A stretch of 64,000 nt of DNA. It comes from Lasiosphaeris hirsuta (taxonomy: Eukaryota; Ascomycota; Sordariomycetes; Sordariales; Lasiosphaeriaceae). The translations under genes were made by a program, and so were the position numbers. The notes below the pieces were generated by a model, which was given only the letters and a program-made list of their open reading frames with translations, did no database searches and was not told the DNA's origin. Shown one piece after another: positions 1 through 64,000 of this stretch. The stretch lies in NCBI GenBank assembly GCA_030549175.1, contig JAUKUA010000003.1, forward strand, positions 1,178,001-1,242,000, given 5' to 3'. Within the stretch, counting starts at the first letter, position 1; every line of letters begins with the position of its first letter.

Positions 1-48
1 CCCTGGATAGACTCGGTCGGGAGAAATGGAGAGCAGGTAGAAACTTAC

Positions 49-3000
49 ATGGAAGGTTCTCTTGCAATGAAACCAGAGGAACAAGAGCTCTGGCGCTATG
101 TGCGCCCGAAGCCATACCACGATCTTCGTCCGCCTACTTCGCTCCGGCCCGTGTACACGCCGAAGCTTGGCCCGCCCACTCAGTGGGACACGTCAGACAG
201 CGAGGAATGGAGCAGTGATGGGTCAAGCCGTACGAGGGACTTTGACTACTTCCGTGCCAGACTGCGGGGCGACTTTGAGTGGGAGCTCGATCGTCTCACT
301 GCTCAGAAGACGAGATACGAGAAGCACAAGGACAAGAAGGCCCAAGCCGCTGCTGTCGAAGCCGCCAGAAAAGAGGAGGAGGAGCGAGCGGCGCGGGAGC
401 TGGAGATACAGCAGGAGAGAGAAAACGCCGCAGCAGAAAACAGTCAGCCCGCTGAGGGCCAGCAGGGCCAGGAGGGCCAGGAGAGCACCGGGCCCATCCC
501 TGAAGTGGAGACAAAGCCGAAAGTCGAAGAAACCCAGAAACCCAAGGACCTCAAGGCCATACTCGAGCCCTGGGGCGTGGCGAAGTTAAATCCCGTTGAC
601 TGGGCCGCGTTCAGGACTGCTCGGAATTCCGAAGTTAGGTTGTCGTTTGCCATCGATATCCTGCTGGGCGAGCCAAAGCTCGAGAGCGGTACCCAGTGGG
701 TAATCAGTCGGACTCGTCAAACGGCGAAGCCTGGAGCAAAGGGACGTGCCGCCGCAAAGAACTTGGCGTCGGCCACTGCCAAGGCCGAATCACTGATAAA
801 GAGCGGCCAAGGAGCTCTGCCCGAGAGAATCAGAGTCCACTCCAAACAACTTATCAAGACGCTTTCGGTTCTCCATGGAACCGACCTCACCGCCGACTAC
901 AATGATAGCGCCATCGTCATGATCCGCCCCTTTCGTATGCTGACCTACTACGAAAAAGAGATACGCGCCTGGCAGTCGAAGCTGATCGAAGAACTGCGGC
1001 CAACGGAGAACAGTCCAGTTGCCGCCACGACAACCGCCGAGGAGGCCAGGGCTGACGACGGCCCAGTGGTAGAAGAAGAACCGCCCAAAGTTGCGGACCC
1101 TTACAACCATAGCAAGTCCGAAGTCACGCTGGCCCACCTGCCATGCCTCATCGAGTTCCTAGATAAGTACGTCGTTGAGAAGCTCGCCTATCTTAACAGC
1201 CCAGCGTGTGAAAAGGTTGGCTTCTCCGACATCTGGCATTTGTTCAAGCCTGGAGATTTTGTCATCTCAGCCGATGGCAAGCAGGCCTATCGGGTGGTGA
1301 AGCTGAGCTCGCCATCGCACAAGGGCACCGACCGCTGGGCCGTGTACAAGGGGTCGCGCGAGGAGGCGAGCGCGTCCAAACGCGACGACATTGTCATCCA
1401 CTGCGTCTACATTCACTTTGACGGCACACAGCTAGGGCCCGTCCTCGAGACGTTCCGAATCAAGAAGTACGACGGCGAAAAGGCTGTGACGGCGCTCGAA
1501 GTGTATCCACTGCGCTTCCACGTTCAAAAGGACTTCGAGGTCCGCACTGCCAAGGCCAAGCACGACGCGGCCGGACTCGGAGATGCCGTGGCGAGCAGTG
1601 TTGCTCGGCTGCGCGAGAGTCTAATCCAGCGAGGGCGGCTGTTCGTCGATGTCACGGCGGTCAAGCACATGTACTATGCCGGGCTGACGGTGGACACGCG
1701 CGATGAAGTCGAGAGCCAGGTCATGATCGATTTCGAGGAGGCCTTTGCCGGGGACAAGAACCGAGAGCAGGGGTGGCGTCCCAACATCACGCGAGTAGTG
1801 GGCACGCCCCTCGATGAGCCAGCCGAGGAAGGCAGCAAAAGCTGCGAAGCCGGGTGCTGCTGGGGTGAAGAGATCCACGACGACTCGTACGTCGAGAGCA
1901 AGCGGCACCAGGACTTTATCAACAGCATGATGGCTGAGCTCGAGGACAGTCCGCTCAAGCTGCCGTCCGCTGCCATCTTTCCCCGCACTCTGGAAGATAT
2001 CAAAGTAGAAGAGAATGCGCTGAAGGAAGATGAGCTGCTCATCATGTCGTACCGTGTCTTTGGATTTGTTCTGCGCGACCGAACGTGGGGTAAGTCACTT
2101 GCGAGAATCATTCCCGTGCCTTCCTCCCGTCTGTCGTTGTGCTGGGAAATGCGCCCGTGCCCACATGGCCTGTGCCCGCTGGCCACTGGCCACTGGCAAC
2201 TGCCTCCCCTATCTATCTGCTTCCAATTCGGCCAGGTGCTAACAGTGACACGCGCAGCCCAGCTAGACTTGACCTATCTGACCGAGATTGCCTCTGAAGG
2301 GGGCAGTGTCGACGCCGGTGGCGACGGGGCTGAGGACGACTCGGAAGAGGACAAATCTGCCTTTGGCCGACTTGTTCTCCCAGGAGGTCACAAGGGCATG
2401 GTTCTTTCTCTTGTCTCTCAGCACTTTCGAAACAAGCGATCCCAAAAGGGCAAGGACGAGCAGGTCGACATTGTCCGAGGCAAAGGTCCGTTCCTGCCCA
2501 TCAATGATTTGATTTTCCATCTGGCTGACATCCTCCAGGCAAAGGATTGATCATTCTTCTTCATGGAGCCCCGGGTGTCGGAAAGACTACTACGGCTGGT
2601 AAGATTTCAACAACGCCCTTTCTCAGCCCACCCGACTAATACAACGATAGAGGGCGTTGCCGAGAAGTTCAAGAAACCTCTCTTCCAGATAACCTGTGGT
2701 AAGTAACCCTCAAGGGCTGCTACGGCGTGCATTGCCTCTTTCTCACACAGCTTCTAGGTGACCTTGGCGCAAATGCCAAAGATGTGGAGGCAGCATTACA
2801 GACGAATTTTGCGCTAGCTAATAGATGGGACTGCATTCTTCTTCTCGACGAGGCAGACGTGTTCCTGGCCGAGAGACGACGGAACGACTTCAGCAGAAAT
2901 GGACTGGTGGCAGGTTAGTATAAGGAGCCCAGTCCGACATTTCAACAATGCTAACACCTGTCAGTCTTCCTCCGGGTGCTTGAGTACTATGCTGGAATTC

Positions 3001-4139
3001 TGTTCCTCACGACAAACCGAATTGGAGACTTTGATGAAGCTTTCGCCTCGAGAATCCACATGAGTCTGCATTACCCACAGCTCGACGAGTTATCGACGAC
3101 CCGAGTCTTCAGGTTGAACTTGGGCATGATCAGGGCGCGATATAAGAGCCAAGATAGAAAGCTCAAGATCGACGAAGACGAAATCATCCATATGGTGGGT
3201 GAGTTCTGGCGAAAGCAGGACAAGGCAAGATGGAACGGCCGTCAGATCCGCAACGCTTGCCAGACGGCATTGGCTCTGGCCGAGTTTGACGCGCAGCCAG
3301 AAGGAAGCAAGTACGACTTGAAGGTACGGTCAGATGCCAAGGTACACCTCAAGGTCGGACATCTAGTCACCGTGTCAAACGCCTACCTGGAGTTCATGGA
3401 ATACCTGAAAGCCGTCCATGGCGCCGATGCCGAGACGTATGCCAAAGAGTCTGGTGTCCGCGCACTCGAGACAGTCATTGCAGCGCTCAAGGCTGGTAAA
3501 AGCGTTGGCGGCAAGTCCCCGGATCATGAACCGAAGAGCGAGAGACTCCTTCATGCCTTCAAGCTCAAGCCAACATCCCAGCAAACCACGGCGCCCCCGC
3601 CGGACCAGAGCTACCATCCCCAGCACCAATACCGCGAACCCCCTCGCCCAACAGCACAGTCAGCACAGTACAGCCCAAGGCTTGCAGTAGCAAACCCACA
3701 GGCCATCGACCCACGCACCGGTCTTCCAGCTGCCCACACATATGCACCACATGCCGCCGACCCCAACTACCCTCAGCACTACTTGCCTCCGGGTCAGGGG
3801 CAGTTCCACGGTCAGCAGCTCTCAGTCCCGCAACAGGGCTCGTACCAGCTGCCGACAGCAGGGTCATCATCGGCATATCAACCCCCCCCTGCTGGATATT
3901 CCGCCGGCGGTGACCCACGCGTAGGAGCTGGGCAACCACATGAACTAGGCGGTCAAGGCCACCAGTGGACGGGGGCGTACCACGGGGTGGAGACTGGGCA
4001 GGGCAACAGGCAGCTGCACAATAGGAGCCCCTCGGCTAGCCAGACTCAGGCTGATTATGACGGGAGACAGCGGGCGGGGAGCGGTGGTGGTGAGTATCCG
4101 CCTACCGGGGCTCACGCCGGCCACGGTGGGCCGCAGTGA
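49..4139 (+). CDS. AAA+ ATPase with DUF7025-like N-terminal region
   Basis: Six exons are proposed: 49-2089, 2258-2485, 2539-2598, 2651-2698, 2758-2913 and 2965-4139, giving about 1,235 residues. All introns are GT-AG, and the joins restore a continuous AAA+ core. Visible motifs are Walker A GAPGVGKT (766-773), Walker B ILLLDE (819-824), sensor-1 TTNR (860-863) and the arginine-finger region SRIH (873-876). Residues about 360-490 (FKPGDFV...YIHFDG...EVYPLRFH) resemble the DUF7025 domain that precedes AAA+ modules in many fungal proteins. The N-terminal 60-130 is charged and coiled-coil-like. After about residue 1000 the chain is low-complexity and rich in Pro, Gln, Gly and Tyr. The family hydrolyses ATP to remodel proteins or complexes; the substrate is unknown. 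The first intron (168 nt) is in frame, so a reading without splicing is also open. The start could be Met1, Met7 or an exon left of the window. It converges on the methyltransferase, 217 bp away. Confidence 0.87.
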
Positions 4140-4356
4140 GGCTTCTTCTAAAGATCTATTCATTGTGCTTTTTCTTATTTCAATTCTTCTCCGTTTAATC
4201 AATCCCTTCTTTGGGATTTTCATGCCAAGTTTCGATGCTGGAAGCTGAGACAACAAATGGGTTAACTCAATCCTTACAAACACCCTTGAAGAGAAATCAT
4301 TAGCTCGTAGCCCTAGGCGAGTGTAGATACAGACAAATTCCATCTATTCAAGGCGC

Positions 4357-5130
4357 TCAAATCTTCCTTAGGATACCCCCGTACCAAACCTTGACACCAA
4401 CCCATTTCTCCGCCCGCGGGCCAAACGATTGCCAATTCTCTTCAGTGATACCCCTCTCACAGAACCCCTCGACAACCTCAAACCCATTCTTGCCCGCCTC
4501 CGCTACAACCTCTTCAACCGAATGTGCATAACTTTTTGGTCTGATTTTCTCTCCCGTATGGGGGTCGATGAACCCAGCTTGGCTGATCCTTCCCATCTCA
4601 CTATGCATGTTCGTCACTAACAACAACCCCCCGTCCTTCAACATCCCCGCCGCCGCCTCAAAGTAAACCCCCAACGCAATATGCTCCAACACTAGCGTCG
4701 AAACCACTGCATCGGCCCCCCGCGGAACCTCGCCCCCCGGCTTTGAAACATCAAAGACCCGTAGCGAAAATCCCCCGCCCGGCGCGGCAGCCTCCAACCG
4801 CCCCCGCGCGACTTCGAGCATCTTGGGACTGAGATCGAGCCCAACGACTTCGACGTCGGGGAGGGTGACGAGGTGCACTGTGTTGCGGCCGGTCCCGCAG
4901 CCGAGGTCGACGAGCTTCCAGGGTTTGGGGGAGGCGATGAGGAAGGTTAGTCTCGGGAGGAGGGATATCATCTCGAGCGAGTCGAGTGCTTGCAGGAAGT
5001 TGGAGTCGGTGTCGTACACGGATGACCAGAGATCGTAGGCGGTAGCTGTGTCGAGGTACTTTATGGAGAGGGGGGCCCCGGGATTCGCCATTGCGGTTGT
5101 CTTGTCGAGTGTCAACCGTACGAATGTCAA
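4357..5130 (-). CDS. Class I SAM-dependent methyltransferase
   Basis: A single-exon protein of 257 residues. Motif I, LVDLGCGTGRNT, lies at 73-84. The acidic residue that would bind the ribose of S-adenosylmethionine is in VVGLDLSP (95-102). Motif II-like ADAVVSTLVLEH (139-150) and the post-motif strand GGLLLVTNMH (167-176) follow. This order is that of the methyltransferase type 11/12 superfamily with a Rossmann fold. No signal peptide or membrane segment is visible, so it is probably cytosolic. The substrate cannot be read from the sequence. Met14 (codon at 5089-5091) begins a cleaner N-terminus and may be the true start; the first 13 residues may then be leader. It is transcribed towards the AAA+ gene. 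Confidence 0.88.
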   Translation of the reverse strand: MTFVRLTLDKTTAMANPGAPLSIKYLDTATAYDLWSSVYDTDSNFLQALDSLEMISLLPRLTFLIASPKPWKLVDLGCGTGRNTVHLVTLPDVEVVGLDLSPKMLEVARGRLEAAAPGGGFSLRVFDVSKPGGEVPRGADAVVSTLVLEHIALGVYFEAAAGMLKDGGLLLVTNMHSEMGRISQAGFIDPHTGEKIRPKSYAHSVEEVVAEAGKNGFEVVEGFCERGITEENWQSFGPRAEKWVGVKVWYGGILRKI

Positions 5131-5610
5131 AATCAGCGGGATTGAAGAATTGGCTGACTTTCGATAAGAGTGCGTGTTCGGAGTTGAGCAATTGAAGGAT
5201 CAGGGCATGTTGACGTCTCGTCTTATTAGTGTGTCGCTGGTGAGTCACCTATAAGTTGCTAGCCAAGACCATTCATCTTCCCCACCAATGCTCCCTGCAA
5301 GGTGCGGAGGCGGCAGCTCGCCACAGCCATATTGATGGCGCTGGTTCCCCTTTTCACCTATCATCGGCTTTCCACAGCAGTAGACCGAGACAACAGCAAC
5401 TTATCAGTCTAACTGGTACAGTCACATCTAAAACGTCACTAGCCGGCCCACTTTGGCCCCACACGCCACATCTACCCCCCTGTAATCTGAGATATCTAGC
5501 CCTCTAAAATACGGCGTCAATAGGTCCGATTTAGATCTGCAGGGCACCTATTGAAGCTGTTGAAGCGAAGCCGGAGTCCACATCTACAGGTGGTGTAGTT
5601 GCGGCACAGT
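5131..5610. other. Intergenic, methyltransferase upstream region
   Basis: No convincing gene is seen. It should hold the methyltransferase promoter. Base composition is still gene-like up to about 5.5 kb and then turns AT-rich and repetitive, marking the edge of the transposon block. Confidence 0.5.
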
Positions 5611-5688
5611 TAGTAGCAAAGTAGCAAGGCTAGCAGCAAGGCTAGCAGCAAAGTAGGTAGTAAAGTAGGCAGCAAAGTAAGTAATTAA
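5611..5688. repeat. Short imperfect tandem repeat
   Basis: About six to seven units of 9-12 bp based on agcaaagtag / agcaaggct / agtaaagtaggc. It lies just before a GC-rich palindromic patch (5750-5790), in sequence that is otherwise AT-rich. Confidence 0.7.
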
Positions 5689-6064
5689 GTATATAAAACA
5701 GGCTTAAAGCTGCCAAATATGCCCTTTTTCTTCTTTTTTTGCCTCCAGCGGCGCCGCCGGCGGGCCCCTACGGGGGGCTCCTCGCTACGCTCGAGAGCTG
5801 AGCCACTACTTACAGTCTCGCCACTATTTACATTCCGAGTCCGGAGTGTTGAACGCAATCCATGGTGTTGAGCGCCCGCAGTTTGCACACTTTACACACA
5901 AAAAGCGGTACAGAAAGCGGTACAGAATCCAGTCAATTAGCTAGTTAGTTATCAACACCACAACCACAAGCCCGGCCTGGCTCTCGATATATCCATCCAC
6001 ATGCATATCCTCCCTCTCTTGCGATGTTTTCCCTGCATTGCAAGTGTTCCAGGCGTTCTAGGGT

Positions 6065-6201
6065 ATCAGCGTTCTGGTAGGGTATGGGAGCTGGTCCTCA
6101 AAAAGGTCTACAAACTGGCCGCGTTAAGTTCGTTATACTCGTTGTACTCGTTTGTTATAATCAGCGCTCCGGTAAGAAATGGGAGCTGGTCCTTGAAAAG
6201 G
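6065..6201 (+). repeat. Diverged direct duplication, 42 bp units 95 bp apart
   Basis: Positions 6065-6106 and 6160-6201 share tcagcg(t/c)tc(t/c)ggta followed by atgggagctggtcct. Differences are mostly transitions. This may be part of the terminal region of the Helitron remnant whose helicase begins at 6300. Confidence 0.65.
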
Positions 6202-6299
6202 ACGCTCTTCGTTCAGCTCTCTCAGTTCGTTACGCTCGTCGTTACACTTGCCATCATGGCGTTAATACAGTAAAACAATAGGTAAATAGTCTACGCTCA

Positions 6300-6816
6300 A
6301 GTATCGTCAGACTCAGGATAAACATGCTGAGCTAGACGGCGAGTAATATCCTCAGCACGAGCGCGATGGCCCGCATCAGCTTTAATCTTAAGAGAATCCA
6401 GGTCAAAGAGCATCAAACATGACTCCTTGTAGTGTTCTAACATGGGAAACGGCCACATAGGTCAACCCAGACTGGAAGTCTCTTGAGGATATATCTGGGA
6501 CCGTCTTATCAAGCGTTACACCCTACGACTTATGGACTGTGATCGTATAGGCTATGGTAAACGGGAACTACGTACGGCTACAGTTGGCAGAGCCTTTTAA
6601 GAAATTCCGGGTAGAACGAAAGAAAGGCATAACGTTATTGAAGTCGGGTCCGAGATCCGGAAAGTAAAGAGGCCCAGAGTACTTGTTAAAGCGGACCAGT
6701 ACCATAAAAGGGACGGTATCATGTAGTATCGTCACTCCCGGTACCCATAAGAGCTGACACGGAGGGTATCGCGGATTGTTACAAAGGTATAGATAGTGTG
6801 GGAATGTTGTTAACAT
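6300..6816 (-). pseudogene. Helitron-type Pif1-like helicase, C-terminal fragment
   Basis: The minus strand reads through VLVRFNKYSGP, then FFRSTRNF and CSRT, a stop, and FPFTIAYTITVHKS, another stop, GVTLDK, then SGLTYVAVSHVRTLQGVMFD. This is the end of an SF1B helicase: the AYAITVHKSQG block and the YVAVSRVR block (motifs V-VI) typical of Helitron RepHel proteins. The two in-frame stops fit CAG/CAA to TAG changes by RIP (CSRTQF, HKSQG). The Rep domain and the N-terminal helicase motifs are not seen nearby, so it is a relic. A captured cellular Pif1 is less likely given the flanking repeats. Confidence 0.75.
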
Positions 6817-7109
6817 AGGTGGGAAGACTGCATGCGAAGCTGGCCCTCACACGTCAATATACAGGCGCGGGGTCACATGATTTAGAGACAAAGCCACATT
6901 CAATTGAGGCTTAGATGGCCCACAGGGTCTGTGCTTTGAGGTGACCAGTTGTAGAAGGATATGAGACTTAAGCGAGCCAATCGCCGAAGGGCATTCAGGC
7001 TGCCTATAGCTAATCAGAAGGTAAGAACTCCGTTAATTTGCCTATACAACTGTTAGAAGCACTACACTTTTAATGGGGGTTGCAATTGTGTGATTGTATT
7101 ACTTGTTCC

Positions 7110-7140
7110 GCACCTCTCTGGCCTACGGCCAGAGTGGTGC
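7110..7140. repeat. GC-rich hairpin
   Basis: CTCTGGCC (7116-7123), loop TAC, GGCCAGAG (7127-7134), extended outward by GCACC (7110-7114) and GGTGC (7136-7140) with a single T/T mismatch. It stands out in AT-rich surroundings. Hairpins like this occur near Helitron 3' ends, but I see no clear CTRR end, so the role is open. Confidence 0.7.
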
Positions 7141-7340
7141 TACTTATAGTAGTTCAAGATAGTCTTTGTGGTGGCTTAGCTAGCCACATAGCTACTCTAT
7201 TTGCCTTGCTCAAGGTTAACTATTGTTGCTACTATCGTGGCATTGCTAACGCCTCAATTCTAGCATCTTCTACCCTGTTCCATCTAACAACAACCACTAC
7301 TTGCTTACATAACACATCGTAAACTGAAGTAAGCTTCAAA

Positions 7341-7571
7341 TTAAAGGACCTGAACCCCGGTGTTCTCCAGATTCTAGCTTTAGTGATAACAAGTAGTTAT
7401 AACTAAACTTATCAAGCTTTCATAAGTCATAAAAAGAACCATTGCTAGACAAGACGTTAGCTATGTAGCTAGTAATTCAGTAGCCAACGTAAGTTCTAAG
7501 GATATGAAAGAACCTCCACAAGCAATAGTTACTAGACTCCTTAAGCTGTAGGAGTAAGTACTGATACCGAC
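7341..7571 (+). repeat. Degraded LTR2-like fragment
   Basis: Segments such as ctgaaccccggtgttctcc, gtcataaaaagaacc and ccaacgtaagt...aaggat match the middle of LTR2 at about 48,950-49,110 after C-to-T and G-to-A changes. It is cut by the LTR2 copy that starts at 7572. Confidence 0.6.
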
Positions 7572-7994
7572 TGTGACACAGGCCAGTTACCGAGACTGGG
7601 GTGTGGCAATCACAAGGTGTGTCACCTTCAGTGTAACCAAACTGCAGAGCTATGATCTAGATCAACTCAACCGTCTACTCCAGGCCGGCAATGGTATTGG
7701 TCTAACTCAGAGCTTTCACACTTGGTGAGGGAGATGATCTTTGCAACCTAAAGTCCTAGTAGTTGTGAGGGAGAAGGTAGATGTAGGGAGATAGAACGAT
7801 TACAAGGAAGATAGCAGACGATCCTTCGTAGTTATAAGTCAATAAGGAATAGAAGGGTTCACAAAGTTATATTACTTCTTAGTTTCACTAAAGTTTAGCT
7901 GATAATCTTTCTAGGCTGTTTCTAAAAAGAACTAGGAAGCTTCTTCCTCTCGAGGATCCGTCACGGGCCCCTTGTCTCTTTTATGGACGTTATG
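7572..7994 (-). repeat. LTR2 fragment (reverse), cut by an LTR1
   Basis: Starts tgtgacacaggccag and follows the reverse complement of LTR2 up to 7994 (ttatggacgttatg). An LTR1 then begins. It is only moderately RIPped. The remaining LTR2 sequence is not found immediately downstream. Confidence 0.75.
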
Positions 7995-9030
7995 TGTGAC
8001 ACATGCCAGCCACCGAAGGCCTAGGGTGTAACAACCACAAGGTGAGATATCAAATGGAGAGCTAGACTACAGAGCTTTAACCTTCACGACTCTCGACTCT
8101 ACCGTTCAGCGAACCACCCCGACAATTGCTGTTAGTCTAGTTCAGAGCTTTCACACGACGAACTCAGGGAGTTGATCTTCGTAAGGCTTAAATAAGCACA
8201 AGGTCGGATTTAAAGCTTTAGAACAGAACGGTGAGGGAGTTAACTATCGCAATGTAAAGTGGTGGAGAGCCAGGGAGAAGGAGGTTCAGGGAGATAAAAT
8301 GATCCAACAAGAGATAAGACACAATACTTTGTAATTATAAGTTAGGAGAAACAGAAGGGTTCACAAGGTTATATTACCCCTCAGCTTCACTGAAGTTCAG
8401 CTAATAATCTTTCTAGGTTTGTCCAAAGAGAACTGGGAAGCTTTTTCCTCTCGAGGATCCATCGCAGTATACCTATTCTTTTATGGAAGGCTATGTATAA
8501 GATACAAGGATACTAAAATACCTAAAGGATCCTCCTAGCCGCCCGTTGGTCCCGAATCCCCCTTCTAGCCGCCCGTCTCTCACGCCTTACAAATCCGTGG
8601 TTATAAGCTAAGTGAAGCCAGCCTATCACATGTGGGTCCACGGCTGATATTAGTACTTATCTATACAGCTTAAGTAGTATAGTATCTATCGTTATAGGTA
8701 TTCCTCTATGTCCTTGGTACTTACGTTAGCTACAACGTTATTAAGTCGATCCTATGTCGGCTGTTACAGTAACGGTTCCCTTCATGACTTATACGTGGAG
8801 GTCGCGGTTACCTGTTACTATTAAAGTTAGACTTTGGAGAGTATCAGATTCTAAGTCTTCTAAAGGAATGCCAGTGATAGCGGAGAGGTCTATAATTCGA
8901 AAGACCAACTATAGGACCTTAGCTAACAATGTAGGCCCTGATTACGATACTGAGGTTAAGTAGCTCGTCCATGATAAATCTAACGTCTGATAGTATTACC
9001 TAGCACGGGTAAGATCTGTTATATAGCTAC
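7995..9030 (-). repeat. LTR1 fragment, interrupted by element C
   Basis: Begins tgtgacacatgcc and runs as the antisense LTR1 for about 1.04 kb. It stops in ...tatagctac at 9030, where element C starts. The expected continuation (tctggcttgtgagtgg) is not found next to C's far side. Confidence 0.8.
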
Positions 9031-10962
9031 TGTCACACGGTAGGCTCACCTAGGTCAACAGGGTCACTGACCTCCTTGACCGAGCCATACCACCGGCACG
9101 AACCATACATACATACACACACCCATTGACCCACAAAGACATTTATCATGATTTAACGTAGAGAAGAGAACCATCACGAAGAGATAACCACAGTGTGGCT
9201 TAACCTCGGGACACGCTCCTACGTATGGCTAACGGCCTATTCAGCTGGTACACAGGTCAGCGGATTCCCATAAGCACCCACGGGTTACGACGGGATGCCC
9301 AGAACCACTTATAAGCCAGAGTAGTCGTACAACGGATCTCGCCCGTGCTAGGTAACGTTATCAGACATCAGATTTGTCATGGACAAGCCACTTAACCTCA
9401 ACATCGTGATCAGGGCCTATATTGTCAGCCAAGGTCCTACAGTTGGTCTTTCGAATCATAGACCTCCCCGCTATCGCTGGCATTCCTTTGGAAAACCTGG
9501 AACTCGATGTTCTCCAGAGTCTAACTTCAGTGGTAACAGGTAGTCACGACCCCCGTGTATAAGTCATGAAAGGAACCGTTACTGTGACAGCCGACATGGA
9601 ATCGACATAACAACGCTGTAGCCAACGTAAGTACTAAGGACGTGAAGGAACACCTGTAACAATAGACACCATGCCACTTGGGTTGTACAGATAAGTACTA
9701 ATACCGGCCGTGGACCAACGTATGATAGGCCGGCTTTACTTAGCTTGTAGCCACGGATTTATAGGATGTGAGAGACGGGTAGTTAGAAAGGAGATTCGGA
9801 ACCGACGGGCGGTTAAGAGGATCCTTTATGTATTTCGGTATCTTTATATCTTATATATAGTCTTCTATAAAAGGAACAGGTATACTATGACGGATCCTCG
9901 AGAGAAAGAAGCTCCTTAGTTCTCTTTAGATAAACCTAGAAAGATTATTAGCTGAACTTTAGTAAAGCTAAGGAGTAATATAACCTTATGAACCCTTTTG
10001 TTTCTTCTAACTTATAACTATGAAGTATTATGTCTTATCTTCTAATTATTTTATCTCCTTGAACCTCCTTCTCCCTAGCTCTTTACTACTTTATATTATG
10101 ATAGTTAACTTCCTTACCGTTCTGTTCTAAAACTTTGAATTAGACCTTGTACTTATTAGCCTTACGAAGATTAACTTTTTAAGTTTGTTATTTAAAAGCT
10201 CTGAACTAGACTAATAGTAATTATCGAGATAGTTCGCCGAACAGTAGAGTTAAGAGTTATAAAAGGTTAAAGCTTTATAGTCTGATTTCTTATTTAATAT
10301 CTTACTTTATAGTTATTATATCTTAGACCTTTGGTAGTTAGCCTATATCATAGATAATCTTTCTTAAGATCTTATCTTTAAAACAATTCGTTACTAACTA
10401 TTATATCATTTATAATAGCCGGTAACCTTTTATTATATTCGGCCGTGATCCGGAATAGGGAAATCGAACCTTCTCCTAGTACCGACCTTATAATTTAGGA
10501 ACTTCCTAAGATAGAAATTAAAACTATTAAGAAGTTTCTTACACTCTCTTCGAGCTCTTAAACTATTAACAAACTACCATAATAATTCGTTGATCTCTAT
10601 AACTAAGTCGTTAAAACTTATAAAGAATTTTATTCCTTTGTAATTAATGTACGTAAAGATAAAAAGAGATTTGATTTTCGCACTTCTACGTTTACTACCC
10701 TTGTTACCAACTATTAATTAATAGTATAATATGTCAAAATGAACTAATACGTCTTAAAAAGTACTTAGTAAGAATTAGAAGCTTTTTATACTACCTTTGG
10801 CATCGAGGTTAACTAAAAGTTAGCCTAATTTATTACCTAAATGGCCTAACATAAGAAATTTCTTAATCTCATTGTTATACGAACTGAGATATTTCATAAG
10901 GAAATTACTAAGTAAAAATAATAGTAAGTACAATAGTCGTAGGAATAGGAATTACAGGTCAG
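9031..10962 (+). mobile_element. Element C: truncated LTR1-type Gypsy (5' LTR and start of gag)
   Basis: A complete 5' LTR (9031-10352; starts TGTCACACGG with a one-base deletion, ends as RIPped TATATCATA). It is followed by the leader gataatctttct and about 0.6 kb of gag 5' region, collinear with 29586-30180 of element B. The element is cut at 10962 by the start of element D. Stops are frequent; nothing is coding. Confidence 0.8.
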
Positions 10963-12289
10963 TGTGACATAGGCCAAACCACGAAGGTCTAGGGTGTGAC
11001 AACCACAAGGTGAGATATCAAACGAAGAATCAGACTACAGAGCTTTAACCTTTTCCTAACTCTCGACTTAACCGTTCAGCGAACTACCCTGACAATTACT
11101 GTTGGTCTAGTTCAGAGCTTTCACCCGACGAACCCAGGGAGTTGATCTTCGCAAGGCTAATAAGCACAAGGTCCGATTTAGAGCTTTAGAACAGAACGGT
11201 GAGGGAGTTAACTATCACAATGTAAAGTGGTAGAAAGCTAGGGAGAAGGAGGTTTAGGGAGATGGAATGATCCAACAGAAGATAAGACACAATGCTTCAC
11301 AGTTACAAGTCAGGAGAAACAGAAGGGTTTACAAGGTTATATTACCCCTTAGCTTTACTGAAGTTCAGCTGATAATCTTTCTAAGTTTGTCCAAAGAAAA
11401 CTGGGAAGCTTCTTTTTCTCGAGGATCCATTACAACATACCTGTCCTACTTATGGAAGGCTATGTATAAGATACAAGGATACCAAAATACCTAAAGGATC
11501 CTCCTAGCCGCCCGTCGGTCCCGAATCTCCTTTCTAGCCGCCCGTCTCTCACGCCCTATAAATCCGTGGCTACAAACCAAGTGAAGCCGGCCTATCACAC
11601 GTCAGTCTACGGCCAGTATTAGTACTTATCTATACAGCTTTTAACGGCATGGTGTCTATCGCTATAGATATTTCTTCACGTTCTTAGTACTTACGTTAGC
11701 CATAGCGTTGTTAGGTCGATCCTATGTTAGCTGTCATAGCAACGGTTCTCTTCATGACTTACACGCGGGGGTTACAGCTACCTGTTACCACTGAAGCTAG
11801 ACTCCGGAGAACGTCGGGTTCTAGGTCTTCTAAAGGAATGCCAGCGATAGCGGGAAGGTCCATAATTTGAAAGATCAGCTGTAAGATCCTAGCTGCCTAT
11901 GTAGGCCCTGATTGTGATGTTAGGGTTAAGTAGCTCGTCTATGACAAATCTGAAGTTTAGTGACGTTACCTAACGTGGGTAAGGTCCAGTATATAGCTAC
12001 TCTAGCTTAGGAATGGTTCTAAGTATCCTATCACGACCCGTGGTCGTACCTAAGGATCTACTGACCTACGTATTCGGGCTAAGTAAGCTTTGAGCCACGT
12101 GATAGAGTATGTTCTAAGGTTAAGCCATATTGTAATAACCTTCTAGGTACTAGTTTTACATTGATAGGTTTAATACCCCTATCGTTGTAAGCCCGTGATG
12201 TTATATAAGTATGTGATATATGCCGGTAGTATGGCTCGGTTAAGGAGGTTAATAACCCTGTTGACCTAGGTAAGCTTACTAATATGACA
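10963..12289 (-). repeat. LTR1, 3' LTR of element D
   Basis: 1,327 bp; tgtgacatagg...aatatgaca on the plus strand. The purine-rich tract on the minus strand next to it (GAGGGGAGATAG, + strand 12290 onward) is the likely plus-strand primer. Confidence 0.85.
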
Positions 12290-15200
12290 CTATCTCCCCT
12301 CCTAAGAAGACTCGCCTCGAGTCTTAAGGTTAAGAATCTTAAGGTCCTTAGGTTTATGTAGGTACTTGACGTGGAAGTCCTAAAGTTTCTAAATGTTAAA
12401 GAAGTACTCGTATAGTTCTTAAGTCTAATCTTTTTCTTTGGGATATCTATCTCATTTAACAAGATACTTTACTATCCTTTACTTAGTATGGGAGTTTATG
12501 ATTTCTTTTATTATGAATTCCTTAAGGTAAACGTCTCTTACTTACTTTAAGATCTAAATAAGGTCAAAGATCAGCTAAGAGCCGGTTCGAAAGGGCTTAA
12601 TGAAAGAAATGTGAAAGGTAGAATAAATCTTCTAATACTCCGGGAGTTTAAGTTTTACGGTCGTGGGAGATATTACTTTAGAGATTTTAAATAGGCCGAG
12701 AAGCTTCTTATCTAACTTTTTTGATAGTCTCTTAGTCTTAATGTTCCTAGTATTTAATATTACTAATTACTTTTTAACAAAGGAAGGTACTTCCGTTTAC
12801 TTTCTGTCTATATACTTCTTTATCCGTTCTTGAGATTCTTTAAGAGTTTCGTAAAGGTTCTTATAAACCGTGGTCATCTAATATGCCATGATTTTACTAT
12901 ATGAATTATGTGTAGATTCGTTAGGTAGATTGTTAACGGCTAGGTAATATCTATAGTTAGTATAAAAAGGAAAGTTACTAATAAAGGTTGATTTGGCGTT
13001 ATTCTATGTAAATTTAGTTATAGGTAATAGGATGTCTTAGTTATTTATTTCATAGTTAACAAAGGTCTTAAGGTAGGCTTTGATATGTTAGTTAAGACAT
13101 TTAGTCTAACTATTTATTTCGAGGTAGAACGAAGTTAATATCCTTAGTTTAACTTTAACATATTTAAAGAAGTTATACCAAAGGCCTATGTTAAACCATA
13201 AGTTCTGATCGGAAATGATACTAGTAGGTATACTATGATATTTCTAACATTTGTAGGTAAAGAGGGAGATTAAGTCTTTTGTCCTTTTAACGTTGTCTTT
13301 TAGTAAGATAAAGTATACCATTTTAATAAAGGTATCGACAATGACTTAGATAAAACTATATCTATTCGAAAGGGGTAGGTCCGTTATAAAGTCTATTGAA
13401 ATAAGCTTCTAAGGAAAGTATTCTAACTCGATAGGATAGAGTAGTCTAAAGGGGAGGTAACGTCTTAGCTTATTACTTTGACACTTATAATAAGAACGTA
13501 CAAACTTAGCGACGTCTTTTTCGAGGTTTTACTAAAACATATACCGTCTAATAAGCTCAATAGTCTTATCTATGCCTATATAGCCTATTACCTTAGTATT
13601 ATGTTTAGAGTAGATGATTTAGATCTTAAGTTTCTTATTGTTAAGGATCTAAATATGATTTTTTACGAATAAGATTCTATCTTTGTTAGTTACGTCCTTT
13701 CTAAGGGAAACCAAGGCCTTTTGATATATTTCGTCTATAGGTATAGTAACCTTGATTTGCTCGAAGAATTCTTTATTCTATTTTAGTATTAGAATGCTAT
13801 AGAGACGAGCTTTTGAAAGTATAAATGTAAAAACTTTAAAATATAAAAAGTACTCTTTGTTTAAAATAAAGGTTATCGGCTAGTTTTTATCCCCCCTTCC
13901 AGAAAGTACTCTTCGTACCGTGAGAAAGTATCTACCTTAGCGTTTTATATGTTAAGACAGAAATTAATGACGAAATCGAAAGTAGCGAGCTACTAAGCCT
14001 ATCGGACTTAGCGACAGTTAAGGACCTTCGTAGTCTAGAAGTATTTCAGATTACGGTAGTCCGAAAAGACTTCGATATGATATTTAGCCCCCTTTAGATA
14101 ATATCTTTAATACTAGAAGAAATCGACTATCATAAAGAGTTCTTTATTATAGATTTCGTAGTTAATTTCTATAGGAATAAGCTTCTTAGAATAGAAGGCT
14201 ATAAGATAAATCTTATTATTATCTTACTTCTATAATATAATCAAGCCGAGTGTATAGTCAGAGATATCTAGTTCGATTATAGATAGTTTATTAAGGTCGA
14301 AATAAACTAAAATAGGTACTTTCATAAAGGCTGTTTTTAACGCTTAGAATATTATATTTATTTAACTTATCTATTTCTAAGATTTTTAGGTAAGATTTAT
14401 AGAGTTAATAAGAGGTTTAGTAACGTATGAATAGTCCTTAATATAACGTCTGTAGAAATTCGTAAATCTATTAAATTATTAAACTCCTTTTACCGATATA
14501 GGCTGTTTTTATAAAAGGATACATTCTATCTTGTCTTTTAACATCATGATATCTTTAGTACTAATAATATAACCTAGGTATTTAAGTTCCTTGGTATTTT
14601 ATATACATTTCGAGAGGTTAATCGTAAGATTATATTTTTGGAGCCTTTTAAGTACTTCTATTATAATCTTATCATATTATTTCTTTAAATCGGCATAGAT
14701 AAGGAGGTCGTTAATATAAGATAGAAGGCCTTAGTTAATAAAGTCTCGAAAGATATAATTTATTATATCTTAGAAGGTAGTAGAAACATTAGTAAGGCCA
14801 AAAGATATTATATTAAACTTAAAGAGGCTATAACAGGTTCGGAATGTTATTTTCTACTCATAGCCTTCTTTTATTCGAATTAAATTAAAACCTAACTTTA
14901 AATCTATCTTTATAAAGATAATAAATCTTATGAAGGTATCTTAAAGTTCGATAATTAGGGGTAACAGATAGTAATTTTTAACAGTTCGCTCGTTAATTCT
15001 TCGATAGTCGACTATAGGATAGAGATTTTCTGAGTCTCTCGTAGCTACCTTTTCTATAGATACTTCCTTGTCTATAAAAAAAATAAGCGAAGAGTAGGGC
15101 AATTTTAATTTTTATATCTTACCTTCTAAGAGTATTTAATCTAGTCATTTATAAAAAATCTTCTTTTCTAAGTATAATATAAAATAGATAAGTTCCTATA

Positions 15201-18200
15201 GAAACTTCTTATCTCTTATTATATTAATTACATAGTTCTACGGCTAATAATTTAAAAGTTATTAAGCTACTTTAGGAAACGTTAAAGGTATAAAGGTCTT
15301 AAATCTTTTAGGGATTTTCGAGATATAGGACATTATGACATTGACGATAGAACTTTTCTTTCTAAGAATTATAAAGGAAGTATAGTTTTATCGGTAGTAG
15401 TTAGATTCGAAGGTTACTTTTAAGGTATCATAGTCCCATAGGTAGTCCGGCTAGTGTTATTATAACTATTAGTAAGGTAAGAAAACATTACATTCGGTAT
15501 CGAGAGGTAAGATTTCGAACATAATATGGGAAAAGTATTTTACTTAGTGTCATAGAACGATTTCTTTAGTATAAGTTTTTCCTAAATCGAGGTTGATTAT
15601 AGTATTAAAAGTTTCTAAGGGTTTTAATATCGTTTTAACTATATGAGAGATATTTTATTTTTTAACGAGGTCTTAACTTATAACCGGGCTAAAGACTCTA
15701 AGGTCAAGGAGGGCTCGAACGGGGATTTCTATGGCTCCATAGCGGACGATGGTCATAGGAACAATCTTACGAACGTTATGATATGGCTCGTAGCTTCGTT
15801 TGGCCTTTTTATAAGAGGGCCCCTCTTAGGTCTCGGCTTTATCCTATTACTTGGGAGAAGAGGTTTCTTCGAGCGGGGAAGCGAAACGGATATGTTTTAT
15901 AGAACTTACGGCAATTCGGGATATGGTTTTAGATACCGTGAGATTCTAGGTACCAGTTAAAAATCCGATATATCTTTACTATCGGAGAGTTCGACTACAC
16001 AGGGAAAAAGCTTAGGATAATCTACTTCTATTATAAAAGAGATTTTAGCCTTTTTAACGGGCCGAGATTTAGTATCTTCGTTGTTAGCTTATCTTCTACG
16101 TTTTAGCTTGACTTCGGAGATCTTTTTGGGAGGTTTTAGAATTTCCTTACCCCCTTTGGTTTTCTTACTATAATACTTAAGAATGTTATAGCCTTACCTT
16201 TTATAACGGTAACATTCCTTACTTACTTTATATTTATCGATGTTAGCTTAGTTTATTTCTGAAATAGCTTCCTTGTAGGAGTTTTAATACTTTGGATAGG
16301 TAGGTGTTAACGTCTTGTCTTTACGATCTTATCGTTTTTACTTAGGGCCCTTTTTAGCCTTTTTCATAGGTACTAGATCGGAATGGGAGCTAGAGGTATT
16401 AATATCTTCCTTATTATTATCCTTTTTCGAGTGTTCCTTACTATTCGAAGTAAACTTTTCTTTTCCCGATTTGGCCTTACGGATGATTTTACGATTTTTC
16501 ATTCGGTCCTCGTAAATTAATCTAGCTATGATAACCGTCTCTAGAAAGTCGGCGTCTTCGGTAAGGAAATATCTCATACGTAAATAAGTCATATCTATTA
16601 CGGCTTTAGAAATCATAGTTATGACTAGTGATTAGAGGGCTTAGTTACTAAGGTCGACGGTATGATTAAGTTCTTAAAACTTAGTTATATACTCGTTCAT
16701 ATCCTTATCGTATGTTAGTACCTTTATGGACTCATAGTCCTTAGCTCTGTATACTAGATTACGAAAACATTCGATAATAGTAGTAACATAATTGTTCTAT
16801 TAATTTATTAGACTAAGCTTTTTAATCTATGAACCCTTCTTCTAATACCATTCAAGGGTAGTGTCCTTTATCAGGGTACCGACAAAGTTAATCTTAACTC
16901 TATTATTAAGGAAACTTCGCTTATAGATATTAAAATATTCCTTGATAGAACGTTACTAAGTCTTAAAATGTCTCTTATCCTTTCTGTTATATTTTTTAGG
17001 CTTTGTTATAGTTACGGCGGTACCTTGTCCTTAGGAATTATAAATTATGGTAATATGTTCTTATATTATTATTTAGTTCGTATAGATAAGGTTAAGAAGG
17101 ATTATTATCGGGTCAAGTAGAGGCTATGGTAATAGGCTTTAGGAGCCTAGTCCCAGAGGTCCTAAGGGTCCTAGAGGTTTTAGTAATCCTCCTAGTAGTT
17201 TTAGAGGACTAGAGAAGCCCCCTAGGGAACTAGGTAGTTTAAGAAGTAAGTTACCTTCTAAAGACAGACTCTAACTATAGTTCCTAGAGCTGTTATAGCT
17301 ACTCGGGGGTAGCGGTAAGATAGTAGCCCGTAAGTAACTAGTTAGGGAAAGGTTCCCTCCTCTTAATCCTTTACTCCTTATCTTAGCATTAGAATTTCGT
17401 ATACTATTGAGTTATCTTTAAGCTTTAAATAAGATCTCTTAGGTTACTTTTCGTTAGAGGTTATAGTCAAAGAAAAAATCTTTATTATTATTAAAGTACC
17501 GAGTCGAGGTTAATTTTTTCGACGGTTATAATGTCCGTCGAAAGGGTTTAATAAATAGTAATTTCTACGAACGGGTTATAGTCCTTTAGATGATCTTGTC
17601 TATGTCATAAAGTCTTACTATGCTAATTCGTATTATAAGTATTTCTTTAACGAGATTCTTTAAATAGGCCTTAAGTTAGTCAAACAGTTCTTATTCCTTC
17701 GAGATTCAGAAAGCTCCTAGCTAATAAAGAGCTATAAGCGAGTTAAGTTGTCTTTAGGCCGAAGTAAACTAGTATTAGACATTAGTATTATAACGGTCTT
17801 AACAAGCTTACTTTTCTTCCTAGATTCAAAGAAGCTCCTTAACCTAGACAAGCTCACTAGTTTATTTTTACACTTACTACTCTGTCTATCGTACTTATTA
17901 CTCTGTTTGTTTTTTTTACCTAAGTATATTTTTACAGAAGGCTTCGGTTCGAGTAACGATAATAAAGAGAGATTTTTGACGTTACACGTCTTAAGTAGCG
18001 AAGTAAGAAAGTTTCTTGTTAACTTAGATACTAAAGAACATATACAAAGCTTCGAGTTCCTATCGAGTAACTTTAAGAACATGCTAGTTATTCTAGACAT
18101 ATTAAACTATGTTTTTATAGTCCGAAAGTAATACCGAGAAAGTCGAGGTAAGAAAGTTAAGTCTTTCCTTATTGAGAGTTGTAAAAATCACGAAAAGATA

Positions 18201-18475
18201 AAGCTTTTAATAAACTTAAGCTACCTATTGATAAAGGTCTATAAACTATTACGGTAGTTTAGTAATAGATAGAAAGCTCAAAGAGATTGTTAGAAATTTC
18301 CTAATAACTATTATAGTCATCCTAGAAGGTTCTTAGATCATAAGATCGGTATTAGAGATAGGCTCGATTACTTTTCCCGTAGTAGCTACATATAACGTTC
18401 TATAGATTAGAAGGGACGTTATTATAAAATGATTAAAAGATTTTTAAGTTTTAATAAACGAGAAGAAAGATTATC
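12290..18475 (-). pseudogene. Dead gag-pol of element D
   Basis: On the minus strand the order is: gag with a Lys/Ser-rich C-terminal part (about 16.6-16.3 kb); a CCHC-like zinc knuckle damaged by RIP (about 16,230-16,150); reverse transcriptase (about 15.2-14.4 kb) with the catalytic YIDD read as YIND near 14,700-14,727; RNase H; integrase; and a C-terminal chromodomain near 12.56-12.34 kb. All frames are broken by TAA/TAG. Apparent open frames here are by-products of AT enrichment. Confidence 0.85.
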
Positions 18476-19791
18476 TATAATATAGGCTAAACTACGAAGG
18501 TCTAAGATATAACAACCATAAGATAAGATATCAAACGAAGAATTAAACTATAAAGCTTTAACCTTTTCTTAACTCTCGACTTAACCGTTCAACAAACTAT
18601 CCCGACAATTATTATTAGTCTAGTTTAGAACTTTTACTTAACGAACCTAGGAAGTTAATCTTCATAAGGCTAATAAGTACAAGGTCCGATTTAAAGCTTT
18701 AAAACAGAACGGTAAGGGAGTTAACTGTTATAATATAAAGTGGTAGAGAGCTAGGGAGAAGGAAGTTCAGAGAGATAGAATGATCTAACAGAAGATAAGA
18801 CATAATACTTCACAGTTACAAGTCAGAAGAAACAAAAAGGTTCACAAAGTTATATTACCCCTCAGCTTCACTAAAGTTCAGCTGATAATCTTTCTAAGTT
18901 TGTTTAAAGAGAACTAGGGAGCTTCTTCCTCTCGAGGATCTATCACAGTATACCTGTCCTACTTATAGAAGGCTATGTATAAGATACAAAGATACCAAAA
19001 TACCTAAAGGATCCTCCTAGCCACCCGTCGGTCCTAAATCTCCTTTCTAGCCGCCCGTCTCTCACACCCTATAAATCCGTGGCTACAAACCAAGTAAAGC
19101 CGGCCTATCACACGTCGGTCTACGGCCGGTATTAGTACTTATCCATACAGCTTTTAGCGGCATAGTGTCTATCGCTACAAGTGTTCTTTCACGTCCTTAG
19201 TACTTACGTTGGCCACAGCGCTATTAGGTCGATCCCATGTTAGCTATCACAGCAACGGTTCCCTTCATGACTCACACACGGGGGTCGCGGCCACCTGTTA
19301 CTACTGAAGCTAGACTCCGGAGAACGTCGGGTTCCAGGTCTTCCAAAGGAATGCCAGCGATAGCGGGGAGGTCCATGATTTGAAAGATCAGCTGCAGGAT
19401 CCTGGCTGCCTGTGTAGGCCCTGATTGCGATGCTGGGGTTGAGTGGCTTGTCCATGACAAATCTGAAGTCTGGTGACGTTGCCTAGCGCGGGCGAGGTCC
19501 ACTGTGTAGCTGCTCTGGCTTGTGGATGGTTTAAGGTGTCCCGTTGCGACCCGTGGTCGTGCCTGAGGATCCGTTAACCTATGCGCGGGCCGAATAAGCC
19601 ACTGACCACACGATAAAGTGTGTCCCGAGGTTAAGCCACGTTGTGGCAACCTTCTTGGTGCTGGCTCCACATTGACAGGTTCAATGCTCCTGTCGTCGTG
19701 GGCCCATGATGTTGTGTAGGTGTGTGGTGTGTGCCGGTGGTGTGGCTCGGTCAAGGAGGTCAGTGACCTAGGTGAGCCCACCAGTGTGACA
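18476..19791 (-). repeat. LTR1, 5' LTR of element D, half RIPped
   Basis: 1,316 bp. The first about 600 bp are heavily RIPped (tataatataggctaaacta), while about 19,080-19,791 is nearly unmutated and GC-rich. An open frame in the good half is part of the LTR, not a gene. Confidence 0.85.
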
Positions 19792-22384
19792 GTTTATAGA
19801 TATTAAAATACTCCTTAACGAAACGTTACCATATTTCGAACTTACCCATATTCTTTCCGTTATACTTTTCAAGTTTTATTATAGTTATAGCGGTACCTTA
19901 ACTACGGGACTTACGGATTATATTTATATTATTATAAATTAGGTCTTAGTTAATATAGATAAGGTCGAGAAAGATTGTTATAGGGTTGAGTAGAAGTTAT
20001 AGTAATAAGCTTTAGAAGCCCGAACTTAAGGGTTATAGAAGTCTCGGTAGCTTAGGTAAGCCTCTTAGTAGTCTAAAGAGGCCAGAAGGTAAACTTATAC
20101 GATATAAATCGTCGTCTAAGTTATTATTACTATTATTAAGGAATAGTAATGTTCCTATCTTAATATAACGGGAAGGTAAGTTTTCTCCGATATTTTTACT
20201 TCTTATCTTAATATCAGAATTCTATATATTATCGACCTATCTCTAGGCTTGTGTTAAGATTTCTCAGATAGCCTTTCTTTAGAGGTTACGGTCTAAGAGA
20301 AAGTTCTTTCTTTGGTCGAAAAACTAGGTAGAGGTTGATTTTTTAAACGGTTATGACGTCTACCGTAAGGATTTAACAAAGGATATTTTCTATGAACGAG
20401 TTCTAGCTTTTCAAATGATCTATTTTTTGTCATAAGATCTTACTTAAGTTAACCTTGATATAAAAGCTTTTTTAATGAGGTTATTAAAGTAGGTCTTAAG
20501 TTAATTAAATAGTTCTTAGTCCTTTAGAGTCTATAATACTCCTAGTTATTATAAGGCTATGAAAGAATTAAGTTAATTTTAGGTTATCATAGACTAGTAA
20601 CTAAATTTCATATTTTAGCAGTCTTACTAAGCTTACTTTTCTTCCTAGATCTATAAAAGTTCTTCAACCCAGATAAGCTTAATATTTTGTTCCCTAGCCT
20701 ATACTTCTTATTTCTATACTTATTATATTTACTATTACTTTTATTTAGTAATTTCTTTACGGAGTATCTTAATATAAGTAATAATGAGGTTAAGAGATTT
20801 TTTATATTAAGCCGTTTAAGTAGTAAATTAAGCTAATTTTTAATTAACCTTAATACTAAAGGTAATATAAGAGACTTTTAATTTTTACTAAGTACTTTTA
20901 AAAACGTATTAGTTTATCTTAACATATTATATTATTAATTAGTAGTTAGTAATTAAGACGATAAATATTAAAGTTAATAAGTTAAGTCTTTTCTTATTAT
21001 CATATATATTAATTATAAAGAAGTAAAGTTTCTTATAGGCTTTAGTAACTTAGTTATAGAGAAAGATTATCTATGACATAGGCTAGCTTATAAAAGTCTA
21101 AGATATACTAACTATAAAGTAAGATATCAAATAGAAAGTCAGACTATAAAGCTTTAACCTTTTCTTAACTCTTGACTTAACCGTTTAATAAACTATCTTA
21201 ATAATTACTATTAGTTTAGTTTAAAACTTTCACACAATAAACTTAAGGACTTAATCTTCGTAAAGCTAATAAGTACAAGGTCTAATTTAGAGGTTTAGAA
21301 CAGAACGGTAAGGGAGTTAACTGTCATAATATAAAGTAGTAAAGAGCTAGGAAGAAGGAGGTTTAGGAAGATAGAATAATCTAATAGATGATAAGACATA
21401 ATACTTCGTAGTTACAAGTTAGAAGAAACAAAAGGGTTTATAAGGTTATATTATCCCTTAGCTTCATTGAAGTTTAATTGATAATCTTTCTAGGTTTGTC
21501 TAAAGAGAACTAGGAAGCTTCTTTCTCTTGAGAATCCGTCGTAGTATATCTATCTTACTTATGGAAAGCTATATATAAGATATAAGGATACTAAAATACC
21601 TAAAAGATCCTCCTAGCTACCCGTCGGTCCCGAATCTCCTTTCTAACTACCCGTCTCTCACACCTTACAAATCAGTGGCTACAAGCTAAGTGAAGCCGGC
21701 CTATCACACGTCGGTCCACAGCCGGTATTAGTACTTATCTATACAGCTCTAGTGGCATAGTGTCTATTACTATAGGTGTTCCTTCACGTCCTTAGTACTT
21801 ACGTTGGTCACAGCGTTATTAGGTCGATCTCATGTCGGCTGTTATAGTAACGGTTCCCTTCATGACTTATATGCGGGGGTCGCGGCTACCTGTCACTACT
21901 AAAGCTAGACTCCGGAGAACGTCGGGTTCCAGGTCTTCCAAAGGAATGCCAGCGATAGCGGGAAGGTCTATGATTTGAAAGACCAGTTGTAGGATCTGGG
22001 CTGACTGTGTAGGCCCTGATCACGATACTGAGGTTGAGTGGCTTGTCCATGACAAATCTGAAGTCTAATGACGTTGCCTAGCACGGGCGAGATCCGTTGT
22101 ACGGCTACTCTGGCTTGTGAGTGGTTCTGGGCATTCCGTCGTGACCCGTTGCCGCTTAGGAGAATCTGCTGACCTATGTACCGGCTAAATAGGCCATTAG
22201 CCACACGTGGGATCGTGTCCCGAGGTTAAGCCACGTTGTGTCCATTCTCTTGTGATGGTTCCCTTATCTACGTGATCCGTGGGTCAATGGGTGTGTGTGT
22301 GTGTGTGGTTCGTGCCGCTGGTGTATGGCTCGGTCAAGGTGGTCAGTGACCCTGTTGACCCTAGGTGAGCCTACCAGTGTGACA
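19792..22384 (-). mobile_element. Element A: truncated LTR1-type Gypsy (5' LTR and gag start)
   Basis: 19792-21071 is the antisense gag 5' half, collinear with about 42,297-43,796 of element E. 21072-22384 is a complete LTR1. The rest of the element is missing, because it abuts D's 5' LTR at 19791. The flank after the LTR (tatac) has no matching partner on the left side. Confidence 0.8.
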
Positions 22385-22540
22385 TATACACTAGTTAAAA
22401 GAGTTATTAAACAGGGCTAAGGTAACATACAATAAGTAAGATATTAATAATAACTACTTACCTTCAAAAGTATCTATCCTTACAATCATCTACTATCACC
22501 CTATAGCTACTTTAAACAAGGAGCTATCTTTAATTCTTAT

Positions 22541-22997
22541 CTACCTCAATCACCTCGACCTTACGTAAGTTCATACCTAGGCCGACTAAGCGAACACCCT
22601 CATTACTGGCACGAACTAACACTGACGTATACAGTTCCAACGCCTTAAGTACCAGCTCGCTGACAAGACTACAGAGCTTAAGGAGGCCAAAGTAGTCTAT
22701 ACGTCTTCCACAGCCAGTATACTTACTAACATACACGATCTCTAAAAGTACCTTGAGGGCAAGATCAATACCCTTAAGAACAAGATTGAGGAGCTCCCGA
22801 GCTATGATGAGGTCCGCGAAGCTTTCTAAGCTATGAAGAGAATGACGATAGATAGCCTCGATAAGTACGTTACCAAGGAACAAGTCAACGCTTTAACGGG
22901 CCGTATGAACAAGGTCAGCCCGAAGACTAAAGTACTTAATAACTAGGTCCAAGATCTTCAAAAGGACCTAACAAAGCTTAATAAGGCCATCAAGTAA
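22541..22997 (+). pseudogene. RIPped coiled-coil protein of unknown family
   Basis: One plus-strand frame stays coherent for about 150 codons, with roughly eight internal stops; those I could trace fit Gln (CAA/CAG) or Arg codons changed by RIP. It includes stretches such as LADKTTELKEAKVVYTSS, YLEGKINTLKNKIEELPSY and QDLQKDLTKLNKAIK (first residue restored from a stop). It is rich in Lys, Glu and Leu and predicts a coiled coil. It could be an accessory or gag-like protein of an unidentified transposon. I do not recognise the family. Confidence 0.5.
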
Positions 22998-23117
22998 CCA
23001 TTAGCTACGTGACCCACGGCCACCTCGACTACTCGTTTAAATACTCCTATACCTATTATAACCCTCGGCACCTCACGTAAGTGCCCTACTGAGGATATCC
23101 AGAGCGAAATCATAACT

Positions 23118-23330
23118 ATGGGTACTTTACCTAAGAAGTAGAATAAGTACGGTACCCTTGCTGACCTGTTCAGCACTGACGCTTCCAAGGTTGGTATACG
23201 TAGTAAGTCGGCAGCTTTTTCTCCTACTCAAGAGACCCCTACCAAAGGTATCGGTCGTAAGAAGCCTACCGTCAAAAAGTCGCCTCCTAAGACGACTAAG
23301 CGGAAGACACTCTTCGACACTATGAACTAG
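23118..23330 (+). pseudogene. Small basic protein remnant, unknown
   Basis: Seventy codons in one frame with a single internal TAG (codon 8, probably Gln). MGTLPKK is followed by a neutral region, then GRKKPTVKKSPPKTTKRK and a final LFDTMN. The basic, Pro/Thr-rich tail suggests nucleic-acid binding. It lies 120 bp after the coiled-coil remnant, on the same strand, so both may belong to one element. Confidence 0.45.
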
Positions 23331-23476
23331 AGGGGCATAAGCGTAGGGAATGGGATGATCTAAGTATGGCAACGGTATACGAAAGGGCTGGGAGTAATTG
23401 GTACTTTTCTTATAGTTTAAGAGAGCGGAGGACGATGGTGAGGACGTCCTTTTCTTTATTCTTTGCCCCGGGCACA

Positions 23477-23710
23477 TGTTACGTGGAAAAATGTAGATAG
23501 CTTAGATAGGTTAGTCCGTTGTACGTAGTCCATACACTCAATTGAGTACAGGGGGTACGCTGCCATATAATAACAGCGCGCCCTCCAGACTGATTGCCAA
23601 CGGGCCATCCTTTACAAATTATTTACACTACCATACAATATGTCATGTCAGTGTTCATATGAAGGACCACCAAAGTAACGCTTACACAAGCGGTCCTTTT
23701 GACCGTAGTA
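23477..23710 (+). repeat. LTR4, copy 1
   Basis: 234 bp, TGTTACGTGG...GACCGTAGTA (final CA changed to TA). It contains the palindromes ctcaattgag and ctgccat-n-ggcag-like, and an aggacc/ggtcct inverted pair. It is about 85% identical by eye to the inverted copy at 27561-27794 and to the solo copy at 47377-47582. Confidence 0.75.
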
Positions 23711-23829
23711 GGTTACTAGTCAATCCTTTAGAAAAAGTCGGTCTATAACATGTAACTTTAGGCCCTTCCAAAATATTATTATTAATACTTTCTATCTTAA
23801 CTTTATATTTTATGATTCTATAATAAACC

Positions 23830-24374
23830 TAGTTCCGTAGTCTATAACTAACGTAGTCTGTTTTAAGGCCTAGAGTTTTTTTTCTACTATCTTAACGGCG
23901 TCTACTTCTCCAAAGTCCTCTCTTATAATTTTGAGGAAGTCGTAATAGCTATAAAAGATCTTCTAGGTAAAGAAGTTCTTCTCTTTTAACTTGTCCGTCT
24001 CGAGGTTATTATACGCCCTAAGGTAAGGGTTCGTACTATTTTACTACGGTATCTATAAGAAGAAATCTTAAGAATAGGACTTTGTCAAGTTTCTCTATAA
24101 ATTAGTAATCGTTATAATAGATATAAGCTTCGACACTAACTAACTAAGATTCTAAATCTTAAAATTTTCTATTATACTTCAGGGAGAGTGGTAGCTTAGG
24201 TTTCTTTCTCTTTAAGTCTCTAACCTCCTTACTCTTACTTTCTAATACCTTGGTTACTACCTTCAAAACATCGTTCTCCTTCTTAAGGTAGTTAACATCG
24301 ATACGTAATTACGAGACTTTGGTAGCTAAGGCTTTAACCATAATTCAGGATAAGGTATCTCCCGATTCCGCCAT
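23830..24374 (-). pseudogene. LTR3-type Gypsy gag remnant
   Basis: The minus-strand ATG at 24374 starts MAESGDTLS, then a coiled-coil segment (YLKKENDVLKVVTKVLESKS), then LPLSLKYNRKF and VSVEAYIYYNDY. The latter resembles the capsid region of fungal Gypsy Gag proteins. Several stops fit RIP of Gln codons, and frame shifts appear near 24,000. It lies just downstream, in the minus sense, of an LTR3 and so is probably that element's gag. It is cut off before the LTR4 at 23710. Confidence 0.6.
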
Positions 24375-24441
24375 TGTTAATATTTTCTTATTTTATCTGA
24401 GACTTCTAATCAACGTCCTCTTCGAGGGAACGTAAGCAACG

Positions 24442-24857
24442 TGTTACAATCTATATATTAGATACCGGGGTACGTAGTATTAAATGACAGATCGTAAGAT
24501 AGAACGCCTAGGTCGATTATAGTATAAGGAAAGATTGATCAAGATAAAAGTAAACGTCTTAGACAAGAGGTTTCACACTCTGTCAAACAGATTACTGTTA
24601 CTATAATAATCGTACTTTAGGACATGGCAGAATATAAATTACTTACGTGAGGAACAAGAATCCTCACGCCCCAAGGTGTCTAACACGTTAGGTACTTATA
24701 CTAACTAATCGGTACGTGTCTACGTACCTTTTCCTAAATATGGTTCCTTCATTCTTTGTAATCTGAGGATAGATCGTAGAGAGTACGTTTAAACAACAGT
24801 TGTTCCCTCCGATCTGTATAGAAATTACACAGACCCGATAGTTGCATTATTAGTGTC
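24442..24857 (-). repeat. LTR3, 5' LTR of a minus-oriented element
   Basis: The reverse complement matches the other LTR3 copies (ctcacgtaagtaattt, aatctgtttgacagagtgtga, ...ttgtaaca). The inner end (24442, TGTTACAA on the plus strand) is sharp. The outer end near 24857 is approximate. Confidence 0.65.
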
Positions 24858-26389
24858 AAAGTAGACGTATGTAAGTTTATCGCTTAAGTCTACTTTAACG
24901 TTAATTTAAAGATAGGACTTTTTTAGGTATTAAAAGCTTATAGAATAAAGTAGTAAGTTTACTTTAATAACCTATTTTTCTTTGAGAATAACGTAAACGC
25001 ATTTATTACTCGAGTTATTACTACTTTAGTTCTTTATCAAATAACTTTCTTAGGTTATAATAATTCTTTTATCTTCTTTTTCCATATCCTTTATAGATAC
25101 TTATTTAAAACGAACCTTCTTTATACCATTCTTACTTATTCTTACGGTTCTATTATTCTCTAACCCCTTAAAACTTTCTAACTCTTCTCTTAAATAGATA
25201 AGTTATCTCGGAGTCATAGGTTTTATAAGGGACCTTTACTCTCTAAAGATTACGAGCTGTATAGAAGGTATAAGAGACATAGGCTTTTTTAAAAACCTAG
25301 GTTCTTAATATATAATTAAACCTTCTTTTAGTTTCTACAGTTATTTAATATACTTTGTCTAGATATGTTACTATAGATTATTTCTATAGTCGAATATTTC
25401 TGTACAACTTGAATATTTATACTTTTTCTTATTAAGTATCTTACGCCGGGTAAGGTTATCTAGTATTATGGAGGAATGAAGGAAAGCTGAATAAAAAAGA
25501 GATATTATAACGTTAAAAAAGTAGTAATATCTTTTTTCAATTCTTTTTTATTAATAAAATAATATCTCTTAGCCTTAAGTTACTTATATTATTACTAGGT
25601 ATTAGTACTTTCTCTATAAATAAACTTATTATTAATATAGGTAAAAGTACCGTTGTTATAAGGTTAGTGCTAGTTATAGTATTGTTACCTTTAGAATACT
25701 TAGTCTAGTTAGAAACCTCTAGATACTTAGTTATTAAATCTTTAGTATAAGTATATATTATAGTTATGTTTAGTTATGTTATTAAAGTATAAACGTCCTT
25801 ACTATCTACTTTTTTAGTTACTGGAGGATAACCCTCTGTTATTAAAGTATTCATAATTACTATTATTACCTTATTAAGTAACTTATCTTTCTTAATCGTT
25901 AACTTAACCTCGTCTTCTATCTTTACTAGCCTAGTTAATATTATTGTTACCATAGGTTATAATATGGTTATCATATAATATCGTCTTAGTTACTTTTATA
26001 ACTATTTCTTTAATAACTAATTTGTTATAAGATATTAATATCTTTTCTTTGATCTTATTAAGATAATTATAAAGTATATCTTTAACGGTTAGTTAAATAT
26101 AAAGTTGATATAATTTCTCATATAGGTTATTATATAGCCTAGTAAGTAATTAAAAATCCTCCTTATCTCCTTATACTCTTATATATTTAAAACAATCTAT
26201 CACGTATATATAAACTGACTTATTAGTAATGTTATCTTCAACCTTAAACTTACTTATAAGTTAACTAAACTATCGTTCTATATCTATTAACTTTAATTTA
26301 AACTGTTAAAAGATAATTATAACCTAGTTAAAAATACTTAGTCTTATATACTCCTTATCCTTAGTTAACAATTAAAGCTTATATTATTA
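24858..26389. other. Strongly AT-rich, RIPped sequence
   Basis: No intact gene. On the minus strand around 25.05-25.25 kb, short coherent stretches (KRRVRKF, NRKNK) appear between stops, so this was probably coding and part of the same unidentified element as 26390-27345. The rest is too mutated to read. Confidence 0.4.
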
Positions 26390-27345
26390 AAAGGCTAATT
26401 TCCTAAATAATAAAAATAGTTCTTTATAAAAAGTATTATATCTATCTAGATCTAGGGCCGTTTCCTTAACATACGTAGTCCAAAGATAAACATTATAGTA
26501 ATTAAATTACTTACTATCGTAGAATAGTTAGGCCTTACCGTCTTTCTCTAATAGTACGTCTAGCCAGAGGAGACCGATATAATAGATCTACCAATTAAAG
26601 CCTCTCATCACTAACGGAACACTCACTTAAGCCACGGGGCCGGTCGCTGGCATACTAGTCCTTATAAGAGTAATCATAAGATATGTCTATATGACCTATA
26701 TTATCTACGTAAGCTACTTCTTGATTATTAATTACCTCGGAGATAGAAATGGAGGTGGACTAAGGGATTACTCGTCAGTACGATCCTTAAGCGGATTCAG
26801 GTCCTACCCTAGCATATAGTCTTCCGCCATTTCGCTTAACGTTACAGGCGAGAATCCTTCATCTTACAATGTAGTATCGGACTTCCCTGGTATAATATCC
26901 TGTCTGGCTGCTAGTGTTGTACTACTTCGTAGTAGGATAGTTAGCGTGTCCCTAAGTGTTAGGTCTGTAGGCGGTAGCGTTGTCAGGGTTTATTAGATAC
27001 CCCTTAGTTCTGGCGTTTCTGCCGTTCTTAAGTACTCTGGTACTAGGTAGAGGCCTTCCTATACTCCTTGAAGGTAGCTGTCAACCAAAGTTTTAAAGTG
27101 CTCTTTTGAAATGTGGTTGTTAACGTTCCAGGTGTTTAGATAGCTGTTCTGAAAGGGGCTTCTTAAGTGAGTAAATGTTCCATTAGTAAGAAAAATTAGG
27201 TTTGTTAATATTACGAGTACTTACTTACGCTCCGGCTTTACGTTAGTTTACCACTTAACTCTCGGATTCTTAGAGATGTAGTCAAACATCTGTTAGGTTT
27301 CGTGGAGCTTAATAATATATATCCACTTGTCTTGTTATTTTAATA
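26390..27345 (-). pseudogene. RIPped coding remnant of unknown transposon
   Basis: Two minus-strand blocks keep a single frame with only stops that fit RIP. One runs from about 27,345 to 27,000 (LHET, MFDYISKNPRVKW, ILTNLIFLTNGTFTHLRS, WNVNNHISKEHFKTLVDSYL). The other runs from about 26,600 to 26,390 (IYYIGLLWLDVLLEKDGKA, YNVYLWTTYVKETALDL). I do not recognise a family. It is downstream, in the minus sense, of the LTR4 at 27561-27794, so it may be the body of an LTR4 retroelement. Two nearly identical 26-bp segments (27358 and 27422) lie at its start. Confidence 0.45.
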
Positions 27346-27560
27346 GCAGGTTGCTAACTTAGTTAAGAGCCTTCGTGCTGTTAACGCGTACGTTATCATT
27401 GTTGTCTTAACAGTAGGCTACTGACTCAGTTAAGAGCCTTCGTACTGTTAACGTTAACGTTGTCGTTATCTTTATTACAATATGATACAAACTGATGTTA
27501 GTTCCGGAGGCATCAAATTGACTAATGAGGTCTATTCGATTTGATAGTGGGGACACCACT

Positions 27561-27794
27561 TACTACGGTCAAAAGAACCGCTTTGGTAAGCGTTGTATTA
27601 GTAGTCTTTCACATGAACACTAATATGACATATTGTATGGTAGTATAAATAATTTGTAAAGGATGGCCCGTTGGCAATTAGTCTAGAGGGCGCGCTGCCA
27701 TTATATGGCAGCGCACCCCCTGTGCTCAATTGAGCGTAGGGACTGTGTACAACGGACTAACCTATCTAGGCTATCTACATTTTTCCACATAACA
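27561..27794 (-). repeat. LTR4, copy 2 (inverted)
   Basis: 234 bp; the reverse complement reads TGTTATGTGG...GACCGTAGTA. On its right it runs directly into LTR2 sequence (gtagatcacctcc), consistent with insertion near the start of that LTR2. Confidence 0.75.
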
Positions 27795-28257
27795 GTAGAT
27801 CACCTCCTTAACCTAGGTCTACCGTAATGGCTATAACAGTAGCTATATAAGTGGCTTAACCTATAGAACATGTACATATACTACAATCTAAATATAACTA
27901 AGATCCCTTGGCCCGTATATAGGTTGATGGGTCCTCGGCCTAGGCCGGGACCCTAGACACTACTTATAAGTTGAGCCGACCTACCACAAGAGCTTAGCTT
28001 ATAGGCTATAGTATTACCAGACCTTAGGTTTGGGACGAGTAGCTACATAATCTTAATATCGTAGTTGGGAGTTATATTAGCTAGGAGACCTACATGATGT
28101 TTTAGTAGGACTTTCAAGGACAGGCCTCCTAGTTATTACGACGGTTCTAAGTAGATAATCTAAACTCCGACGTTCTTTAGAGTCTAGCCTAGTAGTAACA
28201 GGTGGTTATAACTAAGCCTAAGGAGTCATAAAGGGAAACGTCGTCATTTGACGTAAG
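27795..28257 (+). repeat. LTR2 (copy c), left part, interrupted by element B
   Basis: Matches LTR2 from just inside its 5' end to the gtaag at 28253-28257. It continues after element B at 45751. The first about 35 bp of the LTR are missing, cut by the LTR4. Confidence 0.8.
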
Positions 28258-29585
28258 TGTCACACTGGTAGGCTCACCTAGGTCAACAGGGTCACTGACC
28301 TCCTTGACCGAGCCCTACACCAGCGGCACGAACCACACACAAGAAGCACATACCCATTGACCCACGAACATCCGTCATGGATCACGTGGATAAGGGAACC
28401 ATCACAAAGGATGGCCACAACGTGGCTCAACCTCGGGACACGATCCCACGCGTGGCTTATGGCCTATTCAGCCGACACATAGGTCCGCGGATTCTCTTAA
28501 GTACCTACGGGTTGTGATGGAATGCCTAGAACCACTCACAAGCTAGAGCAGCCGTATAACGGATCTTACCCGCGCTAGGCAACGTCATCAGACTTCAGAT
28601 TTGTCATGGACAAGCCATTCAACCTCAGTATCGTAGTCAGGGCCTGTACAGTCAGCCCAGACCCTGCAGCTGGTCTTTCGAATTATGGACCTTCCCGCTA
28701 TCGCCGGCATTCCTTTGGAAGACCTGGAACCCGACGTTCTCCGGAGTCTAGCTTCAGTGGTGACAGGTGGCCGTGACCCCCGCGTATGAGTTACGAAGGG
28801 AACCGTTACTGTGACAGCCGACATGAGATCGACCTAATAGCGCTGTAGCTAACGTAAGTACCAAGGACGTGAAGGAATACCTGTAGTAAATGGATACTAT
28901 GCCACTAAAGCTGTATAGATAAGTACTAATACCGGCCATAGACTAACGTATGATAGGCCGGCTTCACTTGGCATGTAACTACGGATTTATAAGGTGTTAG
29001 AGACGGGTGGCTAGAAAGGAGATTCGGGACCGACGGGTAGCTAGGAGGATCTTTTAGGTATTCTAGTATCCTTGTATCTTATATATAGCCTTCCATAAGT
29101 AGGACAGGTATGCTACGACGGATCCTCGAGAGAAAGAAGCTCTTCAGTTCTCTTTAGACAAACTTAAAAAGATTATTAACTAAACTTCAGTGAAGCTAAG
29201 GGATAATACAACCTTGTAAATCCTTCTATTTCTCCTGACTTGTAACTATGAAGTATTATGTCTTATCTTTTGTTAGATCATTCCATCTCCCTGAACCTCC
29301 TTCTCTCTAGTTCTCTACCACTTTATATTACGATAGTTAACTCCCTTACCGTTCTGTTCTAAAGCTCTAAATTAGACCTTGTACTTATTAGCCTTACGAA
29401 GATTAACTTCCTAAATTTATCGTATAAAAGCTCTAAACTAAACTAATAGTAATTGTCGGGGTAGTTCGTTGAACGGTTAAGTCGAGAGTTAAGAAAAGGT
29501 TAAAGCTTTATAGTTTGATTTTTCATTTAATATCTTATCTTATGGTTGTTACATCCCAGACCTTCATGGCCTAGCCTATGTCACA
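28258..29585 (+). repeat. LTR1, 5' LTR of element B
   Basis: TGTCACACTGG...TATGTCACA, 1,328 bp. A frame beginning at the 28824 ATG on the minus strand recurs in several LTR1 copies; it is part of the LTR and not considered a gene. Confidence 0.9.
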
Positions 29586-32500
29586 GATAATCTATCTTCT
29601 CAAAGAATATCCCTTTACCTGTCATTTCATTTACGATAGCCGGTAACCCTATATCATATTCGGCCGTACTCCGGGGTCGAGAAACTAAACCTAACCCCGA
29701 AACCAACCTCATAATTTAGGAACCTCCCGAGATAGAAATATAAACTATTAAAAGGTTTCTTACTCTTCTATTAAGCTCCGAAACTCTTACTAAACTACCA
29801 TAATAGTTTATTTATCTCTATAATCAAGTTACCGAAGCTTATAAGGAACTTTATTTCTTTATTAACAACATATGTAAAGACAAGGAGAGGCTCGATTTAC
29901 TTACTTCTACATTTACCGCCTTAGTTACTAACTACCAATCGATAATATAGTATATCAAGGTAAATTAATACGTTCTTAAGAGTACTCGGTAGGAATTAGA
30001 AGCTTCTTATATTACTTTCGGTATCGAAGTTAACTAGAAATTAACTTAGTTTACTACCTAAACGGCCTAACACGAAAAATCCCTTAACCTTATTATCGTA
30101 TATACCGAAGCCTTCCGTAAAGAAATTGCTAAGTAAAAACTACGACAAGTATAATAAACATAGGAATAGGAAACATAGGCCTAAGAATAAAACGCCGAGC
30201 TTGTCAGAGTTAAGAAACTCCTCCGTATCTAAAAGGAAAAATAAGCTCAATAAAATTACTATAACATAGAATTTAGCTACTAGTCTACCACGGCCTAAAG
30301 CTAGCTTAATTTTCTTATGGTACTTTAACAACCGGAAATATCATAGACTCCGAAAGACTAAGAACTATTTAAATAGCTTAAGGTCTATTCTAATAACTTT
30401 ATTAAAAAAGCTCTTATATCAAAGTTAACACGAATAAGGCCTTATGATAAGGAACAGATTATCTAGAGAGTTATAACACGTTTATAAAAAAACCCTATCT
30501 ATTAAACTCTCATGACAGTTATTATAACCGTCTAAGAAATTAACTTTTATACAGTACTTTAACTAAGATAAAGACCTCCTCTTAGACTATAACCTCTAAA
30601 GAAGGGCTACTCGGGAAATCTTAACATAAGCCCAGAGATAGGTCGATAGTATATAAAACTCCGATATTAAAATAAGAAGTAGAAACACTAGAGGAAATTT
30701 ATCTCCCCGTTATATTAAAACAAGAACATTACCTCTTTTAGATAGCGGCAATAATAATAACAACTTAGACAATAATCTCTATCATACGAGTCTACCTCCT
30801 AGTCTCCCTAGACTACTAGGAGGCCTACCTAGGCCCCCGGAACCCCTGGGACCTTAAGGTCCGAGCTCCCGGAGCCCTTTACTCCCACGTGATCCTATGG
30901 CAATCCTTCTCGATCTTATCTATACTAACTAAGACCTAATTTATAACAATACTAATATAATTCGGAACTTCCGTAGTCAAGATACCGCCGTAACTATAGT
31001 AAAACTTGAAAAATATAACAAAAAGGATAAGGATGAATTTAAGACATAGTAACACTTTATTAAGAAGTATTTTAGTGTCTATAAACAAAGTTTCCTCGAC
31101 GACAAGGCCAAAATTAGTTTCGTTAGTACTCTTACTAAAGGTACTACCCTCGAATAGTATCAGAAAAAAGGGACTTAGATCGAAAAGCTTAACCTAATAA
31201 ATCAGTGAAATAACTATACTACTGCCATAGTCGAACGTTTCCGTAACCTAGTACGAAGAGCTAAGAACTATAAGGTTATAAAAGCCCTGACTTACGATAG
31301 AGATATAAACAAATATATAATTAAATTCTAAAAACTTAATCATATCATCGATCTTAACGGTCAGGCCTTATAATCGCTAGTTACTAATACTATCTCCGAT
31401 ACTATAATAAACTTAATCTATTCACGTACGGGATACCTTCCCCTTAACGACGCCGACTTTCTTAAAGTTATCGTTACCGCTAGCTTAATTTATAAAGATA
31501 AAATGAAAAACCGTAAAATTAGTCACAAAGCTAAGTAAAGAAAAGAAAAGTCTACTTCAAATAATAAGAAACGTTTAAAAAAGAACAATTACTATAAGGA
31601 AACGAATACCTCTAGTTCTCGTCCCAGTCTAATATCTATAAAAGGAAAACTTAAGAAAGGCCTAAAGTAGAAGTAACAAGATAAGGAGAACAACCCCTTA
31701 GTATCTACCCGAACGAAGTATTAACAAACCTATAAGGAAGTTATCACCGAGATAAACTAAGCCGAAATCAACAAATACAAGGTAAGTAAGAGATACTACC
31801 GTTATAAACATTAAGGCTATAACACTCTCGAATATTATAATAGGAAAACCGAAGATAGTAAAAATATCTTTATACTACCTAGGAAAATCTCCAAAGTTAA
31901 GACTAAACATAGAAGAAATAAGAACGAAGATACCTCTCCTTAACTATTTAAGAAGGCTAAGGTCTCTATAATAATAAAAAAAGACTATCCTAAGCTTTTT
32001 TCTTATATTATTAAATTATCTGATAGTAAAGATATATCAGATTTTTAATAAATACTCCTAATCTCACGGTATCGGAAACAGTATCTCGACACGCCGTAAC
32101 CTCTACTAAGAAGCGTACCTACCATAACACGGAGAAACCCTCTCATAAGAAGGTTAAGCAAAACTACGAACCCTATCATAATACTCGTAAGATTATCCAT
32201 ATAACTATTATCTACTATAAAGCCAAGGAAATTTCTATCCAAGTACTCTTAGACCCTAATACCTCTGGTCTAGTCATAAGTAAAGACCTTGTCAAAAAAT
32301 GAAATATCTCTTATATATATAGAACGATCCCGAAACCTTTAAAAGCCTTTAATAAAACTATTAATCTTAAATTAGGTAAGGAGTATACTAAGGAAATCGT
32401 TCTACGGTACTCGGCGAAATACTTCTTCTATATAATATTTGAAATCTCTCTTCTCGATATAAAATACGATATCTTCCTACTATACTAGTAGCTACAATAA

Positions 32501-35500
32501 CACTAGCCGAACTATTTATAAGACCTTAACATATCAAAAGTAACTTTCAGTTTAAACTACTATCGCCGAAATTACACTTCTTTCGTAATCTTAGGAAGTA
32601 AAAGCTTAATCATAAATATCATAACATCCTACGTCCTAAACATTCCTAAAAGATTTAAGATCTTTACACCTTTAATATTTCTTAAAGTAGCCTAACAGCT
32701 TTCAGACCACTAACCGTAAGACTATATAATTAACATCATTAGAAACGAAAAGCTCCTATAGAGACCTCTTTTATCCTATGTCGCCCTTAGAAAAAAAAAT
32801 CCTTTATAAATAACTAGACTAAATACTTAAGAAAGGTAAGATACAGAAATTAAAGTTACCTTATTCTTTATCTATTTTCTTCGTAGATAAGGAAGTATCA
32901 TTAGAAAAGGTAGCTACTAGGGACTCAGAAAACCTCCGCCCTATAGTTAACTACTAAAAAATTAACGAACGAACTGTTAAAAACTACTACTTATTACCTC
33001 TAATCACCAAACTCTAAGATACCCTCGTTAGATCTATCATCTTTATAAAAATAGATCTAAAGTCAGGTTTTAACTTAATTTAGATGAAGGAAGGCTACGA
33101 GTAGAAAATAACGTTTCGAACCTATTATAATCTTTTTAAGTTTAACATAATGTCCTTTAGCCTTACTAATACTTTTACTACCTTCTAAGATATAATAAAC
33201 CATTTCTTTCGAGATCTTATCGATTAAGGCTTCCTATCTTATATTAATAACCTCCTTATTTATATAAGTTTTAAAAAGAAACATGACAAAATCATCGTTA
33301 AAGTCCTTAAGTAACTTCAGAAACATAACCTTACTATTAACCTTACTAAATATGTATAAGATACTAAGGAATTAAAATACCTAAGCTATATCATCAGTGT
33401 AAAAGATATCATAATGTCAAAGGATAAGATAGAATATATTCTTTCGTAAGAACAGCTAAAATTGGTAAAAGAAGTCTAATAATTTAATAGATTTACAAAC
33501 TTTTATAGGTACTATATCAAAGGCTATTTATATATCGTTAAGTTACTTACTAATTTTACGAACCTTACCTAGAAAACCTAGACGTGGAATAATTAAATAA
33601 ATGTTATGTTTAAAGCCTTAAAGAAAGCCTTTACTAAAGTCCCTATTCTAGTTTATTTCGACTCCAATAGACTACCTATTATCGAACCTAACACTTTAGA
33701 TTATACGTTAAGGGAAATAATGTTACAAAAGTAAGATAACGGTAAGATATATCTTATAGTATTTTACTTAAGAAAATTAATTCTTATAGAAATTAACTAT
33801 AAGATTTATAATAAAGAACTCCTAACGATAATTAATTACTTCTAACACTGAGATATTACCTTAAGGAAGCTAAGTACCGTATCAAAGTCTTCTTAAACTA
33901 CTATAATCTAAAATACTTTCAAACCATAAAGGTCCTTAACCGCTACTAAGCCTAATAGGCTCAGTAGCTCGCTACCTTCGACTTTATCATCAACTTCTAC
34001 CTCGGCACATAAAATGCTAAGGCTAATACTCTTTCATAACGTGAAAAGTACCTTCTTAAAGGGGGAGATAAAAACTAACTGATAACCTCGGTTTTAAATA
34101 AGGAATATTTTTCTTATTTAGAAGCCTTAACGTTTATACTTTTAAGAGCATATTTTTATAATATTCTAATATTAAAATGGAACGAGGAATTCCTCGAGTA
34201 AATTAAAGTTACTACTTTTATAAACGAAACATATTAAGAAGCTTTAGTTTCTCCTAGAAAGAACATAACTAACGAAGATAAAATCTTATTTATAAAGAAT
34301 CGTATTTAAATCTTTAATAACTAAGAACTTAAGATCCGAATCATCCATTCTAAACACGATACCAAAGTGGTAGGCCACATAGACATAGATAAGACTATTA
34401 AGCTTATTAGACGGTACATATACTAGTAAAACCTTAAGAAAGACGTTGTTAACTTTATATACTCTTGTTATAAGTACCAAAGTAATAAGCTAAGACGTTA
34501 CCTTCTTTTCAAACTATTTTATCCTATTAAGTTAAAATATTTTCCTTAGAGGCTCATTTTAATAGACTTTATAACGGACCTTCCTTTTTCTAATAGATAT
34601 AATTCTATCTAAGTTATTATCGATATCTTTATTAAAATGATATACTTTATCTTTTTAAAGAATAATATTAAAAAGATAAAAGACCTAATCTCTCTCTTTA
34701 CTTACGAATGTTAGAAATATCATAACATGTCTACTAGTATTATCTCTAATTAGGATTTACGGTTTAACGTAAGACTTTGGTACGACTTTCTTAAATATAT
34801 CGAAGTCAAACTAAAAATATCGACCTCGTTCTATCCCGAAATAGATAGTTAGACTAAATATCTTAATTAATATATCAAGGCTTACCTTAGAACCTTCGTC
34901 AATTATGAGATAAATAACTAAGACACCCTGTTACTTATAGCCGAATTTATATAAAATAACGCTAAATTAACTTTTACTAACAGCTTTCTCTTCTATACTA
35001 ACTATAGATATTATCTAGCCGCTAATAATCTACCTAACGAATCTATACATAACCCATATAACGAAATCATAATATACTAGATAATAATAGTCTATAGGAA
35101 CCTCTACGAAACCCTCAAAGAATCTTAAAAATAGATAAAAAAGTATATAGATCGGAAGCGAACGGAAGTACCCTCCTTTAAAGAAAAGTAACTAGTAATA
35201 CTCGATATATAGAACATTAAGACCAAGAGACCTTCTAAGAAACTAAATAGAAAACTACTTAGCCCATTTAAAATCTCTAAGGTAGTATCTCCTATAGCCG
35301 TAAAACTTAAACTCCCAGAATGTTAGAAAATTTATCTTACCTTTTACGTTTCTCTTATTAAGCTTTTCCGAACCGGCTCCTAATTAATCTCTGACCCTAT
35401 TTAGGTCTTAGAGTAAGTAGGAGATGTTTACCCTAAGAAATTTGTAGTAAAGGAAGTTATAAACTCCCGTACTAAGAAAAGGATAATAAAGTATCTCGTC

Positions 35501-35668
35501 AAATGGGATAGGTATCCCGAAGAAAGAGACTAGACTTAGGAACTATATAAGTACTTCTCTGATACCTAAGAACTTTAAGACTTCCATATCAAGTACCTAC
35601 GTAAGCCTAAGGATCTTAGGGTTATCAACTTAGGAACTCGAGATAAGTCTTCCTAAGAGGGGAGATAG
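29586..35668 (+). pseudogene. Dead gag-pol of element B
   Basis: Plus-strand order: gag (about 29.7-31.9 kb) ending in a damaged CCHC knuckle (31,796-31,845, YYRY...GYNTLEYY); a protease-like segment (VLLDPNTSG near 32,240); reverse transcriptase (32,790-33,420) with SYINNLLIYI at 33,238-33,267, where YIDD is expected; RNase H (33,640-33,860, YLIVFYLRKL and NYKIYNKELLTI); integrase (34,290-35,250, LIDFITDLP and a damaged ISD-R-D block); and a chromodomain (about 35,440-35,600, YLVKWDRYPEERD). Stops are dense and fit RIP. The polypurine tract GAGGGGAGATAG ends at 35668. Confidence 0.9.
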
Positions 35669-36381
35669 TATTACATTAGTAAGCTTACCTAGGTCAATAA
35701 GATTACTAACCTCCTTAACTAAGCCCTATACTAACGGTACGAACTATACATAAGAAGTATATACCTATTAACCTACGAATATCTATCATAGATCATATAG
35801 ATAAGGAAACTATCACAAAGGATAGCCACAACGTAGCTTAACCTCGGGACACGATCCCACACGTAGCTTATGGCCTATTTAGCCGACACATAGGTCCGTA
35901 GATTCTCCTAAGTACCTACGGGTTACGACGGAATGCCTAGAACCACTCACAAGCCAAAGTAGCTATATAACAGATCTTACCCGTACTAAGTAACGTTATT
36001 AGACTTTAGATTTGTTATAGACAAGCCATTTAACCTCAATATCGTAGTCAGGGCCTATATAGTTAGCCTAGACCTTACAACTAGTCTTTCGAATCATAGA
36101 CCTCTCCGTTATCACCGGCATTCCTTTAGAAGACCTAGAACCTAACGTTCTCTAGAGTCTAACTTCAGTAGTAATAAGTAGCCGCAACCCCTACGTATAA
36201 GTCACGAAAGAAACCGTTACTGTGACAGCCGACATGGGATCGACCTAACAACGTTGTGGCCAACGTAAGTACTAAGGACGTGAAGGAATATCTGTAGTAA
36301 TAGATACCATGCCGCTAGAGCTATATGGATAAGTACTAATACCGGCTATGGACTAACGTATGATAGGCCGGCTTCACTTGG
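35669..36381 (+). repeat. LTR1, 3' LTR of element B, first part
   Basis: Starts RIPped TATTACATTAG (from TGTCACACTGG) and ends in cttgg (36377-36381), the target duplicated by element E. The LTR resumes at 45132. Confidence 0.9.
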
Positions 36382-37711
36382 TGTGACACAGGCTAGCCCA
36401 CGAAGGTCTGGGGTGTGATAACCACAAGGTGAGATATCAAATGAAGAGTCAGACTGCAGAGCTTTAACCTTTTCCTAACTCTCGACTTAACCGTTCAGCG
36501 AACCACCCCGACAATTGCTGTTAGTCTAGTTCAGAGCTTTCACACGACGAACTCAGGGACTTGATCTTCGTAAGGCTTAATAAAGCTCAAGGTCCGATTC
36601 AGAGGTTTAGAACAAAACGGTAAGGGAGTTAACTGTTACAATGTAAAGTGGTGGAGAGCTAGGGAGAAGAAGGTTCAGGGAGATGGAATGATCCAACAGA
36701 GGATAAGACATAATACTTCGTAGTTACAAGTCAGGAGAAACAGAAGGGTTCACAAGGTTGTATTACCCCTCAGCTTCACTGAAGTTCAGCTGATAATCTT
36801 TCTAGGTTTGTCCAAAGAGAACTAGGGAGCTTCTTCCTCTCGAGGATCCGTCGTAGCGTACCTACCTTACTTATGGGAGGCTATGTATAAAATATAAGGA
36901 TACTAAAATACCTAAAGGATCCTCCTAGCCGCCCGTCGGTCCCGAATCTCCTTTCTAGCCGCCCGTCTCTCACGCCCTACAAATCAGCGGTTACAAGCCA
37001 AGTGAAACTAGCCCATCACACGTTGGTCCATAGCCGGTATTAGTACTTATCTATATAGCTCTAGTAGCATGGTATCCATTACTGTAGGTGTTCCTTCACG
37101 TCCTTGGTACTTACGTTAGCTACAGCGCTGTTAGGTTGATCCCCCGGTCGGCTGTCACAGTAACGGTTCCCTTCGTAACTTATACGCGGGGGTCACGGCT
37201 ACTTATCGCCACTGAAGCTAGACTCCGGAGAACGTCGGGTTCCAGGTCTTTTAAAGGAATGCCAGCGATAACGGGGAGGTCTATAATTCGAAAGACCAGC
37301 TACAGGATCTAGGCTGACTATGTAGGCCTTAACTACGATGTTAAGGTTAGATAGCTTGTTCATAACAAATCTAAAGTCTAATGATGTTACCTAGTACGGG
37401 TAAGATCCGTTATATGGCTACTTTAGCTTATAAGTAGTTCTGGGTATTCCGTCGTAACCTGTAGGTACTTAGGAGAATCCGTTAACCTATGTGCCGGCTA
37501 AATAGGCCATTAGCCACACATAGGATCATATCCCGAGGTTAAGCTACATTGTGGCTATCCTCTGTGATAGTTCCCTTATCTACGTGATCCATGGCGGATG
37601 TTCGTAGGTCAATAGGTATGTACTTCTTATATGTAGTTCGTGTTATTGGTATGAGGCTTGGTCAAGGAGGTCAGTAACCCTGTTAACCTAGGTAAGCCTA
37701 CCAGTATGACA
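36382..37711 (-). repeat. LTR1, 3' LTR of element E
   Basis: 1,330 bp, tgtgacacaggc...cagtatgaca on the plus strand. It is only moderately RIPped. The segment gataatctttct at 36792-36803 is identical in sense-strand sequence to the element's primer-binding site. Confidence 0.92.
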
Positions 37712-40700
37712 CCATCTCCCCTCTTAGGAAGACTCGCCTCGAGTCCTAAGGTTAATAACCCTAGGGTCTTTGGGCTTACGTAGGTACTTGACGTGGAAGT
37801 CCCAAAGTTCTTAGGTGTCAGAGAAGTGTTCGTATGGTTCCTAAGTTTAATCTTTTTCTTCGGGATATCTATCTCATTTAACGAGATATTCTACTATCCT
37901 CTTCTTAGTATAGGAGTTCATAATTTCTTCTACCACGAATTTCTTAAGGTAAACATCTCCTACTTATTCTAAGACCTAAATGGGGTTAGGGATCAGTTGG
38001 GAGCCGGTTCGAAAAGGTTTAATAAGAGAGACATGGAAGATAGGATGAATTTTCTAACGTTCTAGGAGTTCGAGTTTCACGGCTATAGGAGATATTACCT
38101 TAGAGATTTTAAACGGGCTAAGTAACTTTCTGTCTAGTTTCTTAGAAGGTCTCTTAGTCCTAATGTTCCGTGTATTAAGTATCATTAGTTGTTTTTTCTT
38201 AAAGGAGGGTACTTCCGTTCGTTTCCTGTCCACGTACTTTTTTATCCGTTCCCGAGATTTCTTAAAAGTCTCGTAGAGGTTCTCATAGACCGTTGTTATC
38301 TAGTATACCATGATCTCACTATATAGGTTACGCGTAGATTTGTCAGGTAGATTATTTACGGCTAGATGATATTCGTAGTTTACGTAGAAAGAAGAGCTAC
38401 TAGTAGAAGTCGATTTGGCGTTATTTCATGTAAATTTAGCTGTAGGTAGTAGGGTGTCCTAGTTGTTTATCTCGTAGTTAATGAAGGTCCTAAGGTAGGC
38501 TTCGATGTATTGATTAAGACGTTTAGTCTAGCTATCTGTTTCGGGATAGAACGAGGTTGATATCTTTAGTTTGACTTCGATATACTTAAGAAAGTCGTGC
38601 CATAAGCCTACGTTAAACCGGAAATCCCGATCGGAGATGATGCCAATAGATATGCCGTAATATTTTTAACATTCGCGGGTAAAGATTAGGATCAAGTCTT
38701 CTGTCTTCTTAACATTGTTTTTTAAAGGAATGAAGTGTACCATTTTAGTAAAGGTATCGACAATGACCTAGATAGAACTATATTTATTAGAGAGAGGAAG
38801 GTCCGTTATGAAGTCTATTAAAATAAGTCTTTAAGGAACGTATTCTAACTTAATAAGATGAAATAGTCCAAAAGGAAGGTGACGTCTTGGCTTATTACTT
38901 TAACACTTATAATAAGAACATATAAAGTCAGCGACGTCTTTCTTGAGGTTTTGCTAGAATATGTACCGTCTAATAAGTTCAATAGTCTTATCTATGCCTA
39001 TATGGCCTGCCACTTTGGTATCGTGTTTAAAGTAGATAATCTAGATCTTAAGTTCCTTATTGTTAGGGATCTAAATATAATTCTTTATAAATAAGATTCC
39101 GTCTTCGTTAGTTACGTCCTTTCTAGGGAAAACTAAAGCCTTTTGATATGTTTCGTCTATAGGAGTAGTAGCCTTAATTTACTCGAAGAATTCTTCGTTC
39201 CATTTTAGTATTAGAATGCTATAGAGACGTACTTTTGAGAGTATGAACGTAGGAACTTTAAAGTGTGAAAAATGTTCTTTGTTCAAAATAGAGGTTATCA
39301 GTTGGTTTTTATCTTCCTTTTCCGGAAGGTACTCTTCGTACCGTGAGAGAGTATCTACCTTGGCATTCTATGTATCGGGATGGAAATTAATGACAAAATC
39401 GAAGGTGGCGAGTTGTTGAGCCCATCGGGCTTAACGGCAGTTAAGGACCTTAGTAGTTTAGAAGTATTTTAGATTACGGTAGTCTAAGAAAACTTCGATA
39501 TGATACTTAGTATCCTCGAGGTAGTGTCTCTAATGTTAGAAATAATCGACTATTACTAGGAGTTTTTTATCATAGATCTTATAGTTAATTTCTATGGAGA
39601 TTAGTTTCCTCGAGTAAAACGTTATAGGATATATCTTACCGTTATCTTATTTTTGTGACATTATCCTTCCTAATATATAGTCTGATATGTTAGGTTTGAT
39701 AATAAGTAGTCTATTAGGGTCGAAATAGACTAGAACAAGGGCTTCGGTAAAGGCTTTTTTCAATGCTTTAAATGTCACGTTCATCTAATTGTTTTATGTC
39801 TAAGATTTCTAGGTAAGGTTTGTGGAATTAGTGAGTGGCTTAGCGATGTGTAAATAGCCCTTAATGTAGTACCTATAGAAGTTCGTAAATCTATTGAATT
39901 ATTAGACTTCTTTTACCGATTTTAGCTGTTTCTATGAAAGGATATATTCTACCTTATCCTTCGACATTACGATGTCTTTAGTACTGATAATATAGCCTAG
40001 GTATTTTAATTTCTTAGTATCTTATATATATTTAGTAGGATTAATAGCTAGGTTATACTTTTAAAGTCACTTAAGGACTTTAACGACAATTTTATCGTGT
40101 TTCGTTTTAGAACTTATATAGATGAGGAGGTTATTAATATAAGACAAGAGGCCTTAGTCGATAAGGTCTCGAAAGATATGATTTATCATATCTTAAAAGA
40201 TAGTAGGAGTATTAGTAAGGCCGAAAGATATTACGTTAAACTTAAAAAGACCGTAATAGGTTCGAAATGTTATTTTTTACTCGTGACCCTTCTTTATTCG
40301 TATTAAATTAAAGCTTGATTTTAGATCTATTTTTATAAAGATAATAGATCTAGTAAGGACGTCTTGAAGTTCGGTAATCAGAGGTAACAGGTAGTAGTTC
40401 TTAATAGTTTATTTGTTAATCTTTCGGTAGTCGATTATAGGGCGGAGGTTTTCTAGGTCTCTTATAGCTACTTTTTCTAGTGATACTTGTTTATAAAGAA
40501 AATGAGTGAAGAACATAGTAACTTCGACTCTCGTATCTTACCTTTTCTAAGTATTTAGCCTAGCTATTTACGAAAGATTTTCTTTTTTAAAGGTGACATG
40601 GGGTAGAGAGGTTCCTATGGAAGCTTCTTATCTTTGATAATGTCAATTACATGGTCCTAAGGCTGGTGATCTAGTAGCCGTTAGGCCGCTTCAGGAGATG

Positions 40701-43700
40701 CCAAAGGGGTAAAGATCTTAAATCTTTCGGAGATGTTTTAGATGTAAGACGTTATGACATTTACGATAGAGCTTTTATTTCCTAAGATTATAAGGGAAGT
40801 ATAGTTTTGTCGACAGTAGTCGGAACTAAAAGTTACTTTTAATATGTCAAAATCCTACAGGTAGTCCAGCTAGTACTGTTGTAGCTATTAGTATAGAAGA
40901 AGGATGTCGTATTTTACGTCGAGGGGAGAGATTTCTAACGTAATATAAGAGAAGTGTTCCGCTTGGTACCGTAGAACGATTTCCTTAGTATATTCTTTAC
41001 CTGATTTAAGGTTGATAGTTCCATTAAAGGCTTCTAAGGGTTTTAGAATTGTTTTATATACGTAAGAGATGTTCTATCTTTTGACAAGGTCTTTACTTAT
41101 AACCGGGCTAGAGATATTAAGATCTAAGAGTACTCAGATAGAGATTTCCTTAGCTCTATAGTAAATGATAGTTATGAGAACAATCTTATGAGTACTATGA
41201 TATAGTTCGTGACTTTACTTAACCTTTTTTCGAGGGGGTTCCTCTACGTTAGGGTTGGTACGTTTTTTAGTAGAGATTACGGCGGGTCGAGGTATGGTTT
41301 CTGATACCGTGAGTTTCGGGGTACCTATTAAAAATCCGATATATCTTTACTATCGGATAATTTAATAACACGAAAGAAGAGCTCGGGGTAGTTTCTTTCC
41401 GTTACTATAGAGACCTTGGCCTTTTTCGATAGTTAGGAAGAAGTATTTTTATTCTCATTCTCATCTCTTCTACGTTTAGTCTTAGCTCCGGAGATCTTTC
41501 TAGGTAGCTTAGAGATATTCTTACTATCCTTAGTTTTCCTACTATAACATTTAAGAGTGTTATGGCCTTAACGTCCATAACGGTAGTATCTCTTACTTAC
41601 CTTATGTTTGTTAATTTCGGCTTGTTTTATCCCGGTAACAGCTTCCTTATAGGTTTACTAGTACTTTATCTAAGTAGATGTTAAGAAGTTATTCTCCTTG
41701 TCTTGTTACTTTTACTTTAGGCCTTTCTTAGGTTTTCCTTTTACGGGTGTTAGACCGGGATGGGAGCTAGAGGTATTGGTTTCTTCTTAATAACTATCCT
41801 TCTTCAAACGTTTCTTACTATTCGAAGTAAACTTTTCTTTTTCCTACTTGGCCTTATGATTAATTTCGCGGTTTTTCATTTTGTCTTCGTGAATTAAGCT
41901 AGTAGTAACGACGGCTTCGAGGAAGTCGGCATTGTTAGTGGGAAGATATCTTATACGTAAGTAGATTAAGTTTATTATGGCGTCGGGAATGGTATTAGTA
42001 ACTAGCGATTGTAGGGCTTGACCGTTAAGATCGATGGTATAATTAAGTTCTTAAAACTTTATTATATACTCGTTTATATCTCTATCGTAGGTTAGGGTTT
42101 TTATAGCTTCATAGTCCTTAGCTCTTCGTGCTAGGTTACGAAAACGTTTGACTATGACGGTGGTATAGTTGTTCTATTGATCTACTAAGCTAAGCTTTTC
42201 GATCTAAGTCCCTTTCTTTTAATACTATTTAAGAGCGATATTTTTAGTAAGGATACTAACAAAACTAATCTTAGCTTTGTCGTCGAGGAAGCTTCGCTTA
42301 TAGACATTAAAATACTCCTTAATAAAGTGCCACTATGTCTCAAACTCGCCTTTGTCTCTTCTGTTATACTTTTCGGGTTTTGCCATGGTTACGGCGGTAC
42401 CTTAACTATAAGATTCCTAGATTACGTTAATATTGTTACGAATTAAGTCCTAGTTAGTACGGATGAAGTTAAGAAGGATTGTTATAGGGTTATGTGGGGA
42501 TAAAGGGCTCCGGGAATCCGGACCCTAAGGTCCTAGGGGTCCCGGGGGCCTAGGTAGGCTTCCTAGTAGTCTAGGGAGACCGGAAGGTAGGCTCATACGA
42601 TAGAGATTATTATCGGAGTCGTTATTATTATTACCGTTATCCGGGAGAGGTAATATTCCTACCTTAGTATAACAAGAAGGTAAGTTTCCTCCTATGTTTC
42701 CACTTCTTATTTTAACATCAGAGTTTTATATACTATCGACTTGTCTCTAGGCTCTTGCCGAGATTTCTTAGGTAGCCCTTCTTTGGAGGTTATGGTCTGA
42801 GAAGGGGTCTTCGTTTTAGTCGAAGTACCGTATAGAAGTTGATTTTTTAAACGGTTGTGACGGCTATCATAAGAGTTTAACAGATAGGGTTTTTTATAAA
42901 CGTGTCATAGCTTTCTAGATGATTTGTTCCTTATTATAAGGCCTTACCTGTGTCAACCTTGATACGAAGGCTTCTTCGACGAGGTTATTAGAGTAAGTCT
43001 TAAGTTGATCGAATAATTCTTAGTCCTTCGGGGTCCGTGAGACTTCCGGTTATTAAAGTGTTATAAGAGAATTAAGTTAGCTTTAGGCCGTAGTAGACCA
43101 GTAGCCGAATTCTATATTATAATGATTTTATCAAGCTTATTTCTCTTCTTAGATACGGAGAAGCTCCTTAACTCTAACAAGCTCGGCGTTTTGTTCTCGG
43201 GCCTACGTTTCCTATTCTTAGGTTTGTCGTACTTAGCGTAGCTTTTATTTAGTAATCTCTTTACGGAGGGCCTCGGTATATATGACGATAAGATTAAGGG
43301 ATTTTTCGTACTAGGCCGTTTAGGTAGCAAACTAAGCTAATTTCTAGTTGACCTCGATGCCGAAAGTGGTATAAGAAGCTTCTAATTCCTACTAAGTACT
43401 TTTAAGGACGTATTAGTTTGTTTTAACATGCTATACCATTGATTAGTAGTCGGTAACTAAGGTAATAAATGTTAAAGTAAGTAAATCGAGCCTTTCCTTA
43501 TCCTTATATGTATTGTTAATAAAGAAGTAAAGTTCCTTATAAGCTTTAGCGACCTAATTGTAGAGATAAATAAACTATTAAGGTAGTTTAGCGAGGGTTT
43601 CGGAGCTCGATAGGAGTATAGGAAACTTCTTAATGGTTTGTATTTCTATTTCGGGAGATTTCTAGATTATAAGGTCGGTCCCGGGGTTAGGTTCGGTTTC

Positions 43701-43796
43701 CCGACCCCGGAACGCGGTCGAATATGATAGAAGATTACTAGTTATCGTAAATGAAGTAGCGGGCGAAAGGTTTGTTCGACGAGAAGAAAGATTATC
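37712..43796 (-). pseudogene. Dead gag-pol of element E
   Basis: 6,085 bp on the minus strand with the same order as element B: damaged CCHC knuckle near 41,605-41,545; reverse transcriptase with YINNLLIY near 40,123-40,147 in place of YIDD; RNase H; integrase; and a chromodomain near 38.0-37.8 kb. Less AT-rich than B or D but broken by many stops. Confidence 0.9.
43785..43796 (-). promoter_or_regulatory. Primer-binding site of element E, self-priming type
   Basis: The first 12 nt after the 5' LTR read GATAATCTTTCT on the minus strand. They do not carry the TGG expected of a tRNA primer site. They are perfectly complementary to AGAAAGATTATC inside the same element's LTR (plus-strand 44207-44218 reads gataatctttct). 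This is the arrangement of Tf1-like self-priming. Confidence 0.65.
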
Positions 43797-45126
43797 TGTG
43801 ACATAGGCCAGCCTACAAAGGTTTAGGGTGTGACAATTACAAGGTGAGATATCAAATGAAAAGTTAGACTACAAAGCTTTAACCTTTTCTTAACTCTCGA
43901 CTTAACCGTTTAGCGAACTATCCCGATAATTACTATTAGTCTAGTTTAGAGCTTTCACACGATGAACTTAGGGACTTGATCTTCGTAAGGCTTAATAAAG
44001 CTCAAGGTCCGATTTAGAGATTTAAAACAGAACGGTAAAGGAGTTAACTGTCGTAATATAAAGTGGTAGAAAGCTAGAGAGAAGGAGGTTCAGGGAGATA
44101 GAATGATCCAACAGAGGATAAGATACAATACTTCGTAGTTACAAGTCAGAAGAAATAGAAAGGTTTATAAGGTTATATTACCTCTTAGCTTCACTAAAGT
44201 TTAGCTGATAATCTTTCTAGGTTTGTCTAAAGAGAACTAAGGAGCTTTTTCCTCTCAAGGATCTATCGTAGCGTACCTACCCTACTTATGGGAGGCTATG
44301 TATAAAATATAAGGATACCAAAATACCTAAAGGATTCTCCTAGCCGCCTGTCGGTCCCGAATCTCCTTTCTAGCCGCCTGTCTCTCACGCCCTACAAATC
44401 AGCGGTTACAAGCCAAGTAAAACCGGCCCATCACACGTTGGTCCATGGCCGGTATTAATACTTATCTATACAGCTCTAGCGGCATGGTGTCCATTGCTGT
44501 AGGTGTTCCTTCACGTCCTTGGTACTTACGTTGGCCACAGCGCTGTTAGGTTGATCCCCCGGTCGGCTGTCACAGTAACGGTTCCCTTCGTGACTTACAT
44601 ACGGGGGTCACGGCTACCTGTTACCACTGAAGCTAGACTCCGGAGAACGTCGGGTTCCAGGTCTTCTAAAGGAATGCCAGCGATAGCGGGGAGGTCCATG
44701 ATTCGAAAGACCAGCTGTAGGATCTGGGCTGACTGTGTAGGCCCTGACCACGATACTGAGGTTGGATAGCTTGTTCATGACAAATCTGAAGTCTGATGAT
44801 ATTACCTAGCACGGGTGAGATCCGTTGTACGGCTGCTCTGGCTTGTGAGTGGTTCTGGGCATTCCGTCGCAACCCGTGGGCGCTTAGGAGAATCCGCTGA
44901 CCTGTGTGCCGGCTGAATAGGCCATTAGCCACACGTGGGATCATGTCCCGAGGTTGAGCCACATTGTGGCCATCCTCTGTGATGGTTCCCTTATCTACGT
45001 GATCCATGGCGGATGTTCGTGGGTCAATGGGTATGTGCTTCTTGTATGTGGTTCGTGCTACTGGTGTGAGGCTCGGTCAAGGAGGTCAGTGACCCTGTTG
45101 ACCTAGGTGAGCCTACCAGTGTGACA
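43797..45126 (-). repeat. LTR1, 5' LTR of element E, half RIPped
   Basis: 1,330 bp. 43797-44330 is clearly RIPped, while 44335-45126 is almost intact and GC-rich, as in element D's 5' LTR. Confidence 0.92.
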
Positions 45127-45131
45127 CTTGG

Positions 45132-45745
45132 CATGTAGCCACGGATTTGTAGGGCGTGAGAGACGGGCGGCTAGAAAGGAGATTCGGGACCGACGGGTGG
45201 CTAGAAAGATCTTTTAGGTATTCTGGTATCTTTATATCTTATATATAGCCTTCCATAAGTAGGATAGGTACGCTACGATAGATCCTTAAGAGGAAGAAGC
45301 TCCCTAGTTCTCTTTGGACAAACTTAGAAAGATTATCAACTAAACTTCAGTAAAGCTGAGGGGTAATATAACCTTATGAACCCTTCTGTTTCTCCTGACT
45401 TGTAACTACGAAACATTGTGTCTTATCTTCTGTTAGATCATTCCATCTCCCTGAACCTCCTTCTCCCTGGCTCTCCACCACTTTATATTGCGATAGTTAA
45501 CTCCCTCACCGTTCTGTTCTAAAGCTCTGAATCGGACCTTGTGCTTATTAGCCTTGCGAAGATTAACTCCCTGAGTTCGTCGTGTGAAAGCTCTAAACTA
45601 GACCAACAGCAATTGTCGGGGTGGTTCGCTGAACGGTTGAGTCGAGAGTTAGGAAAAGGTTAAAGCTCTGTAGTCTGATTCTTCGTTTGATATCTCACCT
45701 TGTGGTTGTCACACCCCAGACCTTCGTGGCCTGGCCTGTGTCACA
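45132..45745 (+). repeat. LTR1, 3' LTR of element B, second part
   Basis: Continues B's 3' LTR after the E insertion (cttggcatgtagcc...ggcctgtgtcaca). It holds a TATA-like tatatata at about 45,239-45,246, and about 85 bp downstream agaaagattatc (45326-45337), the predicted 5' end of the transcript in a self-priming model. Confidence 0.9.
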
Positions 45746-45750
45746 GTAAG

Positions 45751-46383
45751 TACCAAGGACGTGAAGGAACCTCCGTGGTCGTGGTTATTATACCATCAGA
45801 GTTAAGTATTAATACCGCCCGTGGACTACCAAAGGAGGGGTCAGTAACACTTAGCAAGAACATTAATTGGTAAGACGTGAGAAACGAGCGGTTAAGGCCC
45901 TGGGCCGGCGAAACGGCTAAGGAAAGATTCCCATGTATTCTAGTACCCTTATATATTGTATATAGCCTCTATAAAAGAGATAAGGGTCCTACGATAGATC
46001 CTCGAGAGGAAGAAGCTTCTCAGTCCTTTTTGGAAACAGCCTAGAAAGATTATCAGCTAAACTTTAATGAAGCTAAGGGGTAATATAACCTTGTGAACCC
46101 TTTTGTTTCTTATTAACTTATAACTACGAAGCATCGTCTGCCATCTTCCTTGTGATCGTTCTATCTCTCTGTATCTATCTTCTCCCTTATAACTACTAGG
46201 ACTTTGGGTTACGAAGATTATCTCCCTTACTTTGTATGAAAGCTCTGAGTCAGACCAACACCATTGCCAGCCTGGAGTGGACGGTTGAGTTGATCTAGAT
46301 CATAGCTTTGCAGTTCGGTTACACCGAAGGTGACATACCTTGTGATTGCTATACCTTAGTCTCTGCAACTGGCCTGTGTTACA
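45751..46383 (+). repeat. LTR2 (copy c), right part
   Basis: Continues from 28252 after the element B insertion (taccaaggacgtgaaggaacctcc...ggcctgtgttaca). It ends at 46383 directly against an LTR3-type pol sequence. Confidence 0.88.
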
Positions 46384-47314
46384 AAGAAACTTAACTTTAA
46401 AAGGATTGGACCCTTTAAAATTAAGAAGAAAGTAATAATCTCTAATTACAAACTAGACCTACTAAAGAGCATAAGAATAAAGACTAAAGTCTTTTATATA
46501 TTATTATTAAAACTAGTCCTTAAGACAATTCTACTAGAGAAAATATTAAAAGTAAAAGTAGATAAAGAAAAATAAAACGTCGAAGAGATTTTAAACTCTT
46601 AAGTTAGAAATTAAAAACTTTACTACTTCGTCAAATGGCTAGACTATGGCTTAGAAGATAACTCCTAAAAACCATACTCAAACCTTAAATACCCAGAGCT
46701 AGTTAAAGACTTCTATCGAAAGAACCTTAACAAACCTATAAAAAGGTAACAATAAAAAAAGATTATCCTCGGAGAAGGTTAAATCTACGAGCGTACTAAT
46801 AAGCACCATTGTGGAAAAAGAACATGGGAAAAGGAGACACGTGTCACATCCTACTTTGTGCTAAGAAGTTATGTGACATAGAGTACACGATTAGACGGTG
46901 GAACAACTAATTAAACAACAATACTCTCGTACTCTTCCCATTCTATCGTAGGATAACAAAGTAGAGAAGAATGATCCTACTCTCTTATCACTCCCACATA
47001 GGGTAACAGAGTAGGTAGATCAAAGGATACAATCTACTTGGTATGACTACCTACTAGCTAGATATAAATAGCTAACGTGTAAGATACTTTAGAGCGTGAG
47101 GATTCCTGTTTCTCACGTAAGTAATTACATTCTACTGTATCCCAAAGTATTACTCTATAACTCTGATGATAGCAATCTGTTTAACAAAGTGTGAACCGCG
47201 TTTAAGAGCCTTACCTTCCAACTGATCAATCCCCCCCCACCCCCTTAGGCGTTCTGCCTTGCGATTTGTCATTCAACACTGAGTAGTCTACTACACAGTG
47301 CACAGGTTGTAACA
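46384..47314 (+). mobile_element. 3' end of an LTR3-type chromodomain Gypsy
   Basis: 46384-46750 reads in one frame as the C-terminal end of pol: FKRIGPFKIKKKV, then KVFYILLLKLVLK, and a chromodomain YYFVKWLDYGLEDNS; stops fit RIP. A purine-rich tract (catgggaaaaggagacac) precedes the 3' LTR3 at 46842-47314 (TGTCACATCC...GTTGTAACA). The LTR has TATA-like gatataaata near 47,052. The 5' part of the element is absent here. Confidence 0.75.
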
Positions 47315-48351
47315 TTTACTAAAGTTCAGCTGATAATCTTTCTAGGCTGTTTCTAAAAAGGACTAGGGAGCTTCTTTATTACGTGGGAAAATGTAGATAG
47401 CTCAGATAGGTTAGTCCTTTGTGCGCAGTCTCTGCGCTCAATATGGCAGCGCGCCCTCCAGACTGATTGCCAACGGGTTATCCTTTACAATTATTTACAC
47501 CACCATTACAATAGTCATGTCAGTGTTTATGTGAAGGACCACCAACCTATCGCTTACCAAAGCGGTCCTGTTGACCGTAGCATTCTTCCTCTCAAAGATC
47601 TATCGTAAGGCCCTCGTCTCTTTCATGGAGGCTATGTATAATATATAAAGATACTAAGATACATAAAGATCCTTCCTTAGCCGCTTTACCTGCCCGGGGC
47701 CTTAGCCACCCGTCTCTCACGTCCTACAAATCAGGGTTTAAGCTAAGTACTACTAGCCTTCTTCCCAAGGGTCTACGGCCGATATTAGTACTTTGATGGT
47801 ATGATATTCACGGCCACGAAGGTTTCTTCACGTCCTTGGTACTTACGACGAATAACGCCGTTTCTCTTCATGACTTACTAATACCTGTTAGGCTTGGCTG
47901 TAGACACCTGTCACTACTGAAGCTAGACTCCGGAGAACCTCGGGGTTCAGACTTTTTACTGGAACCGCTACGATAGCTGGGAGGTCTCTCATTGAAAGTC
48001 CTACTGAAATACCATGTAGGTCTCTTAGCTGGCTAATGTAGCCCTCAACTACTATACTAAGGTTGTATGGCCGCTCACGCCAGCCCTGGGGTCTGGTGAC
48101 GCTACCGCTTACGAGCTAGGCCCGTATGGTGGGCCGGCTCGACTTGTGAGTGGTGTCTGAGATCCCCGCCTAGGCCAAGGACCCATTGACCTACGTATGG
48201 GCCAGGGGTCCCTGGTCACGCCGTGATTTTGGTGTGTGTACGTGTCCCATAGATAGAGCCACGATATGGCCACCGTTGTGGCTATCACGGTAGGCCCAGG
48301 TCAAGGAGGTGATCCACCTTGTTGACCTTAGGTAAGTCCACCAGTGTGACA
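47315..48351 (-). repeat. LTR2 (reverse), truncated, with an LTR4 inside
   Basis: Antisense LTR2 from tttactaaagttcagctgat to ccaccagtgtgaca. Its first about 330 bp are missing next to the LTR3. It is interrupted at 47377-47582 by a solo LTR4. Confidence 0.8.
47377..47582 (+). repeat. Solo LTR4 with 5-bp TSD
   Basis: 206 bp, TATTACGTGG...GACCGTAGCA, flanked by ttctt at 47372-47376 and 47583-47587. The TSD and TG...CA type ends (first TG changed to TA) identify LTR4 as a true LTR. About 30 bp around the ctcaattgag palindrome are absent compared with the other copies. Confidence 0.75.
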
Positions 48352-48546
48352 TACAAGTCGAGCCAGCTTACCACGGAGGCCTAGCTCATAAGCGACAGTG
48401 TCACTAAATCCTAAGTTTAGTACAAACAGCTACACAACCTTAACATCGTAGTCAAGGGCTATATTAACTAGTTAGGTCTTCCTACATGTTATTTCAACAG
48501 TCTTTTAATAATAGACCCTTTAGCTATCGTAACAGTTCTAATAAAC
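48352..48546 (+). repeat. LTR2 (copy b), left part
   Basis: RIPped LTR2 sequence from tacaagtcgagcc to ctaataaac. The 5' start of this copy is missing. It is interrupted by LTR2 copy a with TSD taaac (48542-48546). Confidence 0.8.
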
Positions 48547-49679
48547 TGTCACACTGGTGAACTCACCCAAGGACAACAGAGTGGATCACCCCCTTGACCT
48601 AGGTCCACCGTGATGGCCACAACGGTGGCCACATCGTGGCTCAACCTGTGGGACATGCACACACCACAATCAGAACGTGACCAGGAACCCCCTGGCCCGC
48701 ACGCAGGTCGATGGGTCCTCGACCCAGGCCGGGATCCCAGACACCACTCACAAGTCGTGTCAGCCCACCACAAGGGCCTAGCTCGCAGGCTGCAGCGTCA
48801 CTAGACCCCAGGTTTGACACGAGCAGCCACACAACCTCAGCATCGTGGTCGGAGGCTGCATTAGCCAGCTAGGAGACCCACATGGTGTTTCAGTAGGACT
48901 TTCAATGAGAGACCTCCCAGCTATCGTAGCGGTTCCAGTAAAAAGTCTGAACCCCGAGGTTCTCCGGAGTCTAGCCTCAGTGGTGACAGGTGGCTGCAAC
49001 CGAGCCCAAGGAGTCATGAAGGGAACCGTCGTCATCCGACGTAAGTACCAAGGACGTGAAGGAACCTCCGTGGTCGTGGTCATCATACCATCGGAGTTAA
49101 GTACTAATACCATCCGTGGACTACCGAAGGAAAGGTCAGCAACACTTGGCAGGAACATTGATTGGTAGGGCACGAGAGACGGGCGGCTAAGACCCCGGGC
49201 TGACAAAGCGGCTAAGGAAGGATCTCTATGTAGCTCGGTATCCTTGTACATTGTACATAGCCTCCATAAAAGAGACGAGGGCCCAGCGACGGATCCCTGA
49301 GAAGAGGAAGCTTCCCAGTCCTTTTTGGGAACAGCCTAGAAAGATTATCAGCTGAACTTCAGTGAAGCTGAGGGGTAATACAACCTTGTGAACCCTTCTC
49401 TTTCTCATTGACTTGCAACTGCGAAGCATCGTCTGCCATCTTCCTTGTGATCGTTCCATCTCCCTGCATCTACCTTCTCCCTTACAACTACCAGGACTTT
49501 GGGTTGCGAAGATCATCTCCCTCACTTCGTGTGAAAGCTCTGAGTCAGACCAACACCATTGCCGGCCTGGAGTGGACGGTTGAGTTGATCTAGATCATAG
49601 CTCTGCAGTTCGGTTCCACCGAAGGTGACACACCTTGCGATTGCCACACCTCAGCCCTCGGTGGCTGGCCTGTGTCACG
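48547..49679 (+). repeat. LTR2 (copy a), intact solo LTR
   Basis: 1,133 bp, TGTCACACTGGTGAAC...GGCCTGTGTCACG, flanked by taaac at 48542-48546 and 49680-49684. Nearly free of RIP and GC-rich, so open frames on both strands here are LTR sequence. It was inserted into an older copy of the same LTR. Confidence 0.88.
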
Positions 49680-49684
49680 TAAAC

Positions 49685-50287
49685 AACCTAAACCCCGACA
49701 TTCTCCGGAGTTTAGCCTCAGTAGTAATAGGTAGCTATAGCCAAGCCTAACTAGGTCTTAAAGAGTCATGAAGGGAACCGTCATCATTCGACGTAAGTAC
49801 TAAGGACTTAAAGAAACCTCCGTGGTCGTAGGTACTATACCATCGGAGTTAGTACTAATACCGGCCGTGAACTACCGAAGAAAAGGTTAATAATACTTAG
49901 TGTGAACCCTGATTAGTAAGGTGTGAGAGACAGGTAGCTAAGATCTTGGGCCGGTAAAGCGGCTAAGGATGAATGTTCGTATATTTTAGTATCTTTGTAT
50001 ATTGTACATAGTCTCCATAAAAGAGATAGGGGCCCTACGACGGATCCTTGAGAGGAAGAAGCTCCCCAGTCCTTTTTGAAAATAGCCTAGAAAGATTATT
50101 AGCTGAACGTTAGTAAAGCTAAGGGGTAATATAACCCTATGAACCCTTCTGTTTCTTATTAACTTATAACTACGAGGTATCGTCTACTATCTTCCTTGTA
50201 ATCATTCCATCTCCTTACATCTACCTTCTTCCTCACAACTACTAGAACTTTAGGTTACGAAGATCATTTCTCTCACCTCGTGTGAAA
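49685..50287 (+). repeat. LTR2 (copy b), right part, truncated
   Basis: Continues copy b after the taaac duplication (aacctaaaccccgacattctcc...ctcgtgtgaaa). It stops at about 50287, where LTR3-like tails begin. Confidence 0.8.
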
Positions 50288-50519
50288 CCTTGTCTGCGAT
50301 ACTTGCCTTCAACAATCAATCCCTCACCTAACTAGGCGTTCTGCCTTGTGGTTTGTCATTCAACACTGGGTATTTAGATACTCGGTGCATAGGTTGTAAC
50401 AGAGACTTACCTTCCTATAATCTATCTTCTTCTCACTGTAATCAAACTAGGCGTTCTACCTTAAAACCTGTTTGTATTCAGCACAAAGTACACAGATACT
50501 TAGTGTACAGGATGTAACA
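50288..50519 (+). repeat. Two adjacent LTR3-like 3' ends
   Basis: 50288-50401 (ending ggttgtaaca) and 50402-50519 (ending ggatgtaaca) each resemble the last about 115 bp of LTR3, with actaggcgttct(g/a)cctt in common. They look like truncated, diverged LTR3 ends in tandem. Confidence 0.6.
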
Positions 50520-50884
50520 CCTCGTCTATGAATAATATTAATAGATAAGATAGGTTAATAACTATTAAAAAACCAGTAGTAGTGGGATACTAAGATAATA
50601 TTAAATCTTAGAATAGTCCAACGCTATTTGTCGCATAACTGCGGTGTGTGTGGCACAGCGCTCTGGCGCAGCCACAGCTGTGGCTGCGAGCGCTGGCTAT
50701 TGCAGAGGAGCTCACGCTCATCTGTAAGAGCCTAGCGCCTTGGCAGAGCACTCTGTCTTTTGTATATCTTCGGCGCTCACGCGCCTTGCTCTCTTAGCTG
50801 GAGCAGCCTCAATTCAATATTCTTTTCTCTCCATTGCTCAGCTCCAGAAGTGTCAGACTATTCCTTTTACACAACGAGGCAACC
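50520..50884. other. Unassigned sequence with a strong palindrome
   Basis: The first 110 bp are RIPped. From about 50,640 it is GC-rich and not RIPped. It contains the 22-bp palindrome at 50667-50688 and no supported gene. Confidence 0.5.
50667..50688. repeat. Perfect 22-bp palindrome
   Basis: CGCAGCCACAG followed directly by its reverse complement. agcgct occurs just outside on both sides, which extends the dyad with a few unpaired bases. Confidence 0.85.
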
Positions 50885-51258
50885 TGTCACATCCTGAGTT
50901 GCCAGCATGCCAGGATCACGTGCAAAGGATGTACCTAATCAACAGGAACCACTGCTAGGAACTAATCAAAGAGCACTCAGTGGAGCCTGAAGCTTGGGGA
51001 CCAAGCATCCTTCGTCTACCAAGCACCTTGGAGCGTAAGGATTCCTGTTCCTCACGCAAGCAATTACATTCTGTTGTATCCCAAAGTACTACCAACTCTG
51101 GTGATAGCAATCTGTTTGACAGAGTGTGACCCCGTATCTGAGAGACTTGTCTTCCCAAGATCAATCCTTCCCTGCACCATAATCGAACTAGTCTACCTTG
51201 CCATCTGGTCTGTCATTCAATACTGGATACCTAGGTACGTAGTGCACAGGTTGTAACA
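50885..51258 (+). repeat. LTR3-like solo LTR at the edge of the repeat block
   Basis: TGTCACATCC...GGTTGTAACA, about 374 bp. It shares the central ctcacgcaagcaattacattctg and ctgtttgacagagtgtgacc segments with other LTR3 copies. Little RIP. No clear TSD. Confidence 0.7.
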
Positions 51259-52267
51259 CATCCCTCCTCAAAGTTATAGCACCTTCAAGTCCCACGCCAA
51301 TAAACAAACAAGGGTTGGATTGTACTGTGACACTCGGGGTCCTGCCCTTCCGTCCTTATTCTTCTGGGAAGAAGGATAGTCTAATGAGTACATCAACTAA
51401 TGCACGGCTACGAGAGGCGGCAGAAGAAAATCGAGGAGGGGTGTGGCTCTCGCTATCGTAGGCTATTGACTAATGTTTGAACTGTTGGGCTGATCTTGGG
51501 TCAGATCTAGTGGGCCCGGCGTTTGTGCATGCCGTTGGGTCCTCAGCTACCTATGTAATAGCTGTTCGGACCGGACTCGCCCATTCATTATGGAAGTGGG
51601 TATGCTTAGACAATGGTAGAGCGTACAGAGGGTGAGGTGGAAGGCCTGAGACCGAAGTGCTCCAATTTAGAGCAAGCTGAGTGGGCCGATGTACGGCTAA
51701 GCCCTCGATGCCGCTCTATCCTGAGTGGTAATTGAGGCGGTGTTCAATATAGAAGCGCAGCCGTCATGATTGGCCCAATGCCGACAGATATTTCTGGTGC
51801 ACACAGCAATTGGTCGAGAGGCTGGTGCCGCTCCTGTGCAACCCCAGCTTGTGCCAGCTTCCCCAACCCGGTCAAGTGAGGCGCCAAGGGCCCTAGGGCG
51901 GCGCGCAGCCCTGGTCTCGTGCCAAGGGAGGCACGCGTGCAGCCCCTGTGCATCCCTGGACAGGAAAGCGCACTCGGCTTGGGGCTGACTGGCTAGCCTG
52001 TGGTTTCCTGCAGCACCCCTCCCCTCCGCTTCCCTGGCGGCGTCGACCTAGAGCCTTGCAAGGGTGGCTTGGCGGACTCGGCGAGCCACCAACACAAACG
52101 TCATGTGGGCCGTCGCAAGCCCCCCCCGGACGATCATTCTGTCAGATAGTCACGGCGCGCACATAAATACGGCCACCGCCATTTGCGCGGCGGGCGTTGA
52201 ACCCGAGGTCTTTGCAATGGCACCACTTGCGAACACTCCCCAGACCGAATAAACGAATCATCTCAAC
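51259..52267. other. Intergenic, upstream of the phosphatase gene
   Basis: Gene-like base composition. Short open frames on both strands overlap without family resemblance. It should hold the phosphatase promoter. The sequence just before the ATG has an in-frame TAA at 52250, so the 52268 start is supported. Confidence 0.5.
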
Positions 52268-53746
52268 ATGTCGCGCCTCCGGCACATGACGTCGGATGCG
52301 ACGAGCCTCGAGAGCCAGACGCGGAGCGAACGCGGCTTCGTCGACACGGAAGCGTCCCTGGTGAGCATCGGCAGCGCCAAAATCTCGGGCGCCAACAAGT
52401 TGCGTGGCCTGCTCTCCTTCCTCGGTCCCAATAACCCGCTGCCCGCCCCTATCACCAAGCACGATGTCGTGTGGCTGATGGACAATGTCGCCTACCGCGG
52501 CTCCGGCGGCGCATGGCATGCTGAGTTTGTGTCGGCTACCTTTGAAGGCGACATCTCGGCCAAGCTCGTCGACATCGTTGGTGACATTGCTGGCTGCGTC
52601 GGTTTGTCCAAGGGTGACGAAGAGGAGGCCATAATTGAGCGCCGCATTGTGCCCTTTGTCAGGGATGTCCTCCCGGGACGCCAGGTCAAGGTCGACATTC
52701 ACACCCAGGATACGGGGAGGTTGAGGATTGGGCCTGGAGGGAGGAATGGCATCAGCAGCGATGTCAAGAAAATCCCCACCCCTGTAGACAGCTCGGTTGT
52801 CTTATCTACGGCAGACGTCCCCGAGGGCGCGCAGGGCCTGCTGGAGATGAAGACGGTGTTTGCTGAACCAGAGGGGTGGGCGATTATCTCGGGTATGAAT
52901 TACTTCTCTCTTCGATCGACTCGCTATGAGCAATTGACTGACATGCGGCGGCTGCAGATATCGATGATACCATCAAGATCACCCAAACGAGCGACCCCGT
53001 TGGCATCTTGCGGTCAACATTCATCGTAGGTCCCTCAAGCGGAGTGGCTATACCGAGTACGCTCGAGAATGGATGCTAATTTCAAGTCACGCGCAGTCTG
53101 AGCCTGCCCCGGTTCCCGGCATGCCAGAGCTTTATGCCTACCTCCAGACCCTCGTGACGGCGGAGGCCCCGTGGTTTTACCTCTCGGCATCGCCATACAA
53201 CCTATACCCCTTCCTCCGCGAATTCAGAGACGGGCACTTCCCACACGGCCAATTGATTCTTCGAGACGCCAACCTCATGACAATTCCCGGCCTACTCTCT
53301 AATCTAACCCTTGGTACCCAACAGTACAAGGTCGACCGGATAAAGAAGGTCAACCGCTGGCTACCAAAGAGGAAGATGATCTTCATCGGCGACTCCACCC
53401 AGAGCGACCCCGAGGCTTATGGTGAGTTTTTCGAACCCGCTCCGCTCCGGCGCGTGTGAGGTCCGCGCTAATCCGACATCCATGAAGGCGAGATCTACAG
53501 GACGTATCCCGGATGGGTCAAGTTGATTCTCATCCGCAAAGTCACCGACGTGGCCTCGGTCGGCAAGGAGGAGAAGAACGTGCCGGCGAGGTTTGAAGCG
53601 GCCTTTGCGGGCATCCCGCGGTATGTCACCTACACACCATCAGAACTTTGGGCCGACGAACTGACATGCATTACAGAGACACGTGGCACATATTCGAGGA
53701 TCCATCCGAGTGCCAGCCGCTGCTTCACAAGGCCACGTCTTCATGA
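52268..53746 (+). CDS. App1-type (DUF2183) phosphatidate phosphatase-like protein
   Basis: Five exons: 52268-52892, 52958-53025, 53097-53421, 53488-53620 and 53677-53746; 406 residues. The C-terminal half has the HAD-like DxDxT motif DIDDT (209-213), the motif II region FYLSASP (258-264), a candidate motif III lysine (K309) and the acidic motif GDSTQSD (329-335). This is the App1 catalytic domain, which in yeast is a Mg2+-dependent phosphatidate phosphatase producing diacylglycerol, linked to actin patches and endocytosis. The first about 200 residues match the conserved N-terminal part of fungal homologues. At 406 residues it is shorter than budding yeast App1 because the long C-terminal tail is absent. 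The introns interrupt the catalytic domain and restore it exactly. No membrane segment is seen. Confidence 0.9.
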
Positions 53747-54280
53747 TCGTCTCGATTAGCGTTTCGTGCTTGGAAGCTTGGCATTCATCATTGGATCGAT
53801 TTCGAATTCATATTTTTGGATACTCGGCGTCGAGGATTGGCGGGCATAAACAGTTTCGGGGGTTTTGGGCTATCTTTGAGCGATGCGCTGTATGAATATC
53901 GATACCACTAGTGGATGCGAGTTTTGGGATCGGTTTGCGTGAGTCATTTGGATTTGGAGCGGGGAATGGTTTGCCGTTTGGACTATGGGAGTCGCACGTT
54001 AATCGCATTGTATTGTAGGTAACGATGTCTTAACTCGGCCCCGGAATCTCTTTGAGGCAGCTATATAGTCTGATGCCTACGTCAGAGTCTTTCCCACTAC
54101 CCCAGCATGTTAATTCCACTCGCTATTAGTAGCCCCGCCTGGACCGGCTCTATTGTACGGCAATCGCGGGGGTTGCATCGTTGAAGGCATTGTTTGTGTT
54201 TTTGTACAAGGCAAGTCTCACCATCAACACCTTCAATCACATACTGTCGACGCCATTCTAAGTATCGCAACACAGCCGCA
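53747..54280. other. Intergenic between phosphatase and broken GST gene
   Basis: No supported gene. It probably holds the phosphatase 3' UTR and what was the GST promoter. Confidence 0.5.
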
Positions 54281-54435
54281 ATGGCCTCGGAAGCAGCGAC
54301 TAAGCAGTCCAAGGATACATCATACCACCTGATCTATTGGCCTAGCCTCCCTGGCCGCGGCGAGTACAATCCGCCTGGCCCTCGAGGAAGCCAGCGCCTC
54401 ATACACCGCTCTTATAGAGACTGACCTCCGACACC

Positions 54436-54867
54436 TAGGTCTAAGATTCTAAGGTTTTTAGGTTTACGTAGGTATTTAACATGGAAGTCCTAAAGTTCCT
54501 AAGTGTTAGAGAAGTACTTATACGGTTCTTAAGTCTAATCTTTTTCTTTAAAGTAACCTTCCCACTTAATAAGATACTTTACTTTTCTTTTCTTAATACG
54601 AGAATTAATTACTTCCTCCATTATAAACTCCTTAGGGTATATATCTCCAACCTACTTTAGGACCTCTAAAAGATGAAGGGTCTGTTAAGAGCCTATGTAA
54701 TATAGTTTGATAAGAGAGACGTAGAAGGTGGGATGAATTTTCTAACGTTTAAAGAGTTTAAGTTTTACTGTTATTAGGGATATTACCTTGAGGATTTTAA
54801 AGGGTCTGAGTAACTTCTTATCTAACTTCTTAAAAAAAGAGGTTTTAGTCTTAATATTTCTGCGCTT
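54436..54867 (-). mobile_element. Fragment of LTR1-type Gypsy pol 3' end
   Basis: Collinear with 37,735-38,165 of element E (antisense chromodomain region) and heavily RIPped. No LTR is attached. It lies inside the broken GST gene. Confidence 0.8.
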
Positions 54868-55600
54868 ACAGAAACCGCTTGGCATCTGTACGAGGCGGTG
54901 GTGACCGGCTACGTCGGAGACGAGTGATAGGGGCCGATGCTACAGCCGTAAAACGCTACATCCATAGGAGCCGCTTATATGCGATGTAGACTCTAGTACG
55001 AATCGAAGAACAGGACGTAACGGAGCCACGCTATATGCGGCGACGTTACCACGCCACTTTTGCACACCGGCAAGAAAAGTTTAAACTTGAACCATGTGTT
55101 GACATCTCTCATTTCGGCTGATTATCACGAGGACAAATTCTGGGATCTAATTTTGGGCTAAGGGGTCCCGAATTTAGGACCCAGAATATACCAGTACATG
55201 CACTAGGATGGTAATTCCACAGTATCCCAGCTCAGAATTTGGGGTGCTCTCTAGTGACTCCGAGACCCTCAGCACCTATCTTTTGCCAGGTTTTTACATC
55301 GGAGGCCTATATAATAGAGAGATCCTCCGATAATTGATAGTGTTTTGGTGAGAATTGGCCTGGTAGATTGAACTATCGTTCTTAAATAGCAAACGGATAT
55401 CCAACGAGCGGTCTACACTAGAATCATATTCCTATGGTGAACGTGCCTGAAACTAGGTCCGCAAAATTATCCCTGGGCAATTCGTTTTCCATTTTTGTAA
55501 ATGGCAGGTTTAACCGAGGTGGGCAGGAACGAGGTTCCGGGGCTGGACAGCAGACGCACGCCAGGATCACCAAAGCTCAGGTTAAAGCAGCAGCAGGTCA
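54868..55600. other. Non-coding sequence within the broken GST locus
   Basis: Little or no RIP. No family resemblance. It may be part of a second insertion or a rearranged filler. Confidence 0.4.
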
Positions 55601-55876
55601 GGACCACGTCCAGGAACGGAAATTGCTAATGGTAAGATAGGCAAGAGACATATGTCTGTTGCTGATGTTGGGTGATGAGTGTGTGGACGGTGTCAAGTTC
55701 ACGTTTCCCAGGGCCATGGCCAAGTTGCAGCGCCAAGACATGCTCCCCAAGGTCTTTGCGCTGCATGCCGCCGTCAAGGAGAGTCCGCGCATCAGGCGTA
55801 TCTGGAAAGTCCGCGTCGTCAGCAGTACTCGAATGGCATCTACCGGTACTATGAGGAGCTTGGCTTGGAAGGCTGA

Positions 55877-56319
55877 TTGATTATGGAAAGCTCTTTGTCG
55901 TCGACTGAAGTTGAAACAGAACCGCGCGATGGTGGAGAAGTATTGATGGAATGAACAGCTGCAGCCATTCATTGAGCGGCATGTGGCCCGATTGTATTTA
56001 GTTTTTGTGCTGAAACCAATGACGCCGGGGTTCCCGTGGCCGCTTGCTCACTCATCCACATTCCATGATCGCTTCCCATGTTTTCCCCGAGCCACTCATT
56101 GAACACTGATATTCGCCACCCGCCGTAACCCCTTCACATTACAGGGACAAAATCCCCCCCGCACGCCCACTACCCGCGATTGATGACGTAGAGTGGTCTC
56201 AAGAAGCCAAACTATAAAACCCTCTCGTCACCCCCTTACACCGTTCCAAACCACCAAAAACCCCCTGTTAAAGTGTCATCCTTCGGTAACTAATTCCCCC
56301 CCCCCCCTTCGTTCGAGGC
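55877..56319. other. Intergenic, cupin gene upstream region
   Basis: Short C-runs and pyrimidine-rich tracts (for example 56,287-56,309) precede the cupin ATG. No supported gene. Confidence 0.5.
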
Positions 56320-57065
56320 ATGTCGACCACCCCAATTCGCCGCCTCTTTTCTCCCACCAGCGTGCGCCGTCTTGGATCCGGTCTCTCTCTCACTCACACC
56401 GCCATCTCAACGCATACTGGCATCAGACGGCAGCAACCCCAACAACAGTGCTTCCGAGCCCTCAGCACCACCCCAAACCCCTGCAACGTCACCGTCAACA
56501 CAATGCCCTTCGCCACGCCCAGCAGTGACCCTCCTCAGCATGCTATGCAATACTTCCCCAGCATGACGACCGCCCTGCCCTCCGAGTCGGGTGAGTTCCG
56601 GCGGGTTCTCTGGACGGGGCTCTACTCGCAAGTGGTGCTGATGACGATTCCCGTGGGCGGTGACATTGGCGAGGAGGTATAAACACCCCCCCCCCCTCCC
56701 CCCCCACTCCTCTTAATGCCCTTGCCATGAGATCCCTAACACCTTGCCAGGTCCACACGGTAGACCAAGCTCTGACCTTCACATCGGGCATTGGCCTTGC
56801 CCAAGTGGGTGGCAAGGAGCAGGATATCAAAGCCGGTGACATGGTGGTCGTCCCCGCTGGCACAAAGCACCAATTTCTCAACAAGGGGCCGACACCCTTG
56901 ATGCTCTACACGGTATATTCGCCTGCAGAGCACAAGCCCACCACGATGCACAAAACCAAAGAGGATGGCGACCGCGAGGAAGAAGCAGGCATCGATGAGC
57001 CGCCGGCGTGGAGCCAAAGGAACAAAAAGCAGAATGAGGACGAGGGCTGGGTCAAGGCTAGCTAA
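56320..57065 (+). CDS. Cupin-domain protein with mitochondrial-like leader
   Basis: Two exons, 56320-56676 and 56751-57065, 223 residues. The intron (74 nt, unusually C-rich) is phase 0 and joins GEE to VHTVDQ. The conserved barrel runs from about 98 to 181: motif 1 region IGEEVHTVDQ with H121, and motif 2 AGDMVVVPAGTKH with H159, then LYTVYSPAEHK. The family is the small single-domain Cupin_2 (PF07883-type); activity is unknown. The N-terminal 60 residues are rich in Arg, Ser and Thr and lack acidic residues, like a mitochondrial presequence. Met62 (56503) would give a form without it. The C-terminal tail is charged. Confidence 0.85.
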
Positions 57066-58259
57066 TCCATTTCTCGGTCACCTAAGGTATTTGATGAGCA
57101 TTCGCGAGAACAGGAACCTTTAAGGCAGGCAAAGAGGCCGTTAGATATGCTGGCTTGTATTTCTGGCTGTAATGTATTTAGTAAGGAGATATTATTCAGA
57201 GAAACAACTTGTCATCAACTCCGCTTAACCCAAAACTCTTTCTCACGAGTCCTGCTCACTCGAGAGTCAAGCGAAGCTGAACACCAATGCCTCCAGCCAT
57301 CAAGTGTAGTACACAGTATATTACCCCCCTCCCAGGAACCTGCCCCGGTATTCTGGGTCGGTTCACCTCCCTCTCTCCTTCCCCGGCTACCTATATTTTC
57401 GAGTTTGACCGTATTTGATAGGTTCGTAGCGGTACCATCACCTGTGGGAACAGGACAAATTTCTCCAGAGTCATTCTTAACGGAGTATTATTTGTTCTAC
57501 AGCATCCATTCCGGATTTTCTGTAACTCAGGATGGTCGCACTCACACGATATATACCCAAGGAAGAGAGGGAACACGGCGAGGAGGAGAAGCAATCAGAC
57601 AGACGAGAGGCGTCCTCGAAGGAGTCCACAAGAAGCAAATTAATTAATTTTTTTAAAAAAAGCCGACAACGACCCGTCAGGGCGTCAACCTGCCCATTCG
57701 GGACCGCAATGCGGCGCTGAGGGAAAACTGAGCCAAACCCCCAACAGCCAGGGCGCCAGCGGGCAGAGGCCCAGATGTGATGCCCCGCTGGTGCTGCCGA
57801 AGAACAGAAACTAAAGAGAAAACTATAATACAAAAACCAAAAGCCAACCCAAACGCCAGAGAACTAAATCCACTTGGAATCATCTCAGTACCCAAACACG
57901 CCCTATATAATAACCTTAATAAACTGTCCTTCTGTAACCCTCTGTTACCACTTTAAAGTTAATTTATACTTAATATAGCATATTAAGTTTTTGTTAACTT
58001 TAATATTTCTTATTTATTTTTAAATATATATATAACCTATCCTACAATAAAACAACTGTAATAAAATTAACCAATAACTTATTCCTACCTAGAGAAAATA
58101 GTAATATTTACTAAATAAAAGGTCTTCAAATCTTATTTAAATGACTAAATGAAAAAGAAGATCAAGGCATAAAACTATATTTAATATTATTAATGTAGTA
58201 AGTTAATATATTGTTAATTGTAAGCATGTGCACTTTTAGCCACTTAAAGACGATATAAT
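57066..58259. other. Intergenic; no supported gene
   Basis: An open frame at 57147-57647 has no recognisable family, uneven composition and overlaps frames on the other strand, so it is not called. From about 57,900 the sequence becomes very AT-rich, like a small RIPped or low-complexity island next to the solo LTR. Confidence 0.5.
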
Positions 58260-58694
58260 TGTCACGTCACAACCCAAATAGGAATCAGAGGTCAGGTGAC
58301 AAAGAATGGGACAGCCAATAGGAGAAACACAGAGTAATGCACTCAATCACGACTATGCTCTGTGTGCTCCGAGAGGGAGCAACAGAGCAAGAAGAGCATA
58401 AGTACGAGTTACTTATATTCTCTTACTCTCTAGATAGTTATAAGTAGCCAAGATGTTAGATACCTTGGAGCGTGAAGATTCCTATTCCTCACGCAAGCAA
58501 TTATATTCTGCTGTATCCCAAAGTACTACTAACTTCGGTGATAGCAATCTGTTTGACAGTGTGTGATAACCCTTCTGCGAGGCTTACCTTCCTACAATCA
58601 ATATTTCCTTGCACCATAATTGAACTAGGTGTTCTGCCTTGTGATCTGACATTCAACACGAGGTACCAAGGTACCTAGTGCATAGGTTTTAACA
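58260..58694 (+). repeat. Solo LTR3 with perfect TSD
   Basis: 435 bp, TGTCACGTCAC...GGTTTTAACA, flanked by ataat at 58255-58259 and 58695-58699. It holds the LTR3 core (ctcacgcaagcaatta, atctgtttgacag). Little RIP. Confidence 0.9.
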
Positions 58695-60438
58695 ATAATT
58701 ACGATATTTTCGACCTGTCTAAGTAATAGAATTTGCGGAAGATTCTAAATAAAGATTATTTAAAATAATACTGGTATATTAGTATTATATATAAGGTAAT
58801 AATAGTAATAAGTCTTACTTTCAGTCTTTCCAGAATATCCTTAAACTAGTTCTTAACTTGGTTAAGGTACCGTCCCGGCTCTCGACGCTCTAATCTAGTA
58901 ATAGCAGCTTATTAACGTCCTAACTAACTAAGTTTCCTGCCTACGAACACGTTAAATTATTGTTAAAGCTGCGTATAGTATTATTAAACAGGTCGTAATA
59001 ACATCCTCTAAGGATTACAGGCTACGGGTACGAGAATAAGTCGAGCCGCTCAGATCTAGCCTTCGTAGAGTTCTGGCTTAACAATACTCTTCCCTCCCCT
59101 TACCTTAGCCACTGGGCGACGTAGCCGGCTCCTCTAAGTACCACGAGATGCCCTCGTAGCCGTGGGAGATAGGCCTTTAAAACGACAGAATAGCGGTTTG
59201 AAGCGGCAGAAAAGGGCTTGAAAGCAATCAAATAGGTACTAGAGGACACGAGTCAAGATAGCTGTTACCACGCAGTCAAATCACCACAGTAATCAAACAG
59301 AGCGTTAGGGAAATCTGTCCCGAGTGACCACTAATAAAGGCCGTTCGTGTCCCGTAGACCTCCTAAAGCAGGTAGGTGCTCTCTGGCAAGTGCGACACGC
59401 GTATCGGCACACCTGGAACGATGTCCTTGAACACCGCCAGGAATTGAACGCCGCCTCCGCTTCCCTGCCGCGGGTAAATATCACCCATCACCCATCACCC
59501 ATTAGCCACAGAAACAGGTGGGACCGGGAGTCCCATAATTGGGTAGAAAGCTGAATGGAAAGGGTGGAGCGATTTTCATATATGCGTGCAATATGAACCC
59601 GGTAGTGGGTTAGCAGACGAACGCGAGCCTCGACAATCTCCCTACCCCGAGAAACTCCCTGCAGAACACATACAATGGGGGGACACCAAGCTGGCAATTG
59701 AAAACATAACCAGAGGGGCCAGGGCGCCTGCTGTGGGAGTCATGTGACATACATCGTAGGCATCCTCTCGGCATCTCGACGGACATTTTAGGCCCAGATA
59801 ATACCTTTCTAGTATCTGAAAAGGCATATCCAGCAACTAGTATATATATCTCTCCCTAATAACGAAGAAATAGGTCAACTGGGTGGACAAGTGTCTCATA
59901 CAAACAGTTTTGGAGGCCTTTTGAACCTTTGCAGCCTGAAGCGGGAGACAACGGGTTTTCTACTTTTCTACCCTAGAGACTTTTGAGTCATAATTACGCC
60001 AACAAGCAAACAAGGGCTGGGGTGTGAACACAATGACAATGGCAAAGTTTGCGGGCTTCAAACCAAATACACATGTTAACAGAAAGTCTTCTCGTATATT
60101 TCCTTGGCCATGCGCTATAAAATATGTCGAAAGAAAGCAGAATCCCACCCAGGATCAACGCCGGTACTAATGCATACAAGCCAGATTTTCTTTTCGCGAG
60201 CCAACCTCCCCCCTTCCTTCCCCTTCTCCTTTCCCCTTTTTGTAATAAGATCATGTTCGCCTTTTTGCACCTTGATTTTCCCCAGTAAAGTCGTAAATAA
60301 TGCTGTCGTAATACTCGATCCCCAGGACACAGGGGAACGGCGCCATTTCACCTCGCCTACACAAGGAAGTTAGTCAAACAAGAAAATAGCATTTGGCTGT
60401 GGTAGCCGTGCATCCCGTTTCCGCATTGCTGTATCCTT
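58695..60438. other. Intergenic, no supported gene
   Basis: 58,695-59,030 is AT-rich and RIP-like. 59,050-60,438 has normal composition with only short overlapping frames. The right end probably holds the 3' UTR of the caspase-like gene. Confidence 0.5.
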
Positions 60439-63128
60439 CTAGTCAACGTCCATGGTGTCCGAAGCGAGAGTCGGTATTGCAACCGTGATGGACGGATCTT
60501 CGTCTTCTCGTTTCGCGCAGTCCGAGAGGAACGAGCTGTTGTTTACGTCCCGTTCACCACTCCCTGGTCCGTTCCCTGCACAAAGCTTGTATTCGCCATC
60601 CTCCTGCCGCTCGATGATTCCTTCCTCTAGAGCCCATTTCGCCAACATCCCATCAACCCCAAGCCGCTGGGCCTCGCCCTTTTCCATGTGCCGACCGACA
60701 TGCTCAGTCCATTCGTCCCAGGACCCGGCACCTTCAAAAATAGTTTGGCAATCGGATTTAGGACATGCCGATTGTTGTGGTGGCTGCCTCCTAATGACAA
60801 GACAACTTGTTTGCATCTCCTTGACATGCGACTCCCATTCTACCTGCATCTTGCTGTCCCCTTTGGCTATTGACTTCTTGATGGCGAATGGCGCGTGCAT
60901 TCGACGCAAGTGTTGTGTGAAGAGATCCTTGCGGTTGAACTCGTTTCCTTTGCCGTCGGCGCTGCTCTGCGGGCATGAAGAGCATCGATAGTAGGTTAAA
61001 CACAAGTGCTGGGAGGCTATGTGCCGCTTCCACTCGTTTTTGGATCCAAAAGTGCTTGTGCAGCCAGCAAAGGAGAAAGCGCAAGGGAATGGTCTTGTGT
61101 GTGCAGCCGCAATGTGTTTGCGGAGCGAAGAGGAATCCTTAAACGGGGCATGGCTGCAATGCGTGCATCGGGTCTCTTGCTTCGGTGTCTGCTTCTGGAG
61201 CGGCCTTCTGGCTTTCGGTTTGGTTGGCGGGGTGTTGAATCCACCGCCGTGATGGTTTTCGTCGATCCCGGATTCGTTCGCTTCAGGCGAGGAGCCGGGA
61301 TCATCAACATGCCTGACGGCAATGCTGTCTCCTACCCTAGTCTGGCGGTCCGAGCTTGATGGTGTCTCGTCACTCATATGCCGGACGTGGCTCAGGGCCT
61401 TTAGCTGCTCTGCTGCCTCCTTCATTTCTGCCGAGTCCTCAACCTCGTCCTTGGGGTCGACGGCTGCCGGCTGTGCCGGACTCCCTTGGGGCAAAGGTGC
61501 CGAAGCGCTGGACGGGGCTGCCTGAGCCGGCTGCTTTTGCCTCGCGGTTTCCTGCTGTTGGGGGTGGTACTGGCCGGTGGCCTCACGCCGAACAACGGAT
61601 GGACTTCCGGCGGCAGCTGGATCCTCGACACCCTTGGGCACCAGGGAATCCTTGGACGTCGAATTGACGAGGCGCTGGTATAGGTGAATCATGTTGTTGG
61701 AATTGATGTGTCCGAGGAAGCAGCAAACTTTATCGTGCTGAACAATGCTCCATATAGCATGGGGCATTGAGATGAGCAGCATGGTAGGCGGGCCTAGAAA
61801 CATGCCCTCGACAGTGATCTTGGATGCAATGGATGGCATATTGTGGAGCCACTGGTTGAAAAAGGCCATATCGGGATTTGCATCCCCAACAAAAGTTGTG
61901 CATACCAAGACTCGAGCCTCATCGAAAATCAAGTCGGTGACCTCCTCCGGGGCTATTGGGCGATCTTCACGAGCACCCTTCCAAGGGCTTTGCGAGTCCG
62001 CTTCGACCGATTGAGGAGGCGATTGCAGACGGGCTCCCTTGGGGTCTAAGGGGACAAGAATTATACCGTGTCCCTTCGCAGCGGTCAAGGTGAAGAATAC
62101 TGGTGACTTCTCAGGGGCCGCAACCGGCTTGGCTGCTCCATTGGTTAGCCTCGCCACGGCCTGTGCAGCCTCTTGTTGCCTTTGCGTCAAGAGCTCGTCG
62201 TAAAGCCTTTGAACACTGAAAGGTTGGCCCGTACTGAGCCTATCAAGTGCTTCGGCCAAGTTGGCGGTGAATGAGCGAGACCCGGGCTCGAGTGAGCTCT
62301 GGTCGGGAGTGAAGGCGGCGATGGCCTGCTTCGCGCCGTGGCTTCCGGCTAGAGCTGCATCCCGGACAGCACAGGAGTCAATTAGGAGCAAAATCTCGGA
62401 TTGGGCATCCTCAAAGAGACAGCGCACTCCATCCCACTTCAATTTGGCCGCATCTTCGCGAGTATTGCTGCACAAGATAGGTCAGTGCGAGTAGGCGCAT
62501 CGCACGAGCGATTTGACTCACGAAGCCCAGAGGAGCTGATTGTCAGGTCCGACATAGCCATGACCGGCGTAGTATATGATCAGAAGATGGTCTGGACGGG
62601 CATTTTCGAGAAAGGAGGCAATTCGGGCGCCCAGCTTGATGCTGGGGTTGGGCACGGTAGGGATAGCCCACTTGTCGGTGTGGTAGTTGTATCTCTCCCG
62701 AAACACCTTTTCCAGGGCGAGCAGGTCTGGCTCGACCGAAGTATCCTCGTCCCACCTCAACAGCAGCACCGACACATTGGTGTGCTGCGACTTTAGAGTC
62801 TGCTGGTAAATATGCATGGCGGCATCCTGGAGGTGCCGAGCGAATGCCTCGAAGTCATGGCGCTCGGGTTGCGGCGCAATCGGCTCGGGAGGGAGGTGTT
62901 GGGGGGCTTGCTACAATTCGAATGTGTCAGCCTCCTCGAACAGCTCGGAGCCAGCAACCAGCGGCCGAGACGGCAGATGCGACAGCAGCCCGCAATTCAC
63001 AATGCACACACCTGGTCCTGGGCAAAGGGTTGCGCCGGCGGCAGGGCGGGCGCCGGCACGGGGAGAGAAGATGCGGGCGGATCAGGGACTTTCGGTGCCA
63101 GTCTCCTCCGCTTCGACGACGGCTCCAT
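60439..63128 (-). CDS. Caspase-like (C14-type) protein with three C2H2 zinc fingers
   Basis: Three exons on the minus strand: 63128-63012, 62910-62522 and 62467-60439, 844 residues. Introns are GT-AG (101 and 54 nt) and the joins are in frame. The first exon gives a basic N-terminus (SSKRRRL) that could be a nuclear signal. Residues about 80-210 form a caspase-like domain: a strand VSVLLLRWDED, then HLLIIYYAGHGY with the catalytic His at 156, and EILLLIDSCAV with Cys201. The His-Gly and Asp-Ser-Cys contexts are those of clan CD peptidases. A Pro/Gln/Ser-rich linker (about 440-590) leads to three C2H2 fingers: C603/C606/H620/H625, C631/C638/H651/H656 and C664/C667/H688/H693. The C-terminus is acidic. 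Cleavage specificity and role are unknown; regulated proteolysis near chromatin or in cell death is inference. Confidence 0.85.
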
Positions 63129-63351
63129 GGTCGGGCGGTTTCACTGCGGGCGGAAGCCGAGAGTCGCTGGCCCTCGGAGGGGGGAGAGAATGGCAGAGAG
63201 GAGATACTCGGCTCGATCCGACTCAAGCGGCGTTCGGGCTGCAGGGCGGGGCAAATGAGCTCTCTCAGCGTCGAGGGCTCAGTAGAGTCGCGAATTGAAG
63301 ACGGCAGGAGGTGGGATGGAAGTGCAGGCGGAGGTGAGGCCGGGGAGTGGG

Positions 63352-63397
63352 AGCACTGGGAAGCACTGGGAAGCAGCACTGGCAGCACTGGCAGCAC
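63352..63397. repeat. Short tandem repeat gcactggga/gcactggca
   Basis: About five 9-12-bp units in the promoter-side region of the caspase-like gene. Confidence 0.75.
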
Positions 63398-63476
63398 CTT
63401 TGCAGAAGGTAAGGCTGTGCTGAGCTGGAAAAGAGCCATTCGGCTCTGATTTAGCCTCGTGGCAGGGCGGTGAATT

Positions 63477-63501
63477 GGTTGGATTGGCTGGATTGGCTGG
63501 A
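63477..63501. repeat. Short tandem repeat ggattggct
   Basis: About two and a half 10-bp units of ttggattggc. Its CCAAT-like complements (attgg) could bind CCAAT factors, but this is only a suggestion. Confidence 0.55.
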
Positions 63502-63670
63502 CTCGCTCGTGCCGGACGGCCTCGAGAGCAGAGGAGGGGGGAAGCGGGGCTGACCTCGCGGCCTCGTCCACTCACGAGCTGCCATCGAGACCAACGCACG
63601 AGCCCATGTGTGATCAAATGGCCAGGTTCCCCTCCACGCCTCTCCCCCTCGTGCCTCTCTCCATCCAGCT

Positions 63671-63709
63671 TTTCCACTCAATTCCACTCATTCCACTCAT
63701 TCCACTCAC
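63671..63709. repeat. Short tandem repeat ttccactcat
   Basis: Four units of 9-10 bp (ttccactca with a/t spacers). Confidence 0.8.
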
Positions 63710-64000
63710 GGCCTCTTGCTGACCTCTCACGGTGGCTCTTGTGTGTCGCTTGTGTCTCTCTGGCCGCCTCTCTTCTGGCTGGCTGTCCACTTTCCCTGTC
63801 TCTCTGCCTCCTCGCTGGCGGGCCCTGGCACGCCGTTTTGCATTTCCACGTCGCCCTGTGTTCCCCCTGCCCTCCCTGGACGGAGTGACCGCACTGGGCA
63901 CCCATTGTGCTCCCTTGTCATTCCTGTCCCTCCCCTCCTGTGTCCCGAGTGTCTTCCCATCGCTGTCCTCTGTCCTCCAGTCCGCCTCTGGTTCTCGCTC

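What the first reader, a model, noticed from the sequence alone, without database searches (positions are those of the whole stretch)
60439..63128. Caspase-like protease domain fused to three C2H2 zinc fingers
The splice joins give a single protein with a His156/Cys201 clan CD dyad at the N-terminus and three well-formed C2H2 fingers at the C-terminus. Fungal metacaspases usually have a Pro/Gln-rich N-terminus and no DNA-binding domain. A protease that may sit on DNA or on another zinc-finger partner would be unusual. The basic KRRRL motif near the N-terminus fits nuclear entry. Whether this is a known orphan lineage of fungal C14 proteins cannot be decided without a search.
Basis: partly seen in the sequence, partly recalled or inferred. 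Interest (0 to 1): 0.75.

Follow-up and report, generated by a model that had tools for sequence, protein, structure and literature searches.

The report
Caspase-like fold fused to zinc fingers
A fungal gene joins a caspase-shaped domain to four zinc fingers, but many of its relatives have lost the protein-cutting residues while keeping the rest, so it is more likely a regulator built on a dead protease than a protease that sits on DNA.

The parts
60439..63128 (-). whole coding region, start codon 63128-63126 to stop, 844 aa in three exons
   Evidence: P0001 identical to residues 71-844
63012..63128 (-). exon 1 (residues 1-39); absent from the public model P0001, which starts at M71
   Evidence: N-terminal motif in 85 of 120 relatives, 7 more by a looser pattern
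63099..63113 (-). KRRRL, basic motif, likely nuclear import signal (residues 6-10)
   Evidence: sequence; nuclear import itself is inference
62911..63011 (-). intron 1, 101 nt
   Evidence: GTGTGT...TAG, CTGAC at 62930
62522..62910 (-). exon 2
62468..62521 (-). intron 2, 54 nt
   Evidence: GTGAGT...CAG, CTGACCT at 62485; join agrees with P0001
60439..62467 (-). exon 3, stop included
62080..62775 (-). caspase-fold domain, residues 85-298 (intron 2 inside)
62560..62562 (-). codon of His156
   Evidence: kept in 64 of 104 relatives with a letter
62371..62373 (-). codon of Cys201
   Evidence: kept in 106 of 118 relatives with a letter
61663..61914 (-). second conserved domain, residues 354-437, predicted ferredoxin-like; shared with PAH7/MoHOX4
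61378..61440 (-). conserved helix EDSAEM[KQ]EAAEQLKALSHVRH in the variable linker, residues 512-532
61099..61167 (-). C2H2 finger 1, residues 603-625
61006..61083 (-). C2H2 finger 2, residues 631-656
60895..60984 (-). C2H2 finger 3, residues 664-693
60688..60765 (-).

Best explanation
It is a conserved C2H2 zinc-finger protein of Sordariomycetes, probably a nuclear regulator, whose N-terminus is a caspase-fold scaffold that no longer has to cut. Shown here by computation: the gene model, the fold prediction, the four-finger fusion, its conservation, and the repeated loss of the catalytic His with the zinc ligands untouched. Inferred: the fingers bind DNA or chromatin; the caspase fold and the ferredoxin-like second domain serve as protein-protein interaction surfaces, as the caspase-like domain of Raptor does (recalled); the basic N-terminal motif brings the protein to the nucleus. 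The gene most likely arose when a module of caspase fold plus second domain, shared with the homeobox protein PAH7/MoHOX4, was joined to a four-finger module that also exists without a caspase domain in the same genome.
Against: L. hirsuta keeps H156 and C201, as do 56 of 103 rows; Cys is lost only 3 times, so Cys may still have a role. DNA binding was not tested, and Pfam scores of the fingers are below the curated cut-offs. Some lineages may keep an active enzyme while others lost it. The trees are quick ones under a single model, the outgroup branch is long (3.29), and the counts are by parsimony.
Confidence: 0.62

Rival explanations
1. An active caspase-like cysteine protease tethered to DNA by its fingers, working in L. 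hirsuta and other species that keep H and C, and lost elsewhere.
For: Both residues are in the window and in 56 of 103 rows, after strands 3 and 4 of a predicted caspase fold; a sister family keeps the dyad in 120 of 120 listed rows.
Against: His is lost many times with no sign of decay in the fingers or the second domain, also in near relatives (P0003 Asn, 72% identical; P0025 Tyr, 68% identical); residues after Cys not conserved.
Confidence: 0.15
2. Cys201 has a non-proteolytic role of its own (for example redox sensing or a thiol modification), which is why Cys is kept better than His.
For: Cys kept in 106 of 118 rows against His in 64 of 104; 3 losses against 17 changes.
Against: One group of 10 rows has Gly there and two other rows Val and Tyr, with the finger ligands intact; Cys follows a core strand and may be kept for packing.
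Confidence: 0.12
3. The fingers bind RNA or protein and not DNA, so the protein is a scaffold or part of a ribonucleoprotein and not a transcription regulator.
For: Irregular spacings (20 residues inside finger 3, 43 between fingers 3 and 4); very weak matches to TRAF-type and dsRNA-binding finger models (E 1.1 and 0.43).
Against: Fingers 1 and 2 have a short linker (HTRPFPC) like that of classical DNA-binding fingers (recalled).
Confidence: 0.2
4. Two genes or a wrong splice join.
For: The public model P0001 starts 70 residues later; some other public models are truncated or lack fingers.
Against: Exon 3 alone, one open frame, holds the Cys half of the caspase fold, the second domain and all fingers; the fusion recurs in the relatives.
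Confidence: 0.01

Closest known systems
PAH7 / MoHOX4 (MGG_06285) / NCU00100 homeobox-rhodanese proteins of Sordariomycetes
   Same: Homologous caspase-fold domain and second domain (own-genome copy L008 = P0121: E 1.5e-38, 29% identity over residues 10-362 of P0001); also joined to a DNA-binding domain.
   Different: Homeodomain and rhodanese (27 of 27 rows scanned) and no four-finger module; dyad invariant in 120 of 120 listed rows. Homeodomain and rhodanese are in print (PMC5666362, passages seen); the word caspase has 0 occurrences in PMC3360767, PMC2779367 and PMC5666362.
L009, four-finger C2H2 open frame in the same genome
   Same: Same four-finger module; 15 of 16 ligand columns align, the other falls in a gap although a Cys stands nearby.
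   Different: No caspase domain seen in the 751-aa frame; different N-terminus.
MALT1 paracaspase and animal caspases
   Different: No PDB sequence match in the caspase part at E up to 10; dyad not conserved in the family.
Raptor/Kog1 N-terminal CASPase-like domain (PF14538)
   Same: Caspase-type Pfam model that matches most rows (37 of 46 at E up to 1, best 4.5e-5); a caspase fold used as a scaffold (recalled).
   Different: 15.8 bits against a cut-off of 27.
Bacterial EACC1-associated caspases (NF047832)
   Same: Best sequence-profile match: 44 of 46 rows at E up to 1e-3, best 1.5e-12; positions 21-204 of 211 in P0001.
   Different: 40.3 bits against a cut-off of 140; a metacaspase-like protein of the same genome (L002) also matches at 5.2e-8, so this shows superfamily and not membership. 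No search for an EACC1 partner was made.
Fungal type I metacaspases
   Same: Superfamily; AGHG/SGHG and D-S-C patterns.
   Different: DSCAVRD after the active-site strand where own-genome metacaspase-like L003 has DSCHSG; dyad not conserved.

Membership tests
Caspase-hemoglobinase fold (clan CD) | caspase alpha/beta fold | tested here: met
Peptidase C14 (PF00656) | match over Pfam cut-off | tested here: inconclusive
   Window protein: not listed; 27 of 46 relatives match at E up to 1, best 0.0022; P0242, a relative whose public model ends before the fingers, is over the cut-off (22.2 against 21.4)
Peptidase C14 as an active family | catalytic His and Cys conserved | tested here: not met
   Present in the window, but H 64 of 104, C 106 of 118, both 56 of 103 in the family
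Fungal metacaspase (type I) | Cys loop D-S/C-C-H-S-G | tested here: not met
   DSCAVRD in the window, variable in the family; HSG seen in own-genome L002 and L003
Fungal metacaspase (type I) | calcium-dependent cleavage after Arg/Lys | not testable with these tools
   biochemical
Raptor N-terminal CASPase-like (PF14538) | match over Pfam cut-off | tested here: not met
   15.8 bits, cut-off 27
EACC1-associated caspase (NF047832) | match over NCBIfam cut-off | tested here: not met
   40.3 bits, cut-off 140
PAH7/MoHOX4 homeobox family | homeodomain and rhodanese | tested here: not met
   neither listed for the window protein; both in 27 of 27 homeobox rows
C2H2 zinc-finger protein | two Cys and two His ligands per finger, conserved | tested here: met
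   119 of 120 rows have all 16 ligands; Pfam finger models match only below cut-off
C2H2 transcription factor | sequence-specific DNA binding | not testable with these tools
   needs in vitro binding or ChIP

The most novel reading that the evidence does not exclude
Sordariomycetes carry a pair of DNA-bound caspase-fold proteins: the homeobox-rhodanese protein PAH7/MoHOX4 as an active protease with an invariant dyad, and the C2H2 protein of this window as its decaying or dead counterpart that binds and regulates it through the shared second domain, in the manner of c-FLIP and caspase-8, linking developmental gene control to proteolysis on chromatin.
Probability: 0.08. Interest if true: 0.85.

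Novelty: new variant of a known kind. Interest (0 to 1): 0.5.

Why it matters
It shows caspase-fold domains joined to two different DNA-binding domains in one class of fungi, one line losing its catalytic His again and again and the other keeping it in every row seen. That is a natural experiment on how a protease becomes a scaffold, and it gives a testable reason to look for proteolysis in PAH7/MoHOX4, for which deletion mutants were made in two fungi.

Tried and rejected

Survey beyond Sordariomycetes: not achieved. 391 relatives passed E 0.001 but only the best 120 are listed, so 271 were not seen. Class membership was checked by tool for four names and is otherwise recalled. Of the 69 rows of that list not counted before, 51 have all 16 ligands and 18 do not; the 18 are mostly short or end early, but P0242 and P0244 (527 and 623 aa) end without fingers and P0259 and P0291 lack finger 1 in their public models. 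Whether any is truly fingerless is open. P0244 is the most diverged (44% identical, unnamed source) and keeps both H and C. In these 69 rows H is kept in 7 of 12 and C in 19 of 22 with a letter.

The homeobox family as an equal-divergence control: weakened, because its caspase part is more conserved throughout (median pairwise identity 0.865 against 0.605; 111 of 207 columns invariant against 18 of 213).

Rows dropped: 17 of 120 were left out of the first tree because H or C had no letter. Nine of 120 homeobox rows were used as outgroup; the rooting in that call had failed and was redone, where the nine group together; the loss counts were the same.

Full report
The observation. On the minus strand, exons 63128-63012, 62910-62522 and 62467-60439 give 844 codons and a stop, with introns of 101 and 54 nt that have GT...AG ends and branch-like CTGAC sites. 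H156 and C201 sit in YYAGHGY and LLIDSCA. The protein database holds the same protein from Lasiosphaeris hirsuta (P0001, 774 aa, identical to residues 71-844), which points to the species (Sordariales) and agrees with the second intron. That public model lacks exon 1, but the basic motif of exon 1 (KRRRLAPK) recurs in 85 of 120 listed relatives by a strict pattern and in 7 more by a looser one, so the public model is probably short at its start.

The fingers. There are four C2H2 fingers, not three. Of the 120 listed rows, 119 carry all 16 ligands; the other, P0063, has gaps at eight of them. The spacings are 2-13-4, 6-12-4, 2-20-4 and 4-15-3 residues. Pfam finger models match only below their cut-offs, so the assignment rests on the conserved ligands.

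Not an orphan, and not a stable protease. The search gave 391 relatives at E up to 0.001; the 120 listed are 56-100% identical to the query, and all that bear an organism name are Sordariomycetes (recalled for most; four checked). Most names say hypothetical or C2H2; one (P0037, organism name cut off in the listing) already reads peptidase C14, caspase domain, C2H2. The dyad is not kept. Of 104 rows with a letter, 64 have His, 34 Tyr, 2 Phe and one each Asn, Cys, Val, Gln; of 118 rows, 106 have Cys, 10 Gly, one Val, one Tyr; 56 of 103 keep both. On a tree of the 103 rows built without these columns, H/not-H changes at least 17 times and Cys 3 times. By letter, His takes 20 steps, more than 78% of the columns of its own domain, whereas Tyr153, Gly155 and Trp167 take none. 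Rooted on nine homeobox rows, His is ancestral by parsimony and was lost 26 times if never regained. Caveats: quick trees, long outgroup branch, parsimony counts.

The sister families. In the same genome the caspase part and the second domain have one clear relative, L008 (29% identity, E 1.5e-38), and the finger part another, L009. L008 is the L. hirsuta member (P0121) of the homeobox-rhodanese family known as PAH7 in Podospora anserina and MoHOX4 in Magnaporthe (PMC3360767 and PMC5666362, passages seen). In its 120 listed rows His and Cys are invariant and the Cys loop nearly so; one member, P0137, is over the Pfam cut-off for Peptidase_C14, though only 2 of 27 scanned match that model at E up to 1, while 27 of 27 match NF047832 at E up to 1e-3. 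The contrast with the C2H2 family must be read with care, since the homeobox family's domain is more conserved throughout. The published deletions change perithecium distribution in P. anserina and reduce conidium size in M. oryzae (passages seen). L009 has the four-finger module and no caspase match. Further caspase-fold relatives in the genome lie in, or close to, open frames with DUF7580 or weakly kinase-like sequence, a HET domain, or ankyrin repeats; whether these are one gene each was not settled.

The second domain. Residues 354-437 are the best conserved part outside the fingers (median 2 steps per column against 10 in the caspase part and 21 in the linker) and are shared with the homeobox family (10 columns invariant in all 37 rows, nine of them homeobox). 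Folded alone it is a beta-alpha-beta-beta-alpha-beta-alpha sandwich (mean pLDDT 73) without a specific match. Such conservation next to a decaying active site suggests that binding, not cutting, is what selection keeps.

Mechanism. Shown by computation: gene model, fold prediction, fusion, conservation pattern. Inferred: nuclear entry by the basic motif; DNA or chromatin contact by the fingers; partner binding by the caspase fold, the second domain and a conserved helix at residues 512-532 of the otherwise variable linker. Precedents for caspase folds that are no longer enzymes: Raptor (recalled), and bacterial conflict systems in which about 70% of caspase domains in one effector position are inactive (PMC7159879, passages seen).

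Literature. Ten searches of the held open-access library showed no paper on a caspase-C2H2 fusion in fungi or on a caspase-like domain in PAH7/MoHOX4 among the rows listed; subscription papers and preprints are not in that library, so this is no proof of absence.

Verdict. A real and conserved fusion, correctly seen; the protease reading is unlikely as the family's conserved function. The most interesting lead lies outside the window, in the homeobox sister.

Noticed in passing
L008:763-2658 (-), P0121: The homeobox-rhodanese PAH7/MoHOX4 family has an N-terminal caspase-like domain with His and Cys invariant in 120 of 120 listed rows; not mentioned in the passages of the papers seen.
   Followed up: partly
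window 63012-63128: The public L. hirsuta model (P0001) starts at M71 and misses exon 1 with the conserved basic motif.
   Followed up: yes
window 61378-61440: Short helix EDSAEM[KQ]EAAEQLKALSHVRH, nearly invariant over the 120 listed rows inside a fast-changing linker.
   Followed up: partly
L009:514-2766 (+): Four-finger C2H2 open frame without a caspase match, relative of the finger module.
   Followed up: partly
L018, L020, L026, L027: Other caspase-fold open frames of the genome with or near DUF7580 or weakly kinase-like sequence, a HET domain, or ankyrin repeats.
   Followed up: partly
P0244 (unnamed source): Most diverged relative seen (44% identical, 623 aa), keeps both H and C, and ends in a Gln/His-rich tail without fingers; its contig is only 1958 bases.
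   Followed up: partly
window 10001-44000: Long AT-rich stretch, G+C 0.29-0.44 per 2-kb block, against 0.53-0.59 in 1-6000 and 0.54-0.61 in 60001-64000; possibly degraded repeats.
   Followed up: no
window 63340-63720: Short imperfect repeats upstream of the gene, seen by eye (GGCAGCACT, GGATTGGCT, TTCCACTCA units).
   Followed up: no
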